Part shown: positions 1-64,000 of the stretch, one piece after another
Layout of the letters: each line of letters starts with the position of its first letter
Numbering within the stretch: position 1 is the stretch's first letter
From: Glycomyces sambucus
Lineage (GTDB): Bacteria > Actinomycetota > Actinomycetes > Mycobacteriales > Micromonosporaceae
Direction: 5' to 3'
NCBI RefSeq assembly: GCF_900102815.1
Contig: NZ_FNGF01000003.1
Span: forward strand, 310,001-374,000
DNA length: 64,000 bases
Made by a program: the position numbers and the translations under genes
Notes under the pieces: model-generated
Database searches by the model: none
What the model was told of the DNA's origin: nothing
What the model saw: only the letters and a program-made list of their open reading frames with translations

Positions 1-514
1 ACCTGACCTTGTCGCCGATCTTCTGCACGATCGGGTCGTTCGACGCCAGCTCTTCGCCGCCGGCGAGGTCGTCGTCCCAGTTGGCGCTCCACGTGATGGG
101 CATGGGCTCGCCGGTGAGGAGCGAGCGCGGCCGCGCGCCGGGGATGTCGTCGCCCAGCGGCGCGGTGACGAGGTGCTCGTAGTCGTACGTCCAGGGCTCG
201 TAGTAGTCCTGGATGGCGGGCATCTTCGGGTTGGCGAAGATCGTGGCGAGTTTCTTGAGGCGCCCGCCCGCGCGGGGCTTGAGGCGCCCGGCGGCGGTGC
301 GCTTCCACCCGCCCTGCCAGCGCTCCTGGTCCTCGTGGCGGCGCGGGTAGCCCTGGCCGGGGCGGGTCTCGACGTTGTTGAACCACACGTACTCGACGCC
401 GGAGCGGTTGGTCCACGCCTGCTTGCACGTGACCGAGCACGTGTGGCAGCCGATGCACTTGTCGAGGTTCATCACCATGGCGACCTGGGCCATGACCTTG
501 CCGATGCGTGCCAT
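1..514 (-). CDS. narH: Respiratory nitrate reductase beta subunit NarH (partial, 3' end outside window)
   Basis: N-terminal 171 residues of the iron-sulfur subunit that passes electrons from the membrane subunit NarI to NarG at the cytoplasmic face. The first ferredoxin-type cluster motif is visible, Cys20-x2-Cys23-x2-Cys26-x3-Cys30 (CIGCHTCSVTC), followed by the KQAWTNR and EYVWFNNVETRPG segments typical of NarH. The ATG overlaps the narG stop by one base (TGATG), so the two are translationally coupled in a narGHJI-type operon. The rest of the gene lies to the left of the window. Confidence 0.96.
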   Translation of the reverse strand, partial: MARIGKVMAQVAMVMNLDKCIGCHTCSVTCKQAWTNRSGVEYVWFNNVETRPGQGYPRRHEDQERWQGGWKRTAAGRLKPRAGGRLKKLATIFANPKMPAIQDYYEPWTYDYEHLVTAPLGDDIPGARPRSLLTGEPMPITWSANWDDDLAGGEELASNDPIVQKIGDKVR

Positions 515-3500
515 CAGTACGTCACCTCGGTGGTTCGCTTGCGCACGACCGTGACCTCGTCGCGCTGGTTGCCGGTGGGGCCGATGTAGTTGAAGGCGTA
601 AGAGAACTGGGCGTACCCGCCGATGAGGTGGGTGGGTTTGACGAGGAGGCGGGTGAGCGAGTTGTGGATGCCGCCGCGCTTGCCGGTGGTCTCGGTCTTC
701 GGGACGTCGACCACCCGTTCCTGGGCGTGGTACATGTAGACCGTCCCTTGCGGCATGCGGTGCGAGACGACGAGGCGGGCGGCGACGACGCCGTTGCGGT
801 TGACGGCCTCGACCCAGTCGTTGTCCTTGGCGCCGATGGCCTCGGCGTCGGCGGGGCTCATCCAGATGTTGGGGCCGCCGCGCGAGAGCGTGAGCATGAG
901 CAGGTTGTCCTGGTACTCGGAGTGGATGGACCACTTCGAGTGCGGGGTGAGGTACCTGACGGCGACGGCCTTCTCACCGGTGGGCCCGACCTCGGGCTCT
1001 CCACTGTGCTTCCCGGTTCGGATCGCAGGCTCTCCGAACAGGGCTGCCATGTTCAGCGGCGGCCGGTAGACCGGCAGCGCCTCGCCGAACTCGTGCATCC
1101 AGTCGTGGTCGACGTAGAAGTGCATGCGTCCGGTGAGGGTGTGCCAGGGTTTGTCGTGCTCGATGTTGATGGTGAACGGCGAGTACCGGCGGTCGTGGGC
1201 CTCCTTGCCGGACCATTCGGGGCTGGCGCCGACGGGGGTGGGGCCGTGCTGGGTGTCGGAGAAGACGACGCGGCGCTCGGCGGCGCCGTGGACGAGTTCG
1301 CTGAAGTCGGTGCCCGTTCGGGCGGCGAGGCGCTCGAACCCCTGGGCGGCGAGGCGGCCGTTGCTGGTCCCGGACAGGGCCAGGATCATCTCGCACGCCT
1401 TGACGTCGGTGTCGATGAGCGGGCGGCCGATCGCCGGGTGCTGCCGGGAGGTGCCGTTCCTGGCCGCGAGCCAGCCGATCTCGGCGTCGGGGGTGAACGA
1501 GACGCCTTTGACGGGCAGGCCCTTGGTCTCGGTGAGCGGCCCGAGCGCGGCCATCTTGGCGGCGACGGCGGGGTAGTCGCGTTCGACGGGGATGATCGCG
1601 GGCATGGTCTTCCCCGGAACGGGCGGCACGCCCGCGGCCTTCCAGTCGGGGGCGGTGCCGCGCGGCTGGGCGAGTTCGCCGGGCGTGTCGTGCTGGTGGG
1701 GGGCCGCGACGAGGTCGACGGCGGTGCCGAGGTGGTCTTCGGCGAGTTCGGAGAAGCGGCGCGCGAGGGCGTGGAACGTCTCGAAGTCGGTGCGGGCCTG
1801 CCAGGGCGGGTCGATCGCGGGCGAGAACGCGTGCACGTACGGGTGCATGTCGGTGGTGGACAGGTCGTGCTTCTCGTACCAGGTGGCGGCCGGGAGCACG
1901 AGGTCGGAGAGGAGGGTCGTGGAGGTCATGCGGAAGTCGAGGGAGAGCAGCAGGTCGAGCTTCCCCTTGGGCGCCTTGCCGTGCCACACGACGTCGTCGG
2001 GGCGGTGCTCGGGTCCGGCCTCCTGCCCCTGGACGGAGTTCTGGGTGCCGAGGAGGTGCTTGAGGAAGTACTCGTCGCCCTTCGCGGAGGACCCGAAGAG
2101 GTTGGCGCGCCACACGGTGAGCACGCGCGGCCAGTTCTCGGGGGCGTCGGGGTCCTCGCAGGCGAAGCGGAGGTCCCCGTTCGCGAGTTCGCGGGCGATG
2201 TACGGGCCGGGTTCGAGTCCCGACTCGTGCGCCTCGCGGGCGAGCAGGAGCGGGTTGCGGTCGAACGTGGGGTAGGAGGGCATCCAGCCCATGCGGGCGG
2301 AGGCGGCGACGAGGTCGGCGGTGTGCCTGCCCGCCAGGCGGTTCGGGCCGGTGGCCGACAGGAGCGCGTCGGCGTCGTAGGTGTCGTAGCGCCACTGGTC
2401 GGTGTGCAGGTACCAGTAGGGGGTGGCGGCCATGAAGCGCGCGGGCCGGGTCCAGTCCATCGCGGAGGCGTACGCGGCCCAGCCGGTCTGGGTGCGGCAC
2501 TTCTCCTGGCCGACGTAGTGGGCCCAGCCGCCGCCGTTGACGCCCTGGCAGCCGGTGAGCAGCAGGAGCGTCAGGAACGAGCGGTACATGGTGTCGCCGT
2601 GGAACCACTGGTTGGTGCCGGCGCCGAGGACGATCATGGCACGCCCGCCCGAGTCCCTGGCGGTGGCGGCGAACTCGCGGGCGATGCGCGCGATCCGGTC
2701 GGCCTTGACGGAGGTGACCGAGGCGGCCCACGCGGGCGTGCACGGCTCGGCCGCGTCCTCGTAGCCGGTCGGCCAGCGCCCGGGCAGGCCCGGCCGCTCG
2801 ACCCCGTACTGGGCCAGGAGCAGGTCGAACACGGTGGTGACGAGTCGCCCGGCGACCCGGCGGACCGGGACGCCCCGCTCCGACACGTCGCCGTCCTCGG
2901 GGCCGGTGCCGTCGTTCAGATTCACACTGTCGTTCAGATTCACACTGTCGTTCAGGTTCACACTGTCGTTCAAGCTCACGCTGTCGAAACGCGGCAGCGC
3001 GACCACTGCCGTCTCGGCGCCCTCCTCGTAGAGCGAGAGCCGGGGCGTGACGCCCTCGAGGTCGAGGTTCCACTTCCCGGGCCGGTCCTCGTCCCAGCGG
3101 GTGCCGAGGGTCCCGTTGGGCGCCACCGGCTCCCCGGTGGCCTCGTCGAGGAGCACCGGCTTCCACTCCGCGTACGGGTCCTCCCCCGGCAGGGCGTCGC
3201 GGCGCAGGAACTTCCCGGGCGTCACGCGGCCGTCGCGCTCGTCGAGCTCGACGAGGAACGGCAGGTCGGTGTACTTGCGCACGTAGGCGTCGAACGCCTC
3301 GGTGCGCTGCTCCACGAAGTGCTCCTTGAGGATCACGTGGCCCATGGCCATCGCCATCGCGCCGTCGGTGCCCGGGTGCGGGGCCAGCCACTCGTCGGCG
3401 AACTTCGCGGCGTCGTTGTAGTCGGGGGCGACGGTGACGACCTTCTGGCCCCGGTAGCGGGCCTCGGCCATCCAGTGCGCGTCCGGGGTGCGCGTGACGG

Positions 3501-4293
3501 GCACGTTCGATCCCCACAGGACCAGGTAGGCCGCGTCCCACCAGTCGCCGGACTCGGGCACGTCGGTCTGGTCGCCGAAGACCTGCGGGGAGGCCACCGG
3601 CAGGTCCGCGTACCAGTCGTAGAACGAGAGCATGGAGCCGCCGAGGAGGTTCACGAAGCGGGCGCCCACGCCGTGGGAGACCTGCGACATCGCGGGGATC
3701 GGCGAGAACCCGGCGATGCGGTCGGGCCCGTAGGCGCCGATGGTGTGGACGTGCGCGGCCGCGGCGATCTCGACCGCCTCGTCCCAGGTGATGCGCACCA
3801 GCCCGCCCTTGCCGCGCGCCGACTGGTAGCGCTCACGCTTGACCGGGTCGGTGGTGATCTCGGCCCACGCCGCGACCGGGTCGCCCAGGCGCGCCTTGGC
3901 CTCGCGGAACATCTCGACGAGCACCCCGCGCCCGTACGGGTAGCGCACCCGCGTGGGCGAGTAGGTGTACCAGGAGAACGCGGCCCCGCGGGGGCACCCG
4001 CGCGGCTCGTACTCGGGCCGGTCCGGGCCCACCGACGGGTAGTCGGTCGCCTGGGTCTCCCACGTGATGATGCCGTCCTTGACGTACACGTTCCACGAGC
4101 ACGAACCCGTGCAGTTGACGCCGTGCGTGGAGCGGACGACCTTGTCGTGGGACCAGCGGTCGCGGTAGAACACGTCCCCCTCGCGCCCGCCCTCCTTGAA
4201 GACCGCGCGCAGGTCCCCGGTCGCCTCGGACCGGGTGAGGTGGACGCCCGTGCGCAGCAGCAGGGCGGAGGCGGGCTGGTCGGATCGGGCCAC
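514..4293 (-). CDS. narG: Respiratory nitrate reductase alpha subunit NarG
   Basis: Molybdopterin (bis-MGD) catalytic subunit reducing nitrate to nitrite. About 1259 residues from the GTG at 4293, close to E. coli NarG (1246). I chose this GTG over the ATG at 4377 because a GGGGAG ribosome site lies six bases upstream. FS0 cluster ligands are present with the exact E. coli spacing: His57, Cys61, Cys65 and Cys100 (HGVNCTGSC, then GCPRG). The region of the molybdenum-ligand Asp (SFYDWYADLP, near residue 230) and the WGSNVPVTRTPDAH segment are conserved. Oddity: residues about 435-462 are a fourfold NLNDSV hexapeptide repeat in a linker before the VTTVFDLLLAQYG segment. It heads narGH(JI) and is divergent from narK. 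Confidence 0.97.
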   Translation of the reverse strand: MARSDQPASALLLRTGVHLTRSEATGDLRAVFKEGGREGDVFYRDRWSHDKVVRSTHGVNCTGSCSWNVYVKDGIITWETQATDYPSVGPDRPEYEPRGCPRGAAFSWYTYSPTRVRYPYGRGVLVEMFREAKARLGDPVAAWAEITTDPVKRERYQSARGKGGLVRITWDEAVEIAAAAHVHTIGAYGPDRIAGFSPIPAMSQVSHGVGARFVNLLGGSMLSFYDWYADLPVASPQVFGDQTDVPESGDWWDAAYLVLWGSNVPVTRTPDAHWMAEARYRGQKVVTVAPDYNDAAKFADEWLAPHPGTDGAMAMAMGHVILKEHFVEQRTEAFDAYVRKYTDLPFLVELDERDGRVTPGKFLRRDALPGEDPYAEWKPVLLDEATGEPVAPNGTLGTRWDEDRPGKWNLDLEGVTPRLSLYEEGAETAVVALPRFDSVSLNDSVNLNDSVNLNDSVNLNDGTGPEDGDVSERGVPVRRVAGRLVTTVFDLLLAQYGVERPGLPGRWPTGYEDAAEPCTPAWAASVTSVKADRIARIAREFAATARDSGGRAMIVLGAGTNQWFHGDTMYRSFLTLLLLTGCQGVNGGGWAHYVGQEKCRTQTGWAAYASAMDWTRPARFMAATPYWYLHTDQWRYDTYDADALLSATGPNRLAGRHTADLVAASARMGWMPSYPTFDRNPLLLAREAHESGLEPGPYIARELANGDLRFACEDPDAPENWPRVLTVWRANLFGSSAKGDEYFLKHLLGTQNSVQGQEAGPEHRPDDVVWHGKAPKGKLDLLLSLDFRMTSTTLLSDLVLPAATWYEKHDLSTTDMHPYVHAFSPAIDPPWQARTDFETFHALARRFSELAEDHLGTAVDLVAAPHQHDTPGELAQPRGTAPDWKAAGVPPVPGKTMPAIIPVERDYPAVAAKMAALGPLTETKGLPVKGVSFTPDAEIGWLAARNGTSRQHPAIGRPLIDTDVKACEMILALSGTSNGRLAAQGFERLAARTGTDFSELVHGAAERRVVFSDTQHGPTPVGASPEWSGKEAHDRRYSPFTINIEHDKPWHTLTGRMHFYVDHDWMHEFGEALPVYRPPLNMAALFGEPAIRTGKHSGEPEVGPTGEKAVAVRYLTPHSKWSIHSEYQDNLLMLTLSRGGPNIWMSPADAEAIGAKDNDWVEAVNRNGVVAARLVVSHRMPQGTVYMYHAQERVVDVPKTETTGKRGGIHNSLTRLLVKPTHLIGGYAQFSYAFNYIGPTGNQRDEVTVVRKRTTEVTY
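2914..2985 (-). repeat. Four tandem 18-bp units inside narG
   Basis: Units at 2914-2931, 2932-2949, 2950-2967 and 2968-2985. The first two are identical (plus strand GTTCAGATTCACACTGTC), the third has one change and the fourth three. In narG they encode the hexapeptide NLNDSV / SLNDSV, so copy number can change without a frameshift. They are noticeably less GC-rich than the surrounding gene. Confidence 0.95.
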
Positions 4294-4355
4294 GCTGGTC
4301 TCCCCCTCGGTCGGGCGGCGTCCCCCTGCGCGGAAGCAGGCGCCCGCTGCCCAGA

Positions 4356-4375
4356 TTAGGGTCTTCGGTCCCCGC
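4356..4375. promoter_or_regulatory. DosR/DevR-like operator between narG and narK
   Basis: Read on the minus strand, this 20-mer matches about 14 of 20 positions of the published DosR consensus TTSGGGACTWWAGTCCCSAA; the core is the imperfect palindrome GGGACCGAAGACCC. It lies upstream of both divergent genes. A CATACT -10-like hexamer for narK at 4392-4397 puts the box near the -35 position, as for DosR-type activation. Hypoxia control of nar genes by DosR/OsdR is known in other actinobacteria; its use here is inferred. Confidence 0.45.
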
Positions 4376-4391
4376 AAAGAGGACTAATCGG

Positions 4392-4397
4392 CATACT
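4392..4397 (+). promoter_or_regulatory. Candidate -10 hexamer for narK
   Basis: CATACT lies in the only AT-rich patch of the narG-narK interval. It is about 80 bases before the narK start and about 17 bases after the DosR-like box. No convincing -35 is present, as expected of an activator-dependent promoter. Confidence 0.3.
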
Positions 4398-4478
4398 GTC
4401 CCCGGGCCCGTGCCCGGGCCCCCGCGCCGCCGGTCCTGCGAGGACCGCGGCGGGCACCGTGCACAGAGGAGGCCGCCG

Positions 4479-5675
4479 ATGGGCAGCACCGACACCGTCC
4501 GGCGCGGCGCCGGGAGGAACCTGGCGCTCGCCACCGCCGCGTTCGCGCTGACGTTCTGGGCGTGGAACCTCATCGGCCCGCTCTCCAAGACCTACGCCGA
4601 CGACCTCGCCCTGAACCCGACCCAGACCTCGGTCCTGGTCGCGTTCCCGGTCCTGGTCGGCGCGGTCGGGCGCATCCCGGCGGGCATCCTCACCGACCGC
4701 TTCGGCGGCCGGGTCATGCTCACGGCCGCGTGCTTCGCGTCGATCGTCCCGGTGCTGCTGGTCGGCCTCTCGGGCGGCTCGTACGCGGCGCTGCTCGCCT
4801 CCGGGTTCCTCCTCGGCCTCGCGGGCACCTCGTTCGCTGTCGGCATCCCGTTCGTGAACGCCTGGTACCCGCCCGCGCGGCGCGGCTTCGCCACCGGGGT
4901 CTTCGGCGCGGGCATGGGCGGCACCGCGCTCTCGGCGTTCCTCACCCCGCGCCTGGTCGACGGGATGGGGCTGCTGCCGACGCACCTGCTCATGTGCGCC
5001 GCGCTCGCGGTCATGGGGTTCGTGTGCTGGTCCTTCGCGCGCGACGCCCCGCAGTGGGCGCCGACCACCGAGCCGGCCCTGCCGCGCCTCAAGGGGGTCA
5101 TGAGACTCAAGGTCACGTGGCAGATGTCGCTGCTGTACGCGGTGGCGTTCGGCGGGTTCGTGGCGTTCTCCACCTACCTGCCGACGATGCTGGTGACCGC
5201 GTACGACCTCGCGCAGACCGACGCGGGCCTGCGCACCGCCGGGTTCAGCCTCGCCGCGGTCGTCGCGCGCCCGGCCGGCGGCATCCTCTCCGACCGGGTG
5301 GGGCCGCTGAAGATCTGCCTCACCTCGTTCTTCGGGGCCGCGGTCATGGCGGTCCTCCTGGCGTTCGAGCCGCCGCTGGAGGTCCCCGCGGGCACCTGCT
5401 TCGTGCTCATGGCCCTGTTCCTGGGCCTGGGCACCGGCGGCGTGTTCGCCCTCGTCGCCGAGCTGGTCGAACCGGCCCGGGTCGGCGGCGTCACCGGGAT
5501 CGTCGGCGCCGCGGGCGGCCTCGGCGGGTACTTCCCGCCGCTGGTCATGGGCGCGGTGTACCAGGCGCGGGGCGACTACTCGATCGCGCTGCTGCTGCTG
5601 GCGCTGACGGCGCTGCTGGTCGGCGTGTTCGCGCTCCAGGCGTTCCGGCGGCCCCAGGCCGCCGTGCCTGCGTGA
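4479..5675 (+). CDS. narK: Nitrate/nitrite transporter NarK (MFS, NNP family)
   Basis: Major facilitator of 398 residues that imports nitrate and/or exports nitrite for the reductase encoded on the other strand. The start at 4479 has an AGAGGAGG ribosome site seven bases upstream; the longer reading from 4410 has none. Family landmarks are the early FWAWNLIGPLSKTYADDLAL segment, the DRFGGR loop between helices 2 and 3, the glycine-rich FGAGMGGTA stretch and the second GIVGAAGGLGGYFPPL signature. About twelve hydrophobic helices are visible. A hairpin at 5699-5738 probably ends its transcript. Confidence 0.95.
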   Translation: MGSTDTVRRGAGRNLALATAAFALTFWAWNLIGPLSKTYADDLALNPTQTSVLVAFPVLVGAVGRIPAGILTDRFGGRVMLTAACFASIVPVLLVGLSGGSYAALLASGFLLGLAGTSFAVGIPFVNAWYPPARRGFATGVFGAGMGGTALSAFLTPRLVDGMGLLPTHLLMCAALAVMGFVCWSFARDAPQWAPTTEPALPRLKGVMRLKVTWQMSLLYAVAFGGFVAFSTYLPTMLVTAYDLAQTDAGLRTAGFSLAAVVARPAGGILSDRVGPLKICLTSFFGAAVMAVLLAFEPPLEVPAGTCFVLMALFLGLGTGGVFALVAELVEPARVGGVTGIVGAAGGLGGYFPPLVMGAVYQARGDYSIALLLLALTALLVGVFALQAFRRPQAAVPA

Positions 5676-5698
5676 TTACTTCTCGCGAATGAAGCGGA

Positions 5699-5738
5699 CC
5701 GGGCCGGAATCAACCTCAAGCATGAGGAACCGGCCCGG
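5699..5738 (+). terminator. Stem-loop after narK
   Basis: CCGGGCCGG (5699-5707) pairs with CCGGCCCGG (5730-5738). An inner CCTC/GAGG pair extends the stem around AAGCAT. There is no T-run, which is normal for this genome. Confidence 0.55.
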
Positions 5739-5759
5739 CCCCGCATCTAGGGTGAAGTC

Positions 5760-6629
5760 ATGTTGGAAATCAAGGACCTGCACAAGCGGTTCGGCGACAC
5801 CGTTGCCCTCGACGGGGTGTCGCTCTCGGCCGAGGCGGGCGAAGTCGTCGGGTTCGTCGGCGCCAACGGCGCCGGGAAGACCACCACCATGCGCATCGCC
5901 ATGGGCGTGCTCGCCGCCGACTCCGGCCAGATCGTCTACGACGGGGCGCCGCTCGGCGTCGAGCAGCGCCGCCGCTTCGGCTACATGCCCTCCGAGCGCG
6001 GCCTCTACCCCAAGATGAAGACCGGTGAGCAGGTCGCCTACTTCGGCGAACTCCACGGGATGACCAAGGCCGAGGCCAAGCGCTCCGCCGCCGAGCTCCT
6101 GGAGCAGCTCAGCCTCACCGAGCGCATCGGCGACTTCGTCCAGGACCTCTCGCTGGGCAACCAGCAGCGCGTCCAGCTCGCCGTCTCCCTCGTCCACGAC
6201 CCCGAGGTGCTCATCCTCGACGAGCCGTTCTCCGGCCTCGACCCGATCGCGGTCGACGTCATGGGCACCGCGCTGCGCGACCGCGCCGCCGCCGGCGCCC
6301 CCGTCATCTTCTCCAGCCACCAGCTCGACCTCATCGAGCGGCTCTGCGACTCCGTCGTCATCATCGGCAACGGCAGGATCATCGCCTCCGGGCCGGTGGA
6401 CGAGCTCAAGGCCAAGGAGGTCAAGCAGCTCCGCATCAGCGTCGAGACCGGCGAGGACCTGACCGCGCGGTTCTCCGGGACCGTCACCCGCGACGGCGAC
6501 GACTACCTCATCGAGGACGGCGACGACCAGGAGGCGCTGCGCATCGCCGCCGCCGCCGGGCGCGTCACCCGCTTCGCCTACGACCAGCCGACCATCGCCG
6601 AGATCTTCCGAGAGGCCGTGACCCGATGA
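5760..6629 (+). CDS. ABC transporter ATP-binding protein, NatA/YhaQ-like
   Basis: ATPase of 289 residues for an ABC-2 type exporter. Walker A is GANGAGKTT (about residues 38-46), the Q-loop lies in the YMPSERGLYPKM segment, the signature is LSLGNQQ, Walker B is VLILDEP, and the switch His is in SSHQLDLIE. The C-terminal 70 residues after the ATPase core match the regulatory tail of NatA-type exporters. It overlaps the permease gene by four bases (ATGA), so the two act as one unit. The substrate is not readable; homologues move sodium, drugs or peptides. Confidence 0.93.
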   Translation: MLEIKDLHKRFGDTVALDGVSLSAEAGEVVGFVGANGAGKTTTMRIAMGVLAADSGQIVYDGAPLGVEQRRRFGYMPSERGLYPKMKTGEQVAYFGELHGMTKAEAKRSAAELLEQLSLTERIGDFVQDLSLGNQQRVQLAVSLVHDPEVLILDEPFSGLDPIAVDVMGTALRDRAAAGAPVIFSSHQLDLIERLCDSVVIIGNGRIIASGPVDELKAKEVKQLRISVETGEDLTARFSGTVTRDGDDYLIEDGDDQEALRIAAAAGRVTRFAYDQPTIAEIFREAVTR

Positions 6630-7807
6630 CGCAGAACGAACCCTCGAAGATGCGCGGGCTCATGCTCGTCGCCGGGCGCGAGATCCGCGTCCGCGGCCTG
6701 TCGAAGTCCAACGTCATCAGCCTCGTCGTCACCGTCGTCATCGTCGGCATCCTCGCCGCGCTCCCCAGCCTCATCGGCGGGGACGACAGCGACACCAGGG
6801 TCGGCCTCTCCGGCGACACCGCGCCCGCCATGCAGGCGCAGCTCGAAGCCATGGGCGGCTTCGACATCACCGTCTTCGACACCGCCGACGAGGCCGAGCG
6901 GGCGGTGGAGGACGAGACCGTCGACGCGGCCGTCGCCGACGGCTCGCTCTTCAGCCTCGACGGCATCGGCAACGAGGACGAGACCAAGATCGACGCCGCC
7001 TGGCAGACCGCCAGCGTCCAGACGAACCTGTCGGACGCCGGGCTCAGCGACCAGCAGATCGGCGAAGCGCTCACCGTGCAGCCGCTGGAGTTCGTGACCC
7101 TGGAGTCCGAGGGCGGCGTCAGCAGCACCCTCGACTACTTCACCGGCCTCATCATCTCCATCATCATGTTCATGATGCTCATGACCCCGGTCCAGTACAT
7201 CGCCATGGGCGTCGTCGAGGAGAAGTCCAGCCGGATCGTCGAGATCCTGCTGACCAGCCTCAAGCCCTGGCAGCTCCTGGGCGGCAAGGTCATCGGCCTC
7301 GGCGTGATCTCCCTGGTCAACCTGATCGCCATGGTCGCCGTCGGCCTCGGCGTCTCGGCCGCCACCGGGATGCTCTCCGACCTGCCGCCGGGCACCGCCG
7401 GCGCGGCGGTCTCCTCGATCGGCTGGTGGCTCATCGCGTTCGCGCTGTTCGGCACCCTCGCCGGCGGGGTCGGCTCGCTCGTATCGCGCCAGGAGGAGTC
7501 CGGGTCGGTCCTGACCCCGCTTATCATGTCGCTGACGCTCTCCTACCTCGGCGCGATCTTCCTGCTCAACGCGCCGACGAGCACGTTCGCGGAGGTCCTG
7601 TCGATCGTCCCGCCGTTCTCCGGCATCGCGATGCCCACCCGCATGGCGATCACCGAGGTCCCGGCCTGGCAGATCGGGCTCTCCGCCCTGCTCCTGGCGC
7701 TCGCCGCGGCCGGGGCGCTCGCGCTCGGCTCGCAGCTGTACAAGCGCAGCGTCCTGTACACCGGCTCGCGCATGAAGATCAGCGAGGCGCTCCGCCGCGC
7801 CGCCTAG
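6626..7807 (+). CDS. ABC-2 type permease, NatB-like
   Basis: Membrane partner (393 residues) of the preceding ATPase. A short cytoplasmic start leads to one N-terminal helix (about residues 27-47). A soluble domain of roughly 120 residues follows, rich in acidic residues and predicted extracytoplasmic. Then come about five helices, with the family segment GVVEEKSSRIVEILLTSLKP after the second helix. This is the layout of sodium or drug efflux permeases (NatB, YhaP). The ATGA overlap with the upstream gene indicates translational coupling; the operon ends at the hairpin at 7821. Confidence 0.92.
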   Translation: MTQNEPSKMRGLMLVAGREIRVRGLSKSNVISLVVTVVIVGILAALPSLIGGDDSDTRVGLSGDTAPAMQAQLEAMGGFDITVFDTADEAERAVEDETVDAAVADGSLFSLDGIGNEDETKIDAAWQTASVQTNLSDAGLSDQQIGEALTVQPLEFVTLESEGGVSSTLDYFTGLIISIIMFMMLMTPVQYIAMGVVEEKSSRIVEILLTSLKPWQLLGGKVIGLGVISLVNLIAMVAVGLGVSAATGMLSDLPPGTAGAAVSSIGWWLIAFALFGTLAGGVGSLVSRQEESGSVLTPLIMSLTLSYLGAIFLLNAPTSTFAEVLSIVPPFSGIAMPTRMAITEVPAWQIGLSALLLALAAAGALALGSQLYKRSVLYTGSRMKISEALRRAA

Positions 7808-7820
7808 GCGCCCGAGGCGA

Positions 7821-7852
7821 AAGGGCCCGGGAGGAGATCCTCCCGGGCCCTT
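7821..7852. terminator. Bidirectional terminator between ABC exporter and purine permease
   Basis: AAGGGCCCGGGAGG pairs with CCTCCCGGGCCCTT around a tiny loop. It sits 13 bases after the permease stop and 14 bases from the stop of the convergent permease gene. Confidence 0.85.
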
Positions 7853-7866
7853 CGACGTGCGGTTCC

Positions 7867-9243
7867 CTATTCGGTGAGGAACAGGAAGTAGCCGATCGAG
7901 GCGAGCATGAGCACCCAGGCGATCGGGTGGACCTCCCGCCAGCGGCCCTTGGCGGCCATCATGATCGGGAAGAACACCAGGCCCAGGGCGATGCCGTTGG
8001 AGATCGAGTACGTCAGCGGCATCGCAGCGACGATGAGGAACGCCGGGATCGCGTACTCCAGCTTCGCCCACTCGATCTCGCCGAGCGCCTTCGCCATGAG
8101 CACGCCCACGACGATGAGCGCGGGCGCGGTGACCGCCGGGTTGTTGGCGACCAGGCCGAACACCGGGAACGCCACCAGCGACACGATGAACCAGAACCCG
8201 GTCGTCACCGCGGTCAGGCCGGTGCGGCCGCCGACCGAGACGCCCGCGGTCGACTCGATGTACGCGGTCGTGGTCGAGGTGCCGAGGACGGCGCCCGCGG
8301 AGGTCGCGATCGAGTCGGTGGCGAGGGCGCGGCCGGCGCGCGGCAGCTTGCCGTCCTTGACCAGGCCCGCCTGGCCGGCGACGGCGAAGAGCGTGCCGGC
8401 GGTGTCGAAGAAGTCCACGAACAGCATGGTCAGGATGACCGCGATCATGTGCACGGTGAACGCGTCCTCGAAGCCGGTGAAGGCCGCGCCGAACGAGTCG
8501 AGGTTCGGGGTGAAGCCCTCGGCGAGTTCGAAGTCGATGACACCGGTGAGGACGCCCAGGACCAGCGTGGCGAGCATGCCGTAGAACACGCCGCCCTTCC
8601 AGCCCAGGACCATGAAGACCGCGGTGGCGACCAGGCCGAACACGGTGAGCAGGACCGTCCCGGAGGTGAAGTCGCCGATCGTCACGAGCGTGGCCTCGGA
8701 GCCGACGACGATGCCGCCGCCCTTGAGGCCGATGAACGCGATGAACAGGCCGATGCCCGCGCCGACCGCCAGCTTGAGCTGCGCCGGGATCGCGTTGATG
8801 ATCGATTCGCGCGCGCCGGTCACGGCGAGGATGAAGAACAGCACGCCGGAGACGAGCGTGCCGGTGAGCGCGGTCTGCCACGGGATGCCGAGCGTGAGCA
8901 CCACGGTGAAGGCGAAGAACGCGTTCAGGCCCATGCCGGGGGCGGTGGCGATGGGGTAGCGGGCCCACAGGCCCATGACGAGGCAGCCGAGCGCCGAGGC
9001 GAGCGCGGTCGCGGTGAAGACCGCGCCCGGGTTCGGGGCGTCGACCCCGGCCGCGGACAGGCCGAAGCTGAGGATGCCGGGGTTGACCGCGAGGATGTAG
9101 GCCATCGCGAGGAAGGTCGTGGTCCCGGCGAGGACCTCGCGCTTCCAGTTGGTCTGGTTCTCGGTCATGCCGAAGTACTTGTCGACGCGTCCCGGTTCGG
9201 GCTCGGGCGCGTCCTTCTTCTCTTCTGTGGCTTCAGTGGCCAT
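7867..9243 (-). CDS. NCS2 purine permease, AzgA/PbuG-like
   Basis: Membrane transporter of 458 residues for hypoxanthine, guanine or adenine with proton symport. The start at 9243 has AGGAGT upstream; the longer frame to 9396 runs through noncoding-looking sequence. AzgA-branch landmarks are TTFLAMAYILAVNPGIL in helix 1, APGMGLNAFFAFTV near residue 95, and FVDFFDTAGTLFAVAGQAG near residue 275. The N-terminal 25 residues are hydrophilic and acidic. It is a single-gene unit with a palindrome flanked by direct repeats upstream (9303-9337). Confidence 0.93.
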   Translation of the reverse strand: MATEATEEKKDAPEPEPGRVDKYFGMTENQTNWKREVLAGTTTFLAMAYILAVNPGILSFGLSAAGVDAPNPGAVFTATALASALGCLVMGLWARYPIATAPGMGLNAFFAFTVVLTLGIPWQTALTGTLVSGVLFFILAVTGARESIINAIPAQLKLAVGAGIGLFIAFIGLKGGGIVVGSEATLVTIGDFTSGTVLLTVFGLVATAVFMVLGWKGGVFYGMLATLVLGVLTGVIDFELAEGFTPNLDSFGAAFTGFEDAFTVHMIAVILTMLFVDFFDTAGTLFAVAGQAGLVKDGKLPRAGRALATDSIATSAGAVLGTSTTTAYIESTAGVSVGGRTGLTAVTTGFWFIVSLVAFPVFGLVANNPAVTAPALIVVGVLMAKALGEIEWAKLEYAIPAFLIVAAMPLTYSISNGIALGLVFFPIMMAAKGRWREVHPIAWVLMLASIGYFLFLTE

Positions 9244-9302
9244 GTGGCGGGCACTCCTGTGCGGGCGTGGTGGATGCCGGGCAGCAGGCACCATGGGAAA
9301 CA

Positions 9303-9337
9303 GGGTAATGGGGCAGGTACTGAACCTGCGGGTAATG
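9303..9337. promoter_or_regulatory. Palindrome flanked by direct repeats upstream of the purine permease
   Basis: GCAGGT (9313-9318) and ACCTGC (9324-9329) form a perfect inverted repeat around ACTGA. Identical GGGTAATG octamers at 9303-9310 and 9330-9337 flank it. The element lies 60-95 bases before the permease start, in leader or promoter position. It looks like an operator; I cannot match it to a known regulator. Confidence 0.45.
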
Positions 9338-9419
9338 TACCGGGTCCGCCACGGAAAGAGAAGCGAGCAGGGCGCGAAGTTGTGAGTTTTACACACTCTT
9401 CACAGGCCGGGGACAAGGC

Positions 9420-9458
9420 GACGCCCCGGAGCCAAGGGGGGGACGGCTCCGGGGCGTC
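9420..9458. terminator. Strong stem-loop, first of a tandem pair
   Basis: GACGCCCCGGAGCC (9420-9433) pairs perfectly with GGCTCCGGGGCGTC (9445-9458), with loop AAGGGGGGGAC. It lies between the purine permease and the LPXTG gene and could be a terminator or part of a small RNA. Confidence 0.6.
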
Positions 9459-9467
9459 GACTTAGGG

Positions 9468-9501
9468 TCGAGCCCCCGGTGGCAGGATTCCGGGGGCTCG
9501 A
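9468..9501. terminator. Strong stem-loop, second of a tandem pair
   Basis: TCGAGCCCCCGG (9468-9479) pairs with CCGGGGGCTCGA (9490-9501) around a ten-base loop. It is only nine bases from the previous hairpin. Confidence 0.6.
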
Positions 9502-9611
9502 CAAGGACCGCACCGTCAAGCAGCGGGCGGTAGTCGGAGGTCTCGCCCCGGCGCGCACTCCGCCGGGCTCCCTGCCCTGAGACAACTGCTAAACGCGGCG
9601 GCACCGCATGC

Positions 9612-9633
9612 GGTTGCATAACGGTTCCATAAC
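9612..9633. repeat. Two tandem 11-bp units
   Basis: GGTTGCATAAC (9612-9622) is followed directly by GGTTCCATAAC (9623-9633), with one mismatch. Head-to-tail 11-mers of this type resemble PhoP-box direct repeats only weakly. They lie just beyond the LPXTG gene terminator. Confidence 0.4.
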
Positions 9634-9661
9634 GGGCGCGATTTTTTTCGGACCGCGCCCG
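9633..9661 (-). terminator. Terminator of the TTSEEE-repeat LPXTG gene
   Basis: CGGGCGCG (9633-9640) pairs with CGCGCCCG (9654-9661). The hairpin is six bases beyond the gene's stop, and its loop holds a run of seven A/T. Confidence 0.65.
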
Positions 9662-9667
9662 CACCCC

Positions 9668-10768
9668 CTACTGCTCCTCGACTTCCTTGCGGCGGCGCAG
9701 GAACACGAGGATCACGATGCCGGCGACGAGCGCGATGGCGGCGCCGACCAGGTAGTACGTGAGGGACGAACCGGTCGTCGGCAGCGCCGACCCGGCCGGG
9801 GAGGTCGACACCGAGCCGGGAGCGGAACTGGTCGCGGCGGCCGAGCTCGACTCGGTGGCACTGGACGACTCCTCGGTCCCGGTGGTGGCCTCCTCGGACG
9901 TGGTCTCCTCGGACGAGGTGGTCTCTTCTTCAGAGGTCGTCTCCTCCTCAGAAGTGGTCTCCTCCTGGGAGGTGGTCTCCTCTTCGGAGGTGGTCTCCTC
10001 CTCGGAGGTCGTCTCCTCTTCCGAGGTGGTCTCCTCCTCAGATGTCGTTTCCTCTTCCGAGGTGGTCTCCTCCTCGGAAGTCGTTTCCTCTTCCGAGGTG
10101 GTCTCCTCCTCGGAAGTCGTTTCCTCTTCCGAGGTGGTCTCCTCCTCAGAAGTCGTCTCTTCCTCGGAAGTGGTCTCCTCTTCCGAGGTGGTCTCTTCCT
10201 CGGAGGTCGTCTCCTCCTCCGAGGTGGTCTCCTCGGACGAGGTCGTCTCCTCAGACGAGGTGGTCGGCTCCTCGCTGGGGGTCTCCTCCCCCGGGGGCTC
10301 CTCGGTCGCGGGGCAGGTGTGGGTCAGGTTGAACTTGGCCTTGTCGTCCTGCTTCTTGAGCTTGACCTCGGCCTCGGCGTCGACGAGCGTGAGCCCGGCG
10401 GGCGTCACGATGTACGCCTTGTTGTTCCCCGAGCCCGAGACGATCCCGCCGTGGTCGTTCGTGTTGTAGAACCAGGTGTCGCCGTCCTCGTCCTCGAACT
10501 CGGCCTCGATGTAGCGGAAGTTCCCCTCCGCCTTGACCGAGGCCGGGAGCACGAAGACCCAGCCGTCGAGCCAGTCGTCGGTGTCGTCGGGGATCTGGTC
10601 GCAGCTGTTCTTGAAGTCCTCGGCGGTCGTCGGGACGTTGCCGTGGTTGATCGGGATGAACTGCGTGTCGCCCGCGAGCGCGGGCACGGCGAAGGCGAGC
10701 GCGACGGCTCCGGCGAGGCCGGAGGCGAGCATGGCGCCGGCCAGCTTCTGATGGCGTGAGAGTTTCAA
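9668..10768 (-). CDS. LPXTG-anchored surface protein with a (TTSEEE)n stalk
   Basis: Predicted sortase substrate of about 366 residues. I take the TTG at 10768 as start because GGAG lies nine bases upstream and it gives a clean signal peptide (KLSRHQK, hydrophobic core, cut near PALAG). A globular domain of about 135 residues with two cysteines follows; it is shared with the neighbour at 11001. Then comes an acidic stalk of 21 hexapeptides (TTSEEE and variants), a Ser/Ala linker, the sorting motif LPTTG, one helix and an RRRKEVEEQ tail. Function unknown. The stalk would hold the head away from the wall. Confidence 0.9.
   Translation of the reverse strand: MKLSRHQKLAGAMLASGLAGAVALAFAVPALAGDTQFIPINHGNVPTTAEDFKNSCDQIPDDTDDWLDGWVFVLPASVKAEGNFRYIEAEFEDEDGDTWFYNTNDHGGIVSGSGNNKAYIVTPAGLTLVDAEAEVKLKKQDDKAKFNLTHTCPATEEPPGEETPSEEPTTSSEETTSSEETTSEEETTSEEETTSEEETTSEEETTSEEETTSEEETTSEEETTSEEETTSEEETTSEEETTSEEETTSEEETTSEEETTSEEETTSQEETTSEEETTSEEETTSSEETTSEEATTGTEESSSATESSSAAATSSAPGSVSTSPAGSALPTTGSSLTYYLVGAAIALVAGIVILVFLRRRKEVEEQ
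9888..10264 (-). repeat. Twenty-one 18-bp units coding for TTSEEE hexapeptides
   Basis: A continuous in-frame array. Units vary at synonymous sites, with a few TTSSEE, TTSQEE and TTSEEA variants at the ends. Because the unit is a multiple of three, slippage changes stalk length without breaking the frame. Confidence 0.95.
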
Positions 10769-10800
10769 GGGAGTGCACTCCGTGATGGGTCGTCGGAGGT

Positions 10801-10880
10801 GTCGAACGTGCCGGTTCGACGGCGCCTGGGCCAGGCGCGGACGAGATGACCACGCAGGCGGGTGCACGGCAGTTGCACCC
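10801..10880 (-). promoter_or_regulatory. Leader with three consecutive inverted repeats upstream of the LPXTG gene
   Basis: Arms are GTCGAAC/GTTCGAC (10801-10820), GCGCCTGG/CCAGGCGC (10822-10838) and GGGTGCA/TGCACCC (10860-10880), all perfect. They fill the 5' region from 33 to 112 bases before the TTG start. They could be operators, an mRNA-stabilising leader or an attenuator; no known riboswitch is recognised. Confidence 0.4.
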
Positions 10881-10949
10881 CGAACGGGTGGTTCCGGGAT
10901 TCGTCCGAACGGCTGACCTGCCAATCCATCCCGAAATCGCCGAAAAACG

Positions 10950-10985
10950 ACGGCGTCCCCGGGGCCGAGGCCCTGAGGACGCCGT
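10950..10985 (-). terminator. Intrinsic terminator of the second LPXTG gene
   Basis: On the minus strand ACGGCGTCC pairs with GGACGCCGT and is followed by CGTTTTTCGG. It is one of the few terminators here with a clear T-run. It starts 16 bases past the stop codon. Confidence 0.8.
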
Positions 10986-11000
10986 GTCGGGAGGTTCGGT

Positions 11001-11666
11001 CTAGGACTCCTGGGACTCGCGGCGGCGCAGGATCAGGAGCAGTGCGGCGCCCGCTGCGGCGAGGGCCGCGGCCGTGACGAACGCGGTCCCGAGCGGGAGT
11101 CCGGTCACGGGCAGGATCGGGCCGGTCGGGGAGCTCGACTCCCCGGCGCTCGGGCTCTCCTCGCCAGAGGTGGACGGCTCCTCGCTCGGCGAGGTCGGCT
11201 CCTCGGTCGCCGAGGGCTCTTCGGTCGGCGCGCCGAGGCAGGTGCGGTCGAGGTCGAAGGTCGCGCCTTCGGCGGGGTCCTCGACCAGGGCGTCGGCGTC
11301 GAGGAGGGTCCAGCCGGTCGGCGCGGTGACGTACGCCGAGTCCGCGCCGAGGACGCCGCCGTGGACCCCCATGGTGCGGGTGCGCTCGCTGCCGGTCGCG
11401 TCGGCGTAGGTCGCGGTGATGTCGATGAAGCCGCCCTCGGCCTCGGCCTCGGCGGGGAGCCGGAAGATCCAGTAGTCGTGGTCGTCGCTCGGTTCGGTCA
11501 GGCCCTCGCAGGAGTGGGTGCCGAACTCCTCTGCGGTGGTGGGGATCTGGTCGCGGTCGACGAGGATGATGACCTCGGCGGCCTGTGCGGGTGCGGCGAG
11601 CGCGAGGACCGCGGCGGTGCCGGCGGCGGCCGCGAGGCCGGTGGTGAGGGAACGCTTGATTCGCAT
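11001..11666 (-). CDS. LPXTG-anchored surface protein, short-stalk paralogue
   Basis: 221 residues from the ATG at 11666 (GGAG eight bases upstream). The signal peptide MRIKRSLTTGLAAAAG is followed by cleavage near AQAA. The head domain matches the 9668 protein: an IPTTAEEF-type motif, an early Cys, LPAEAEAEGGFIDI, a Gly-rich turn, an AYVTAPTGWTLLDADA segment (AYIVTPAGLTLVDAEA in the paralogue) and a closing Cys. A short Ser/Glu/Pro stalk, LPVTG, a helix and RRRESQES complete a sortase signal. Function unknown. The pair is a tandem duplication that diverged mainly in stalk length. Confidence 0.9.
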   Translation of the reverse strand: MRIKRSLTTGLAAAAGTAAVLALAAPAQAAEVIILVDRDQIPTTAEEFGTHSCEGLTEPSDDHDYWIFRLPAEAEAEGGFIDITATYADATGSERTRTMGVHGGVLGADSAYVTAPTGWTLLDADALVEDPAEGATFDLDRTCLGAPTEEPSATEEPTSPSEEPSTSGEESPSAGESSSPTGPILPVTGLPLGTAFVTAAALAAAGAALLLILRRRESQES

Positions 11667-11812
11667 GGAGGGGACTCCGAACGGCTCGACCGGAGGTGTG
11701 ACCCTGCCGGATGCGGAGGTGGGCATTAGCATCACGTTCGGCGTTGAGCTGCGGTTGCGTCCGCGTTCACCTGTTGTTCAGCAGGACCGGGCCGACGCTC
11801 GCGGCGGCATGG

Positions 11813-11824
11813 ATCCTATAGGAT
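11813..11824. promoter_or_regulatory. Perfect 12-bp palindrome overlapping the fucosidase ribosome site
   Basis: ATCCTATAGGAT lies six bases before the ATG at 11831 and contains the AGGA that would serve as ribosome binding site. Symmetric TCC-TATA-GGA sites are bound by some GntR-family sugar repressors; the regulator here is unknown and not encoded next door. Confidence 0.55.
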
Positions 11825-11830
11825 ACCGGC

Positions 11831-14095
11831 ATGTCGCGAGCACTGAAGCTGAGCTATGACGCACCCGCGGAAGCCTGGCACGACGGCCTCCCCCTGGGGA
11901 ACGGCCGGATCGGGGCCATGCTGTGGGGGGACCGGATCGACCTGAACGAGGACGGCTTCTGGGCGGGCGGCGGCGCGCACCCCGTGCCCGACGGCGTCGA
12001 GGGCATCGCGGCCGAGGCCGCCGAGCTGGTGCGCCGCGGCGAGTACTTCGCCGCCGATCAGCTCGTCTCCCGCCTCCAGGGCCCGAGCCCCCACGCCTAC
12101 CAGCCCGCGGGCGCGTTCATCGCGGTCCACTCCGACTCCACCTCCGACCCCGAGACCGGCACCGAGCACCGCGAGCTCGACCTGCGCGACGGTGTCGCGA
12201 CGGCCGTGCGCGGCCGGGTCCGCCAGGAGGTCTTCGCGTCGGTCGCCTACGACGTCATCGCGATCCGCTGGAGCGCCGACGAGCCGTTCGACCTCGATCT
12301 GCGCTTCGCGTGGCCGCACGAGGGCGGCTCGACCGTCGCCGACTACGACGAGTTGAGCTTCACCGGGCACGCGCCCGTGAGCGTCCAGAGCGGCACGCCC
12401 GACTACTCGTCCACCGCGGGCGTGCGCCGGCTCGGCCTGAACGCGCAGCTGCGCTGCGACGGCGACGCGGCCCCCGCCGAGGGCGGGCACCGCTTCACCG
12501 GCTGCCGGGAAATCGAGGTCTACCTGGCGCTCCGCTCCGACTTCGACGGGGACGCGGCCCTCGACCGGGCGCGGGACGAGGCCCGGCGCGCCGCAGCGAA
12601 CGGCTGGAAGGGCCTCCTCCACGACCACGTCGCGGCCCACCGGTCCGTGATGGACCGGGTCGGCCTCGAACTCGGTCCGCAAGAGCCCGTTGAGGAACCG
12701 ACCTCGGAGCGGCTGCGCCGCCGCGCGGCGGGCGGGTCCGACGAGGGCCTGGCGGTGCTCGCGTTCCAGTTCGGGCGCTACCTCCTGGCCGCGTCCTCGC
12801 GGCCGGGCACGCAGGCCGCGAACCTCCAGGGCATCTGGAACGACCGGGTCACGCCGCCGTGGAACTGCGACTACACCACCAACATCAACGTCGAGATGAA
12901 CTACTGGCCCGCCGAGACCTGCGGCCTGCCGGAGTTCCACGAGCCGCTGTTCGACCTCGTCGACGGGCTCGCGGCCACCGGTGCCGAGACCGCGCGGAGG
13001 CTCTACGGCGCGGGCGGCTGGTGCTGCCACCACAACACCGACTACTGGCGCCTGACCACGCCCGTCGACGGCCGGGCCTGCTGGCAGGCGTGGCCGATGG
13101 GCGGGCTGTGGCTGTCGATGCACCTCGCCGAGCACTGGAGGTTCGGGCGCGACGAGGAGTTCCTGGCCGACCGGCTCCCCGTGGTCCTCGGCGCGGCGCG
13201 CTTCGCGTTCGACCGCCTCTCGGAGGGCAGGGACGGCACGCTGGTCACCAGCCCCGCGTCGAGCCCGGAGAACGAGTTCGTCACGCCGCAGGGGAACTCG
13301 GCGATCGACGAGTCGACGGGGATGGACGCGGCGCTCGTGCGCGAGCTGTTCGCGTTCGTGGTCGAGGCCGCCGACGTGGTCGCCGAGACCCTGCACGGCG
13401 CGGACCTCCAGCTCGTCAAGGACATCGAGGAGGCGCTGCCGCGCCTGGCCGGCCCGAAGGTCGGCGCCGACGGGCGGCTCCTGGAGTGGGCGGACGAGCG
13501 CGAGGAGGCCGAGCCGCACCACCGGCACGTCTCGCACCTGTACGGGGTCTTCCCCGGCGACTCGCTCGCCGACTCCCCCGAGCTGCTCGACGCGGCCCGC
13601 AAGAGCCTCGAAGCGCGCGGCGACGCCGGGACCGGCTGGTCGCTCGCGTGGAAGACCGCGCTGTGGGCGCGCCTGGGCGACGGCGACCGGGCGCACCGGC
13701 TGCTCGGGGAGTTCCTGACCCCGGTCGGGTTCCGCGGCGAGGGCGCGGAGTACGCCGACGGCGGCGTCTACTCCTCGCTGCTGTGCGCGCACCCGCCGTT
13801 CCAGATCGACGGGAACTTCGGGACGACCGCGGCGATCGCCGAGATGCTGGTGCAGTCGCACCGCACCGACGACGGCGACCCGGTGATCGAACTGCTCCCG
13901 GCGCTGCCGGGCGCGTGGCCCGAGGGCGAGGTGCGGGGCCTGCGGGCCCGCGGCGGGGTCACCGTCGAGCGCCTGGCCTGGAAGGACGGGGAGGTCACGG
14001 ACCTGGAGCTGGTGTCGGCCGGCGGCGCGCGGGTGCTGGTGCGGGGCCAGGCCGTGCACCTCGCGGCCGGCGTCCCGTGGACGCTCGCGGTCTGA
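11831..14095 (+). CDS. GH95 family alpha-L-fucosidase
   Basis: Cytoplasmic enzyme of 754 residues (no signal peptide) that removes alpha-linked L-fucose by inversion; some GH95 members act on L-galactose. The order is the N-terminal beta-sandwich (LPLGNGRIGAMLWG), a linker, an (alpha/alpha)6 barrel and a C-terminal beta domain. Diagnostic motifs are SSRPGTQAANLQGIWN, YTTNINVEMNYWPAET (its two Asn match the catalytic asparagines of characterised members), HHNTDYWR, and FQIDGNFGTTAAI near residue 655. It is a single gene behind a palindromic operator, with no transporter beside it, so it may use intracellular oligosaccharides. Confidence 0.93.
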   Translation: MSRALKLSYDAPAEAWHDGLPLGNGRIGAMLWGDRIDLNEDGFWAGGGAHPVPDGVEGIAAEAAELVRRGEYFAADQLVSRLQGPSPHAYQPAGAFIAVHSDSTSDPETGTEHRELDLRDGVATAVRGRVRQEVFASVAYDVIAIRWSADEPFDLDLRFAWPHEGGSTVADYDELSFTGHAPVSVQSGTPDYSSTAGVRRLGLNAQLRCDGDAAPAEGGHRFTGCREIEVYLALRSDFDGDAALDRARDEARRAAANGWKGLLHDHVAAHRSVMDRVGLELGPQEPVEEPTSERLRRRAAGGSDEGLAVLAFQFGRYLLAASSRPGTQAANLQGIWNDRVTPPWNCDYTTNINVEMNYWPAETCGLPEFHEPLFDLVDGLAATGAETARRLYGAGGWCCHHNTDYWRLTTPVDGRACWQAWPMGGLWLSMHLAEHWRFGRDEEFLADRLPVVLGAARFAFDRLSEGRDGTLVTSPASSPENEFVTPQGNSAIDESTGMDAALVRELFAFVVEAADVVAETLHGADLQLVKDIEEALPRLAGPKVGADGRLLEWADEREEAEPHHRHVSHLYGVFPGDSLADSPELLDAARKSLEARGDAGTGWSLAWKTALWARLGDGDRAHRLLGEFLTPVGFRGEGAEYADGGVYSSLLCAHPPFQIDGNFGTTAAIAEMLVQSHRTDDGDPVIELLPALPGAWPEGEVRGLRARGGVTVERLAWKDGEVTDLELVSAGGARVLVRGQAVHLAAGVPWTLAV

Positions 14096-14116
14096 AGCGG
14101 CTTTAGGACACAGGGG

Positions 14117-14147
14117 AGCGGCCGGAGTCCAGAGGACTCCGGCCGCT
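14117..14147. terminator. Bidirectional terminator after the fucosidase gene
   Basis: AGCGGCCGGAGTCC (14117-14130) pairs perfectly with GGACTCCGGCCGCT (14134-14147). It serves the fucosidase and the convergent secreted-protein gene. Confidence 0.85.
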
Positions 14148-14169
14148 TGGGTATGAAAGACGATCCCGG

Positions 14170-14670
14170 TCAGCAGGTGGACGTGACGTTCGCCTGTCCG
14201 ACAGAGAAACCGCAGACGGACCACTGGAAGGCTCCGGTGGTGTCGGCGTTGACCAGCGACATCCCGCTCCCGGGACTGACCGGTTCCTGCGGGCCCTGGA
14301 TCGAGTTGTCGCACACGGCGCCCTGGGCCTCGGCCGCGACCGCGACCCCGCAGACCTTCCACTTCGCGAAGTTCCGCAGGTCGACGTTGGCGAGCGAGGC
14401 GCCACCGTAGCCCGCGGGGGTCTCCGGAAGGGCCTCGCCGTGCGCCATCTCGTCCGGTGCGGGCGATCCGAGGACCGTCCCGCAGGCCATGTCCGTGATC
14501 GCGCCGGCCTGGTCGGACTCGCAGACGCCGGGAAGGACCGAGTCGTGCTCGGACTCCACGGTGGCGAGCGTCAGCCAGTCGGGTGTGGAGGCCTGGGCCG
14601 CCCCGCCCGTGAGCGCCGCTGCCGCGGCGGCTGCGGCGGCCGAGACCGCCACCATGGTGGTGTTTCGCAT
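14170..14670 (-). CDS. Small secreted protein with two divergent Cys-pair repeats
   Basis: 166 residues: signal peptide (MRNTTMVAV, Ala-rich core, cut near AQA), about 60 residues of unmatched sequence with two cysteines, then two copies of the pattern S-L-x-N-x-D...W-x-V-C-G-x(11)-C. These are SLANVDLRNFAKWKVCG... and SLVNADTTGAFQWSVCG... . The Cys-x12-Cys spacing and the preceding Trp are those of the three genes upstream, so this is a diverged member of the same family. It ends on the last repeat cysteine. Function not known; see findings. Confidence 0.8.
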   Translation of the reverse strand: MRNTTMVAVSAAAAAAAAALTGGAAQASTPDWLTLATVESEHDSVLPGVCESDQAGAITDMACGTVLGSPAPDEMAHGEALPETPAGYGGASLANVDLRNFAKWKVCGVAVAAEAQGAVCDNSIQGPQEPVSPGSGMSLVNADTTGAFQWSVCGFSVGQANVTSTC

Positions 14671-14713
14671 GTTCCTCTACCTTTTCTCGACCAAACCGGG
14701 GGAGGCGACTGGT

Positions 14714-15268
14714 CTAGTAGTCGCCCTGGTCGTCGCCCTTGTCGGGGTGGTCGCCGTCGTCGGAGACGTGGTCGGCGTTGAGGCACTGCTGGTTCCACGA
14801 CGGCGCGACGAGCACGTTCTGGCCGCAGATCTGCCAGTGCGCGGCCGAGGAGGCGTCGAGGTTGGCGGCCGAGACCTCGCTGGAGTCGATGCCCGAGCCC
14901 GCGTTGTCGCCGAAGTGGTCGCGGTTGTCGCAGACCTGGTCGAACGACTGGGCGAGCACGTTCTGGCCGCAGATCTGCCAGTGCGCGGCCGAGGAGGCGT
15001 CGACGTTGGCGAGCGAGACGTCGCCGGCGTCGACGCCGGAGCCCTGGTCGTCGCCGAAGTGGTCGCGGTTGTCGCAGTTCTGGTCGTACGACTGGGTCAG
15101 GATGTTCTGACCGCAGATCTGCCAGTGCGCGGCCGACGACGCGTCGACGTTGACGAGGGACACGGGGCCGGCGTTGACACCGGAGGCCGCGGCCATGACG
15201 GGCGAAGCCGCACCGAGGGCGGCGACGGCGCCGGCAGCGGCGGCGGTGACGGCGAGAACCTTGCGCAT
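14714..15268 (-). CDS. Small secreted protein with three Cys-pair repeats
   Basis: 184 residues. The signal peptide (MRKVLAVTAAAAGAVAALG, cut near MAAA) is followed by three repeats of about 44 residues. Each has SGV-x-A-G-x-VSL-x-NVDASSAAHWQICGQN and a second Cys 12-13 residues after the first, then DNRDHFG or NADH. The C-terminus is a short acidic tail (DKGDDQGDY). The start is supported by AAAGGA. The pattern resembles chaplins (CGN-x-V ... FGN-x-C) with a shorter loop between the cysteines, but I would not assign it to that family. Confidence 0.85.
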   Translation of the reverse strand: MRKVLAVTAAAAGAVAALGAASPVMAAASGVNAGPVSLVNVDASSAAHWQICGQNILTQSYDQNCDNRDHFGDDQGSGVDAGDVSLANVDASSAAHWQICGQNVLAQSFDQVCDNRDHFGDNAGSGIDSSEVSAANLDASSAAHWQICGQNVLVAPSWNQQCLNADHVSDDGDHPDKGDDQGDY

Positions 15269-15292
15269 GTGATGAGTCCTTTCGTAAGTGAC

Positions 15293-15323
15293 GGGGCGGG
15301 CCCTCAGGCTGAGGGCCCGCCCC
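15293..15323 (-). terminator. Terminator between repeat-protein genes
   Basis: GGGGCGGGCCCTCAG and CTGAGGGCCCGCCCC form a perfect 15-bp stem with a single central base. It starts nine bases past the stop of the 15332 gene. Confidence 0.8.
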
Positions 15324-15331
15324 CGGTCGAA

Positions 15332-15709
15332 TTACTCGGCCGCGTGGGTCAGGTGGTCGTAGTTCTTGCAGTCCTGGTCGAGCGACGGCGCGACGCCGAC
15401 GTTCTGGCCGCAGATCTGCCAGTGGGCGGCGTCCGAGATGTCCAGGTTGCCGAGCGACACGTCGCCCGCCTGCACACCCGACTGCGGGCCCATCCCGATG
15501 TGGTCGCGGTTGTCGCAGTTCTGACCGAACGACTGGGTCAGCACGTTCTGGCCGCAGATCTGCCAGTGGGCCGCGCTGGAAGCGTCGATGTTCACCAGGC
15601 TGACCGGGCCCGCCCAGACGCCCGAGTTCTGGGCCATGGCGGTCCCGGCGGAGCCGAGAGCGGCGACCGCTCCGGCAGCGGCGGCGGTGACGGCGAGAGC
15701 CTTGCGCAT
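15332..15709 (-). CDS. Small secreted protein with two Cys-pair repeats (copy A)
   Basis: 125 residues. The signal peptide MRKALAVTAAAAGAVAALGS is cut near AMAQ. The mature protein is almost entirely two repeats: NIDASSAAHWQICGQNVLTQ, Cys, DNRDHIG; then NLDISDAAHWQICGQNVGVA, Cys, KNYDHL. Cys spacing is x12 in the first repeat and x13 in the second. The ATG at 15709 has GGGGAA upstream; longer readings are shadows. It is very similar in DNA and protein to the next gene (15793), pointing to recent duplication or gene conversion. Confidence 0.85.
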   Translation of the reverse strand: MRKALAVTAAAAGAVAALGSAGTAMAQNSGVWAGPVSLVNIDASSAAHWQICGQNVLTQSFGQNCDNRDHIGMGPQSGVQAGDVSLGNLDISDAAHWQICGQNVGVAPSLDQDCKNYDHLTHAAE

Positions 15710-15752
15710 TGTTTGTTCCCCGTTCTTCGTCGGATTTCTTGGTGATTCCGCG

Positions 15753-15783
15753 GGGCGGTCCGTCCGGTGAGGACGGCCCGCCC
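15753..15783 (-). terminator. Stem-loop after the 15793 gene
   Basis: GGGCGG-T-CCGTCC (15753-15765) pairs with GGACGG-C-CCGCCC (15771-15783), one mismatch, loop GGTGA. It shows that members of the family are separately terminated. Confidence 0.65.
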
Positions 15784-15792
15784 TGGGAGGTC

Positions 15793-16161
15793 CTACTCGT
15801 TCAGGTGGTCGTAGTTCAGGCACTGCTGGTCGAGCGACGGCGAGACGCCGACGTTCTGGCCGCAGATCTGCCAGTGGGCGGCGTCCGAGACGTCCAGGTT
15901 GGCCAGCGACACGTCGCCCGCCTGGATGCCGGACTGCGGGCCGGGGCCGATGTGGTCGCGGTTGTCGCAGACCTGGCCGAACGACTGGGTCAGCACGTTC
16001 TGGCCGCAGATCTGCCAGTGGGCGGCCGAGGAGGCGTCGATGTTCACCAGGCTGACCGGGCCTGCCCAGACGCCGGAGTTCTGGGCCATGGCGGAGCCGG
16101 CGGAGCCGAGAGCGGCGACGGCGCCGGCAGCGGCGGCGGTGACGACGAGAGCCTTGCGCAT
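15793..16161 (-). CDS. Small secreted protein with two Cys-pair repeats (copy B)
   Basis: 122 residues: MRKALVVTAAAAGAVAALGS signal, cut near AMAQ, then two repeats (NIDASSAAHWQICGQNVLTQ... and NLDVSDAAHWQICGQNVGVS...) ending NYDHLNE. It differs from the 15332 protein at only a handful of positions. Start at 16161, with AGAAGGAAA about nine bases upstream. Secreted, small, Asn/Gln/Val-rich with paired cysteines: features of proteins that assemble on hyphal surfaces. This is inference from composition, not from a recognised domain. Confidence 0.85.
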   Translation of the reverse strand: MRKALVVTAAAAGAVAALGSAGSAMAQNSGVWAGPVSLVNIDASSAAHWQICGQNVLTQSFGQVCDNRDHIGPGPQSGIQAGDVSLANLDVSDAAHWQICGQNVGVSPSLDQQCLNYDHLNE

Positions 16162-16333
16162 GAGTTGCGGTTTCCTTCTGGGTTGTGCGCCCGATCGTTC
16201 GGGCGGCTTTCTCTGATGTCCACCGCCCCTGCGGGGGCGGCGGTGACGGCCTGCCGCGCGTCGGCGCGCCGGACGGCCCGGGCGCGAGGCCCGGAGCACT
16301 GACCGAGGGGGAGGCGAAGGCGGACTTCGATTC

Positions 16334-16351
16334 CCGCGCGTCGACGCGCGG
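16334..16351 (-). terminator. Perfect 18-bp GC palindrome after the 16357 gene
   Basis: CCGCGCGTCGACGCGCGG begins six bases past the stop. Three weaker GC hairpins lie between it and the next gene start (16188-16204, about 16225-16245, about 16275-16300), so the 195-base gap holds hairpins and no evident gene. Confidence 0.55.
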
Positions 16352-16356
16352 CGGCC

Positions 16357-17373
16357 CTAGTCTGGGGCGACGGACAGCTCGGCGGCGCGGTCCAACGGCC
16401 GCCCCAATTCCCCGATCACCGTGCGGGAGAGTGACACCTCTTCCCCCCCGGCGGACGGGGAGACGCAGACAGCGTTGTGGCCGCTGTCGACGCTGATACC
16501 GGCGGTCGAGCCAGTGGCTCCACCGGGGATGATCTTCAGGCCGGGAAGCGCGGGGCCGTGGTGCCCCCACGGCTTCGCCGCGGTGCGCGGCGCGCCGCCC
16601 ACCGCTTCGACCTCGGACTGGTCCGTCCCCCGCGAGCCGTGATCGGCTGCGGAGCACTCGAAGGCGGCGGCCGGCCGGCCGCTGGGCGCTCCTCGGAGCG
16701 CCGCCGCCACCTCGCTGGAGTCGGTACTCGCCGCAAGTGTGGTGAAGCTCGGCTGTCCTGCGGCAGCGGCGAGGACGCTCCCGGGCGTCGTCGCGTCGCC
16801 GAGACGCAGGCCATCGGTCACCAGTCGCGCCAGGTCGCCGACCTGATCGGTCGGGGGCGCGACAGTCTCATAGACACCGGACACCACGGGGGCGGGGCGG
16901 TCCGCGATGGACGCCGTTCCCTGCACGAGGGTTCCCACCAGTGGTGCCACTACTTCGGCGGTGCCGTCTCCGACGGACTTGTCGTCCAGGTCGAGCAAGC
17001 CGGGTCCGGCACCGGTCGGCAGCACGGAGTGCACGGCCTCGTCCGTCTCGTCCACCAGTGATCCCATCGGCGCTGACAGGCCCGACACCAGCCCCGTGAC
17101 CTCCCCCTGCACCGCCGGCGTCCGATGTCCCTGCTGGTTCTGCGGGACCAGTCGCGCGGCCAGGCGCGACATGTCGGAGACCTCTGCGGAGAGGGGGTCG
17201 GTCATCGCGGCAAGGCCCTGCGATGATGCGGAATCGTCTGATGCCCAAGCGGAAGTCGCCAATGCGAAGGCCCCCAAGAGAAGAGAGCCGAATGCTGTGA
17301 GCGCGGCGCCGAGGAGGAACCGGAGCACGCTGAGGCGGCGAGAACTCCCGCTGCCTCCGGCGATGCGTCCCAT
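16357..17373 (-). CDS. Secreted protein of unknown function
   Basis: 338 residues from the ATG at 17373 (GGGGGAG four bases upstream). A basic start and a long hydrophobic segment (FLLGAALTAFGSLLLGAFAL) end in a likely cleavage site near AWA-SDD. The mature part is Ala/Gly/Ser/Val-rich, with repeated short amphipathic segments of the type LVxGLxAPVxxLV. Its two cysteines are far apart, in the last 90 residues. No domain is recognised. Placed upstream of the Cys-pair family in the same orientation, but separated by 195 bases of hairpins, so co-regulation is possible rather than shown. Confidence 0.75.
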   Translation of the reverse strand: MGRIAGGSGSSRRLSVLRFLLGAALTAFGSLLLGAFALATSAWASDDSASSQGLAAMTDPLSAEVSDMSRLAARLVPQNQQGHRTPAVQGEVTGLVSGLSAPMGSLVDETDEAVHSVLPTGAGPGLLDLDDKSVGDGTAEVVAPLVGTLVQGTASIADRPAPVVSGVYETVAPPTDQVGDLARLVTDGLRLGDATTPGSVLAAAAGQPSFTTLAASTDSSEVAAALRGAPSGRPAAAFECSAADHGSRGTDQSEVEAVGGAPRTAAKPWGHHGPALPGLKIIPGGATGSTAGISVDSGHNAVCVSPSAGGEEVSLSRTVIGELGRPLDRAAELSVAPD

Positions 17374-17533
17374 CGTCTCCCCCGTCGTCCTGAACCTGAG
17401 TCGCGAGCGGTCCCGCCGCTCGCACAGGTATGAACGAGAACGGACCAACGGGGGATACGGGGTGAATCAGATTTTCTCCCCGAAATAGGGCGAGAAGGAC
17501 TCACAGCCCCTCGTTCCTCACGCACAGCACCGG

Positions 17534-17549
17534 TTAACACACTGTTTAC
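17534..17549 (+). promoter_or_regulatory. GlnR-like box upstream of glnII
   Basis: TTAAC-n6-TTTAC fits the relaxed GlnR pattern gTnAC-n6-GnAAC (TnAC in both halves). It lies 112 bases before the glnII ATG in an AT-richer patch. GlnR control of glnII is established in Streptomyces; here the site is inferred from pattern and position. Confidence 0.45.
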
Positions 17550-17660
17550 AAGTGATCAACGAGCGGGAAATTGCCGTTTGGGAGCGTGGCAGCACAGCCC
17601 CAGGCCCGGCCGGTCCGAGCCCCGAGCTGGACCGCGTATTGAAGAAGGGCTCCCAACCTG

Positions 17661-18674
17661 ATGGCGATCAAAGCCGAGTACATCTGGATCGACGGCACCG
17701 AGCCGACGGCCAAGCTGCGTTCCAAGACCAAGATCCTCGGCGCCGGCGAGGAGCCGCCGATCTGGGGATTCGACGGCTCCAGCACCAACCAGGCCGAGGG
17801 CCACACCTCGGACTGCGTGCTGCGCCCCGTCAAGGTCGTGCCGGACCCCATCCGCGGCGGCGAGCACCTCCTGGTCCTGTGCGAGGTCCTCGACATCGAC
17901 TTCACCCCGCACCCCTCGAACACCCGCGCCGCCGCGGCCGAGACCGCCGAGCGGTACGCGGGCCAGGAGTCCTGGTTCGGCATCGAGCAGGAGTACACCT
18001 TCATGGTCGGCGAGCGCCCGCTCGGCTTCCCCGAGGGCGGCTACCCGGCCCCCCAGGGCGGCTACTACTGCGGCGTGGGCTCCGACGAGATCTTCGGCCG
18101 CGAGATCGTCGAGAAGCACCTCGACAACTGCCTCGCCGCCGGGCTGCCGATCTCCGGCATCAACGCCGAGGTCATGCCCGGACAGTGGGAGTTCCAGGTC
18201 GGCCCCGCCTCGGCCCTGGAGGTCTCCGACTCGCTGTGGCTGGCCCGCTGGCTGCTGTACCGCACCGCCGAGGAGTGGAACGTCTCCGCGACCATCGACC
18301 CCAAGCCCGCCAAGGGCGACTGGAACGGCGCCGGCTGCCACACCAACTTCTCCACCAAGGCGATGCGCGAGGACTACGAGCCCATCATCGCCGCGTGCGA
18401 GGCCCTGGGCGAGAAGGCCGCCGAGCACATCGCCGTCTACGGCGACGGCATCGCCGACCGCCTGACCGGCGCCCACGAGACCGCCCACTACACCGAGTTC
18501 TCCTACGGCGTCTCCAACCGCGGCGCCTCGATCCGCATCCCGTGGCAGGTCGAGAAGGACAAGAAGGGCTACCTCGAGGACCGCCGCCCCAACGCCAACA
18601 TGGACCCCTACCTCGTCACCGGCAAGATCGTCGACACGGTCTGCGCGGCTCTGGAGAAGAAGGGCCTGGTCTAG
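17661..18674 (+). CDS. glnII: Glutamine synthetase type II (GSII)
   Basis: Cytoplasmic enzyme of 337 residues making glutamine from glutamate, ammonia and ATP. Length and motifs are those of the eukaryote-like GSII, not GlnA (about 470): AEYIWIDGTEP start, WGFDGSSTNQAEGHTSDC, FGIEQEYTFM, INAEVMPGQWEFQVGP, GAGCHTNFSTKAMR, and the C-terminal RRPNANMDPY. GSII lacks the adenylylation site, so control should be transcriptional, matching the GlnR-like box upstream. The start is the ATG at 17661, with AAGGG about twelve bases before it. A strong hairpin at 18701 ends the unit. Confidence 0.97.
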   Translation: MAIKAEYIWIDGTEPTAKLRSKTKILGAGEEPPIWGFDGSSTNQAEGHTSDCVLRPVKVVPDPIRGGEHLLVLCEVLDIDFTPHPSNTRAAAAETAERYAGQESWFGIEQEYTFMVGERPLGFPEGGYPAPQGGYYCGVGSDEIFGREIVEKHLDNCLAAGLPISGINAEVMPGQWEFQVGPASALEVSDSLWLARWLLYRTAEEWNVSATIDPKPAKGDWNGAGCHTNFSTKAMREDYEPIIAACEALGEKAAEHIAVYGDGIADRLTGAHETAHYTEFSYGVSNRGASIRIPWQVEKDKKGYLEDRRPNANMDPYLVTGKIVDTVCAALEKKGLV

Positions 18675-18700
18675 CCCCCAGGACTCCCCGGAACGGGAGG

Positions 18701-18730
18701 AGGGGCGCAGCGGAATCCGCTGCGCCCCTT
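18701..18730. terminator. Bidirectional terminator between glnII and the glycosyltransferase operon
   Basis: AGGGGCGCAGCGG pairs with CCGCTGCGCCCCT around GAATC. Genes converge on it from both sides, with stops at 18674 and 18756. Confidence 0.85.
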
Positions 18731-18755
18731 CGCTTTGCCCTGAGTGCGGCCCGGT

Positions 18756-20069
18756 TCAGCGGGCGGCGGCGACCCCGAGTCCGGCGACGCGGCGCAGCAG
18801 CGCCGCGTGCGAGAACCGCTCCTCGACCGCCTTGAGCCCGCGCTCCCGCTGGGCCGCATAGGCTTCCGGGTCGGCGACGAGGGCCCGGACGGTCGCGGCG
18901 ACCTCTTCCGGCTCGCAGTAGACCGCGGCGTCGCCGAACAGCGGCGCGAACCGCGGGTCCATGACGGCCGGCACGCCCGAGGCCATGGCCTCCAGCGGCG
19001 CGAGGCCGAACGCCTCCCGGCCCTCGGCCGCGATGAAGTACACGAACACGTCCAGGTCCCGCAGGAACGAGCGGGCGGTCGTCGACCCGAACGGCAGCAC
19101 CGTCCAGTTCTCCGGCAGCGGTCCGAGCCGCTCGGCGACGGTGTCGGCGCCGCCGAGGATCCGCACGTCGAAGTCGGCGGACACGGGGTAGGCCGCCTCC
19201 AGGGCCTCGCGGGTCTGCGGCCACTTGAGCGCGTGGTCGCGGGTGTGGCGCCCGATCCGGATCGGGCCGCCGGACGGCGCGTCCTCGCGGTCGCCCCCGC
19301 CCCACAGGGCCGGGTCGAGGCACTCGTGCCAGTCGTCGGCGGCGAGGCGCACGCCGTCGAGCTCGGCGGCGTGGTGCGTCCCCAGGACCTCGCGGACCAT
19401 GGGGCCCACCGGGTACCAGGTGCACTCGCCGACCCACTCGTCCATGCTGGCGCGGACGCGCGCGACGTCCCACGCCTCCTCCGCGCCGCCGTCCTCGCCG
19501 TAGTACTTGAACGGGGTCTGGTTCACCACGAGCACCGTGCGGTCCGCCTCGATCGCGGGCATGTCGTCGCGGCGGCGCAGGACCACCGTCGGCAGGCGCA
19601 CCACCAGGAGCGCGCACCGGACCGAGTCCCAGGCGCCGATGAGCCGGACCAGGTCGCCGTCGACCTGGTCGGCGATCTTCGGGTTCAGCGGGCGCGAGAC
19701 GTCCCAGTGGAACACCGGGTGGTGCAGCAGGCCCACGCGCAGGCCCGCGCGGCGGTACGCGGTGACCTCCTCGGCGACCGCGGTGGTGTTCCCGCCCGGC
19801 AGCGCGAAGTGGGACACGATGACGATGTCGAAGTCCAGGTGCCGGTCCTCGGCGCGCGCGGCGCGGCGGCGGCGCTGCCAGTCCAGCAGCAGCCCGCCGG
19901 CGGCGAGGCGGGTCGCGGGGGTCTCGCCGGCGTCGCCGACGAGCCGGCGCAGCTCGGGCGCGGCCTCGGTGGAGAACCCGTGCTCCAGCCGGGCGCCGAG
20001 CTTCGCGAGGAGCCGGCGCCTGCTGGAGGTGACCTGGCCGAGGTCCTGCTCGGCGGGCTTCGCGCTCAT
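18756..20069 (-). CDS. GT-B fold glycosyltransferase (GT4-like)
   Basis: 437 residues. A short N-terminal helical part is followed by DIVIVSHFALPGGNT (glycine-rich loop of the first Rossmann domain), AYRRAGLRVGLLHHPVFHW and TWYPVGPMVREVL. The second domain has GPIRIGRHTRDHALKWP, an ENWTVLPFG segment, and the sugar-nucleotide E-x7-E type motif in EGREAFGLAPLEAMASGVPAV. It is cytoplasmic, and the substrate is unknown. Its ATG overlaps the upstream gene's stop by four bases. It is a clear paralogue of that gene's C-terminal half. Confidence 0.88.
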   Translation of the reverse strand: MSAKPAEQDLGQVTSSRRRLLAKLGARLEHGFSTEAAPELRRLVGDAGETPATRLAAGGLLLDWQRRRRAARAEDRHLDFDIVIVSHFALPGGNTTAVAEEVTAYRRAGLRVGLLHHPVFHWDVSRPLNPKIADQVDGDLVRLIGAWDSVRCALLVVRLPTVVLRRRDDMPAIEADRTVLVVNQTPFKYYGEDGGAEEAWDVARVRASMDEWVGECTWYPVGPMVREVLGTHHAAELDGVRLAADDWHECLDPALWGGGDREDAPSGGPIRIGRHTRDHALKWPQTREALEAAYPVSADFDVRILGGADTVAERLGPLPENWTVLPFGSTTARSFLRDLDVFVYFIAAEGREAFGLAPLEAMASGVPAVMDPRFAPLFGDAAVYCEPEEVAATVRALVADPEAYAAQRERGLKAVEERFSHAALLRRVAGLGVAAAR

Positions 20070-23000
20070 CGCCGCATCGCCGCCTCCGGCACCGCGATGC
20101 CCAGGTCCGCGGCGCGGCGCAGCAGCGCCTCGTAGGAGAAGTCCCGCTCGGCCTTCGCGAGCGCGCGGGCCGACAGCTCCGCGTACCGCTCGGGGTCGTC
20201 CATGAGGTCGCGCACCACCGACTCGACCTCGCCGGGCTCGCAGTAGACCGCGCCCTCGCCGAACAGCGGCTCGAAGCTGCGCGGCAGGACGCACGGCAGG
20301 CCCACGGCCATGGCCTCCAGGGGCGTGCGGCCGAACGCCTCGTCGCCGGACTCGGCGATGAAGAACACCACCGCGTCGAGGCCGTGCAGGAACTCGCGGG
20401 GCCGCTCGGAGCCGAACGGCAGCACCGTCCAGTTCTCGGGCAGGCGCCCCAGCAGGCGCTTCGCGGCGCGGGCGCCGCCGAGGACGTGGATCTCGAAGTC
20501 CTCGGACGGCGGGTAGCAGGCGAGGAGGTCGGCCGGCGTCTCCGGCCACTTGCGGGCGTGGTCGCGGGCGTGGCGGCCGATCCGGATCGGCCCGCCGCCG
20601 GGGCGGCGGCCCTCGCGGTGCCACTCGGCGACGTCGAGGACCCCGTACCAGTGGTCGGCGGCGATGTCGATCCCGGCGGTCTCGGCGGCGTGCTCGGTCT
20701 CCAGGACCCGGCGGACCACCGGGCCCTGCGGGTACCAGGTGTGCTCGCCGAGCCAGCCGGTGAGGTTGCGGTGGACGGTGCCGACGTCCCAGGTGAGGCG
20801 GCGCCCCTCGGCCGCGCCGTAGAACTCGTGCGGCGGCTGGTTCACCACGAGGATCGTGCGCCGCGCCTCCAGGTGCGGCAGGTCCTCCATGGGGCGCATC
20901 ATGATCCGGGGGAACCGGACGATGGCGAGGTCGCAGGCGACGCGGTCGTGGGCGCCGATCCAGACCACGCCGTCGTCGTCGAGGAGCTCGCGGATCTTCT
21001 CGTTGAGCGGGCGGTCCAGCGGCCAGTCGTACACCGGGTGGTGCAGCAGGCCCACGCGCAGGCCCGCGCGACGCAGCGCCCGGACCTCCTCGGCGCTGGA
21101 GGAGGAGCTGCCGCCGGGGAGCATGAAGTTCGAGATGACGACGACGTCGAGGGCGAGGTCGCGGCGCTCGGCGCGGTCGTCGGCCTCGTACCAGTCGGCG
21201 AGGAGCGCGGTCGCGGCGAGCCGGAACTCGGCCGACTCGGACTCGTCGGCGGCGGTGCGGCCGAGGTCGTCGGCGGCCGACGCGGACCAGCCGCCGGAGA
21301 GGCGGGTGCGCCACAGTTCCATCAGGAGCTTCTGCGGCTCGGTGAGCCCGGGGACTGCCGGGCCGCGCAGGAGCCGCCGGGCGAGGGACCGGCCGCGGCC
21401 GGCGGCGCGGCGCAGGGCCGCGCGCTTGCCGCGCAGCAGCCGCTTCGCGACGCGCTTCGGCAGCCGGGCGCCGCGGGCGGCACTCGCCCGCAGGCGCACC
21501 GCCGCGGAGGGGCGCGCGGGCGCCTCGTCCTCGGTGAGCGGGGGCGGCGGGAGGACGCGGACGGCGGTGCCGGGGAAGTCCACGGCGACCGCGGCGCCGA
21601 CCTCCTCGTCGGCGGCGGCGACCTCGCCCGCGTCGATCTCGTCGAGGCCGACCCACTCCACGCCGAGCGCGGCCGCGCGGGCGACCGGGGCCGCCGCGAT
21701 CGGCACGTACTTGTCCTCCACGGACGCCCAGCTCTGGTAGTGCACCAGCGCGACGGCGACCCCGGCGCCCACGTCCTCGGCGAGCGCGTCGAGCGCGGCG
21801 CGCTGCGCGGGCCCGTCGTAGCGCCAGTCGGCGACGTACACGCGGTCGGCGCTCCGCGGCCGGGCCGCCGCGCCGAGGATGCTGCGGGGCGCCGGGAAGG
21901 GCCGGACGCGGGCGGGCGCGGCGATGAGCGGCTTCGCGCGCCGCTGCTGGATCGCCTTGTGCCAGTGGTGGAACCCGGCTTCGTACGCGGCGCGGGACGG
22001 GTGCATCCAGCCGTCGCCGACCTCGCTGGAGGACAGCGAGGCCGCGTGCAGCCGGATCACGGTGTGGTGGTCCTCCATGCCGATCCAGCGGCGGGACCCG
22101 AAGGTCTTCTGGAGGCGGAGCCGGAACTCGGTGTCGGCGCCCTTGCGGGCGGCGTCGAAGTACCCGAGCTTCTCCCGGACGGGCTTGGCGCGGTACATGA
22201 CCGAGGTGGAGCTGACGGCCGTCACACTGCGCCCGGGCGCGGTGAACAGGCGCAGGTCGCCGGTGGCGCGCACGCCGCGGCTGACCGACATGACGAGCTG
22301 GTCGCCCTCGCGCAGCGGCCGCGACTGCTCCTGGAGCCAGCGCGGGTGGGCCCAGTCGTCGGCGTCGAGCCCGGTGACGAACTCGCCGCGTGCCTCGGCG
22401 AGCGCGCGGTTGCGGGCGCGGTAGGTGCCGCCGTTCTCCGGCTGGACGAGGACGCGGACGCGCTCGTCGAGGGATCCGGCCTCGGCGAGCGTCTCGGCGT
22501 ACTCGGGTCCGGAGGCGTCGTCGACGACCAGCAGCTCCCAGTCGGCCCAGGTCTGGGCGACGACCGAGCGGACGGCGGTGAGGAGTTCGGCGCCGGGCCG
22601 GTGCGCGGTCATGACGACCGAGACGAGGGGCCCGGAGCGGGTCCCGGCGGGGAGGGTCGAGCGGAGGCGGTCGAGCAGGGGCGCGTCCGGTGCGGGGTCG
22701 AGCGCGATCCCGGTCCAGCCGGTGAAGGCCGTGAAGTGCTCCAGGAAGACGGCCTCGTCGCCGCCGTCGGCGGCGTGCGAGAGTTCGGCGCGGACGGCGG
22801 AGGCGAGCCCGGCGGGGAGCCGGTCGCCGTCGGCGAGCAGGCGCTCGACCCGCTCCCGGTCGCCGGAGCGGACCGCGAGGCGCAGGTGCAGGCCGCGGTG
22901 GAGCTCGGTCATGCGCCCGCCGGCCCCCGCGCGGGCCCGGTCGTACAGCTCCAGCGCCGCGTCGAGGTCGCCGGGCTCCCCGGGCCGCATGGCGAGCGTG

Positions 23001-23182
23001 CGGGCGAGTTCGCACAGCGCGTCGGGGTCGCGCTCGGCGCGGACCGCGAGCACGCCGCGGCCGATCGCGGAGCCGCCTCGGATCGCGGCGGCGGCAATGG
23101 CGCCGAGGGGCGCCGACGCCAGTGCCGGCCGCTGCCCGACGAACGCGAGGACGTCGTCGCGCGGGTCAAGTTGATCGGTCAT
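20066..23182 (-). CDS. Bifunctional glycosyltransferase: GT2 domain fused to a GT-B domain
   Basis: 1038 residues in three parts. Residues 1-185 are helical and Ala/Arg-rich, TPR-like in feel. Residues 187-430 are a GT2 domain: VSVVMTAHRPG, LLVVDDASG, and the metal-binding TGLDADDW near residue 283. After a basic linker (about 560-650) comes a GT-B domain from about residue 710: VVVISNFMLPGG, PIRIGRHARDHARKWP, and GDEAFGRTPLEAMAVGLPCV. The GT-B half is paralogous to the 437-residue protein encoded next, with which it overlaps by ATGA. It probably adds two successive sugars or polymerises a glycan. Start ATG at 23182; longer reading is a shadow. Confidence 0.85.
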   Translation of the reverse strand: MTDQLDPRDDVLAFVGQRPALASAPLGAIAAAAIRGGSAIGRGVLAVRAERDPDALCELARTLAMRPGEPGDLDAALELYDRARAGAGGRMTELHRGLHLRLAVRSGDRERVERLLADGDRLPAGLASAVRAELSHAADGGDEAVFLEHFTAFTGWTGIALDPAPDAPLLDRLRSTLPAGTRSGPLVSVVMTAHRPGAELLTAVRSVVAQTWADWELLVVDDASGPEYAETLAEAGSLDERVRVLVQPENGGTYRARNRALAEARGEFVTGLDADDWAHPRWLQEQSRPLREGDQLVMSVSRGVRATGDLRLFTAPGRSVTAVSSTSVMYRAKPVREKLGYFDAARKGADTEFRLRLQKTFGSRRWIGMEDHHTVIRLHAASLSSSEVGDGWMHPSRAAYEAGFHHWHKAIQQRRAKPLIAAPARVRPFPAPRSILGAAARPRSADRVYVADWRYDGPAQRAALDALAEDVGAGVAVALVHYQSWASVEDKYVPIAAAPVARAAALGVEWVGLDEIDAGEVAAADEEVGAAVAVDFPGTAVRVLPPPPLTEDEAPARPSAAVRLRASAARGARLPKRVAKRLLRGKRAALRRAAGRGRSLARRLLRGPAVPGLTEPQKLLMELWRTRLSGGWSASAADDLGRTAADESESAEFRLAATALLADWYEADDRAERRDLALDVVVISNFMLPGGSSSSSAEEVRALRRAGLRVGLLHHPVYDWPLDRPLNEKIRELLDDDGVVWIGAHDRVACDLAIVRFPRIMMRPMEDLPHLEARRTILVVNQPPHEFYGAAEGRRLTWDVGTVHRNLTGWLGEHTWYPQGPVVRRVLETEHAAETAGIDIAADHWYGVLDVAEWHREGRRPGGGPIRIGRHARDHARKWPETPADLLACYPPSEDFEIHVLGGARAAKRLLGRLPENWTVLPFGSERPREFLHGLDAVVFFIAESGDEAFGRTPLEAMAVGLPCVLPRSFEPLFGEGAVYCEPGEVESVVRDLMDDPERYAELSARALAKAERDFSYEALLRRAADLGIAVPEAAMRR

Positions 23183-23389
23183 GGGTCCAATACGGGGACG
23201 GGGCAGCCGAGCTGCGTTTCCTGGCTGAGGAGTGGCACCGGTCCTGAGGGACCGGGACCGGCGGCCGCGAACGATCCGGCGGTTCCATTGTCGCAAACCG
23301 GCTACGGGACCGCCACCGAGCGAGCGGGCGCTGCACTGCCCGCCACAGTAGCCAGCGGCCGCAAGCCCGGGCAGTAAGCTCGGGGCACC

Positions 23390-24928
23390 ATGGAACCCTC
23401 GATCCCCGGCCCCGGCGCGGGCCTGCGCGTGCCCCGGAACGACGGCGGCTCGGTCGCCCCCGCCCCCCTCGGCGAATGGAACCCGCAGGCGCTCGTGTCG
23501 GTCGTCGTGCCCGCGTACGGCGGGCAGGACAAGCTCGACCTGGTCCTCGCGGGCCTGGCGGCGCAGACGTACCCGGCCGCCCTCATGGAGACGATCGTCG
23601 TCGACGACGGCAGCGAGCCGCCGCTGCGGCTCCCACAGCTGCGGCCCGAGGGGACCCGCCTGGTCGCGGCCGGGCCCTGGGGCATCGCCGCGGCCGTCGC
23701 GGCGGGCGTGCGGGCCTCGCGCGGCGCGATCGTGCTGCGGCTGGACTCGGACGTCGTGCCGGCCGCCGCCCATGTGGAGGCGCACGCGCGCTGGCACCAC
23801 CTCGCGGACTACTTCGCGGTGGTCGGGAAGCTCGCGTTCGCGGACGCCGACGTGGCGGCGCTGACGCCGGAGGGGGTCCGCGACGCGGTCGCCGCCGGGT
23901 CGGTGCCGTCGCTGTTCGCGGGCCGCGAGGTGAGCGCGGACTGGGAGATCGCGCTCGTGCGGGAGTCCGGCGGGGTCGTGGAGGACCCGGTGCGGGCGTT
24001 CACGATCGCGAACGGGGCGACGATCTCGTTCACCCGCGCCATGTTCGACGACTGCGGCGGCATGGACGAGGCGGTGCGCCTCGGCAGCGACACCGAGTTC
24101 GGGTACCGGCTCGCGCAGCACGGCGCGCTGTTCATCGCGGACGGCGAGGCCGGCGCGTGGCACCTGGGCCTGTCGCAGCTCAAGACCCGCCGCGCCGAGG
24201 GGAAGCGCTACCGGCGGCCGTTCGCGGCGAACCGGATCCCGCCGCTGCGGCACCTGCGGTCGATGCCGGGCGTGCAGTGGGAGGTGCCGTACGCGGAGGT
24301 CGTGGTGGACGCCGCGGGCGCGCGCCTGGAACCGGTCCGCGCCACCGTCGGCGCGGTGCTCGGCGGCACGCTCGCCGACGTCGCCGTGGTCCTCACCGGC
24401 CCCTGGTCCGAGCTGCACGAGGACCGGGTCGCGCCGCTGGAGGACCCGCTGCTGGACCTGCGGCTGATCCGCGAGACGTTCCGGGGCGACCCGCGCGTCT
24501 CCTTCGCCGAGCACGCTCCCGAGGGCCCGAGCCGGGTCCCGTTCCGGCTGCGCCTCGCGCCGGGCGCGGTCCCGCACCGCGACGGCCTGGAGGCGATGAT
24601 CGCGCACGCGGACTCGCGCCGCCTCGGCCGCGTGGACACCGCCGTCCCGAGCAAGGCCGGCCCGCTCCGCGCCCGCCTCGACCGGACCGCGGCCCTCGCC
24701 CGCGCCGACCGCCTCGCCAAACCCGGCGAGTCCCCCGACGACCTCCTCGCCGAACTCTGGGGGGCCGAGACGGCCGCCCCGGACCCCTGGTTCGCCGTCG
24801 GCGACACCAGGACCCGCGAGATCGCCCGCCTCAGGGCCGAACTGGCCCGCCTCGAGGCCGCCCCGCCCGCCCGCCGCTCCCTCCCGCGCCGCGCGGCCGG
24901 CCGCCTGCGCCGCCTCTTCAAGGGCTGA
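23390..24928 (+). CDS. GT2 family glycosyltransferase
   Basis: 512 residues, divergent from the GT-B operon. The GT-A core is VSVVVPAYGGQDKLDLVLAG, ETIVVDDGSEPP, and LRLDSDVVPAAAHVEAHARW, where DSD replaces the usual DxD. Then come the acceptor-side EFGYRLAQHGALF and the AWHLGLSQL segment. The C-terminal 200 residues hold a second soluble region and end in a basic RRLFKG tail, suggesting membrane-surface association. Its closest relative in the window is the protein at 27622; both share the unusual core-plus-tail layout. The 207-base gap upstream holds a GGTCC/GGACC repeat but no recognised promoter. Confidence 0.87.
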   Translation: MEPSIPGPGAGLRVPRNDGGSVAPAPLGEWNPQALVSVVVPAYGGQDKLDLVLAGLAAQTYPAALMETIVVDDGSEPPLRLPQLRPEGTRLVAAGPWGIAAAVAAGVRASRGAIVLRLDSDVVPAAAHVEAHARWHHLADYFAVVGKLAFADADVAALTPEGVRDAVAAGSVPSLFAGREVSADWEIALVRESGGVVEDPVRAFTIANGATISFTRAMFDDCGGMDEAVRLGSDTEFGYRLAQHGALFIADGEAGAWHLGLSQLKTRRAEGKRYRRPFAANRIPPLRHLRSMPGVQWEVPYAEVVVDAAGARLEPVRATVGAVLGGTLADVAVVLTGPWSELHEDRVAPLEDPLLDLRLIRETFRGDPRVSFAEHAPEGPSRVPFRLRLAPGAVPHRDGLEAMIAHADSRRLGRVDTAVPSKAGPLRARLDRTAALARADRLAKPGESPDDLLAELWGAETAAPDPWFAVGDTRTREIARLRAELARLEAAPPARRSLPRRAAGRLRRLFKG

Positions 24929-25022
24929 CGCGCGCGCGGAAGCGGACCAGGCGGCTGCGTCTATCATCGACTGACACTCCTCCTCCGTGAAGCCGCTCCT
25001 CTCCGACGCGAAGGCCCCTGCG

Positions 25023-25610
25023 ATGACCAATGTGTTCGTCCTCTGCACCGGGCGGTGCGGATCGGTCACCTTCGCCGCCTCCTGCGAGCACCTCGACAAC
25101 TACACCGTCGGGCACGAGAGCCTGGCGAAGACGATCGGACCGGACCGCTTCGCGTACCCCGGCGACCACATCGAGGTCGACAACCGCCTCGCATGGCACC
25201 TCGGGCGGCTCGCGGCCGAGTTCGACGGCCGCGACGTCAAGTACGTGCACCTCCTGCGCGACCCCGAAGAGGTCGCGCGGAGCCTGCTCGACCGCTGGAA
25301 CTCCCCCTACCGCGCCTCGATGATCCGCGCCTACGGCCACGGGGTCGTCATGCGCATGCACGACTGGCCCGAAGCCGAGCGGATCGACGTGTGCCGCGAC
25401 TTCGTCGCCACCGTCACCGCCAACATCGAGGACTTCCTCGAGGGCCGCGACTCCATGACGGTGCGCACCGAGAAGGCCGTCGAGACGATGCCGGACGTGT
25501 TCGACTGGATCGGCGCCGAAGGCGACATCGACGCGGCGCTCGCCGAATGGGGGCGGCGGCACAACGAGACCACCGACTACGACCGCGGCATCGCCGCGGC
25601 GGAGGACTGA
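25023..25610 (+). CDS. Sulfotransferase-like P-loop protein
   Basis: 195 residues from the ATG at 25023 (GAAGG eight bases upstream). The N-terminal VFVLCTGRCGSVTF fits the phosphosulfate-binding loop of PAPS-dependent sulfotransferases, and KYVHLLRDPEEVARSLLDRW fits the 3'-phosphate region (Arg and Ser). The rest is helical. Sulfotransferases of this short type decorate glycans or lipids. It lies between GT2 genes on the same strand, so a role in sulfating the glycan is plausible. No PAPS-synthesis genes are in the window. Confidence 0.7.
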   Translation: MTNVFVLCTGRCGSVTFAASCEHLDNYTVGHESLAKTIGPDRFAYPGDHIEVDNRLAWHLGRLAAEFDGRDVKYVHLLRDPEEVARSLLDRWNSPYRASMIRAYGHGVVMRMHDWPEAERIDVCRDFVATVTANIEDFLEGRDSMTVRTEKAVETMPDVFDWIGAEGDIDAALAEWGRRHNETTDYDRGIAAAED

Positions 25611-25747
25611 GACCGGGAGCGCGGACGGCCGCAGCGGCATTACTCCCTGGTCGCGGTGCGATAGCATCCACTCTGCCGAGCCGGTCGAGCCGCCCAGCAC
25701 CGCCGGCCCCAATCCCGAAACGCTCTGAGGACGGACGACAGCGCCCC

Positions 25748-27625
25748 ATGATTCCCGAACACTTGCAGCGCCTGGCCGGCGACGCCGCGTTCATCGGCCA
25801 CGCGGGCTTCGGCCGCCGGTTCGCGGCCCCGCCCTCGGACGACGGCACGGTGGTGGCGGACCTTGACGGGGAAGCACCGGAACTGGAGCCTCCGGACGGC
25901 GTCGGCGGGATCTTCCTGATCGCCCGCACCACGACCGACCTCCACCGCCTCGCGGCCCTGGGACCGCGCCTGCCCTCGGGCAAGCGGCTCGTGGTGGCGG
26001 TCGCGGACATGGCCCCGCAGCACCGGCCGACCTCGATCGCGCTGCCGCCCACACCGCGGTGGTCCTCCCTGGTGGAACTGCGCGTCCTGCGCGGCCCCGA
26101 CGCCCACTGGCGCGTCGAGGCCCGGCTCGACCGGCCCGCGCCGGTCGGCGAGCTGATCGGCGCCGTCGTGGCCGCTCGGCGCCGCAACCTCGGGCCCCGC
26201 GCGCCCCGCATCGGCGCCGTCGGCCCGAAGGCCGCCCACTGGACGACCGGGCTGCACGCGGTGGGCCTGACCGCCGACGAGACCTCCGAATACCCCGACG
26301 CCGACATCGTCGTCACCACCGGCGACCCCGCGCACGCACCGACCTGGGGCGGCCACGCCGCGGTGCTGGAGCGCCCCGACCCGGCCGGCGCCGTCCGGCG
26401 CCCCACCGCGGACCCGGTCCACGACGACCCGTTCGACGCCCCGATCCCGCCCGTCGACGAGTGCACCGTCAACCCCGTCGGATTCACGACCGCCGCCGAC
26501 GGCGGCACCGCCGAACTGCGCTTCGACGGCCGTACCTGGGCGCTGTTCGACGACGGCGGCAACTACGACGTCCTCCCCGGAGACGGCGCGGTCACCGACG
26601 CCGACGTCCACGTGATCCGCGGATACGAGTCGCTGCGCGTCGACTGGGACTCGCACCCCGGGACGACCGCGGGGGTCAGGACCGTCGCCGCCCTGGCCGC
26701 CGCCGGCGTACCGCTGGTCTCGCGGGCCCCCGCCCCGATGTGGGCCGCGGCGCTCGGGAAGGACGTGCTCGTCGAGATCGACAGGTACACGCCCGCCGAC
26801 CTCGCCGACCCGTTCCCGCGGGAGCTCCACAGCGTGCGCCTGCGCCGGGCCGCCCTGGACCGCCATGCCGCCTACGCGCATGCCGGACGGCTGCGCTCCG
26901 GCGGCGGGGCCTCCGTCTCGGTGGTCCTGTGCACGCGGCGCCCCGAGTACCTGCCCGCGATCATCGAGCAGGTCAACCGGCAGACGCATCCGGAGACCGA
27001 GCTCATCGCCGTGCTCCACGGCGTGCCCAAGGAGACCCCCGCCATCGCGGCGGCGCTCGCGACCGCGACCGTGCCGCTCACCGTGGTCGAAGTCCCCGGG
27101 GAGACGGTGTTCGGCGAGGCCCTCAACCGCGGGTTCCGGGCCGCCTCCGGCACGCACGTGGCGAAGTTCGACGACGACGACTGGTACAGCCCGCACCACC
27201 TGGCCGACCTCCTGCGCGCCGAGCGCTACTCGGGGGCCGCGCTCGTGGGCGCGCACACCGAGCTCATCCACGTCGAGGAGTACGACCGGACCGTCAGGAA
27301 GCAGTTCCAGGACGCCGAGGCGTTCACCGTCCACCTCTCGGGCGGGACGCTCCTCATGCGCCGCGAGCACTTCCACGCCCTCGGCGGCTACCGCCCGGTC
27401 CGCACCAGCGAGGACCGCGGCCTCCTCCAGGACGTCCTGGCCGAAGGCGGCGGCGTGTACAAGATCCACCCGCTCGGCTACGTCCTCTCCCGCCGGGCCG
27501 CCGGCCACACCTGGGACGTCGGGTCCGAGGTGTTCCTGGAGAACAGCGTCCGCGAGTGGCCCGGCCGCAACCTCGGCACCCTCGTGGTCGCCGATGAACT
27601 CGAACAATGCGCGTGGGACCGATGA
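25748..27625 (+). CDS. Glycosyltransferase with C-terminal GT2 domain
   Basis: 625 residues. The first 385 or so are not recognised: a mix of alpha/beta segments with a SPBB-like GRTWALFDDGGNYDVLPGDG stretch and a DADVHVIRGYESLRVD segment typical of a degenerate GT-B half. From about residue 395 there is a GT2 domain (VSVVLCTRRPEYLPAIIEQV, TVVEVPGETVFGEALNRGF, KFDDDDWYSPHHL) with an intact metal-binding DDD. The start at 25748 is the first in-frame ATG after the previous gene. It overlaps the next gene by four bases (ATGA). Confidence 0.83.
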   Translation: MIPEHLQRLAGDAAFIGHAGFGRRFAAPPSDDGTVVADLDGEAPELEPPDGVGGIFLIARTTTDLHRLAALGPRLPSGKRLVVAVADMAPQHRPTSIALPPTPRWSSLVELRVLRGPDAHWRVEARLDRPAPVGELIGAVVAARRRNLGPRAPRIGAVGPKAAHWTTGLHAVGLTADETSEYPDADIVVTTGDPAHAPTWGGHAAVLERPDPAGAVRRPTADPVHDDPFDAPIPPVDECTVNPVGFTTAADGGTAELRFDGRTWALFDDGGNYDVLPGDGAVTDADVHVIRGYESLRVDWDSHPGTTAGVRTVAALAAAGVPLVSRAPAPMWAAALGKDVLVEIDRYTPADLADPFPRELHSVRLRRAALDRHAAYAHAGRLRSGGGASVSVVLCTRRPEYLPAIIEQVNRQTHPETELIAVLHGVPKETPAIAAALATATVPLTVVEVPGETVFGEALNRGFRAASGTHVAKFDDDDWYSPHHLADLLRAERYSGAALVGAHTELIHVEEYDRTVRKQFQDAEAFTVHLSGGTLLMRREHFHALGGYRPVRTSEDRGLLQDVLAEGGGVYKIHPLGYVLSRRAAGHTWDVGSEVFLENSVREWPGRNLGTLVVADELEQCAWDR

Positions 27626-29322
27626 AAGGCACCGACTCCGTGACCACCAAGCCCTCTGACGCCCCCCGCGTCATGCGGAACGACTACAGCTCCCTGGAAC
27701 TCCCCCGGCTGGGCGCGTGGACGCCGACCGACACGGTGTCGGTAGTCGTCCCCGCCTTCCAGGACCAGGACAAGCTGGACCTGGTGCTCGCGGCGCTCGC
27801 GGGCCAGAGCTACCCCCGGGAACTCATCGAAGTCGTCGTCGTCGACGACGGCAGCGAGCCGCCGCTCGAGGCCCCGCGCGTCCGCCCCGAGCGCACCCGC
27901 GTGATCCCCAACCGGCCCGGCCACTGGGCCAGCGCGAGCGCCGTCGACACCGCGATCGCCGCTTCCGACGGTGCGATCATCCTGCGCCTGGACGCCGACG
28001 TCATCCCCGACCGGCACCATGTCGAGGCGCACGCCCGCTGGCACCACGCCGCCGGGTACCTGACCGTCATGGGCCACATCGCGTTCGTCGAGGCCGACCC
28101 GGCCTCGTTCGACCCCGGGACCGTGCTCGAGCTCGTCGCCGACGGCCGGGGCCGCGACCTGTTCGACGGCCACGACGTCGAGTACAAGTGGGTCATCAAG
28201 TTCGTCGAGGAGACCGACGGCCTCCGCGACGACGAGCGGCGCGCGTTCTCGGCCGCCAACGGCGCCTCCATCTCCTTCCGCCGCGCCCTCTACGACGCGT
28301 CCGGGGGCCTGGACGTCGGCATGCGGCTCGGCGGCGACACCGAGCTGGGCTTCCGGCTCGCGCAGGCGGGCGCGGTGTTCGTGCCCGACCCCGACGCGAC
28401 CGCGTGGCACGTCGGGCTGTCGCAGATGCGCAAGCGCACCGGCGACGGGGCCCGCTACCGGCAGCCGTTCCTGGCGCACCGGGTGCCCTCGTTCCGGTAC
28501 ATGCGGGTGCCGCGCCCGGGCGTGCTGTGGAAGGTCCCGTTCGTCGAGATCGTCGTCGACGCGTCGAAAGCGGATCTCGAAGCGGTCTCCTCCACCGTGG
28601 ACTCAGTGCTCGCGGGGTCGGTCGCCGACGTCGCGGTGACGCTGCTGGGCCCGTGGGACCGGCTCCACTCCGACCGCAACGCGCTGCTGGAGGACCCGCT
28701 GCTGGACCTGCGCCTGATCCAGGAGACGTACAGCGGCGACCCCCGCGTCCGGTTCGCCTCGGCCGCGGCGGCGGACGCCGCTCCGGTGCCGTTCCGCCTC
28801 ACCGTGCCGGCGGGGCCGCGCCTGTCCCGCGAGGCCGTGCAGGAGGTGACCGACCTCGCCGAGAAGCGCCGGGTCGGGCGCGTGCGGCTCCACTGCGAAG
28901 ACGAGGATCGCGGTGAGGTCGAGGCGGTGCTCGACCGCACCGCCGCCCTGGCCCGGGCGCGCCTGGTGCGCGGGGTGGACGAGCCGTTCGAAGCCGCGGT
29001 CGAGTCCGTGTGGGGCCTCTACGTCGAGGACGGCGCGCAATGGCTGCTCGCGTCCGACGCGGACGGGATGTCGCCGGTGGACGCGCGCGCCAAGCGGCTC
29101 AAGGAGTTCCGGGACACCGAGCGCGAGGCCCGGATGCGCGCCGACCGGTGGCGCAAGACCGGCAGCCGGGCGCGTGCGGAGGCGAAGGAGTGGGAGCGGG
29201 CCGCCAGGGAGTGGCAGCAGGCCGCCGAATGGTGGGAGGACCGCTCCAAGGCGCACCGCGAGCACAGCGGTTCGCTGCTGCGCCGCGCGGGCCGGAAGCT
29301 CAAGCGGGCCCTGCGGGGGTGA
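27622..29322 (+). CDS. GT2 family glycosyltransferase with C-terminal coiled coil
   Basis: 566 residues if it starts at the ATG overlapping the previous stop; the GTG at 27640, with AAAGG upstream, is an alternative. The core matches the 23390 protein: VSVVVPAFQDQDKLDLVLAA, EVVVVDDGSEPP, LRLDADVIPDRHHVEAHARW, ELGFRLAQAGAVF, AWHVGLSQM. It is longer by a charged region (about residues 475-550) rich in Arg, Glu and Trp (EWERAAREWQQAAEWW) that should form a coiled coil, then a basic RKLKRALRG end. The coiled coil may hold it to a partner, as in Wzt/WbdA-type polymerase complexes (inference). Confidence 0.87.
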   Translation: MKGTDSVTTKPSDAPRVMRNDYSSLELPRLGAWTPTDTVSVVVPAFQDQDKLDLVLAALAGQSYPRELIEVVVVDDGSEPPLEAPRVRPERTRVIPNRPGHWASASAVDTAIAASDGAIILRLDADVIPDRHHVEAHARWHHAAGYLTVMGHIAFVEADPASFDPGTVLELVADGRGRDLFDGHDVEYKWVIKFVEETDGLRDDERRAFSAANGASISFRRALYDASGGLDVGMRLGGDTELGFRLAQAGAVFVPDPDATAWHVGLSQMRKRTGDGARYRQPFLAHRVPSFRYMRVPRPGVLWKVPFVEIVVDASKADLEAVSSTVDSVLAGSVADVAVTLLGPWDRLHSDRNALLEDPLLDLRLIQETYSGDPRVRFASAAAADAAPVPFRLTVPAGPRLSREAVQEVTDLAEKRRVGRVRLHCEDEDRGEVEAVLDRTAALARARLVRGVDEPFEAAVESVWGLYVEDGAQWLLASDADGMSPVDARAKRLKEFRDTEREARMRADRWRKTGSRARAEAKEWERAAREWQQAAEWWEDRSKAHREHSGSLLRRAGRKLKRALRG

Positions 29323-29328
29323 ACGGAA

Positions 29329-29354
29329 AGGGCCCGGCGTCGCCGCCGGGCCCT
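29329..29354. terminator. Bidirectional terminator after the GT2 operon
   Basis: AGGGCCCGGCG (29329-29339) pairs perfectly with CGCCGGGCCCT (29344-29354). Confidence 0.8.
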
Positions 29355-29376
29355 CGTCTCGCTCTGATGCCGCCGC

Positions 29377-29985
29377 TCAGGCGGCTCCGGCCTGCCAGCC
29401 CTCGGGAGCCGGGAAGCCCGCCTCCAGGCTCTCGCAGCCGGCCATGACCGCGTCGAAGTCGTCGGTCCAGCGGCAGGTGATCTGCACCAGGTGCGTGTCC
29501 TGGCCGAAGTAGTGGTTGTACTCCTTGGCGGGCGTGCCGCCGAGGTCGATCTCCAGGTAGCGGTGGACGCCCCCCATGCGGTGGACGATCGCGTGGCGGT
29601 ACTGGACCGGGTCGGCCTCGAAGCCGCGGGCGACGTCGTACTCCATGACCACCGGCAGCACCCCGTCGAAACCGGGGGCGGCGAGCGCCGCGTCGAGGGA
29701 GTAGCTGGTCACGAGGATCTGGTTGCCCGGGCTGGCGCCGTCCAGGTTGAACACCTGGCTGACCTGGTTCGCGGCCAGCGGGTCGGGGCGGTCCTCGCCG
29801 TCGGCCAGGACGAAGCCCTCGGGGGCCTCGAGTTCGAACGCGATCGGCGCCCCCGCGACGACCTCCGGAGGAGCCGCCTCCTCGACGGTGGGCTCGCCGC
29901 TCGGTTCGTCCTCCTGGCCGCCGTTGGAGCTGCACCCTGCGAGCAGGGCCAGCGCGGCGATCACCACCAGCGGCTTCGTGTTCAT
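29377..29985 (-). CDS. Lipoprotein of unknown function
   Basis: 202 residues. The signal peptide MNTKPLVVIAALALLAGC ends in the lipobox LLAGC, with Cys18 as the acylated residue. An acidic, proline-rich linker follows, then a compact alpha/beta domain of about 150 residues with one Cys pair near the end (ITCRWTDDFDAVMAGC). No family is recognised. It is alone between two hairpins and convergent with the GT2 operon, so its link to the glycan locus is by position only. Confidence 0.82.
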   Translation of the reverse strand: MNTKPLVVIAALALLAGCSSNGGQEDEPSGEPTVEEAAPPEVVAGAPIAFELEAPEGFVLADGEDRPDPLAANQVSQVFNLDGASPGNQILVTSYSLDAALAAPGFDGVLPVVMEYDVARGFEADPVQYRHAIVHRMGGVHRYLEIDLGGTPAKEYNHYFGQDTHLVQITCRWTDDFDAVMAGCESLEAGFPAPEGWQAGAA

Positions 29986-30042
29986 CGGGGGTTCCTCCTG
30001 GTCTGGGGCGGGTCGGATCCAGAATAGCGGGCCGGGCCCAGA

Positions 30043-30073
30043 CCGGCGGTCCGGCGGGGGCCGGACCGGCCGG
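30043..30073 (-). terminator. Stem-loop after the first acyltransferase gene
   Basis: CGGTCCGG (30047-30054) pairs with CCGGACCG (30061-30068), with further CCGG/CCGG pairing outside. It begins three bases past the stop. Confidence 0.6.
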
Positions 30074-30075
30074 AC

Positions 30076-32433
30076 TCACAGTGCCGGAAGCGCCTCCGCG
30101 AGCAGCGGGGTCAGCGACTTCGCGTACGGCGTCGACATGTGGTGCGTGTCGCGGTAGACGACGATGCCGTCGACGATGAGCGGGCACCGCCCGTCGAGGC
30201 AGAACCACTCGCCGGTCTCGATCACGGTCGCGCCCTCGTCCTGCTGCGCCGCCACGCCGGCCTCGCGCCGCTCCTCGTAGGAGATCTCGTACGGCTCCTC
30301 GGCGAGGCAGTCCTGCACCGCGTTCTGGTGCAGGGACAGGCAGTCGGGCGCCGAGTCCCCGGTGGCCCACGGCGTGTCGGTGAGGGTCACCACGGCGCCG
30401 GCGGCGGCCTTGAGACGGGAGAGCGTCGACGTCCACCCGTCGCTCCAGAGCTGGAGGTGGTCGTCGCCGCCCAGCAGCTCGGGGTCGTCGGCGCTGCCGA
30501 CGACGACCATGTCGGGACTCATCAGGGACAGCTCGTCGAAGACGTTGTCGCGCCACTCCTGGCACTCGGTGTACTCGCGGCCCTCGCCCGAGAGCATGGA
30601 CCGGACCGACACCGGCGTGCACGAGCTCTTGGTGCGGGTGATGAGCTGCCACCCGTTCTCCTCGGCGACCGCTTCGAGAGCCGGGAACCACTGGGCCGCA
30701 TGGGAATCGCCGAACAGGACGACCGTGGTCGTGGACTCGGTGTCGCCGAACACGCACCCTTGGCGGGGCTCGGTGGTCGCGAAGTCGAGGTGGCAGGCGC
30801 CGTCCTCGCCCTTCTTGTAGATCTTGGGGGCGTCGTCGGCGATGCCCGCCAGCGGCGGCACCACGCCCTCGGGCACGGTCTCGACGCCCAGCCCCAGTTG
30901 CAGCCGCTGCGCCATCTCGGTCTCGTTCTCGACTTCCTCGACCGCCTCGAGGTCGACCGGGCCGTCGTCGACCGACCGCGGATAGACCACCGTGAACATG
31001 ACGATGAGGGCGATGCCGAGGACCGAGCTGAGCGCGCCGGTGGCGAGCCCCCACCCGTGGCGCGACTTGAGCAGCCGGGCGTTGCGGATCGGCTCCTCGA
31101 TGTAGAGGTACGAGAGCTGGGCGACCGCGATCGTCGCCAGGAGCAGGACCGTGTTGAGTCCGAGGCCGACCTCGGCGTCGATCGCGAGGGGGATGAGGAT
31201 GAGGATCGGCCAGTGCCACAGGTAGAGGCTGTAGGAGATCTTCCCGACGTACTGGAAGGGGCCGGTCGCCAGCAGGGAGCTCGCGGGGTTCTTCGCGCCC
31301 GATCCGGCGGCGATCACGGCCGCGGTGCCCAGAACCGGCAGCAGCGCCGTGTACCCGGGGAACGGCGTGGACGCGTCGTACAGGACCCCGGAGGCGACGA
31401 TCGCGGCGAGCCCGGTGATGCCGAGTACCCACGCCAACGCCTTCGGAAGGCGTTTCAGCGTGGGGAGCATGAGCGCCAGGATCGCGCCTGCGGCGAGCTC
31501 CCAGATGCGGGTGTGGGCCGCGTAGTACGCGGTCGGCTGCGAGATCTGGGTGGTGAGCACCGACAGGACCAGGCTGAGCGCGAAGATCCCGGCGCACGCG
31601 GCGAGCGCGGTGCCGACGAGTCTGCGCGGATCGCGCTTGGCGAGGACCAGCAGGCCGACCAGGAGCAGCGGCCACAGGACGTAGAACTGCTCCTCGACCG
31701 CCAGGGACCAGTACTGCTGGAACGGCGAGGGCATCTGGTCGGCGTTCAGGTACTCCGTCTCGGTGGCGACGAACCGGTAGTTCACGGCGTAGACGATGAC
31801 GGTGAACGCGTCCTGCATCACCGCTTCGATCCGGGTGACGGGGAACCACAGCCACGCGCCGACGACCGTGGCGATCGTGACGGCGCTGGCGGCCGGGAGG
31901 ATGCGGCGGGCGCGGCGGGCGTAGAAGCCCGCGATGGAGATCCTCCCGGTGTCGAAGACCTCCTTGACCAGCAGTGAGGTGATGAGGAACCCGGAGACGA
32001 CGAAGAACACGTCCACGCCGACGTACCCGCCCGCGGCGAACGAGTAGCCGACGTGGGAGAGGAGCACGAGGGCGACCGCGACGGCTCGCAGGCCCTGGAT
32101 GTCGGGGCGGAAGCCGGTGCCCTCCCAGTGCTGGGGCGGTCGGGCCGGGGAGGGCGCGGGGCGCGGGCGGGCGCCGGTGGTGCGCATCGGACCGTCGGGG
32201 GCGGCGGGCGGCGGAGGGGCGGGGGCGCGGAACGGGGGCCGGACCGGGTACGGGCTGGGGGCGGTGCGCTGCGTGACCGGGGCGGGCTGGGCGACCGGTG
32301 CCGATTGGGCGGCCTGCGGCGGCGGTTGGGCGGCCGATCCGGGGGTGGTCGTCGGCAGGTGGAGGGTCGCTTCGTTGACGCCGCCCCCGGTAGCGGCTCG
32401 GGTCTGGGGCCGCGGGGGCTGGGGCGAGGTCAT
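30076..32433 (-). CDS. OafA/YrhL-type membrane acyltransferase fused to SGNH domain (first copy)
   Basis: 785 residues: a 110-residue Pro/Ala/Gln-rich N-terminus, an acyltransferase-3 domain of about ten helices, and a C-terminal extracytoplasmic SGNH domain. Acyltransferase-3 motifs are FRPDIQGLRAVAV, GVDVFFVVSGFLIT, FYARRARRILPA and YWSLAVEEQFYV. The SGNH block has FGDSHAAQWFPAL (nucleophile Ser) and a terminal DTHHMS (Asp-x2-His). Such fusions transfer acyl groups, usually acetyl, onto exported glycans or peptidoglycan. Start at 32433, with GGAG upstream. Paralogue of the next gene. Confidence 0.92.
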   Translation of the reverse strand: MTSPQPPRPQTRAATGGGVNEATLHLPTTTPGSAAQPPPQAAQSAPVAQPAPVTQRTAPSPYPVRPPFRAPAPPPPAAPDGPMRTTGARPRPAPSPARPPQHWEGTGFRPDIQGLRAVAVALVLLSHVGYSFAAGGYVGVDVFFVVSGFLITSLLVKEVFDTGRISIAGFYARRARRILPAASAVTIATVVGAWLWFPVTRIEAVMQDAFTVIVYAVNYRFVATETEYLNADQMPSPFQQYWSLAVEEQFYVLWPLLLVGLLVLAKRDPRRLVGTALAACAGIFALSLVLSVLTTQISQPTAYYAAHTRIWELAAGAILALMLPTLKRLPKALAWVLGITGLAAIVASGVLYDASTPFPGYTALLPVLGTAAVIAAGSGAKNPASSLLATGPFQYVGKISYSLYLWHWPILILIPLAIDAEVGLGLNTVLLLATIAVAQLSYLYIEEPIRNARLLKSRHGWGLATGALSSVLGIALIVMFTVVYPRSVDDGPVDLEAVEEVENETEMAQRLQLGLGVETVPEGVVPPLAGIADDAPKIYKKGEDGACHLDFATTEPRQGCVFGDTESTTTVVLFGDSHAAQWFPALEAVAEENGWQLITRTKSSCTPVSVRSMLSGEGREYTECQEWRDNVFDELSLMSPDMVVVGSADDPELLGGDDHLQLWSDGWTSTLSRLKAAAGAVVTLTDTPWATGDSAPDCLSLHQNAVQDCLAEEPYEISYEERREAGVAAQQDEGATVIETGEWFCLDGRCPLIVDGIVVYRDTHHMSTPYAKSLTPLLAEALPAL

Positions 32434-32631
32434 GTCCGAGGTTCTCCGTCTAGGGATGCCGGGCGGTCGCTTCATTCTAGGCGCGGCCGACCCCTGCTCG
32501 GACCGGTCGATGACCGGTTCGGCGACCAGGACGCGCGACTGGCTGCGAGCGTTTCTCATATCGTACCGACGGCGGTCGCGCGCTGCGGTGCCGCACGCCG
32601 CGATCGCGCCCGAATTGCCTCGCTCACACCG

Positions 32632-34791
32632 TTATCGAAGGTCCGGTAGGGACTCGCCGAGGAGCGTTGCGAGGGAGGCGATGTACGGGGTCGAGACGTG
32701 GTGGCCGTCGCGGTAGACCGCCACGCCCTCCACGACGAGCGGGCAGCGCCCGTCGAGGCAGAACCACGGCTCGGTGTCGACGACGGCGGCGCCGGCGTCG
32801 GCCGCGGCGTCGAGGCCCGCCTCGCGGAACTCGGGGTGCTCCACCTCGTAGGGGTCGTCGGCGACGCACTCCTGGACCGCGTCCATGTGGAGGGCGAGGC
32901 ATTCGGGGGCGGCCTCGCCGGTGGCCGAGGGGGTGTCGGCGAGGACGGCGACCTGCTGGGCGGGGGCGGCCCGCTCCAGGGTCTCGGTCCAGCCGGCGTT
33001 CCAGGCTTCGACCGCGGCGTCGCCGTCGAGGCCGGTGACGGTGTTGTCGTCGTAGGTGCCGAAGACCACGAGTTCGGGCTCCAGGGAGGCGATCTCGTCG
33101 AAGACCTCCTGCTTCCAGTCCCAGCACTCGGCGTACTCGCCCTCGTGGACGGTGCTGTCGATGCGCACGGACACGGGGGTGCAGGAGCTCTTGGTGCGGC
33201 TGACGAGCTCCCAGCCGTTGCGTTCGGCGAGGAGTTCGAGGGCCGGGAACCACTGGGCCGCATGGGAGTCGCCGACGAGCATGACCTCGGTGCCGGAGTC
33301 GGTGTCGCCGAAGGAGCAGTCGCCGGGCAGTGCGACGGTCTCGACGTCGAGGTGGCAGTCGCCGTCGTAGATCGCGGGCCGGTCGGCGCTCATATCGGCG
33401 AGGGACGGGGTGAGGTCGTCGGGGACGGTGGTGACGGCGAGCCCGTCGGCGAGGCGCCGGCCGAGTTCGTCGGCGGTGGCGACGGGTTCGACCGCGGCGA
33501 GGTCGACCGGGCCGTCGTCGGCGGGGGCCTTGGGGAAGACGTTGACGAGGGCGAGGACCACGGCGGCGCCGGCGACGGAGGCCATGAGGCCGAGGACGAT
33601 GCCGGCGCCGTTGCTGCGCTTGAGGGGCCGCCAGTTGCGGACCGGCTCCTCGATGCAGGCGTACGAGACCTGGGCGACGGCGACCGTGGCGGCGATGAGG
33701 ACGAGGTTGAGGCGCAGGGTCGGCTCGACGCCGAGGGCGAGCGGCGCGAGGATGAGGATCGGCCAGTGCCACAGGTAGAGGCTGTAGGAGATCTTGCCGA
33801 CGAACTGGAACGGGGCGGTGGACAGCAGCCCCGACACGGGGTTGCGGCCCGGGCCCGATCCGGCCGCGATGACGGCCGCGGTGCCGAGGACCGGCGCGAG
33901 CGCCGCGTACCCGGGGAAGGGGGTCGCCTCGGTGTACATGACGCCGGACAGGACGATCGCCGCGAGCCCGCCGATGCCGAGGACCCACGCGAGGCCCTGC
34001 GGGGTGCGCTTGAGCGCCGGGAGGGTGAGGGCGAGGAGCGCGCCGGCGGCGAGCTCCCAGGCGCGGGTGTGGGCCGCGTAGTAGGCGGTCGGCTGGGACT
34101 CGGCGGTGACGACGACCGAGAGCGCGAGCGTGGCGGCGAAGATGAGGGCCGAGCAGACGATCGCGGCGGTGACCAGGCGCTTCGGCCGGCGCCCGGCGAG
34201 GAGGAGCAGCACGAGCAGGAGCAGCGGCCACACGACGTAGAACTGCTCTTCGACCGCGAGGGACCAGTACTGCTGGAACGGGGACGGCATCTGGTCGGCG
34301 TTCAGGTACTCGGTCTGCTCGGCCACGAACCGGTAGTTGACGATGTAGACGATGACCGCGAGCGCGTCCTGCATGACGGCGTCGAGGCGCGTGACCGGGA
34401 AGAACATCCACGCACCGAGGGCGGTGGCGATGGTCACGGCCATCGCCGCGGGCAGGATGCGGCGGGCGCGGCGGGCGTAGAACCCGGCGATCGAGATCTT
34501 CCCGGTGTCGAAGACCTCCTTGACCAGGAGCGACGTGATGAGGAACCCCGAGAGGACGAAGAAGACGTCGACGCCGACGTACCCGCCCGCCGAGTGGGGG
34601 AACCCCGCGTGGGAGAGCAGGACCAGGCCGACCGCGACGGCGCGCAGCCCCTGGATGTCGGGCCGGAAGCCCATGCCGGTCCACTGCTCGCGCTGCGGTT
34701 CGGGGGCGATGCGGGGCAGCAGGAGGGTGTCGGTGCGGTTGCCCGGAGGGTTCGCGGCGTGGTGGGTCGTCGGGGAACCCGTGGAGACCAT
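32632..34791 (-). CDS. OafA/YrhL-type membrane acyltransferase fused to SGNH domain (second copy)
   Basis: 719 residues, same architecture as the preceding entry but with only about 40 residues before the first helix. Motifs: FRPDIQGLRAVAVGLVLLSH, GVDVFFVLSGFLITSLLVKE, VGDSHAAQWFPAL and YRDGHHVSTPY. The two proteins align along their whole length, including the junction and six cysteines of the SGNH part, so they are a tandem duplication. Start at 34791 (GGAG nine bases upstream; an ATG 18 bases earlier is the alternative). The 198-base gap between the copies has a TACGAT-type -10 candidate on the minus strand. Confidence 0.92.
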   Translation of the reverse strand: MVSTGSPTTHHAANPPGNRTDTLLLPRIAPEPQREQWTGMGFRPDIQGLRAVAVGLVLLSHAGFPHSAGGYVGVDVFFVLSGFLITSLLVKEVFDTGKISIAGFYARRARRILPAAMAVTIATALGAWMFFPVTRLDAVMQDALAVIVYIVNYRFVAEQTEYLNADQMPSPFQQYWSLAVEEQFYVVWPLLLLVLLLLAGRRPKRLVTAAIVCSALIFAATLALSVVVTAESQPTAYYAAHTRAWELAAGALLALTLPALKRTPQGLAWVLGIGGLAAIVLSGVMYTEATPFPGYAALAPVLGTAAVIAAGSGPGRNPVSGLLSTAPFQFVGKISYSLYLWHWPILILAPLALGVEPTLRLNLVLIAATVAVAQVSYACIEEPVRNWRPLKRSNGAGIVLGLMASVAGAAVVLALVNVFPKAPADDGPVDLAAVEPVATADELGRRLADGLAVTTVPDDLTPSLADMSADRPAIYDGDCHLDVETVALPGDCSFGDTDSGTEVMLVGDSHAAQWFPALELLAERNGWELVSRTKSSCTPVSVRIDSTVHEGEYAECWDWKQEVFDEIASLEPELVVFGTYDDNTVTGLDGDAAVEAWNAGWTETLERAAPAQQVAVLADTPSATGEAAPECLALHMDAVQECVADDPYEVEHPEFREAGLDAAADAGAAVVDTEPWFCLDGRCPLVVEGVAVYRDGHHVSTPYIASLATLLGESLPDLR

Positions 34792-34851
34792 CGGGACATT
34801 CTCCACCATGCGTGCGAACCCGTGGTGAACGGTGCGTGGATTGTGAGACGC

Positions 34852-34883
34852 GAGCGGCCCCGACCAGAAGGTCGGGGCCGCTC
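34852..34883 (-). terminator. Terminator after the export permease gene
   Basis: GAGCGGCCCCGACC (34852-34865) pairs perfectly with GGTCGGGGCCGCTC (34870-34883). It starts nine bases past the stop. Confidence 0.8.
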
Positions 34884-34892
34884 GTTCCGCGC

Positions 34893-36560
34893 CTACAGCG
34901 CCTTGAGGACTCGGGGCTCGAGGCGGTAGAAGATCCAGCGTCCGAAGAACAGCAGGAAGATCGAGAAGCCGACCGCGATGCACACCTGGTAGAGGTTCGG
35001 CGCGAGCTCGGGGTTGAACGCCGCGCGGTGCATCGAGAAGATGCCGACGAGCGGGTTCGAGGAGAACACGTCGTACACCCACGGGTTCTCCTTGACCGTG
35101 GGCGCGTCGGCGACCTTGGAGACCGGGTAGATGATCGCGGAGCCGTAGAACAGCACGCGCATGACCAGCGGCATGAACCGCTGCACGTCCTTGAACAGGA
35201 CGTTGGCGGCGGAGAGCACGAACACCATGCCGGTGGTGAGCATGGCCTGCACCAGGATCGCGGGGATGAGCCACACGAGGTTGAGCCCGAACACGCCGCC
35301 GTCGAGGAAGGCGACGATGAGGAGAATCGGGAAGCCGACCGCGTACTCGGCGAAGCGCGCGAGGACCTTCGAGACGGGGAACACCTCGCGCGGGACCTTC
35401 ATGACCGTGATGAGGCTCGCCTGCCCGCCGAGGGCCTTCTGGCCCTCGTTGACGGCGGAGCTGAACCACTGGTAGGCGAAGATGCCCGAGACGATGAACA
35501 GCAGGTACCCGGAGGTGCCCGGGAGCGAGTTGCCGCCGCCGAAGACGAGGTCGAACACGAACCAGTAGATGAGCGTCAGGCCCAGCGGCTCGATGAGCGA
35601 CCACACGTAGCCCATGAACGTGGCCTGGTACTTGACGGCGAGGTCGCGGCGGACCAGCACCGACATGGCGTACCGGTGGCGCAGGAGCGCGGTGAAGCCG
35701 GTCGTGAGCGGGAACTTCCGCTTGAGCGGCTTGACCTCGGCCTCGCGGGACTTCTCCAGCGGGCCTTCGTCGCTGCGCGCGGAGTCGAGGAACGCGGGGA
35801 GCTCGGCGGTGTCGTCGAGGTTCCGGCGGATCGGGGAGGCCCCGGCCATCGGCATGTCGCGGCCCGGTTCGACGCGGGTCGCGTAGGGCGCCTGGGGGAC
35901 CTGGCCCGGGCCTCCCGCGGCGACGTGGGCCGGGGTGGGCGCGACCGCGGGCGGCGGCGGGGGAGTCTGCGGCTGGTAGTGCTGCTGGGACGGCTGCGCG
36001 GGCTGCCCGTACGGCTGCGGCGGCTGCTGTCCCTGCGGATGCTGCGGGTGCTGCCCGTGGGGCGCCTGGCCGTGCGGGGGCTGCGGCGTCTGGTGCGGCT
36101 GGGGCGGCTGGTGGGGCTGCGGCGTCTGGTGCGGCGGCGGGCCCTGGTGGGGGTGCGGCGGCTGGCCCGGGTGGTACGGGGCCTGCGGGGCGCCGTAGGG
36201 CTGCTGCGGGGACCCGTACGCGGCGGGCGGCGGGCCCTGGTGCCCGGGAGGGCCGTACGGCGCGGGGTGCTGCGGGGAGGGAGCGTGCTGCTGCCCGTAG
36301 CCCTGCGGCGGCTGCTGGCCCTGCGGGCCCTGGCCGGGATGCGGCGGCGGGGTGATGCCGCCGGGCGCGGCGGCGGGCGGAGGGCTCGCGAACGCGGCCG
36401 ATCCGGAGCTCATGGCCCCCGGCGGGTAGCCCGCGGGGGCGGCCGAAGGCCCGGCGCCGTAGCCGCCCTGGGGGGCGGCCGCGTCGGTGGAGTCCGGGCT
36501 CCCGTCGCGGTTCCCGGCTGGGCCGGAGACGCCGTCGGGGTGCGGGCTAATCGAGCTCAT
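34893..36560 (-). CDS. Polysaccharide/teichoic-acid type ABC export permease (Wzm/TagG-like) with long low-complexity N-terminus
   Basis: 555 residues. The last 265 or so are a standard six-helix ABC-2 permease of the O-antigen/teichoic acid branch: LVRRDLAVKYQATFMGYVWS, IEPLGLTLIYWFVFDLVF, ASLITVMKVPREVFPVS, and the C-terminal FGRWIFYRLEPRVLKAL. Wzm proteins normally have only a short N-terminus; here about 280 residues of Pro/Gln/Gly/His-rich sequence precede it, in frame and with actinobacterial codon bias. Its start overlaps the dehydrogenase gene by 14 bases, tying it to that operon. No Wzt ATPase gene is in the window. Confidence 0.88.
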   Translation of the reverse strand: MSSISPHPDGVSGPAGNRDGSPDSTDAAAPQGGYGAGPSAAPAGYPPGAMSSGSAAFASPPPAAAPGGITPPPHPGQGPQGQQPPQGYGQQHAPSPQHPAPYGPPGHQGPPPAAYGSPQQPYGAPQAPYHPGQPPHPHQGPPPHQTPQPHQPPQPHQTPQPPHGQAPHGQHPQHPQGQQPPQPYGQPAQPSQQHYQPQTPPPPPAVAPTPAHVAAGGPGQVPQAPYATRVEPGRDMPMAGASPIRRNLDDTAELPAFLDSARSDEGPLEKSREAEVKPLKRKFPLTTGFTALLRHRYAMSVLVRRDLAVKYQATFMGYVWSLIEPLGLTLIYWFVFDLVFGGGNSLPGTSGYLLFIVSGIFAYQWFSSAVNEGQKALGGQASLITVMKVPREVFPVSKVLARFAEYAVGFPILLIVAFLDGGVFGLNLVWLIPAILVQAMLTTGMVFVLSAANVLFKDVQRFMPLVMRVLFYGSAIIYPVSKVADAPTVKENPWVYDVFSSNPLVGIFSMHRAAFNPELAPNLYQVCIAVGFSIFLLFFGRWIFYRLEPRVLKAL

Positions 36561-37599
36561 GCATCATCTCCGTCAGGTGTCGCTCCAGCGCCACCGAGTC
36601 CAGTTCACGATGTTCGAGAATCGTATAACGGCCTGGCCGCGTCCTCGGCGCGTAGGCCACCGCTGTGGCGAGCTCCGCGGTGTTCAACCCGAGTTCATCT
36701 GCGGTGCGCGGCAGGCCGTGCCGCTTCATCGCGGCCGACAGCTCGGCGAACATCGCAGTGTCGCCGCGCAGCCACGTGCACACCAGGGCCCCCAGGGCCC
36801 CCTCGGCTCCGTGCGAGGCGAGGCCGGGGTGGAGCGCTTCGAGCGCGTGCGCGATCTCGTGGCAGCCGCCCGAGCACGGCCGTGAGGACCCGGCCATGCT
36901 GGAGGCGAGGCCGCCCTGGATGAGCGCGTCGGCGAGCGTCGCCAGGAACGCGTCGTCGGCGATGGTGCCCGGGTGGCGCAGGACCGCCTCGGCGCCGGTG
37001 CGGGCGATGGCGGCGGCGAGGCCGTCGACGGGCTCGCCGTTGACCTCGTGCGAGAGCTGCCAGTCGGCGACCGCGGAGAGGTTGGTGAGGGCGTCGCCGA
37101 TGCCGGACTGGAGCTGGTTCGCGGGCGCCCGGCGGATGAAGTCGAGGTCGGCGAGGACGGCGAGCGGCGGGTGGACCCCGTAGGAGACCGAGGCGCCGTC
37201 GCGAACGAGCGAGGCGGTCGGCGAGGCGAGGCCGTCGTGGGCGAGGCTCGTGGCGACCGAGACCATCGGCAGGCCCAGGTCGGAGGCGGCCCACTTGGCG
37301 GTGTCGAGGAGCTTGCCGCCGCCGATGCCGACGAGGGCGTCCACGTGGTCGTCGCGCAGGCGCCGGGTGAGCTCCTTGGCGGCGTCGAGGGTGCCGGGCT
37401 TGACGGTGTGCACGACCGCGTCGGGCAGGTGGTCGAGCTCGTCGGTGAGGGTCGCGCCGAGGCCGGGCCCGAGCGCGACCGCGACGCGGCCGCCGGAGGA
37501 GATCCGGGAGTCCGCGAGCAGTTCGGGGAGGCGCGCGACGGCCCCCGAGGAGACCTCGACCGTGATCGGGGCGAGCACGGTGCGGGCGAAGGTGGGCAC
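36547..37599 (-). CDS. Glycerol-1-phosphate dehydrogenase-like iron/zinc alcohol dehydrogenase
   Basis: 350 residues from the GTG at 37599, which overlaps the upstream stop (TAGTG) and has GGAG seven bases before it. Nucleotide-binding GIGGGKLLDTAKWAA and the VSVATSLAHDGLASPTASL segment are signatures of the sn-glycerol-1-phosphate dehydrogenase (EgsA/AraM) branch. Metal ligands are likely the Asp in GIGDALTNL, the His in CHEIAHALE and the His in LASHGAEG. It would reduce dihydroxyacetone phosphate, or a related keto-polyol phosphate, with NAD(P)H. The next gene upstream can activate the product, so they likely act in series. Confidence 0.85.
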   Translation of the reverse strand: MPTFARTVLAPITVEVSSGAVARLPELLADSRISSGGRVAVALGPGLGATLTDELDHLPDAVVHTVKPGTLDAAKELTRRLRDDHVDALVGIGGGKLLDTAKWAASDLGLPMVSVATSLAHDGLASPTASLVRDGASVSYGVHPPLAVLADLDFIRRAPANQLQSGIGDALTNLSAVADWQLSHEVNGEPVDGLAAAIARTGAEAVLRHPGTIADDAFLATLADALIQGGLASSMAGSSRPCSGGCHEIAHALEALHPGLASHGAEGALGALVCTWLRGDTAMFAELSAAMKRHGLPRTADELGLNTAELATAVAYAPRTRPGRYTILEHRELDSVALERHLTEMMHELD

Positions 37600-38417
37600 T
37601 AAAGCGCTCCGGCGCCGTGCTCGCGGGATCGCTCCGCACCCTGCCGCCTTGATCGCTCCGCGATCTCCGCACCCTGCTGCCCGGATCGCTCCGCAAGCTC
37701 CGCGATCTCTTTGGCGAGCGCCCAGTCGGCGTGGTCGTCGACCTCGGTCCAGCGCACGGGCCCGGTGGAGACCGTCCCGATGCGGCCGGCCTCGGCGAGG
37801 AGCTGGTAGGCGTCCTCGTAGTAGAGGGTCGTGTCGCGGGTGTAGGTCGCTTCGAGGGCCTTGGTCAGCTCCTCGGCGATCCCGGCGGGGATGAGGCTGA
37901 CGCCGATGTACTCCCCCGCGGCGGCCTCGACCGGCTGCGCCTTGTGGATGAGCTCGACACCGTGTTCGCCGATGCGGACTTTCATCGCCTCGTCGGTGAG
38001 CTGCTTGTGGTCGTCCAGGGCCAGGAGCAGGCGCGGGTCGTCCTTCGCGGCCTCGAGGAGGTTCCGCTCGATGCTCGCGGGGTGGACGGTGTCGCCGTTG
38101 ACGAGGATCGCGCCGTCGGCGTAGTGCTCGCGGGCGGTCCACAGCGAGTACGCGTTGTTCCAGTGCGGCCTGTCGTTGTCGACGATCGTCACCGCGACGC
38201 CGTAGCGCGCTTCGAGGGCCGGGGCGTGCTCGCGGATCCGCTCGGCCGCGTGCCCGACGGTGATGGCGATGTCCGTCACATCGACCTCGGCGAGCCCGCG
38301 GACGATGGTGTCGAGGATGGTCTCGGACCCGGTGACCGGCAGGAGCGTCTTGGGGAGGCGGTCGGTGTCGGGGCGCAGGCGCTGCCCCTGTCCGGCGGCG
38401 AGGATGACGCCTCTCAT
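37599..38417 (-). CDS. Sugar/alcohol-phosphate nucleotidyltransferase (LicC-like)
   Basis: 272 residues. The N-terminal LAAGQGQRLRPDTDRLPKTLLPV is the nucleotide-binding and catalytic signature. VDNDRPHWNNAYSLWTA and LVNGDTV resemble phosphocholine cytidylyltransferases (LicC). ARWTEVD-like VRWTEVDDHADWALA lies near the end. It should join a phosphorylated alcohol or sugar to CTP or another NTP; with the downstream dehydrogenase, CDP-glycerol of unusual chirality is a candidate product (inference). The last 33 residues (AERS...QGAE repeats) are a repeat-derived tail. Start at 38417, with GAAAGG five bases upstream. First gene of the operon with the dehydrogenase and Wzm. Confidence 0.87.
   Translation of the reverse strand: MRGVILAAGQGQRLRPDTDRLPKTLLPVTGSETILDTIVRGLAEVDVTDIAITVGHAAERIREHAPALEARYGVAVTIVDNDRPHWNNAYSLWTAREHYADGAILVNGDTVHPASIERNLLEAAKDDPRLLLALDDHKQLTDEAMKVRIGEHGVELIHKAQPVEAAAGEYIGVSLIPAGIAEELTKALEATYTRDTTLYYEDAYQLLAEAGRIGTVSTGPVRWTEVDDHADWALAKEIAELAERSGQQGAEIAERSRRQGAERSREHGAGAL
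37627..37694 (-). repeat. Short direct repeats at the 3' end of the nucleotidyltransferase gene
   Basis: GATCGCTCCGC occurs at 37627-37637, 37651-37661 and 37684-37694. CCGCACCCTGC also recurs between them. They encode the degenerate AERS/QGAE tail of the protein. Confidence 0.75.
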
Positions 38418-38503
38418 GTCTGCCTTTCGGTCGGGGGGCGCGGTCCGGCGCAATCTGCGCGAACCGGTGTGCAACCCGGCTAGTTTACAAGCCGCGAAAG
38501 GGG

Positions 38504-38550
38504 GGAGGCCCCTGCCGGATGTGCGCTCGCACACGCCGGCCGGGGCCTCC
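38504..38550 (-). terminator. Stem-loop downstream of icd
   Basis: GGAGGCCCC-type arm at 38504 pairs with GGGGCCTCC at 38542-38550, with inner CCGG/CCGG pairing. A second smaller stem (CACCAC/GTGGTG, about 38568-38583) lies closer to the icd stop. The 208-base gap otherwise holds the promoter region of the nucleotidyltransferase operon. Confidence 0.5.
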
Positions 38551-38625
38551 AACTGGGAAGGGGCGGCCACCACACCGGTGGTGACCGCACCCTCTACAAC
38601 GAGTCTCCGCGGACCCGGTTACGCG

Positions 38626-39849
38626 CTACTTCGCCGAGACGGCCTTGGCGAGGTTCTCCGACAGGGTGTCGAGGAACTCGTCGGTGGTCTGCCACGGCTC
38701 GTCACGGCCGATGAGGAGCGAGAGGTCCTTGGTCATCTTGCCGCTCTCGACGGTGTCGACGACGACCTTCTCCAGCTCGTTCGCGAACGCGGTGACCTCG
38801 GGGGTCCCGTCGAGCTTGCCGCGGTGCGACAGGCCGCGGGTCCACGCGAAGATCGAGGCGATCGGGTTGGTCGAGGTCTTCTCGCCGCGCTGGTGGGCGC
38901 GGTAGTGGCGGGTGACGGTGCCGTGCGCGGCCTCGGCCTCGACGGTCTGGCCGTCGGGGGTCATGAGCACGGAGGTCATGAGGCCGAGCGAGCCGAAGCC
39001 CTGGGCCACGATGTCGGACTGGACGTCGCCGTCGTAGTTCTTGCAGGCCCAGACGTAACCGCCGTCCCACTTGAGCGCCGCGGCGACCATGTCGTCGATG
39101 AGGCGGTGCTCGTAGGTGAGGCCCTTGGCGTCGAACTCGGCCTTGAACTCGGCGTCGAAGACCTCCTGGAACACGTCCTTGAACATGCCGTCGTACGCCT
39201 TGAGGATGGTGTTCTTGGTCGACATGTACACCGGGTAGTTCCGCTGCAGGCCGTAGCGGAAGCTGGCCCGCGCGAAGTCCTCGATGGACTTGCGGAAGTT
39301 GTACATCGAGAGCGCGACGCCGCCGGCCTCGGGGTACTTGACGACCTCGAACTCGATCGGCTCGGAGCCGTCGTCGGGGGTGAACGAGACGGTGAGGGTG
39401 CCGGGGCGGTCGACCTTGAAGTCGGTGGCGCGGTACTGGTCGCCGAAGGCGTGGCGGCCGATGACGATCGGCTTGGTCCAGCCCGGGACCAGGCGCGGCA
39501 CGTTGCTCATGATGATCGGCTCGCGGAAGACGACGCCGCCGAGGATGTTGCGGATGGTGCCGTTCGGGGAGCGCCACATCTTCTTGAGGCCGAACTCCTC
39601 GACGCGGGCCTCGTCGGGGGTGATGGTCGCGCACTTGACGCCCACGTGGTGCTCGGCGATCGCGTTGGCGGCGTCGACGGTGACCTGGTCGTCGGTGGCG
39701 TCGCGGTGCTCGATCGAGAGGTCGTAGTAGTGCAGGTCCACGTCCAGGTAGGGGTGGATCAGCTCGTCCTTGATCTTGCTCCAGATGATGCGGGTCATCT
39801 CGTCGCCGTCGATCTCGACGACGGGGTTCGCGACCTTGATCTTCGCCAT
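38626..39849 (-). CDS. icd: NADP-dependent isocitrate dehydrogenase (homodimeric, eukaryote-like)
   Basis: 407 residues, cytoplasmic, TCA cycle: isocitrate to 2-oxoglutarate with NADPH. The start [20 protein letters not shown] and length identify the mitochondrial-type dimeric subclass rather than the monomeric enzyme of many actinobacteria. Substrate loop [45 protein letters not shown], and NADP-binding [12 protein letters not shown] are intact. Start ATG at 39849 has AAGGAGAGG eleven bases upstream; the frame's extension to 39975 looks noncoding. A CAGTAC palindrome lies about 70 bases before the start. Confidence 0.97.
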
Positions 39850-39914
39850 GGGTTTCGGCACCTCTCCTTGCGCTTCGCCGCGCGTGGTCGGGACGGGGAG
39901 CGGAACGCTCCTAA

Positions 39915-39930
39915 CAGTACGAGCGTACTG
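39915..39930. promoter_or_regulatory. Perfect palindrome upstream of icd
   Basis: CAGTAC-GAGC-GTACTG. On the minus strand the right arm runs into TACTGTTAGGAG, which holds a plausible -10, so a bound protein would cover the icd promoter. Regulator unknown. Confidence 0.4.
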
Positions 39931-40129
39931 GGCCGGGACCGGGGCCCGTCGCCCGCCCGGGGAGTCGTTGGCCACAGGCCGCCTGGGGCCCGCCGCTCGG
40001 CGGACGCGGGGATCGCCCGAACGGGCCTATCGCCCCGCATCGGGGCCCGGTATCGGACCGCGCGGCCCCGACGGCCCGTTCGCAGTGTCGCCGACCGGCT
40101 ACCGTCGGACGGCACCCGCCGGATGAGAC

Positions 40130-40147
40130 CAGGGAAAACGTTCCCTG
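40130..40147. promoter_or_regulatory. Inverted repeat upstream of the family-5 ABC importer
   Basis: CAGGGAA-AACG-TTCCCTG, seven-base perfect arms, 169 bases before the first permease gene. LacI-type sugar operators have this general shape. Confidence 0.4.
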
Positions 40148-40216
40148 AAGTTCAACGTAACGATTCCGTCTCAAGGCTGGCGTGCGCCGGGTCACGACAG
40201 GTAAGTTCGTTAACTA

Positions 40217-40240
40217 GAAACAATCTTTCCAATTTGTTTC
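40217..40240. promoter_or_regulatory. Second inverted repeat upstream of the family-5 ABC importer
   Basis: GAAACAA (40217-40223) and TTGTTTC (40234-40240) flank a ten-base AT-rich spacer. It lies in the most AT-rich 60 bases of the 465-base icd-importer gap, 75 bases before the GTG start, so it probably overlaps the promoter. Confidence 0.45.
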
Positions 40241-40315
40241 GGGATCCGAGACCGCTCAGCGGCGACGCATGCGAGCCGCGGACGAGCCCGACCACGCACG
40301 AAGGAGTGCCCCCAG

Positions 40316-41416
40316 GTGACCGCACCTACCGCACCCCCGCCGCGCTCCGACGCGGCGGTCGGTACGCCGCCCCCCACTGCGCGTCCGTCCCTGCTCCGCC
40401 GCGTGTGGACCTCCTACGCCTTCCGGCGCATCTGCCAGTCCGTGTTCGTGGTCTGGCTCGTCGCCACCATCACGTTCCTGCTCATGCACCTGATGCCCGG
40501 CGACCCGATCGAGATCATGGCCGGGCGCCTCAACAGCTCCGGCATGAGTCACGACCAGGCCATGGCCACGGCGGCCAACATCATCTCCTACGACCCGAAC
40601 GCCAACGTGTGGGTCCAGTACCTCGAGTTCATGCGCGGCCTGGTCACCTTCGACCTCGGCAACTCGCTGACCAACCCCTCCAAGACCGTGTTCGAGCACG
40701 TCATGGAGTACCTGCCGTGGACGCTGTTCGCCGTCGGCGCCGGCGTCGTCCTCGCGGTCGTCATCGGCCTGTCGGTCGGCATGGCCATGGCCTACCGCCG
40801 CGGCTCCTGGTTCGACCACGTCATGACCTCCATCGGGTCCTTCCTCACCGGGGTCCCGAACTACATCCTCATCGCCGCCGTCATCGTCGTCGGCTACACG
40901 ATGCTCGGGGTCCTGCCGTTCCTCGACATGCGCGGGCGGATCACCGCCGGCGTCGAACCCGGATTCAACTTCGTGTTCTTCGGCGACGCGGTCTTCCACG
41001 CGATCCTGCCGATCATCGCCTTCGCGTTCACCGCCACCGGCTCCTTCATGCTCAACATGAAGGCCGCCACCACCGAGGTCCTCACCGAGGACTACGTGAC
41101 GGTGGCGCAGGCCCGCGGTCTCAAGGCCGGGCGCATCAGCCGCAGCTACGTGGGCCGCAACGCGATGCTGCCGATCATCCCCCAGATCGCGCTCCAGCTC
41201 GGCACCCTCGTCGGCGGCTCCATCGTCATCGAGCAGATCCTCCAGTACCCCGGCGCCGGCCAGATGCTCATGGCGGCCATCTCCAACCGCGACTACCCCG
41301 TCGTCCAGGCCGCCGTCATCATCCTCGCCACCTCCGTGGTCATCGCGAGCCTCATCGTGGACCTCTTCCTCGTCCGCGTCGACCCCCGCATCAAGTCCGA
41401 AGGGCAGGACGCCTGA
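40316..41416 (+). CDS. Family-5 ABC importer permease (DppB/OppB-like)
   Basis: 366 residues from a GTG with AAGGAG nine bases upstream. A 30-residue Pro-rich start is followed by six helices. The first loop MHLMPGDPIEIMAGR is typical of DppB-like subunits, and the EAA loop (TEDYVTVAQARGLKAGRI, then RNAMLPIIPQIALQLG) is where the ATPase docks. Imports short peptides or, in several actinobacteria and Thermotoga, oligosaccharides. First of a six-gene operon with one-to-few-base overlaps. Confidence 0.93.
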   Translation: MTAPTAPPPRSDAAVGTPPPTARPSLLRRVWTSYAFRRICQSVFVVWLVATITFLLMHLMPGDPIEIMAGRLNSSGMSHDQAMATAANIISYDPNANVWVQYLEFMRGLVTFDLGNSLTNPSKTVFEHVMEYLPWTLFAVGAGVVLAVVIGLSVGMAMAYRRGSWFDHVMTSIGSFLTGVPNYILIAAVIVVGYTMLGVLPFLDMRGRITAGVEPGFNFVFFGDAVFHAILPIIAFAFTATGSFMLNMKAATTEVLTEDYVTVAQARGLKAGRISRSYVGRNAMLPIIPQIALQLGTLVGGSIVIEQILQYPGAGQMLMAAISNRDYPVVQAAVIILATSVVIASLIVDLFLVRVDPRIKSEGQDA

Positions 41417-42318
41417 TGACCACCGTGGACGCCGCGATCATCGCCAAGCCGCGCAAGCACTTCGCCGAGTCGTTCTTCGGCCGCCTGTGGATCGGCCTCA
41501 CCCGCTCCCCCGCCGGGTTCGCCGGGACGGTCCTCGTCCTCGCGATCGTGCTGTTCTCCTTCGTCGGCCCCCTCCTGGTGAACCAGGACAACCCGACCGA
41601 CACCACCCAGATCTGGACCTCGCCCTCCGCCGAGCACTGGCTCGGCACCCAGTACGAGGGCAAGGACACCTTCACGATCCTGGTGAACTCCGGCGCCCAG
41701 CCCATCTGGGTCGGCACCCTCGCCGCCCTCATGGCCGTGTTCGTCGCCGTGACCTTCGGCTCCATCGCCGGGTACTTCCGCGGCCGCATCGACGCGGTGC
41801 TGCTCCAGCTCACCGACGTCACCGTCACGATCCCGCAGTTCCTGCTCATGCTCGCGGTCGTCGCCTTCTTCGAGGACATCCCGCCGTGGGGCATCTCGAT
41901 CGTGGTCGGCTCCACCATGTGGGCCTTCCTGTTCCGCTCCATCCGGGCGCAGGTCATGTCCCTCAAGGAGCGCGAGTTCGTCGAGGCCGCGCGGCTCCAG
42001 AACCTGGGCGCCTCCCGCATCGTCTTCCGCGAGATCCTGCCGAACATGGCCGGGTTCATCTTCGTGAACTTCGTGATCTCGGTGAACCAGGCCATCTACG
42101 CGATCGTCGGCCTCTACGTCCTCGGCCTCATGCCCTCGGGCACCCCGAACTGGGGCCTGATGATCCACCAGTCCTGGGGCCAGAACTTCTACCTCAACCC
42201 GGTCGCCCTGCCGTTCGTCGTCGCGCCGCTGCTCATGATCGTGCTCTTCACGATCGGGCTCGTGACGATGGGCCGCGGCCTCGACCAGGCCCTCAACCCG
42301 CGCCTCCGGGAAAGGTGA
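41416..42318 (+). CDS. Family-5 ABC importer permease (DppC/OppC-like)
   Basis: 300 residues; the ATG shares one base with the preceding stop (TGATG). It has the usual N-terminal helix, a soluble loop with the HWLGTQYEGKD segment (LGTDxxGRD-like), and five more helices. The EAA motif reads REFVEAARLQNLGASRIVFREILPN. It forms the heterodimeric channel with the 40316 product. Confidence 0.94.
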   Translation: MTTVDAAIIAKPRKHFAESFFGRLWIGLTRSPAGFAGTVLVLAIVLFSFVGPLLVNQDNPTDTTQIWTSPSAEHWLGTQYEGKDTFTILVNSGAQPIWVGTLAALMAVFVAVTFGSIAGYFRGRIDAVLLQLTDVTVTIPQFLLMLAVVAFFEDIPPWGISIVVGSTMWAFLFRSIRAQVMSLKEREFVEAARLQNLGASRIVFREILPNMAGFIFVNFVISVNQAIYAIVGLYVLGLMPSGTPNWGLMIHQSWGQNFYLNPVALPFVVAPLLMIVLFTIGLVTMGRGLDQALNPRLRER

Positions 42319-42322
42319 GACC

Positions 42323-43396
42323 ATGACCGACCCGATTCTCAGCGTCCGCGACCTCGCGATCGCGTACCGGACCGGCCGCAAGGAGTCCGTGACCGCCGTC
42401 AGCGGCGTCGACCTCGACCTCTACGAGGGCCAGTCGCTCGCCCTCGTCGGCGAGTCCGGCTGCGGCAAGACCACGCTCGGCCTGGGCCTGCTGCGGCTCC
42501 TGCCCGGCCTCGGCGAGATCACCTCCGGCTCCCTCACCTACCGGCTCAAGGACGGCAGGCGCGCCGACCTCCTCAAGATGAAGAAGGAGCAGCTGCGGCG
42601 CTTCCGCTGGAACGAGGCCGCCATGGTCTTCCAGGGCGCCATGAACGCCTTCAACCCGGTCATCAAGATCGGCGACCACTTCGCCGACACCCTCCGCGAC
42701 CACTCGGACGGGAAGAAGTGGACGAAGGCCGCCGTCGAGGCGCGCGCCGGGGAGCTCCTGGAGACCGTCCGGCTCGACCCCGACCGGGTCCTCCAGTCCT
42801 ACCCGCACGAGCTGTCGGGCGGCATGAAGCAGCGCGCGCTCATCGCCCTCGCCATCGCCCTGGACCCGCAGGTCCTCGTCCTCGACGAGCCGACCACCGC
42901 GCTCGACCTGCTCACGCAGCGCTCGATCGTGCAGCAGCTCCACGAGCTGCGCAAGAAGTTCGGGTTCACGATGGTGTTCATCACCCACGACCTCGGCCTC
43001 GCCGCCGAGCTCGCCGACCGGGTCGCGACCATGTACGCCGGCCGGATCATCGAGACCGGCTCCTCGCGCGACATCTTCTACGGGCCCAAGCACCCGTACA
43101 CCGCGGGGCTCATCAACGCGGTCATGCCCGTCAAGGGCGCGCGGCCCGCGCTGGAGTCGATCCCCGGCTACCCGCCGAGCCTCAAGGCGATGCCCGAAGG
43201 CTGCGCCTTCAACCCGCGCTGCGCCTTCGCCACCGCCGAGTGCAAGCGCGACCGCGTCCCGCTCGAACTGCTCACCGACCGCTCGCTGGCCATGCACCAC
43301 GCGGTCGCGTGCCTCCACCACGACCAGGTCCGCCTCCAGCGTCCCGCACACGGACAGCTCGCAAGCGTCGCTGAAAGTGAGAACGCCAATGTCTGA
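42323..43396 (+). CDS. Family-5 ABC importer ATPase (DppD-like)
   Basis: 357 residues. Walker A GESGCGKTT, signature LSGGMKQR, Walker B VLVLDEP, and the family's C-terminal Cys-rich iron-sulfur-type segment (CAFNPRCAFATAEC with a later Cys). The Q-loop region reads FQGAMNAFNPV, a variant I associate with oligosaccharide-importing members of this family, so a sugar substrate is a fair alternative to peptides. Four bases separate it from the permease gene, and it overlaps the next by eight. Confidence 0.93.
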   Translation: MTDPILSVRDLAIAYRTGRKESVTAVSGVDLDLYEGQSLALVGESGCGKTTLGLGLLRLLPGLGEITSGSLTYRLKDGRRADLLKMKKEQLRRFRWNEAAMVFQGAMNAFNPVIKIGDHFADTLRDHSDGKKWTKAAVEARAGELLETVRLDPDRVLQSYPHELSGGMKQRALIALAIALDPQVLVLDEPTTALDLLTQRSIVQQLHELRKKFGFTMVFITHDLGLAAELADRVATMYAGRIIETGSSRDIFYGPKHPYTAGLINAVMPVKGARPALESIPGYPPSLKAMPEGCAFNPRCAFATAECKRDRVPLELLTDRSLAMHHAVACLHHDQVRLQRPAHGQLASVAESENANV

Positions 43397-44552
43397 GTCA
43401 GCCGGCAGCGCCGCGCCCCTGCTCAAGCTCCGCGGCCTGGAGCAGGTCTTCGACACCAAGAAGGGCCCGGTCGCCGCCGTCGGCGGCGTCGACTTGGAAG
43501 TGAAGCCCGGGAAGGTCCTGTGCCTGGTCGGCGAGTCCGGCTGCGGCAAGACCACCACGGCCCGCGCCGCCGCCGGGATCACCCGGCCCACCGGCGGCGC
43601 CGTCGAGTTCCGCGGCCGGCCGCTCACCGAGATGAGCGCCGCCGAGAAGACCGCCTACCGGCGCGCCGTCCAGTACATCCACCAGGACCCGTACGCGGCG
43701 CTCAACCCGACCCGCACCGTCGCCTCGACCCTCACCGCGGGCCTCAAGCGCCACGGGCTGGTCAAGACCCGCACCGAGGCCCGGGCCAAGGCCGCCGAGC
43801 TGCTCCAGCTCGTCAACCTCACCCCGCCCGAGTCCTACCTCGACTCCTACCCGCACCAGCTCTCCGGCGGCCAGCGCCAGCGCGTGAACGTCGCGCGCTC
43901 GCTCGCGATGAACCCGGAGCTGCTCATCTGCGACGAGTCGACCTCGATGCTCGACGTCTCGATCCGCGTGAGCCTGCTCAACACCCTGGGGCGGCTGCGC
44001 GACGAGCTCGACGTGGCGTTCCTGTTCATCACCCACGACCTCGCCGTCGCGAAGTACTTCGCGTGGGACGGGGAGATCGCGGTCATGTACCTCGGGAAGG
44101 TCGTCGAGCACGGCCCCACGCCCGAGGTCATCGGGAACCCCCAGCACCCGTACACGAAGGCGCTCATCGGCGCCGTGTGCGAGCCGGACCCGGACCTCGC
44201 CAGGGCCAACCAGTCCGCCGAGCAGCTCCGCTCGGCCGAGATCCCGTCCCTCACCGACCTCCCCGCCGGCTGCGCCTTCCACCCCCGGTGCCCCGCATTC
44301 GAACCCGGCCTGTGCGATGCGACCGAACCGGTCCTGGAACGCACGGGTGCGAACGGCAACGGCGCCGCCCGCGGCCGCCGCGTCTCGTGCCACGTCGTGG
44401 CGCGGGACCAGCGGCGCGAGCACGTCCGGGGCGCGGCCGACGGCCGCGACGACCGGACGCTCACCCTCGACGCCGTCCCCGGTTCGCGGCGTCCCGCCTC
44501 AGGGGCGGCCGAAGATCCAAAGAAGACACCGGGAGCGGCATGGTCGGCCTGA
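43389..44552 (+). CDS. Family-5 ABC importer ATPase (DppF-like)
   Basis: 387 residues from the ATG at 43389. Walker A GESGCGKTT, Q-loop YIHQDPYAALNP, signature LSGGQRQR, Walker B ELLICDES (ending DES rather than DEP), and the C-terminal CAFHPRCPAFEPGLC segment. The last 60 residues after the Cys block form an unusual Arg/Gly/Ala/Asp-rich tail. It pairs with the 42323 product as the ATPase heterodimer. Confidence 0.93.
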   Translation: MSESAGSAAPLLKLRGLEQVFDTKKGPVAAVGGVDLEVKPGKVLCLVGESGCGKTTTARAAAGITRPTGGAVEFRGRPLTEMSAAEKTAYRRAVQYIHQDPYAALNPTRTVASTLTAGLKRHGLVKTRTEARAKAAELLQLVNLTPPESYLDSYPHQLSGGQRQRVNVARSLAMNPELLICDESTSMLDVSIRVSLLNTLGRLRDELDVAFLFITHDLAVAKYFAWDGEIAVMYLGKVVEHGPTPEVIGNPQHPYTKALIGAVCEPDPDLARANQSAEQLRSAEIPSLTDLPAGCAFHPRCPAFEPGLCDATEPVLERTGANGNGAARGRRVSCHVVARDQRREHVRGAADGRDDRTLTLDAVPGSRRPASGAAEDPKKTPGAAWSA

Positions 44553-44728
44553 TCGCCCGCGCGGGGCTGGCGTTCGGGGTCCTGCTGACCCTGGCCGCCG
44601 GGCTCCTCCTGCTCCTCCTGCCCAGCGGAACCGCAGAGTCCTCCGTCAGCGCGCTGACCGTCGGACTCGGGGTGTTCCTCATCCTCATTACCTCTATCGC
44701 CCTCTACATCGAAAGGAAACGGCGATGA
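44540..44728 (+). CDS. Small two-helix membrane protein in the importer operon
   Basis: 62 residues: a first helix (about residues 9-28, Leu-rich), a short Ser/Thr turn, a second helix (about 38-57) and an ERKRR end. It starts with GGGAG five bases upstream, overlaps the ATPase gene by 13 bases, and its stop overlaps the next ATG (ATGA), so it is firmly embedded in the operon. No family is recognised. A role in assembling the importer or tethering the binding protein is possible but unsupported. Confidence 0.75.
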   Translation: MVGLIARAGLAFGVLLTLAAGLLLLLLPSGTAESSVSALTVGLGVFLILITSIALYIERKRR

Positions 44729-46506
44729 CCTCTCAGCGATTCGAGATCAGCCGACGCAACCTCATGCAGGCGGTCGGCCTCGGCGCCGGCGCCGTTGCGA
44801 CCACCTCCGTCCTCGGCGCGTGCCAGGCCGACAGCGGCGAAGGCGAAGGCGCCAGCGGCAAGTTCGTGTACGTGTACCCGTTCGACATCTCCGTCGAGCA
44901 CTACAACGCGGCCCTGAACACCGGTGTGCTGCTGACGGCCGCCCCCGTCGCCGAGCTCTTCATCCCGCGCAGCGCGATCCTGAACTGGGACACGCAGGAG
45001 TGGGTGCCGCAGCTCGCCGAGTCCGTCACGCTCGACGGCACGACCCTGACGATCAAGCTGCGTTCGGGCATCAAGTGGACCGACGGCACCGACGTCCTCG
45101 CCAAGGACGTGGCCGGCACCATCTACCTGCAGAAGCTCAACGCCGCGCAGGGCACCATCGGCTGGGACCAGCTCGTGTCGGCCACCGCCGACGACGACAC
45201 CACCGTCACGGTCACCTACACCGAGGCGTTCACCGGTGTCGAGCACGGCGCGCTCAAGGCGCAGGTCCTCCCCTACTCGCGCTACGGCGCGTGGATGGAC
45301 GAGGCCCAGGGCCTGGTCGAGGCCGGCGAGGTCCAGGGCGGGCCGGGCCAGGTGGCCCTGTCCGAGAAGATCGCGGCCGAGGACTTCCTCGACGAGGACT
45401 TCATCTCCTGCGGCGCCTACAAGTTCGAGCAGATCGGCGAGACCGTCATCACGATGTCGGTCCACGAGGACGGCCTGTTCGCCGACCAGGTGAAGTTCGA
45501 GACCGTCGAGGTCCAGAAGGGCGACAACGCCGCGTCGGTGCAGTTCCTGCTGTCCTCCGCCGTGGACTACTCGACCCAGGTGCTTGGCGCGACCGACCGC
45601 TCCACGATCGCGGGCGTCGAGGGCCTCAAGGAGATCTCGACCCCCGGTTACGACGGCGTCGGCCTCATGCTCAACGAGGGCCGGTTCCCCGAGTTCGCGG
45701 ACCCCAAGGTGCGCAAGGCGTTCATGTACGTCTTCGACACCGAGGTCATCGGCGAGATCGCGAAGGGCAACGGCGGCTACTACGTGCCGTCGACCTACAC
45801 CGGTCTTCCCGACCCGCACGCGGAGGGCCTGTTCGACGACGTCGAGCTGGAGTTCTACGCGACCGACCACGCGAAGGCGGAGTCGCTGCTGACCGAGGCC
45901 GGCTGGGCGAAGGAGTCCGACGGCTGGCACAAGCCGGACGGGGAGCTCGCCGAGTACAAGATCATCGGCGTCGAGGGCTGGACCGACTTCTCGCTCACCG
46001 GCGAGCAGGCGGCGTCGCAGCTGACCGAGTTCGGCCTGGCCGTGTCGTACGAGAACGTCCCCGCCGACAACCCGTGGGGCATCTGGGGCGCGGGCGACTT
46101 CGACATCGCGGTGCGCCAGTGGGCGAACCCGTTCGTGCCCTACGTCTACGGCTCCTGGCAGATGGCGTGGTTCACGGACAACTCGCAGACCGCCGACGCG
46201 CCGGGCATGGGCCTGGCCACCGCCGAGGTCGAGACCACCTCGCTCGGCACGGTGAACGTCGACGAGCTGTACCTGGCGTCGCAGAAGGGCACCGAGGAGG
46301 AGCAGGCCGAGGCGAACAAGACGCTCGGCATCGTCTTCAACGAGACCCTGCCGCGCCTGCCGTTGTTCCTCAACCAGCGCGTCTCGTACGCGATCGAGGG
46401 CGAGCGCGTGAAGGCGATCGAGGCGGGCGACTACGAGCTCAACGACATCTACTTCGACAACCCCATCATGGTCCGCATCCTCGAGGGCGGCATCGAGCCC
46501 GCGTAG
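44725..46506 (+). CDS. Family-5 extracytoplasmic solute-binding lipoprotein
   Basis: 593 residues. The signal has a twin-arginine start (SRRNLMQ) and a lipobox (VLGAC, Cys33), suggesting Tat export before lipid anchoring. The mature part is a full SBP_bac_5 fold: LAESVTLDGTTLTIKLRSGIKW, the hinge-region FADPKVRKAFMYVFD, and LPLFLNQRVSYAIEG near the end. It is last in the operon, unlike many Dpp loci where it comes first. Substrate unknown. Confidence 0.93.
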   Translation: MTSQRFEISRRNLMQAVGLGAGAVATTSVLGACQADSGEGEGASGKFVYVYPFDISVEHYNAALNTGVLLTAAPVAELFIPRSAILNWDTQEWVPQLAESVTLDGTTLTIKLRSGIKWTDGTDVLAKDVAGTIYLQKLNAAQGTIGWDQLVSATADDDTTVTVTYTEAFTGVEHGALKAQVLPYSRYGAWMDEAQGLVEAGEVQGGPGQVALSEKIAAEDFLDEDFISCGAYKFEQIGETVITMSVHEDGLFADQVKFETVEVQKGDNAASVQFLLSSAVDYSTQVLGATDRSTIAGVEGLKEISTPGYDGVGLMLNEGRFPEFADPKVRKAFMYVFDTEVIGEIAKGNGGYYVPSTYTGLPDPHAEGLFDDVELEFYATDHAKAESLLTEAGWAKESDGWHKPDGELAEYKIIGVEGWTDFSLTGEQAASQLTEFGLAVSYENVPADNPWGIWGAGDFDIAVRQWANPFVPYVYGSWQMAWFTDNSQTADAPGMGLATAEVETTSLGTVNVDELYLASQKGTEEEQAEANKTLGIVFNETLPRLPLFLNQRVSYAIEGERVKAIEAGDYELNDIYFDNPIMVRILEGGIEPA

Positions 46507-46563
46507 GGGACCGTGGCCCGCTCCCGGAGACGCTGCTCGCTCCGGGGGCAGGACTCGGCGGCG

Positions 46564-46581
46564 GGGCCCCCACAGGGGCCC
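46564..46581 (+). terminator. First hairpin after the importer operon
   Basis: GGGCCCC-CACA-GGGGCCC, perfect, 57 bases past the stop. Confidence 0.55.
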
Positions 46582-46630
46582 TGCCGCGGCCGCGCGACAC
46601 CGAGGCGGGTTGAGCGCGGCGAGAGAAGCG

Positions 46631-46660
46631 AAGGGCCCCGGCCGACAGGCCGGGGCCCTT
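46631..46660 (+). terminator. Second hairpin after the importer operon
   Basis: AAGGGCCCCGGCC pairs perfectly with GGCCGGGGCCCTT around GACA and is followed by a short C/T stretch. Confidence 0.75.
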
Positions 46661-46744
46661 CCGCATGTCCGGAAGCGGGCGTGCGGCTCAGAGATCTCGA
46701 CCGAAGCGGTAGCGACACGCGCGGGGCTCAGATTCGAGGCTCAG

Positions 46745-46792
46745 CACACGTAAGAGGGGCCCGGCGCTGTCGCGCCGGGCCCCTCACGTGTG
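46745..46792 (-). terminator. Terminator after pknB
   Basis: CACACGT...AGGGGCCCGGCGC pairs with GCGCCGGGCCCCT...ACGTGTG around TGTC, with a small internal bulge. It starts ten bases past the pknB stop. Confidence 0.8.
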
Positions 46793-46801
46793 TTCGTCGA
46801 C

Positions 46802-48703
46802 CTACGTGTCGTCGCAGGTCGGGTCGATCGGGTTGCAGGTCTCGCCGTCGGTGGTCGTCTCGTCGTCGCCGCCTCCGCCGCCGTCGTCGGGGGCGGGGAC
46901 GATGGTGATCTCGGTGCCGGGGGCGACCGCGGTGCCGCTGGTGAGGGCGCCGTCGGGGCCGGAGACGCTCTCGATGACCTCCAGGGTCGCGTCGCCGTCG
47001 ATCACGGCGGTGAGGCCGGCGGCGTTGAGCGTGTCCATGAGGGACTGCGGCGTGGTCGCGGCGTCCCAAGTGACCGTCACGCCCTTGGCGGTGATGGTGA
47101 CCGTGGTGCCGTCCTCCTCGGTGGAGCCGTCCTGGGGGTTCTGCTCGTAGACGACGCCGACCGTGTTGCCGCCGGAACCGTACTGGAGGTCGTAGGTGAA
47201 GCCCGCACCCTCCAGCGTGCTGATCGCCAGGTCGGTCTCCATGCCGACGACATTCGGGACCGTCGCCTCGCCGCCCGCGGAGACCGTGAGCGTCACGGTG
47301 GTCCCCGGCGCGACCATCGTGCCGCCCTCGGGGTTCTGCTCCAGGACCGTGCCGGGCTCCTCGGTGCTGGCGATCTCGTTCTTCTCGACGACCAGGTTGT
47401 CCTCTTCAAGGGTCGCCTGGGCGTCATCGAACTGCTCGCCGAGCACGTCGGTGACCTCGACGTCGTCGGGGGCGACCAGGACGGTGAGCTCCACCGTCGT
47501 GCCCTCCTCGACCTCTTCGCCGGGCTCGGGGTTCTGGGCCGTGACGTTGCCGATGTCGGGGTTGTCGCCGGTCTCGGCCTTCTGCTCGACCACCTCGACC
47601 TCGAAGCCGTCCGTGGTCAGCGTCTCCGTCGCGACCTCCTGGGTCTCGCCTATCACCCCCGGGACGGTCTTGAGGGCGGCCTCGTTCATGGCCGTCATGA
47701 TGCCCCAGGCGGCCGCTGAGACCGCCACGAGCGCCAGGACCACCCCGAGGGCGATGAGCCATGGGCGGCGCTTGCTGGAGGTCGTGGAGAGCTGGCGGAT
47801 GGGGGCGGTCGCGTCGGGGTCGATGATCGCGGTGCGGTCGGCGGCGCCCATGACCGCGGGGGCCATGACGTCCTGGCCGCGGGCGGCCCGGATGAGGTCC
47901 TCGCGCATCTCGGCGGCCGAGTGGTACCGGTTCTCGGGGTTCTTCGCGAGGGCCTTCATGACCACGGCGTCGACCGAGGGCGGGACGTTCGGGTTGAGCT
48001 CCGAGGGCGGCCGGGCCTCCTCGCGCACGTGCTGGTAGGCGACGGACACGGGGTTGTCGCCGGTGAACGGCGGGTGTCCGACGAGGAGTTCGTAGAGGAC
48101 GCAGCCGACGGCGTACACGTCGGAGCGGGCGTCGACGGTCTCGCCGCGGGCCTGCTCGGGCGAGAGGTACTGCGCGGTGCCGATGACGGCGCTGGTCTGG
48201 GTCATGGTCGCCTGGTTGGAGGCGAGGGCCCGGGCGATGCCGAAGTCCATGACCTTGACCTGGTTGGTGTCCGAGAGCATCACGTTGCCGGGCTTGACGT
48301 CCCGGTGGATGATGTGGTGCTTGTGGCTGAAGTCGAGGGCCGAGCACATGTCGGCGACGACCTCGCAGGCCGCGGTGTACTCGAAGCGGCCCTCCGCGAT
48401 CAGGACCTCTTTGAGGGTGCGGCCGTTGACGAACTCCATGACCATGTAGGGGATGCCCAGGTCCTCGCCGGTGTCGAACACGGCGACGATGTTGGGGTGG
48501 TTGAGGGAGGCGGAGTTCTGGGCCTCGCGCTGGAAGCGGATGAGGAACGACTCGTCACGAGACAGGTCGGCCCGCAGCAGCTTCACCGCCACGTCGCGGC
48601 CGAGACGCAGGTCGCGGCCGCGGTGGACTTCGGCCATCCCCCCGTAGCCGACGACCTCGCCGATCTCGTATCTGCCGCCGAGCAGGCGGGGCTCTGTCGT
48701 CAT
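46802..48703 (-). CDS. pknB: Ser/Thr protein kinase PknB with four PASTA domains
   Basis: 633 residues; the sensor kinase of cell-wall growth. Kinase domain 1-275: VGYGGMAEVHRG glycine loop, VAVKLL lysine, HRDVKPGN, MDFGIAR, activation-loop TQTSAVIGTAQYLSPEQARG. One helix follows near residue 315 (WLIALGVVLALVAVSAAAWG). Outside are four PASTA repeats of about 65 residues, the fourth divergent. The protein ends with a Gly/Asp/Thr linker and the tail CNPIDPTCDDT; this Cys-pair end is not usual for PknB and is echoed in PknA and PstP. It is the last gene of the block. Confidence 0.96.
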   Translation of the reverse strand: MTTEPRLLGGRYEIGEVVGYGGMAEVHRGRDLRLGRDVAVKLLRADLSRDESFLIRFQREAQNSASLNHPNIVAVFDTGEDLGIPYMVMEFVNGRTLKEVLIAEGRFEYTAACEVVADMCSALDFSHKHHIIHRDVKPGNVMLSDTNQVKVMDFGIARALASNQATMTQTSAVIGTAQYLSPEQARGETVDARSDVYAVGCVLYELLVGHPPFTGDNPVSVAYQHVREEARPPSELNPNVPPSVDAVVMKALAKNPENRYHSAAEMREDLIRAARGQDVMAPAVMGAADRTAIIDPDATAPIRQLSTTSSKRRPWLIALGVVLALVAVSAAAWGIMTAMNEAALKTVPGVIGETQEVATETLTTDGFEVEVVEQKAETGDNPDIGNVTAQNPEPGEEVEEGTTVELTVLVAPDDVEVTDVLGEQFDDAQATLEEDNLVVEKNEIASTEEPGTVLEQNPEGGTMVAPGTTVTLTVSAGGEATVPNVVGMETDLAISTLEGAGFTYDLQYGSGGNTVGVVYEQNPQDGSTEEDGTTVTITAKGVTVTWDAATTPQSLMDTLNAAGLTAVIDGDATLEVIESVSGPDGALTSGTAVAPGTEITIVPAPDDGGGGGDDETTTDGETCNPIDPTCDDT

Positions 48704-48773
48704 CGCGTTTTACGTCCTCGTGTTCCGTTCATCGCGGATTGATTCTAGTGGCAGGGCCAGGCCCGGAAGCCCG

Positions 48774-50078
48774 CTATCCGTCGTTGCACTGGTTCCCGAT
48801 GCAGTCGCCGATCCCGCCGCCGCCGGTCTCGTCGCCGGTCCCTTCGTCGGGGCCTTCGGCGGTGCTCCGCGGGTCCTCGGGGGAGCTCTCGTCGACCTCG
48901 TCGTCGCCGGTGCCCTCCTCCGCGGAGGTGGAGTTCGTGGTCGGGTCCTCGCCGCCGCCTTCATCGGGGTCGTCGTCGTTCATCGACAGCAAGAGCCACA
49001 CCATACCGCCCACCAGGACCAGGGCCACCAGGCCCACGATCGCGCCGAGCAGCGCCCTGCTCGGTCCCGGCTTGGACGGACCGTGGGCCTGCGGGGCTCC
49101 CAGGTCGATCCCGGACGGGGTGGCGGGGCCCTGCGGCGCGTACTGCGGGGCGGGTTCGGCGACGCCCGCGGGCGGGCCGCCCATGGCGACGACGCCGGCC
49201 CGCTGGGGCAGCTGGCCGACGGGGGGCATGACGGAGGTCGCCGGGGCGGCGTCGACAGCGGTGAGCGCGGCGGCGGCCATCTCGGCGCCGGTGGCGAACC
49301 GCCGGTGCGGGTCCTTGGTCATGGCGCGCTCGACGAACGCGCGCACGCCCGGGGGGATGTCCGGCGGCAGCGGCGGCGGGGGCGTGCGCACGTGGTGCAG
49401 GGCGAGTTCGATCGGGTTCTCGGCCTGGAAGGGCCGGTGGCCGGTGAGGCCGTGGAAGGCCACGACCCCGAGCGAGTACATGTCGGAGGCCGGGAGCACG
49501 CCGGTGCCCTCGGCCTGCTCGGGGGCGATGTAGGAGGCGGTGCCCATGACGGCGCCGGTCTGGGTGAGGTCGCCGGAGGCGCCGGAGCGGGCGATGCCGA
49601 AGTCGGTGAGGACGGCGCGCCCGTCGCGGTCGCGCACCAGGATGTTCCCGGGCTTGATGTCGCGGTGGATGACGCCGTGCACGTGGGCGTGGTACAGGGC
49701 CTCGGCAGTCGCGGCGAGCACGGGCATGAGCTCGCGGGCGTCGATGCGGCCGCGCTCGGCGATGAGGTCGGCGAGGGACTTGCCCTCGACGAACTCCATG
49801 ACGAGGTAGGCGGTGGTCTCGCCGCTGGGCAGGTCGGCGTTCCCGAAGTCGTGGACGTTCACGATGTGGGGGTGGGTGAGGGCCGCGACGGTCTTCGCCT
49901 CGGCGGTGAAGCGCTGGGTGAAGCCCGGTTCGCTCAGCAGGGAGGGCAGCATGGCCTTGACGGCGACGGTGCGCTCGAGGACGGTGTCCTCGGCTCGCCA
50001 GACCTCGCCCATGCCGCCCACGGCAATGCGTTCGCGCAGGCGATAGCGCTGCCCGAGGAGCATTTCGGGGCTCAACAA
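48774..50078 (-). CDS. pknA: Ser/Thr protein kinase PknA
   Basis: 434 residues from a TTG (GAGGAG five bases upstream; a second TTG follows immediately and ATG is at codon 6). Kinase domain 1-270 with IAVGGMGEVWRA, VAVKAM, HRDIKPGN, LTDFGIARSG and TQTGAVMGTASYIAPEQ. A Pro/Gly/Ala juxtamembrane region of about 60 residues leads to one helix (ALLGAIVGLVALVLVGGMVW). An acidic extracellular tail of about 80 residues ends GGGGIGDCIGNQCNDG. It acts with PknB on elongation and division proteins. A hairpin at 50220 suggests it has its own promoter. Confidence 0.95.
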   Translation of the reverse strand: MLSPEMLLGQRYRLRERIAVGGMGEVWRAEDTVLERTVAVKAMLPSLLSEPGFTQRFTAEAKTVAALTHPHIVNVHDFGNADLPSGETTAYLVMEFVEGKSLADLIAERGRIDARELMPVLAATAEALYHAHVHGVIHRDIKPGNILVRDRDGRAVLTDFGIARSGASGDLTQTGAVMGTASYIAPEQAEGTGVLPASDMYSLGVVAFHGLTGHRPFQAENPIELALHHVRTPPPPLPPDIPPGVRAFVERAMTKDPHRRFATGAEMAAAALTAVDAAPATSVMPPVGQLPQRAGVVAMGGPPAGVAEPAPQYAPQGPATPSGIDLGAPQAHGPSKPGPSRALLGAIVGLVALVLVGGMVWLLLSMNDDDPDEGGGEDPTTNSTSAEEGTGDDEVDESSPEDPRSTAEGPDEGTGDETGGGGIGDCIGNQCNDG

Positions 50079-50144
50079 GGCGTCTCCTCATTTCTTGGGG
50101 CGGATCGGTATCGGGCGGACTCGGTCCGTTGGGATCGACGCTTC

Positions 50145-50150
50145 AGTCTA
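50145..50150 (-). promoter_or_regulatory. Candidate -10 for pknA
   Basis: TAGACT on the minus strand, about 70 bases before the TTG start and after the pbpA terminator. No clear -35. Confidence 0.25.
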
Positions 50151-50219
50151 CTGGGAGAAAGCCCGGCACCTGGGCTCCCGTTATCGCGCTGCCGCCGAAC
50201 CGTCTCCCAAGATCCACGT

Positions 50220-50236
50220 CCGAAGGGCCCCTTCGG
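50220..50236 (-). terminator. Hairpin between pbpA and pknA
   Basis: CCGAAGGG-C-CCCTTCGG, a perfect palindrome 47 bases past the pbpA stop. It separates the rodA-pbpA and pknA-pknB parts of the block, at least partly. The 205-base gap holds no gene. Confidence 0.5.
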
Positions 50237-50283
50237 TTGCCGTTCCCGGCGATCTCGAGGAAACCGCGTCCTTCCCGCCGCCC

Positions 50284-51750
50284 CTACTCGCCGCCGCCCT
50301 CCAGCACCTGCTCCATGAGCATCCCGGAGATGTCGGCGGCCTCGGCGGAGGCGCCGTCGCCGTAGGAGTCGAGGAACACGGCGACCGCGACGGCGGGCTC
50401 GCCGTCCTCGTTCAGCGCCCAGCCGTGGAACCAGCCGTGGTCGGGCAGGCGGTTCTCGCTGGAGTCGGAGTGCTCGGCGGTGCCGGTCTTGCCGCCGACG
50501 GTGTAGCCGTCGATCTGCGCGTTCGAGCCGGTGCCGTTCTCGACCACGGCCTCCATGAGCTTGCGCAGCTCCTCGGCGGTGTCGCCGTCGATGACGCGCC
50601 CGGCGGAGTCCTCGTCGCCGTTCTGGACCGTCTCGCCCTTGGAGTCGGTGAGCCGGTCGATGAGCTGCGGCTCCATCCGCTCGCCGTCGTTGGCGACGGT
50701 CCCGGCGATGATCGCGTTCTGGAGGACGGTCTCGCGGACCTCCTGCTGGCCGATGCACGCCTGGGCGCGGAAGGCGTCCTCGGAGATGTCGCCGGTCTGG
50801 GAGGCGAGGGTCTCCAGGGGCGTCTCGAACGCCTCGCCGAAGCCGAACTGCTCGGCCATGTGCGAGATGTCGTCGGCCGACAGCTCCTCGACGCACAGCC
50901 GCGCGAACGTGGTGTTGCACGACCGCTCGAACGCCTGCTCCAGCGTGAGCTGGTCCTCGGGGCACTGGTCGGAGGAGTTCTCGATGACGTGGTCGGTGTT
51001 CGGCGCGGTGTAGGAGTTCCCGGCCGGGACCATGGTGTCGGCGCTCGCGCCCTGGTCCTCGATGAAGGCCGCGGCGACGACGGTCTTGAAGGTCGACCCG
51101 GGCGGGTACCACTCCTGGCCGGTGCGGTCGAGCGCCGGGTTGTCCTCGTCGTCGTTGATGGCGGCCCACGCCTCGGTGGCGGTGTCGCCGTCGTTGGAGG
51201 ACACGTCGGTGGGGTTCCAGCCGGGGTAGGACGCCTGGGCGAGGATGCGCCCGGTCTGGGGGTCGATGACGACCGCGCCGCTCTTGACGCCGGTGTCGGC
51301 GAGCGCCTCGTAGGCGGCGACCTGGAGGGCGGGGTCGATGGTGGTGACGACGTTCCCGCCGGGCTTCTGGTCCTTCTTGACCGTCGCCCAGAAGTCGTCG
51401 AAGGCCAGCAGCGAGCTGGAGCCGTTCAGGATCGAGTTCTCGGCGGCCTCGAGCCGGCTGGAGCCGAAGTTGAACGACTTGAAGCCGGTGATGTTCCCGA
51501 AGGCGTCGCCCTCGGGGTACTGGCGCTCGTACTTGTAGAAGTCGCCGTCGACGTCGACCGACTGCGCGATGACGGTTTCACCGGCGAGGATCTGCCCGCG
51601 CGGGACCGAGTACTCGGCGATGAGGGTCCGCGAGTCGGCGATGAGGTCGTAGTCGTCGTGGTGGAAGAAGCTCACCCACGTCGACTGCGCGATGAGCGCG
51701 GCGAGCAGGATCAGCGCGATGATGCCGGTGCGGCGCAGGGCTGGGTTCAC
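50284..51750 (-). CDS. pbpA: Class B penicillin-binding protein PbpA
   Basis: 488 residues, close to mycobacterial PbpA. GTG start overlaps the rodA stop (GTGA). One N-terminal helix (residues 9-29), a short dimerisation region, then the transpeptidase domain. The active site is complete: Ser-x2-Lys in PPGSTFK, SCN, and KTGTAEH. It crosslinks peptidoglycan made by the adjacent SEDS glycosyltransferase. Two cysteines (QCPEDQ, LCVEE, plus ACIGQQ) lie in the transpeptidase domain. Confidence 0.95.
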   Translation of the reverse strand: MNPALRRTGIIALILLAALIAQSTWVSFFHHDDYDLIADSRTLIAEYSVPRGQILAGETVIAQSVDVDGDFYKYERQYPEGDAFGNITGFKSFNFGSSRLEAAENSILNGSSSLLAFDDFWATVKKDQKPGGNVVTTIDPALQVAAYEALADTGVKSGAVVIDPQTGRILAQASYPGWNPTDVSSNDGDTATEAWAAINDDEDNPALDRTGQEWYPPGSTFKTVVAAAFIEDQGASADTMVPAGNSYTAPNTDHVIENSSDQCPEDQLTLEQAFERSCNTTFARLCVEELSADDISHMAEQFGFGEAFETPLETLASQTGDISEDAFRAQACIGQQEVRETVLQNAIIAGTVANDGERMEPQLIDRLTDSKGETVQNGDEDSAGRVIDGDTAEELRKLMEAVVENGTGSNAQIDGYTVGGKTGTAEHSDSSENRLPDHGWFHGWALNEDGEPAVAVAVFLDSYGDGASAEAADISGMLMEQVLEGGGE

Positions 51751-53669
51751 CGGTCGCCCTCCTTCGAGTCGGTTCGGGGATCGAACGCCGAGGGCGGCGG
51801 CGGGGGCGGGGTGTGCGGGGCCGGCCGGGTCGGCGGCCCCTGGGGGGCGCCGTAGGCGGAGCCGGGGGGCGCGGGCGGGGTCTGGGGGCGGTACGGCTGC
51901 GTCGGGCCCGCGGGCGGCGGGGAGTACCCGCCGGGGGGCGGGGACGGGGGCGGCGAGTAGCCGCCGGTCGGCGGGGGCGAGGACGGGCCCTGGCGGGTCG
52001 GGGAGACGACGTCCTCCTCCACGGTGCTGCCCTTTTCGACCGTGCCGCCCTTCTCGACCGTGCCGCCGGGGGCGCCGGTGCCGGAGCCGCCCTGGAGGTG
52101 CCCGGGGATGATGAGCTCGGTCGGCTGGTCGCCGCCGGGGATCGGGCCGGAGTCCATGACGCCGGCGGCCTCGGCCTTCGCGGCCTCCTCGGCGGCGCGC
52201 TTGGCGGCCTGCTCGGCGAGGAACTCCGGCGGGGCCTCGGTCTTCATGAGGCCGTAGGACGCCTGCCACGGCCTACGGGCGTCGTCGGAGACGCGCACGA
52301 GCAGGCCGATGAGCAGCCAGGAGCCGACGAGCGAGGAGCCGCCCGCGGCCAGGAACGTGGTGGTCTGGCCGGTCATCGGGATGAGCCCGGTGACGCCGCC
52401 GAACACGACGAAGAGCTGGAACGCGACCAGGAACGCGAGGCCGCCGGCCATGAGCTTGCCGAACAGGTCCCGCGACATGAGGCCGGTCTTGAAGCCGCGC
52501 TGGACGAGGATCGCGTACAGCAGCAGGATCGCGGTGAGCCCGATGAGGCCGACCTCCTCGCCGATGGCGGCGAGGATGAAGTCGGACTCGGAGGCGGGGA
52601 TGAGGTTCGGGTTGCCCGAGCCGGGGCCGTTGCCCAGCAGGCCGCCGGAGTTCAGGGCGACCAGGCCCTGCACGAGCTGCCAGGAGGTGCCGGTCTCGAA
52701 GACCTTCACCGGGTCCCACGGGTTCAGCCAGATGTCCACGCGCACCTGGAGGTGCGAGAAGAACGGGAAGATCGCGACGCAGCCGCCGATGAACATGGTG
52801 AGGCCGATGAGGATCCAGGAGGCCCGGCGGGTGGCCATGTACAGCATCGAGAGGAAGATCGCGAACAGCAGCAGCGAGGTGCCGAGGTCGCGTTCAAAGA
52901 TGAGCATGAGGAGGCTGGCGGCCCACACGATCACGATGGGGCCCAGGTCCTTCATGCGCGGGAGCTGGAGGCCGAGGATCTTCTTGCCCGCCACCGAGAG
53001 CATGTCGCGCTTGCGCACCAGGTACACGGCGAAGAAGATCAGCAGCATGAGCTTGGCGAACTCGCTGGGCTGCACCGAGAACGACCCGAAGCGGATCCAG
53101 TTCTTGGAGCCGCCGGACTCCGAGATCGACGCGGGCAGGAAGCCCGGCAGGGCCGCGAACGCGATGCCCGCGAACAGCAGGATGTAGGCGTAGCCGCGGA
53201 GCATCCGGTGGTTGCGCACCACCGCGAGCAGGATCGTCAGGAGCACGACCGCGGCCATGTAGTACATGAGCTGGCGCCCGCCCTGGCCGCCGAAGATCCC
53301 CGCGTCGGCGGGGAGCGGTTCGTCGGTGAGCGCGGTCCGGTCGATGCGGCGGATGTACACGATGCCGATGCCGGTGAGGAACGCCGCGATCGGCACGAAC
53401 AGCGGGTCGGCGTAGGGGGCGAGGAACTTCACCGCGGCCCACGCGCACATCGACACGATGAAGATGGTGATCGGCAGCAGGAAGGTGACGGGCGTGGTCC
53501 GCTGGATCAGCGCCATGTCGATCGTGAGCTGGAAGCAGAAGACCCCGATCCCGCCCATGACCAGCATGATGATCTCGCGGCCGATGCGCTTGGGCATGCC
53601 CGACAGCGGAGTGAGCGGCGTCTCGGACGGCCCGGCCGCCCGGGCTGTCGCCGACATGGGCTGGGCCAT
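51747..53669 (-). CDS. rodA: SEDS peptidoglycan polymerase RodA/FtsW with long Pro-rich C-terminal tail
   Basis: 640 residues. About twelve helices span 35-480, with SEDS landmarks KNWIRFGSFSVQPSEFAKL, FERDLGTSLLLF, QGLVALNSGGLLGNGPGSG (the conserved Gly-rich loop) and ESDFILAAIGEEVGLIG. The last 150 residues are cytoplasmic: an Ala/Glu helix, three TVEKG-type repeats and a Pro/Gly/Tyr-rich tail absent from typical RodA (about 470). It polymerises lipid II for elongation with PbpA, whose gene it overlaps by four bases. The 113-base gap to pstP is nearly pure GC hairpin. Confidence 0.94.
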   Translation of the reverse strand: MAQPMSATARAAGPSETPLTPLSGMPKRIGREIIMLVMGGIGVFCFQLTIDMALIQRTTPVTFLLPITIFIVSMCAWAAVKFLAPYADPLFVPIAAFLTGIGIVYIRRIDRTALTDEPLPADAGIFGGQGGRQLMYYMAAVVLLTILLAVVRNHRMLRGYAYILLFAGIAFAALPGFLPASISESGGSKNWIRFGSFSVQPSEFAKLMLLIFFAVYLVRKRDMLSVAGKKILGLQLPRMKDLGPIVIVWAASLLMLIFERDLGTSLLLFAIFLSMLYMATRRASWILIGLTMFIGGCVAIFPFFSHLQVRVDIWLNPWDPVKVFETGTSWQLVQGLVALNSGGLLGNGPGSGNPNLIPASESDFILAAIGEEVGLIGLTAILLLYAILVQRGFKTGLMSRDLFGKLMAGGLAFLVAFQLFVVFGGVTGLIPMTGQTTTFLAAGGSSLVGSWLLIGLLVRVSDDARRPWQASYGLMKTEAPPEFLAEQAAKRAAEEAAKAEAAGVMDSGPIPGGDQPTELIIPGHLQGGSGTGAPGGTVEKGGTVEKGSTVEEDVVSPTRQGPSSPPPTGGYSPPPSPPPGGYSPPPAGPTQPYRPQTPPAPPGSAYGAPQGPPTRPAPHTPPPPPPSAFDPRTDSKEGDR

Positions 53670-53782
53670 CGGTTCCCCTCGGTCTGCTTCGTTCTCACGC
53701 GCCGGCTCGCCCTGCGCGCCTGGGCGCGCGCGGCCCCCGCGCCTGCGGCGCGCCGGACGCTGTGAGCGTACAACGGTGACGC

Positions 53783-55069
53783 TCAGTCGTCGCGGCAGTC
53801 CTTTGACGCCGTAGGCACCGCCTCAGTGTCCGAAACGGAGCACAGCGGATCGAGGTTCCCGTTGGTGGAGGCCGGATCGGTCAGCTCCTCCAGCTCGTCC
53901 TCGGCGTCGGCGCGGCCGTCGGTGGTCCTGCCCTCCTCCAGCTCCGCCTCGACCTCGTCGGTCGCCTCGGAGGCGGGGCGCTCGGACTCGATCTCCAGCC
54001 AGGCCGCGCGCAGCCCGGCCACCTCAAAAGGGAGGCCCCGGTAGACGCTGATGTTGCCCGCGTCGGAGACCCCGATGAAGTACTGCGTGCGCGCCCAGTA
54101 GGCGCCCGCGCCGGCGGCCAGGACCAGGACGATCAGGCAGGACAGGACGGTGCGCCACACGCGCCCGCCCTTCTTCTTCTTTTTCTTCCCGCCGTCCTCG
54201 CCGTCGGCGCCCTCCGCGCGCAGGCTCACGGTCTCGTCGCCCGAGGGCTCCTCGCCGTCCTCCTTGATCGCGCGCAGCACCGCCGTGTCGGACTCGGCGA
54301 GCCGCTGGTCGGCGGCCGCGCCGCCGATGATCTGGCGCTGCTCCCCCGGGTACTCCTCGACGACGTCGGCGACCAGCACCGTCACGTTGTCGGGGGCGCC
54401 CGCGTCGAGCGCCTGCTGCACGAGGGTCTGCGCGGCCTCCTGCGGCGAGGCCGAGGTCTGGAGGGTCCGCGCGATGTCGGCGTCCGACACCGGGCCCGAG
54501 AGCCCGTCGGAGCACAGCAGCAGCCGGTCCCCGGCCACGCCCTTGATCGTCTGGAACGCCGGCTCGACCTCGGAGGCGCCCAGGGCGCGCAGCAGCAGCG
54601 AGCGCTGCGGGTGCCGCTCGGCCTCCTCGGCGGTGATCCGGCCCTCGTCGACGAGCATCTGCACGTACGTGTCGTCGACCGTGACCTGCTCGAACCCGCC
54701 CTCGCGCATCCGGTAGGCCCGCGAGTCCCCGATGTGCACCAGGTTGAACCACTCGCCGTCGAACCACAGGGCCGTGAGCGTGGTGCCCATGCCCTCCTTC
54801 TGCGGGTCGTCGGCCACGCAGCGGCGGATCGCCCGGTTCGCGTCCGCGACGGCGTCGGCGAGCTCGTCGACGACCGAGTCCGAGGGCGGGGGGACGTCCA
54901 GCCGGGCCACGGTGTTGATGACGATCGCCGAGGCCAGGTCGCCGGCGGCCATGCCGCCCATGCCGTCGGCCACGGCGATGAAGTGGGACCCGGCGAACAC
55001 CGAGTCCTGATTGCCTTGCCTCACCACACCGCGGTCGGAGACGGCCGCATAACGCAGGTGCAAACTCAT
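53783..55069 (-). CDS. pstP: PP2C-type Ser/Thr phosphatase PstP
   Basis: 428 residues; it reverses PknA/PknB phosphorylation. PP2C domain 1-235: VRQGNQDSVF, VADGMGGMAAG (metal-binding Asp), GTTLTAL, HIGDSRAYR, LCSDGLSG, GAPDNVTVLV. An acidic linker with six lysines in a row precedes one helix (VLSCLIVLVLAAGAGAYW). The 90-residue outside tail holds YFIGVSDAGNISVYRGLPFEVAG, as in other actinobacterial PstP proteins, and ends with two cysteines (DPLCSVSD ... KDCRDD). It lies upstream of rodA in the block. Confidence 0.95.
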   Translation of the reverse strand: MSLHLRYAAVSDRGVVRQGNQDSVFAGSHFIAVADGMGGMAAGDLASAIVINTVARLDVPPPSDSVVDELADAVADANRAIRRCVADDPQKEGMGTTLTALWFDGEWFNLVHIGDSRAYRMREGGFEQVTVDDTYVQMLVDEGRITAEEAERHPQRSLLLRALGASEVEPAFQTIKGVAGDRLLLCSDGLSGPVSDADIARTLQTSASPQEAAQTLVQQALDAGAPDNVTVLVADVVEEYPGEQRQIIGGAAADQRLAESDTAVLRAIKEDGEEPSGDETVSLRAEGADGEDGGKKKKKKGGRVWRTVLSCLIVLVLAAGAGAYWARTQYFIGVSDAGNISVYRGLPFEVAGLRAAWLEIESERPASEATDEVEAELEEGRTTDGRADAEDELEELTDPASTNGNLDPLCSVSDTEAVPTASKDCRDD

Positions 55070-55136
55070 GTATCAACCGCCGTAGCGCGGGGCACGCCCG
55101 CAGATCGATGCCGACATCGCCGCGTCGCTCTCGGGC

Positions 55137-55625
55137 TCACGGGCGCAGTTCGAAAGAGGAGCGCCCGATCCGGATGGGCACCCCGAGCGGGACCGGCGTG
55201 GGTCTGGTGACTCTAGCGCGCCCCAGGTACGTCCCGTTCGTGGAGCCCAGGTCCTCGACGACCCACTGGCCGTCCATGGGCACGACGCGCGCGTGCCGGC
55301 TCGACGCGAAGTCGTCCCGGATCACGATCGTCGAGTCCGCCGCGCGCCCGATCGAGATCGGCTGGCCGGACAGCACGAACCGGCGGCCCTGGAGCTCGCC
55401 GGTGGTCACCACCAGCCACTGCGCCGCCTGGGCGGCCTGCGGGCGGGCGCCGCCGCGGTTCCCCGGCGCCGGGGGCGCCGACACCGGGCCCGCGGCCGGG
55501 CCGGCCGCGGCGGGGCGCCGCTGCGCCAGGAGGTCGCGGGTGATGGTCCGGGCCGCCGCGAACACGAACAGCCACAGCAGCACCAGGAAACCGAACCGGG
55601 CGACGGTCTGGACTATCTCAGGCAT
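55137..55625 (-). CDS. fhaB: FHA-domain membrane protein FhaB/FipA
   Basis: 162 residues, similar to mycobacterial FhaB (155). One N-terminal helix (about residues 10-28), a Pro/Ala linker, and an FHA domain from about residue 80: ISIGRAADSTIVI, SSRHARV and DLGSTNGTYL carry the phosphothreonine-binding Arg, Ser and Asn. It reads the phosphorylation state set by PknA/PknB. It is 67 bases upstream of pstP and likely cotranscribed with it. Confidence 0.95.
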   Translation of the reverse strand: MPEIVQTVARFGFLVLLWLFVFAAARTITRDLLAQRRPAAAGPAAGPVSAPPAPGNRGGARPQAAQAAQWLVVTTGELQGRRFVLSGQPISIGRAADSTIVIRDDFASSRHARVVPMDGQWVVEDLGSTNGTYLGRARVTRPTPVPLGVPIRIGRSSFELRP

Positions 55626-55828
55626 TCGGTGCTCCCACAGCGGATGAACGAACGGTCTCAGACACGGTAGCCCACGTGCGCGCGCGCGAGAAGCCGAGAT
55701 GGCGAACCGGCCCGGTCATCCCACCGCTACGCGCAAGGGCCCCTAGAGGAAACGCCCCGGAGGCGGGTTCCGGACACGGCGGTGCCGCCGAGGACGGCGC
55801 CGCTCCGGACCGGTGGGCGGCCATGCCC

Positions 55829-55944
55829 CTGACACGACGCCTCTCGACACCACGCGTTCCGGCACCACGCCCCCTGCCAGGGCATCCCCTGACACTGCGC
55901 CCCTGACACTGCGCTCTTGGTACTGCGCCCCTGGTACTGCGCGC
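55829..55944. repeat. Degenerate minisatellite with 14-bp units between fhaB and fhaA
   Basis: Four clear units run 55889-55902, 55903-55916, 55917-55930 and 55931-55944 (CTGACACTGCGCCC and variants, TTGGTACTGCGCCC). Weaker GACACCACGC-type units extend left to about 55829. The whole 378-base gap shows no convincing gene; the short frames in it lack ribosome sites. Confidence 0.7.
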
Positions 55945-55959
55945 CCTCTGACACGACGG

Positions 55960-55985
55960 CGCCCCGACCCTCGCGGGTCGGGGCG
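55960..55985 (-). terminator. Terminator after fhaA
   Basis: CGCCCCGACCC-TCGC-GGGTCGGGGCG, perfect 11-bp stem, 18 bases past the fhaA stop. It separates fhaA from the rest of the block. Confidence 0.8.
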
Positions 55986-56003
55986 TGCCGTGGCATGTGG
56001 GCG

Positions 56004-56717
56004 CTAGCCCGCCTGGAGGGTCAGCGAGGTCGTCCCGATCTGGATCACGTCGCCGGGCTGCATCGACACGGTCGCGATCCGCTGGCCGTTGACCAGGGTC
56101 CCGTTCGTCGAGCCCAGGTCGGTCACCGAGACCTGGCGGCCGTCGAAGTCGATGCGCACGTGGCGGCGGGAGATCCCGACGTCGGGCAGGCGGATCTGCG
56201 CCTGCTCCCCGCGGCCGATCACCGTGGCGCCGTGCGCCACCGAGAACTGCCGGCCGTCGGCCGTCACCAGCACCGGACCGGTCGGGGCCTGCGGGTGCGC
56301 GGGGCCGTAACCGCCCCCGGACACCGGCTGGTCGACGCCCTCGTTCAGCGCCGCGACCTCGGCCGTCACACGGAACATGCCCGTGTCCAGGCCCTCCCCG
56401 CGCTCGATCTCGACGATGACGTCGCCGTACACCGTCCAGCCGTTCTCGCCGATGAACTCGGCCTGCGACTGCGCGAGCTCCTGCGCCAGCGCCGCCGCGT
56501 ACGGCGCCAGCCGGTCGTGGTCGGGCGGCGAGAGGTCGATGACGTATCGGTTCGGCACCAGCACGCGCCCTCCGGCGAGGACCGCCTTGTGGGTCTCGGC
56601 CTCGCGCTGCATGGCGCTGGCGATCTCGACCGGGTGCACAACGCCCTTGAACATCTTGTTGAAGGTGCCCTCGAACAGGCCCTCCAGTTGTTTTTCCAAG
56701 CGTTGCAGAACGCTCAC
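56004..56717 (-). CDS. fhaA: FHA-domain protein FhaA (short form)
   Basis: 237 residues from a GTG with GGAGGGGAG upstream. The N-terminal 125 residues are the FhaA/DUF3662 domain (QRLEKQLEGLFEGTFNKMFKGVVHPVEIASAM, VPNRYVIDLS). A linker of only 40 residues leads to an FHA domain (TVIGRGEQAQIRL, ISRRHVRI, DLGSTNGTLVNG). Mycobacterial FhaA is 527 residues because of a long linker, missing here. It binds phosphorylated MviN-type flippase partners in mycobacteria. Confidence 0.94.
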   Translation of the reverse strand: MSVLQRLEKQLEGLFEGTFNKMFKGVVHPVEIASAMQREAETHKAVLAGGRVLVPNRYVIDLSPPDHDRLAPYAAALAQELAQSQAEFIGENGWTVYGDVIVEIERGEGLDTGMFRVTAEVAALNEGVDQPVSGGGYGPAHPQAPTGPVLVTADGRQFSVAHGATVIGRGEQAQIRLPDVGISRRHVRIDFDGRQVSVTDLGSTNGTLVNGQRIATVSMQPGDVIQIGTTSLTLQAG

Positions 56718-56931
56718 CGGTTCTCCCCTCCTCGTCTGGCGTCGCGGGGACGCACTACGCGTCGACTTCCGATGGTATCGGCTGGCTTCACACGACGGCG
56801 AGGGGTTGAGACGCAACCGCCTCCCGAGTCGCTTTCATATCGTCTGATCGGGTGAGCCCGGTGTCGGCCGGTAGTACCGAATGTCGGGTAGGTCAGGCGG
56901 GCCCAGGTGGCGGACCCGCCCCGGGGCGCGT

Positions 56932-57282
56932 ATGGTGACGCGGGTGACAGATCGCGACTTCAGCTCATTCGTCCGGGACGTGCGCAAACGCGCCCACGTC
57001 TCGTTCCGCGAGCTCTCCGACTCCGCCGGGGTCTCGAACCCCTACCTCCAGGGCGAGCGCGGCGTGCGCCGCCCCAGCGGCGCGGTGCTCCGCCAGCTTG
57101 CGCTGGCACTGCGGATGACCACCCCGATCATGTACCTCCGCGCCGGCGTCGGCCGGGGCGAGGACGGCTCGGCGACGCCGCTGGCGATCGCCACCGACCG
57201 GGACCTCACCGCCAGGCAGAAGCAGACCCTCACCGAGATGTACGAGGCGTTCTGCGACCAGAACGACCGCACCGCCAAGTAG
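56932..57282 (+). CDS. Small XRE-family regulator (Rv0474-like)
   Basis: 116 residues. A helix-turn-helix spans about residues 10-68: FSSFVRDVRKRAHVSFRELS, DSAGVSNPYLQGERGVRRPS as the recognition region, then LRQLALALRMTTPIMYLRAG. The C-terminal helix has LTARQKQTLTEMYEAFC. The layout fits the short actinobacterial regulators that sit beside heparin-binding haemagglutinin-type genes, but no such gene follows here. Start uncertain: ATG at 56932 has no strong ribosome site, and GTG at 56944 is possible. Transcribed away from fhaA. Confidence 0.82.
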   Translation: MVTRVTDRDFSSFVRDVRKRAHVSFRELSDSAGVSNPYLQGERGVRRPSGAVLRQLALALRMTTPIMYLRAGVGRGEDGSATPLAIATDRDLTARQKQTLTEMYEAFCDQNDRTAK

Positions 57283-57388
57283 CCGGCTCCGGGCGCCGGT
57301 GGGGCGCCCGGAAACTCGTCGAACACGGAAGGGCTGGACCGCTCCGGCCGCACCGAACCCGATGAGGCCGAGCCGATCCGGCCGAACC

Positions 57389-57424
57389 GTCGTACCCCCC
57401 GGGCACATTTGATCCGGGGGCGAC
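57389..57424. repeat. 36-bp imperfect palindrome, copy 1
   Basis: Begins GTCGTACCCCCCGGGCAC and ends TGATCCGGGGGCGAC. GTCG/CGAC and CCCCCCGG/CCGGGGG arms fold into a hairpin. It lies between the convergent XRE and aminotransferase genes. Confidence 0.85.
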
Positions 57425-57450
57425 ACCGAACCAGACGATCACTCGCGATT

Positions 57451-57486
57451 GTCGTACCCCCCGGGCACTGTTGATCCGGGGGCGAC
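57451..57486. repeat. 36-bp imperfect palindrome, copy 2
   Basis: Matches copy 1 at 34 of 36 positions (the loop reads TGT instead of ATT) and starts 62 bases later. It is 24 bases from the aminotransferase stop, so it may be its terminator; the exact duplication is unexplained. Confidence 0.85.
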
Positions 57487-57510
57487 AGCGGACCCGAAGG
57501 TCCCTCGCTT

Positions 57511-58563
57511 TCACCGCCAGTCGCGCAGCGCCTCCAGCAGCGCGTCGTTCTCCTCCGGCAGGCCGATCGTCACCCTGACGCCGTCGCCCGCGAAGGGCCG
57601 CACCAGGATTCCCCGCTCCTCGCAGTGCGCGGCGAACTCGACCGCGCGCTCCCCCAGGGGCAGCCAGAAGAAGTTCGCCTGCGTCTGCGGCACCTCCGGC
57701 ACCAGGTCCCGGGCCGCCATCACGACCCGCTTGCGCTCCGAGGTCACCAGCGCCGCGCGCCGGCGCATCTCGTCCTCCGCCTCCAAAGCCGCGAGCGCCG
57801 CGGCCTGGCCGGGTCCGTTGACCGCGAAGGGGATCACGCACCGCCGCACCGCGTCCGCGACGTCGGCGCGCGCGACCATGTAGCCGATCCGCAGGCCCGC
57901 GAGGCCCCACGCCTTCGAGAAGGTCCGGAACACGACCGCGTTCGGGCGGTCCCCGTAGCGCTCCACACCGTCGGGCAGCGACGGGTCGTTCACGAACTCC
58001 CGGTACGCCTCGTCGATGACGACGAGCACCGATTCGGGCACGGCCGCGAAGATCCGGTCGAGCTCGGCCGCGGTCACGGAGGGGCCGGTCGGGTTGTTCG
58101 GCGAGCAGACGATGAGCGCCCGCGTGTCCGGCCCGACGGCGGCGATCATCGCCTCGACGTCGTGCCGGTGGTCGGCGGTGTTGGGCACCTGGACCGACTT
58201 CATGCCGGCGACGGTGGCGGCGATCGGGTACGCCTCGAAGGACCGCCACGAGTAGACGACCTCGCTGCCCGGGCTCGCCACGGCCTGGAGCAGGTGGCCG
58301 ATGAGGGCCACCGACCCGGTCCCGGTCGCGATGCGCTCCGCACCGACGCCGAGGCGCGCGGCCAGCTCGTCCCGCAGCCGCGTCACGCCCATGTCGGGGT
58401 AGCGGTGCGCGTTCGCGGCCGCGTCGGCGATCGCCTCGGCGACCCCGGGGAGCGGCCCGTACGGGACCTCGTTGCTGGACAGCTTGAGCGCCTGGGGCAG
58501 CGCCTTGCCGGGGACGTAGCGGGGGATCGCGGCGAGGTCTTCGCGGATCGGCTCGGTCGTCAT
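57511..58563 (-). CDS. pat: Aromatic/histidinol-phosphate aminotransferase (Pat/HisC2)
   Basis: 350 residues, PLP-dependent fold type I. It opens IPRYVPGKALPQALKLSSNEVPYGPLP as in actinobacterial Pat. Catalytic features: NNPTG with the cofactor Asn, IDEAYREF, and the Schiff-base Lys in RTFSKAWGLAGLRIGY. It ends FAGDGVRVTIGLPEENDALL. Probable role is phenylalanine/tyrosine transamination, with overlap to histidinol phosphate. Its ATG overlaps the upstream stop by four bases (ATGA), coupling it to the RDD membrane protein for no obvious reason. Confidence 0.92.
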   Translation of the reverse strand: MTTEPIREDLAAIPRYVPGKALPQALKLSSNEVPYGPLPGVAEAIADAAANAHRYPDMGVTRLRDELAARLGVGAERIATGTGSVALIGHLLQAVASPGSEVVYSWRSFEAYPIAATVAGMKSVQVPNTADHRHDVEAMIAAVGPDTRALIVCSPNNPTGPSVTAAELDRIFAAVPESVLVVIDEAYREFVNDPSLPDGVERYGDRPNAVVFRTFSKAWGLAGLRIGYMVARADVADAVRRCVIPFAVNGPGQAAALAALEAEDEMRRRAALVTSERKRVVMAARDLVPEVPQTQANFFWLPLGERAVEFAAHCEERGILVRPFAGDGVRVTIGLPEENDALLEALRDWR

Positions 58564-59417
58564 TGCGCGGGCTCCTTTTGGGGTCCCGCCTCCACGACGG
58601 CCGTTCCCGGCGACTTGTCGTGGAGGCACTGGCGGAAGGGTTGGTCTCGGGTGCACCATATCCCGTCCATGATCCAGAGGATCGCGCCGAAGGGGAAGCA
58701 CAGGAGCGGCAGGGCCGCGTACGACCAGCGCAGGAGCAGGCGGCCCCAGCCGAGCCCGGCGGGCGCGAGGGAGACGACCTTGATGCCCATGAGGCGCTTG
58801 CCGAGGGTTTGCCCGGAGTTGAGGGTCGCGGGGACCTCGTAGGCGAACCACAGGCCGAGCGAGATGAGCAGGACGACCCACCACTGGTCGGAGGCGCGGG
58901 CGGGGAGCTGGATGTCGTTGGGGTCGTCGGCGGCGGCCATCTCCAGCATGTACGGCCAGACCGTCTGCATGAACTGGTATATGAAGTAGCCGTTGACGAC
59001 CGCGTTGAGGAGCAGGAGGGCGACGGTGTCGACGATGCGGGCGACGAAGCGGTGCCCGGGGTGGGCGAGGACGCGGCCTTCGAGGATGCGGTCGACGTCG
59101 CGGTGCGAGATCCAGCCGACGGTGACGCCGAGGGACCGGATGGGGACGGTCCCGGGCGGCTGGACGGCGCCGGGGGTCCGCTGGATCACCTTCGGCGGCG
59201 GGCCCGCGCCGAAGCGCGGGTCCGGGGGGAGCTCCTGGACGTTCTTGTCCACAGTAGAGTGGGGAAGCGGCTCCGGTTCGGGGTCGACCGGCTCGGGTTC
59301 GGCGGGCGGCTCGGCTCCCGCGGGGATCGGCTTCCCGACCCAGGCGGAGCCGTCCCAGTAGCGCTGGGTGGACGGGTCGGCGGGGTCGGCGTACCAGCCG
59401 GGTGCGATCGTGGTCAT
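58560..59417 (-). CDS. DUF2510-RDD membrane protein
   Basis: 285 residues. The N-terminus (APGWYADPADPSTQRYWDGSAWVG) is a DUF2510 Trp motif, then an acidic Pro-rich linker, then an RDD domain of three to four helices from about residue 120: AHPGHRFVARIVDTVALLLL, SGQTLGKRLMGIKVV (the RDD family's GKxxxGLxV-like block) and IMDGIWCTRDQPFRQCLHDK. Role unknown; RDD proteins have been linked to ion transport and assembly. Start at 59417 is the first Met of the domain, with only a weak ribosome site. Confidence 0.88.
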   Translation of the reverse strand: MTTIAPGWYADPADPSTQRYWDGSAWVGKPIPAGAEPPAEPEPVDPEPEPLPHSTVDKNVQELPPDPRFGAGPPPKVIQRTPGAVQPPGTVPIRSLGVTVGWISHRDVDRILEGRVLAHPGHRFVARIVDTVALLLLNAVVNGYFIYQFMQTVWPYMLEMAAADDPNDIQLPARASDQWWVVLLISLGLWFAYEVPATLNSGQTLGKRLMGIKVVSLAPAGLGWGRLLLRWSYAALPLLCFPFGAILWIMDGIWCTRDQPFRQCLHDKSPGTAVVEAGPQKEPAQ

Positions 59418-59525
59418 CGTGGCCCATTCTTGCAGCCGCGGCGCGCGGTTCCCAGTCAGTTCGGACACAGGGGGCGCGGAGCGGGGTCCGGGACGGGCAC
59501 GGAACCGCTTGGCGGGCAGACGACA

Positions 59526-59558
59526 CGGCCCAGTCGGTCAATCGCCTCGACTGGGCCG
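59526..59558. other. Isolated hairpin in the 505-base intergenic region
   Basis: CGGCCCAGTC pairs with GACTGGGCCG around 13 bases. A second stem, CTACTCGTC/GACGGGTAG, is at 59753-59774. The region 59575-59825 is clearly more AT-rich than the rest of the window. No tRNA fold and no supported gene were seen; it should hold the promoters of the genes at 59417 and 59923. Confidence 0.4.
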
Positions 59559-59922
59559 CTCGAACTAGCTGCACTTCCGACCGAGTTACCAAGCGTGAAG
59601 TCTTTTATAGCGGCGCCCTGCTCCTAGGTGCTGGGCCCGCTGTGCCTCCCGACGGCTCAGGTCGCACGTGGGTGCTCGGCGGCGGTGCCCGAATCCTTCC
59701 GATCTCTGGAGACCGTGTCCCCTGGAAGTCCTTCCGGATCCGTAACTCATTTCTACTCGTCTACTGACGGGTAGTAAACCCCTAACTCCAAAAAATCCGA
59801 ACGGAGTTCTCGAATCGGCGGCGGCCCCGGCCGGATCCCCTGATTCGCCACACGGTCAGTGGGGTTTGGGTTACCTTGCGGGGCATCGGCGCCGCGAGCG
59901 CATCCGAGCCGAGGAGGGCACC

Positions 59923-60696
59923 ATGACGACCTACCCGCCGGCCCCCGAGCCGCCCGAACCCGAGCTGCCGAAGGACGACGAGAACGCCTGGAGCCCGAAC
60001 GCCGAGTCGTCCCCGCGGCCCGATCCGGACCAGGCGCCCTTCAGCGGCAACGACGACGGCACGCCCGGCGGCTTCACCGAGGGCCCGCCCGTCGGCGGCG
60101 CCCCGGGAGGGACGCCCGGTCAGTTCGGCGGGCGGCCCGAGACCACCCCGGCCGACTTCGCCCGGCCCGAGGCGACGCCCGAGCAGCCGCTCGGCGGGCC
60201 CGAGGGGAACCCGGACGGTTTCAGCGACACCGGCGAGGGCGCGCCGCGCGCGGTGCCCGAGACGCCGCCGCCCGCCGGCATCCCGCCCGCGCCGCCGCTG
60301 CCCCCGCCCTCGGGCGCCGGGTACAGCCCGTACGCGGGCGTCGGGTCGGTCCCGCCGCCGCCTCCGCCCCCGCCGCCGTACAACGGCGACGGGCCGCTCC
60401 ACGGGCGGCAGGAGGTGAAGAACGGCCTGGGCAAGGCCGCGCTGGTGCTCGGCATCATCGCGGTGGCGCTGTCGTTCGTTCCGGGCCTGAACGCCTTCTC
60501 CTGGCCGCTCGGTGTCCTCGCGATCGTGTTCGGCGCGATCGGGTGGGCCCGCGCGAACAAGGGCCAGGCGACGAACAAGCCGTTCGCCATCACCGGCCTG
60601 GTGCTCGGCATCGTCTCGTTCTTCACGTTCTGCCTGATCTACGTCATCATCGGGGCGGGCGGCACGGCCACGATGTACAACACGGCGCCGATGTAG
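59923..60696 (+). CDS. DUF4190-like membrane protein with Pro-rich N-terminus
   Basis: 257 residues; ATG at 59923 with GAGGAGG nine bases upstream. Residues 1-165 are acidic and rich in Pro/Gly/Glu, ending in a run of nine prolines. The C-terminal 90 residues have two to three helices of the DUF4190 type (KNGLGKAALVLGIIAVALSF, LAIVFGAIGWARANKGQATN, GLVLGIVSFFTFCLIYV). Typical single-gene unit of actinobacteria with unknown function. Confidence 0.85.
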   Translation: MTTYPPAPEPPEPELPKDDENAWSPNAESSPRPDPDQAPFSGNDDGTPGGFTEGPPVGGAPGGTPGQFGGRPETTPADFARPEATPEQPLGGPEGNPDGFSDTGEGAPRAVPETPPPAGIPPAPPLPPPSGAGYSPYAGVGSVPPPPPPPPPYNGDGPLHGRQEVKNGLGKAALVLGIIAVALSFVPGLNAFSWPLGVLAIVFGAIGWARANKGQATNKPFAITGLVLGIVSFFTFCLIYVIIGAGGTATMYNTAPM

Positions 60697-60708
60697 GACA
60701 TCGACGGA

Positions 60709-60740
60709 AGCGGGGCCGGGGCGTTCGCCCCGGCCCCGCT
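60709..60740. terminator. Bidirectional terminator between the DUF4190 gene and nagA
   Basis: AGCGGGGCCGGGGCG pairs perfectly with CGCCCCGGCCCCGCT around TT. Confidence 0.85.
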
Positions 60741-60752
60741 CGCGTGCGGTGC

Positions 60753-61883
60753 TCAGACCTGGAGCCAGGCGCCGCGGCGCATGACCGAGACCAGGTTGAG
60801 GTCGTCGTCGAGGACCACGGCGTCGGCGTACTTCCCCGTCTCGATCGCCCCGACCTCGCGCAGGCCCAGCAGCTCGGCGGGGGTCGCGGAGGCCATCTGC
60901 GAGGCGGCCTCGACGGTCTGGCCCGCGAGGCGCACCGCGTTGCGGAAGGCGTCGAGGAGGGTGATCGTGGACCCGGCGATGACGTCGGTGCCCGCGACGG
61001 TGGCGGTCCCGTCCTTGACCTCCACCTCGTGGCGGCCGAGGACGTAGTGCCCGTCCGAGAGCCCGGCGGCGTCCATCGCGTCGGAGACCAGGAGGGTCCA
61101 GGCCGGGAGCGAGAGGTCGAACGCGAACCGCATCGTACCGGGGTGCAGGTGCACGGGGTCGGCGATGACCTCGGAGAAGATCCGCTCGTCGTTCAGGAGC
61201 GCGGGGATCGGGCCGGGGTCGCGGTGGTTGAACGCCCGCATGGCGTTGAACAGGTGCGTGGCGGCCTGCGCGCCCGCGTCGATCCCGGCGGTCGTCTCCT
61301 CGTAGGAGGCGTCGGTGTGCCCGATCGAGGGCACGACCCCCTGGCCGTCGAGGTACTCGATGGCCTCCAGGGCACCGGTGAGCTCGGGGGCGACGGTGAC
61401 CATCTTGACGGCGGTGGCGCCGTCCGCGAGGCGCCCGGCCGCGATGAGCTCGGCGAGCTCGCCGAGGTCGGGGTCGCGCAGGACCTCCTTGGCGTGGGCG
61501 CCGCACTTGGAGGCCGAGATGTAGGGGCCCTCGTAGTGGACGCCCGCGATGACGCCCTCGGCCGCGAGCGGGGCGAGGGCCTTGGTGGCGTCGAGCAGGA
61601 ACTCGTGGGTCTGGGAGACCAGGGAGGCGACGACCGTGGTCGTCCCCCGCGAGGCGTGGAACCCGGCCGCCGCCCGCGCCGAGTCGGGGTCGCCGTTGGC
61701 GAGCGAGAAGCCGCCGCCGCCGTGGCAGTGGGCGTCGACGAAGCCGGGGAGCACCCACCCGGTGGGCTCGCCCTCGCGCTCGAGGACGCCTTCGAAGCGG
61801 TCGCTGTCGACGATCAGGGTCCCGTTGACGATGCCGTCGGGGGTGACGATCCGGCCTACGGCCGGCAGCATGACGCCGTCCAC
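60753..61883 (-). CDS. nagA: N-acetylglucosamine-6-phosphate deacetylase
   Basis: 376 residues from a GTG with GGAAGGAG upstream. Amidohydrolase fold: metal His pair in LPGFVDAHCHGGGG, Glu in VHYEGPYIS, His in SIGHTDAS and THLFNAM, catalytic Asp in LVSDAMDAAG. It converts GlcNAc-6-P to glucosamine-6-P in amino-sugar catabolism and peptidoglycan recycling. It is divergent from a DeoR regulator 168 bases away. No DasR-type site was seen between them, although DasR controls nagA in Streptomyces. Confidence 0.95.
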   Translation of the reverse strand: MDGVMLPAVGRIVTPDGIVNGTLIVDSDRFEGVLEREGEPTGWVLPGFVDAHCHGGGGFSLANGDPDSARAAAGFHASRGTTTVVASLVSQTHEFLLDATKALAPLAAEGVIAGVHYEGPYISASKCGAHAKEVLRDPDLGELAELIAAGRLADGATAVKMVTVAPELTGALEAIEYLDGQGVVPSIGHTDASYEETTAGIDAGAQAATHLFNAMRAFNHRDPGPIPALLNDERIFSEVIADPVHLHPGTMRFAFDLSLPAWTLLVSDAMDAAGLSDGHYVLGRHEVEVKDGTATVAGTDVIAGSTITLLDAFRNAVRLAGQTVEAASQMASATPAELLGLREVGAIETGKYADAVVLDDDLNLVSVMRRGAWLQV

Positions 61884-62051
61884 CGGCGCTCCTTCCAATC
61901 GATCCGGCGTGTGTCGGCCCACCCCGGTGCGGCACAATGTCCGTGAGCGCACGAGCATCGCATGAGCACGGCCCGAGCGCCTCAGAGCATACTTCGAACA
62001 CTATCGTGCAGACGGCGGCGGCCCGCCCCGTCCCGACATCCGAGGAGCGAC

Positions 62052-62837
62052 GTGGACCGCTACGCCCGGTGGAACACCCTGCTGGAGATCCTCGCAGAGA
62101 CCGGACGCATCACAGTGGAGGGTGCGGCCGAACGGCTCGGCGTCTCGCAGGCGACGATCCGGCGCGACTTCGACCAGCTCTCCCAGCAGCAGATGATCAC
62201 CCGCACCAGGGGCGGCGCGGTCGCCGGCGGCATCTCCTACGACCTGCCGCTGCGCTACAAGACCGCCCGGCACGTGGAGGAGAAGCACCGCATCGGCACC
62301 GCCGCGGCCGGCCTCGTCAGCCCCGGGCAGGTCATCGCCCTCAACGGCGGCACCACGATCACCGAGGTGGCCCGGTCCCTCGCGATGCGCACCGACCTCG
62401 TCGCCACCCCCGGCTCGACCGGGCTGACGATCGTCACCAACGCGCTCAACATCGCCAACGAGCTCATCGTGCGGCCCCACCTCAAGGTGGTCGTCGTCGG
62501 CGGCGTCGTGCGGCCGCAGTCCTACGAGCTCATCGGGCCGCTCGCGGCGCCGATCCTGCGCGAGATCACGCTCGACATCGCGTTCCTCGGCGTCGACGCC
62601 ATCGACCACAAGCTCGGCGCGACCAGCCACCACGAGGGCGAGGCGGCGATCAACGCCCTCATGGCCGCGCGCGCCCGCAAGGTGGTCGTCATCGCCGACG
62701 GCTCCAAGATCGGCGGCCACGCCTTCGCCCGCATCTGCCCCACCGACCGCGTCCACACCCTCGTCACCGACGGCAACGCCCCCGCCGACCAGCTCCGCGG
62801 CTTCGAAGAGGCCGGCATCCGCGTCATCGTGGTCTGA
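62052..62837 (+). CDS. DeoR/AgaR-family sugar regulator
   Basis: 261 residues from a GTG with GAGGAG five bases upstream. The N-terminal winged helix has RWNTLLEILAETGRITVEG, ERLGVSQATIRRDFDQL and TRTRGGAV. The C-terminal DeoRC sensor has GTAAAGLVSPGQVIALNGGT, the phosphosugar-binding VTNALNIANEL, and DIAFLGVDAIDHK. It probably represses nagA and related amino-sugar genes, responding to a phosphosugar. The AT-rich stretch about 61985-62005 (TACTTCGAACACTAT) between the genes is the likeliest operator region. Confidence 0.92.
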   Translation: MDRYARWNTLLEILAETGRITVEGAAERLGVSQATIRRDFDQLSQQQMITRTRGGAVAGGISYDLPLRYKTARHVEEKHRIGTAAAGLVSPGQVIALNGGTTITEVARSLAMRTDLVATPGSTGLTIVTNALNIANELIVRPHLKVVVVGGVVRPQSYELIGPLAAPILREITLDIAFLGVDAIDHKLGATSHHEGEAAINALMAARARKVVVIADGSKIGGHAFARICPTDRVHTLVTDGNAPADQLRGFEEAGIRVIVV

Positions 62838-62856
62838 GACGCGGTCTCCTTCGCCC

Positions 62857-62903
62857 GCATACTGAAGCGGGGCCGCCCATCGGGCGGCCCCGCTTCAGTA
62901 TGC
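62857..62903. terminator. Bidirectional terminator with a 22-bp perfect stem
   Basis: Left arm 62857-62878 (GCATACTGAAGCGGGG...) pairs without mismatch to 62882-62903, with loop ATC. It separates the DeoR gene and the convergent permease gene, each a few bases away. Confidence 0.85.
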
Positions 62904-62908
62904 AGGTA

Positions 62909-64000
62909 TTACCGGGCCGCGGTGGTGGCGTCCGGGAGGGTGGGTTCGAAGAGGCCGGTGCCGTCGTTGTCGTAGGGGGACATCTCGGCGGTGTCGGACT
63001 CGACGTCGGCATACTCCTTGGGGCGGCCGAGGCGGTCGAGGCCGAAGGAGACGAAGAGGCCGAGGAGGAGCAGGCCCGCGTAGACCGCGCCGGTCCACTC
63101 CATGAACCGCTCGTCGAGGCTCGCCCACACCAGGGACAGCGACCACACCGCGACCGCGGCGAGGACCGTGCCGAAGACGCCACCGCGCCGGCCCCACGGG
63201 CTGGTCCCGGCCAGGAACACCACGATGAGCACCTGCGGCCCGAGCACGAGCGCGTCGGGGCTGGCCTGGAACATCCCGGCGACGCCGGTCTCCAGCGCGA
63301 ACACCGCCGGCAGGAACCCGGCGAGCGCGCCGAGCAGCAGCGCCAGGAACGTCCCGCCCAGCAGCACGGCCACCGAGCCGCCCTCGCGGTCGCCTGTGCC
63401 GTCCGCCGCGCCCTTGACGCGGCTGAATCGGTCGCGCACCGCCGGGACCAGGCCGAGGAGCCCGCCCGCGATCGACAGGGCCGCCGCGCCGAGGAAGAGC
63501 CAGAGCGCACCCGGGTCCGTCCAGGTGCCGGCCCCGTCGGCGCCGACCGCGCCCGAGAGCTTGCCCAGGGCCGCGAAGGATCCGGCGATGACCACCAGGG
63601 AGGCGACGCCCGCGAGCCAGGCGGGGATGCGCAGGACCACGGTGAGGATCGTGAACAGGACCGCGAGCACCGCCGCGGCGCCGGCCGTGTAGGCCAGGCC
63701 CACCAGGGGGTTGTCGCCCACGAACAGCTCCGGCAGCGCGATCACCAGTCCGGGCATGGCCGGGACGGCGAGGTTCACCGCGCCCAGGCGCAGCGTCAGC
63801 GCGAAGCCGGTGGCGAGCAGCAGCAGCGGCGTGAGCGCGGCGAGCTGGCCCTCGACGGCGTCGAACGTGACGGCGCCGCCGAGGATCTCCTCGCGGCGCT
63901 GGTAGACCAGGAACAGCGCGTTCAAGGTCAGCAGCAGGAGGATGGCCTCCCAGACGAACTGGAAGACCACCCGGTCCCGCGCGGGCGGGGCGGCCTCGGC
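62909..64000 (-). CDS. Sugar ABC transporter permease, RbsC/BPD_transp_2-like (5' end may lie outside window)
   Basis: At least 353 residues. The frame is open to the window edge; a GTG at 63970 is the first in-window start. Some nine hydrophobic helices, with LTPLLLLATGFALTLRLGAVNLAVPAM matching the LxxxGxxLxLxxGxxDLSVG segment of BPD_transp_2 permeases (nucleoside or sugar importers), and LRIPAWLAGVASLVV after it. The C-terminal 50 residues are hydrophilic and acidic. A carbohydrate importer beside nagA would make sense, but its ATPase and binding protein would lie to the right. Confidence 0.75.
   Translation of the reverse strand, partial: AEAAPPARDRVVFQFVWEAILLLLTLNALFLVYQRREEILGGAVTFDAVEGQLAALTPLLLLATGFALTLRLGAVNLAVPAMPGLVIALPELFVGDNPLVGLAYTAGAAAVLAVLFTILTVVLRIPAWLAGVASLVVIAGSFAALGKLSGAVGADGAGTWTDPGALWLFLGAAALSIAGGLLGLVPAVRDRFSRVKGAADGTGDREGGSVAVLLGGTFLALLLGALAGFLPAVFALETGVAGMFQASPDALVLGPQVLIVVFLAGTSPWGRRGGVFGTVLAAVAVWSLSLVWASLDERFMEWTGAVYAGLLLLGLFVSFGLDRLGRPKEYADVESDTAEMSPYDNDGTGLFEPTLPDATTAAR

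What the first reader, a model, noticed from the sequence alone, without database searches (positions are those of the whole stretch)
14170..16161. Four-gene family of secreted Cys-pair repeat proteins, chaplin-like but not chaplins
Four adjacent same-strand genes encode small exported proteins built from nine copies in total (2+3+2+2) of one module: SLxNxD, a Trp, CG at the first Cys, and a second Cys 12-13 residues on. Seen directly: signal peptides, repeat pattern, almost no other mature sequence in three of them. Established: chaplins of Streptomyces have a CGN-x-V...FGN-x-C core and assemble as surface amyloids. Inference: these may be a distinct hydrophobin-like or amyloid surface family coating hyphae or spores. 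This is my leading candidate for an undescribed system.
Basis: partly seen in the sequence, partly recalled or inferred. Interest (0 to 1): 0.8.

Follow-up and report, generated by a model that had tools for sequence, protein, structure and literature searches.

The report
Secreted cysteine-pair repeat proteins of Glycomyces
Four neighbouring genes in a soil bacterium (Glycomyces) make small exported proteins built from one repeated cysteine-pair unit that the family libraries searched here do not describe; nearly every genome sampled from the genus has them, and they most likely form part of the coat on its filaments, though no experiment shows that yet.

Summary
Four minus-strand genes (15793-16161, 15332-15709, 14714-15268, 14170-14670) encode signal-peptide proteins made of 2, 2, 3 and 2 copies of a 44-48 residue module; the fourth has an extra cysteine pair. 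Pfam and NCBIfam show no relative. The cluster is in 21 of 22 genomes of the genus (Glycomyces) and, outside it, convincingly only in Phytomonospora, Actinorhabdospora and two unnamed genera of the same family. Cysteine spacing is 12 or 13 in 120 of 120 CG...C pairs, dN/dS is below 1 in 18 of 18 comparisons, and gene 3 ends in a tail, KGxDQGD, found once per genome in 20 of 22. It is not a chaplin or rodlin by profile tests, though decoy tests leave a faint local signal to both. All 25 sampled genomes with the module also carry chaplins; one rodlin query found no convincing rodlin in the genus; g1 and g2 resemble rodlins in size and composition. Best reading: secreted, disulfide-locked structural proteins of the hyphal or spore surface, perhaps doing what rodlins do in Streptomyces. 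That function is inferred. AlphaFold gave no usable model (pLDDT 40 and 34), and a possible promoter element shared with the chaplin gene is weak evidence.

The parts
15793..16161 (-). g1: secreted two-module protein, 122 aa
15332..15709 (-). g2: secreted two-module protein, 125 aa; close paralogue of g1 (200 of 216 identical bases over the first 72 codons)
14714..15268 (-). g3: secreted three-module protein, 184 aa, with conserved C-terminal tail KGDDQGDY
14170..14670 (-). g4: secreted protein, 166 aa, TPDWLT near the mature N-terminus, two divergent modules plus an N-terminal C-x12-C pair
16357..17373 (-). 338-aa protein with signal-like N-terminus (by eye), no Pfam or NCBIfam match; upstream neighbour conserved in Glycomyces
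16162..16260 (-). leader with two hairpins before g1, conserved in the 11 sequences aligned
   Evidence: (z -2.96)
15710..15792 (-). g1-g2 intergenic hairpin (conservation not tested)
   Evidence: z -3.49
15269..15331 (-). g2-g3 intergenic hairpin, largely kept in the 13 sequences aligned
   Evidence: (z -5.29)
16296..16323 (-). degenerate copy in this species of an upstream element that in some relatives resembles one before the chaplin gene; tentative

Best explanation
A four-gene unit, probably one transcript, makes secreted structural proteins of the Glycomyces cell surface (hyphae or spores). Shown by sequence: signal peptides, tandem modules with fixed cysteine spacing, conserved gene order, purifying selection. 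Inferred: each module closes one disulfide loop (C-x12/13-C); modules stack or polymerise into an extracellular layer; the proteins work beside the chaplins the same genomes encode, in a role like that of Streptomyces rodlins; g3, with its unique tail, may cap, dock or anchor the assembly, and g4 is a specialised partner.
For: Export signals: 71 of 71 proteins pass a loose A-x-A pattern. The mature parts of g1 and g2 are almost only modules, and g3 is modules plus a tail. Spacing is 12 or 13 in 120 of 120 CG...C pairs of 54 non-g4 proteins, with a pattern that allowed 9-17. Gene order 2, 2, 2-3 modules with tail, g4 in 11 of 18 Glycomyces loci; the rest are a four-module variant, three-gene versions or cut by contig ends. 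dN/dS 0.12-0.70 in 18 of 18 comparisons with 5 of the 20 named loci. 25 of 25 sampled genomes with the module hold chaplins, against 95 of 175 without it, taking the two 200-genome samples as the same, as the listed handles indicate. One rodlin query gave no convincing match in 22 genomes of the genus (best E 0.02). Mature g1/g2 against three of the nine rodlins: 96/99 vs 108-109 aa, GRAVY -0.25/-0.33 vs -0.23 to -0.40, N+Q 20/18% vs 20-24%. Strong hairpins in the leader and two gaps, conservation tested for the leader and the g2-g3 gap, would suit a stable, abundant message (inference). KGxDQGD is coded once per genome, at g3, in 20 of 22.
Against: No structure: pLDDT 40 and 34. No expression, localisation or aggregation data. 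21 of the 25 module genomes are one genus, so the chaplin association is confounded by ancestry (5 of 5 module genera against 27 of 44 overall). g1-g3 are polar and acidic (charges -8, -8, -21), unlike the three rodlins (-2 to -3) and the short chaplin measured (-1, GRAVY 0.19), though the Glycomyces chaplin is acidic too (-20, GRAVY 0.07). g3 and g4 do not match rodlin composition (GRAVY -0.54 and 0.05; N+Q 17% and 8%). G017 (3.3 Mb, 92% complete) has chaplins but no module. The promoter link is weak, and in this species ranks only 14 of 166 windows. That Glycomyces forms aerial hyphae and spores is recalled, not shown here.
Confidence: 0.5

Rival explanations
1. Secreted binding proteins (adhesins, polysaccharide or metal binders, or protease inhibitors) whose repeats add avidity; no assembled layer.
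For: Small Cys-rich repeats with conserved N-x-D and W-x-[IV]-C (W in 151 of 157 occurrences) could fit a ligand site. The downstream neighbour is a GH95 glycosidase in 16 of 18 Glycomyces loci.
Against: The GH95 gene is convergent and was not detected beside the clusters of Phytomonospora, Actinorhabdospora and G033. No binding-domain family matches. AlphaFold predicts no compact fold, which with these shallow alignments is weak evidence.
Confidence: 0.2
2. True but very diverged homologues of chaplins or rodlins, with similarity below normal detection.
For: Glycomyces chaplin repeats have C-x13-C, as some modules do. hhalign scores exceed most column shuffles (2 of 150 reach the chaplin score, 5 of 150 the rodlin score). 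The chaplin HMM scores one g4-type relative (8.0 bits) above 1560 of 1560 decoys, and the module HMM scores three of nine rodlins above 450 of 450 decoys, on a 13-residue stretch ending in Q-C.
Against: hhalign probabilities are 5% and 2%. In the other directions decoys do as well: 24 of 1560 reach the best module with the rodlin HMM, and 5 of 600 reach the best chaplin with the module HMM. The alignments seen cover only the second-cysteine region.
Confidence: 0.18
3. Secreted bioactive peptides or interbacterial effectors.
For: Small exported disulfide proteins in several paralogues. ABC and MFS transporter genes lie in the window, about 6 kb or more from g4 (4410-7807).
Against: No processing enzyme was recognised among the neighbours examined; an immunity gene could go unrecognised. 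Present in 21 of 22 genomes of the genus, with the same flanking gene on the upstream or downstream side in all 18 named Glycomyces loci. No match in phage or plasmid records with g1 as query.
Confidence: 0.07

Closest known systems
Chaplins (Pfam PF03777, ChpA-C)
   Same: Secreted, Cys-paired, often tandem repeats in actinomycetes; [IV]CG at Cys1; C-x13-C in some repeats of both; found in the same genomes
   Different: No PF03777 match; lacks the chaplin GN...P...P stretch before Cys1; has SLxNxD and a Trp three residues before Cys1, neither seen in the 12 chaplin repeats; no LPxTG-type anchor by eye
Rodlins RdlA/RdlB (Streptomyces)
   Same: Small secreted paralogues, about 100 aa mature, similar hydropathy and N/Q content (g1, g2), a short N-V-L...Q-C stretch
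   Different: Rodlins have 2 Cys some 33-34 residues apart (counted in two sequences) and no such tandem module; no membership by hhalign, HMM evidence mixed; PMC4255298 (passages read) reports obvious rodlins only in streptomycetes
Fungal hydrophobins
   Same: Small secreted Cys-rich surface proteins (recalled)
   Different: Eight-Cys pattern (recalled) absent: mature g1 and g2 have 4 Cys, g3 and g4 six

Membership tests
Chaplin (PF03777) | Match to the Pfam profile above its curated cut-off | tested here: not met
   four window proteins, E up to 10; 0 of 42 and 0 of 16 aligned members, E up to 0.1
Chaplin (PF03777) | Profile-profile similarity over the whole domain | tested here: not met
   5% probability, 20 columns; 2 of 150 column shuffles reach the score; one g4-type relative scores above all 1560 decoys with a chaplin HMM
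Chaplin (PF03777) | Secretion signal | tested here: met
   by eye, and 71 of 71 by a loose pattern; no dedicated signal-peptide predictor was available
Chaplin (PF03777) | Assembly as surface amyloid | not testable with these tools
   needs purified protein
Rodlin | Sequence similarity to RdlA/RdlB-type rodlins | tested here: not met
   2%, 12 columns; rodlin HMM not above decoys; module HMM finds a 13-residue local match in three of nine rodlins above decoys
Rodlin | Secreted paralogue pair of about 100 mature residues of similar composition | tested here: met
   g1 and g2 against three rodlins; g3 and g4 differ
Rodlin | Needed for the rodlet layer | not testable with these tools
   needs deletion and electron microscopy
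Hydrophobin | Eight cysteines in a fixed pattern (recalled) | tested here: not met
   mature Cys counts 4, 4, 6, 6

The most novel reading that the evidence does not exclude
A previously undescribed class of bacterial surface-assembly protein: a disulfide-locked 44-residue module that polymerises into the outer sheath of Glycomyces hyphae or spores, filling in a lineage without detected rodlins the place that rodlins hold beside chaplins, with the gene-3 tail KGxDQGD as a unique docking or capping tag.
Probability: 0.25. Interest if true: 0.75.

Novelty: new variant of a known kind. Interest (0 to 1): 0.5.

Why it matters
How actinomycetes outside Streptomyces coat their aerial cells is poorly known (general knowledge). 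PMC4255298, a 2013 review (passages read), reports obvious rodlins only in streptomycetes and chaplin-like genes in a few other genera; one search finds chaplins in 27 of 44 genera of this one family sample, so the coat is wider spread than its partners are known. A compact, lineage-specific repeat family kept in 21 of 22 genomes of the genus is a directly testable candidate for a second, independently evolved solution, and a small repeat unit for materials work.

Tried and rejected
Weak library matches (PhoD, 17.2 bits against a cut-off of 27, E 0.003; Cucumo_2B; PepSY_MTB; SpaH/EbpB pilin; XAC0231; formate_TAT; Spt4; BphC_D1; DUF5382_C; LIC10280) lie far below cut-offs or appear in one or two members, and were treated as chance. 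PDB, searched with g3 only, gave one match at E 1.6.

Structure-based search: both AlphaFold jobs gave pLDDT 40 and 34 with pTM 0.22-0.23, so no fold search was run.

Homology to chaplins or rodlins: tested by hhalign, column shuffles and HMM decoys in both directions; not accepted as membership, kept as a rival. On rechecking I added the chaplin-HMM result (0 of 1560 decoys reach the best module protein), which I had left out, and raised that rival from 0.15 to 0.18.

Wider distribution: the phylum sample (396 genomes, model A2; only 11 candidates per genome were scored in the rows shown) matched only the window's genome. In the class sample (345 genomes, module model A5) five other genomes matched at E 2e-4 to 0.0095; of the four loci I looked at, one (L116) has a VCG...C stretch in a 75-aa arginine-rich frame without SLxNxD and the others show no module; I judged them chance. 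An order-sample match (G202, 7.7e-4) was dropped without a look, as were six genomes of the family sample that matched the G081 protein at E 5e-4 to 0.0096. The Syntrophothermus MAG hit covers 25 residues and was dropped.

Sorting-signal idea for KGxDQGD: rejected, since the pattern occurs once per genome and only at gene 3.

Shared promoter element: a lead only. The pattern was made from the two loci themselves; 13 of its 40 matches lie there (8 chaplin, 5 module), against 3 control matches. The fairer scan put the module upstream in the top 4 windows in 8 of 15 species (ties not counted against it), at 7, 8, 14, 25, 28, 63 and 86 in the others; the species are not independent, and a 16th pair had no motif.

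Hairpin alignments used only part of the loci I had (13 and 11 sequences). The 71 proteins are those of named loci and the window that start with M and score above 60.

Rfam: no match in 14000-17600. Papers: searches listed nothing on these proteins; I saw search listings plus passages of PMC5314377, PMC4255298, PMC10794386 and PMC3187754; a look in PMC6113628 found no passage.

Full report
WHAT IS THERE. Four ORFs on the minus strand, in transcription order g1 15793-16161, g2 15332-15709, g3 14714-15268, g4 14170-14670, lie between an exported-looking 338-aa gene upstream (16357-17373) and a convergent glycoside hydrolase family 95 gene downstream (11831-14095). Each begins with a signal peptide (by eye; a loose pattern). 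The module, in g1, reads SGVWAGPVSLVNIDASSAAHWQICGQNVLTQSFGQVCDNRDHIG. g1 and g2 have two, g3 three, g4 two divergent ones; profile comparison shows that g4 modules are related to the others (99.1%). g4 also has an N-terminal C-x12-C pair, conserved in its relatives.

NOT CHANCE. In the genome only these four loci match convincingly (two further matches are at E 0.1 and 0.4). In the genus 21 of 22 genomes match; the exception, G017, is 3.3 Mb and 92% complete. In a 200-genome family sample 25 genomes in 5 of 44 genera have it, including an orphan two-module gene in G081. The class (345) and phylum (396) samples gave nothing further that I found convincing. Cysteine spacing is 12 (77) or 13 (43) in all 120 CG...C pairs of 54 non-g4 proteins; one of the 54 has an odd Cys number. 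dN/dS is 0.12-0.70 in 18 of 18 gene pairs against five named loci.

ANATOMY OF THE UNIT. Of 18 Glycomyces loci, 11 show two-module, two-module, a 2-3 module protein, then g4; L077 has 2, 4 and 4 modules before g4; L076 and L080 show three genes; L069, L071, L079 and L081 are cut by contig ends. The KGxDQGD tail ends 17 of the 54 non-g4 proteins and as a DNA pattern occurs exactly once, at gene 3, in 20 of 22 genomes; G003 has the variant ending in H, which the pattern could not match, and G017 lacks the cluster. The g1-g2 and g2-g3 gaps and the leader fold into strong hairpins (z -3.5, -5.3, -3.0; the g3-g4 gap does not, z +0.6). In the sequences aligned, pairs with compensatory changes are 3 of 12 for the g2-g3 gap (13 sequences) and 2 of 15 for the leader (11 sequences); some sequences break pairs. 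g1 and g2 share 200 of 216 bases over the first 72 codons, suggesting recent duplication or gene conversion (inference). In Phytomonospora and Actinorhabdospora the three-gene unit lies beside different genes.

WHAT IT IS NOT. No Pfam or NCBIfam match of note, and none in PDB with g3. Chaplins: the same genome has a separate 334-aa chaplin ORF with four repeats; module-chaplin hhalign probability is 5% over 20 columns. Rodlins, obtained by querying plasmid records with RdlB letters from PMC5314377: 2% over 12 columns. Controls are mixed. Column shuffles reach the score in 2 of 150 (chaplin) and 5 of 150 (rodlin). A chaplin HMM scores one g4-type relative above all 1560 decoys, and the module HMM scores three of nine rodlins above all 450 decoys on 13 residues; but 24 of 1560 decoys reach the best module with the rodlin HMM, and 5 of 600 reach the best chaplin with the module HMM. 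So membership is not met, and distant kinship is not excluded. A rodlin query of 22 genomes of the genus gave best E 0.02, in the signal-peptide part of a module gene.

HOW IT MOST LIKELY WORKS. Shown: exported (by signal), built largely of repeats (g1-g3), Cys-paired, conserved in the genus, selected, operon-like. Inferred: each module closes a disulfide loop; modules self-assemble outside the cell; the proteins are structural parts of the hyphal or spore surface, beside the chaplins that 25 of 25 sampled module-bearing genomes encode (95 of 175 others do too). By genus this is 5 of 5 against 27 of 44, weak because of shared ancestry. g1 and g2 resemble three rodlins in size, hydropathy and N+Q content, but are more acidic; g3 and g4 differ. 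AlphaFold modelled neither mature g1 (pLDDT 40) nor g4 (34), so no structural claim is made.

REGULATION LEAD. The chaplin gene of the genus has a conserved upstream block (AACTCTCCCGGTTTCAATGCACC-like; recovered by pattern in 18 of 20 genomes). The module cluster of several species has AACTC(TC)CC..CCGGTTGCAGTGC at a similar distance. Scanning each species' chaplin block against its own module locus, the module upstream ranked in the top 4 windows in 8 of 15 species and 7 to 86 in the rest; it is 14 of 166 in the window's species. Suggestive only.

LITERATURE. PMC4255298 (passages) describes chaplins and rodlins as exoskeletal proteins, chaplin-like genes in a few genera outside streptomycetes including Stackebrandtia, and obvious rodlins only in streptomycetes, with very low-scoring hits in Thermomonospora and Stackebrandtia. 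[quoted passage not shown] Searches pairing Glycomyces or Glycomycetaceae with chaplin, hydrophobin or amyloid, and rodlin with Stackebrandtia, listed nothing on this family.

VERDICT. A real, lineage-restricted secreted repeat family that the libraries and papers searched do not describe. It probably works like known actinomycete surface proteins but meets the membership tests of none. Function unproven.

Noticed in passing
15269-15331, 15710-15792 and 16162-16260 (-): Strong RNA hairpins in two intergenic gaps and in the leader of the cluster; possible message-stability or processing elements. No Rfam match.
   Followed up: partly
16357-17373 (-): 338-aa exported-looking protein of no Pfam or NCBIfam family, upstream of the cluster in 16 of the 24 loci searched (16 of 18 from Glycomyces; the other two are cut at a contig end) and not detected in the Phytomonospora, Actinorhabdospora, G033 or G081 loci.
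   Followed up: partly
L104 2109-3113: The chaplin of this genome is one 334-aa ORF with four chaplin repeats, one of which has Ser in place of both Cys.
   Followed up: partly
17661-18674 (+): Glutamine synthetase gene divergent from the upstream exported gene; found in 15 of the 24 loci searched.
   Followed up: no
14118-14146: Inverted repeat between the convergent GH95 gene and g4, seen by eye; likely shared terminator.
   Followed up: no
L077 4451-5119 and 5194-5898: Glycomyces salinus has two four-module versions, so module number varies between species.
   Followed up: no
L107 and L108: Phytomonospora and Actinorhabdospora clusters share a neighbourhood (a Maf-like gene by eye and a conserved unnamed gene) that differs from that of Glycomyces.
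   Followed up: no
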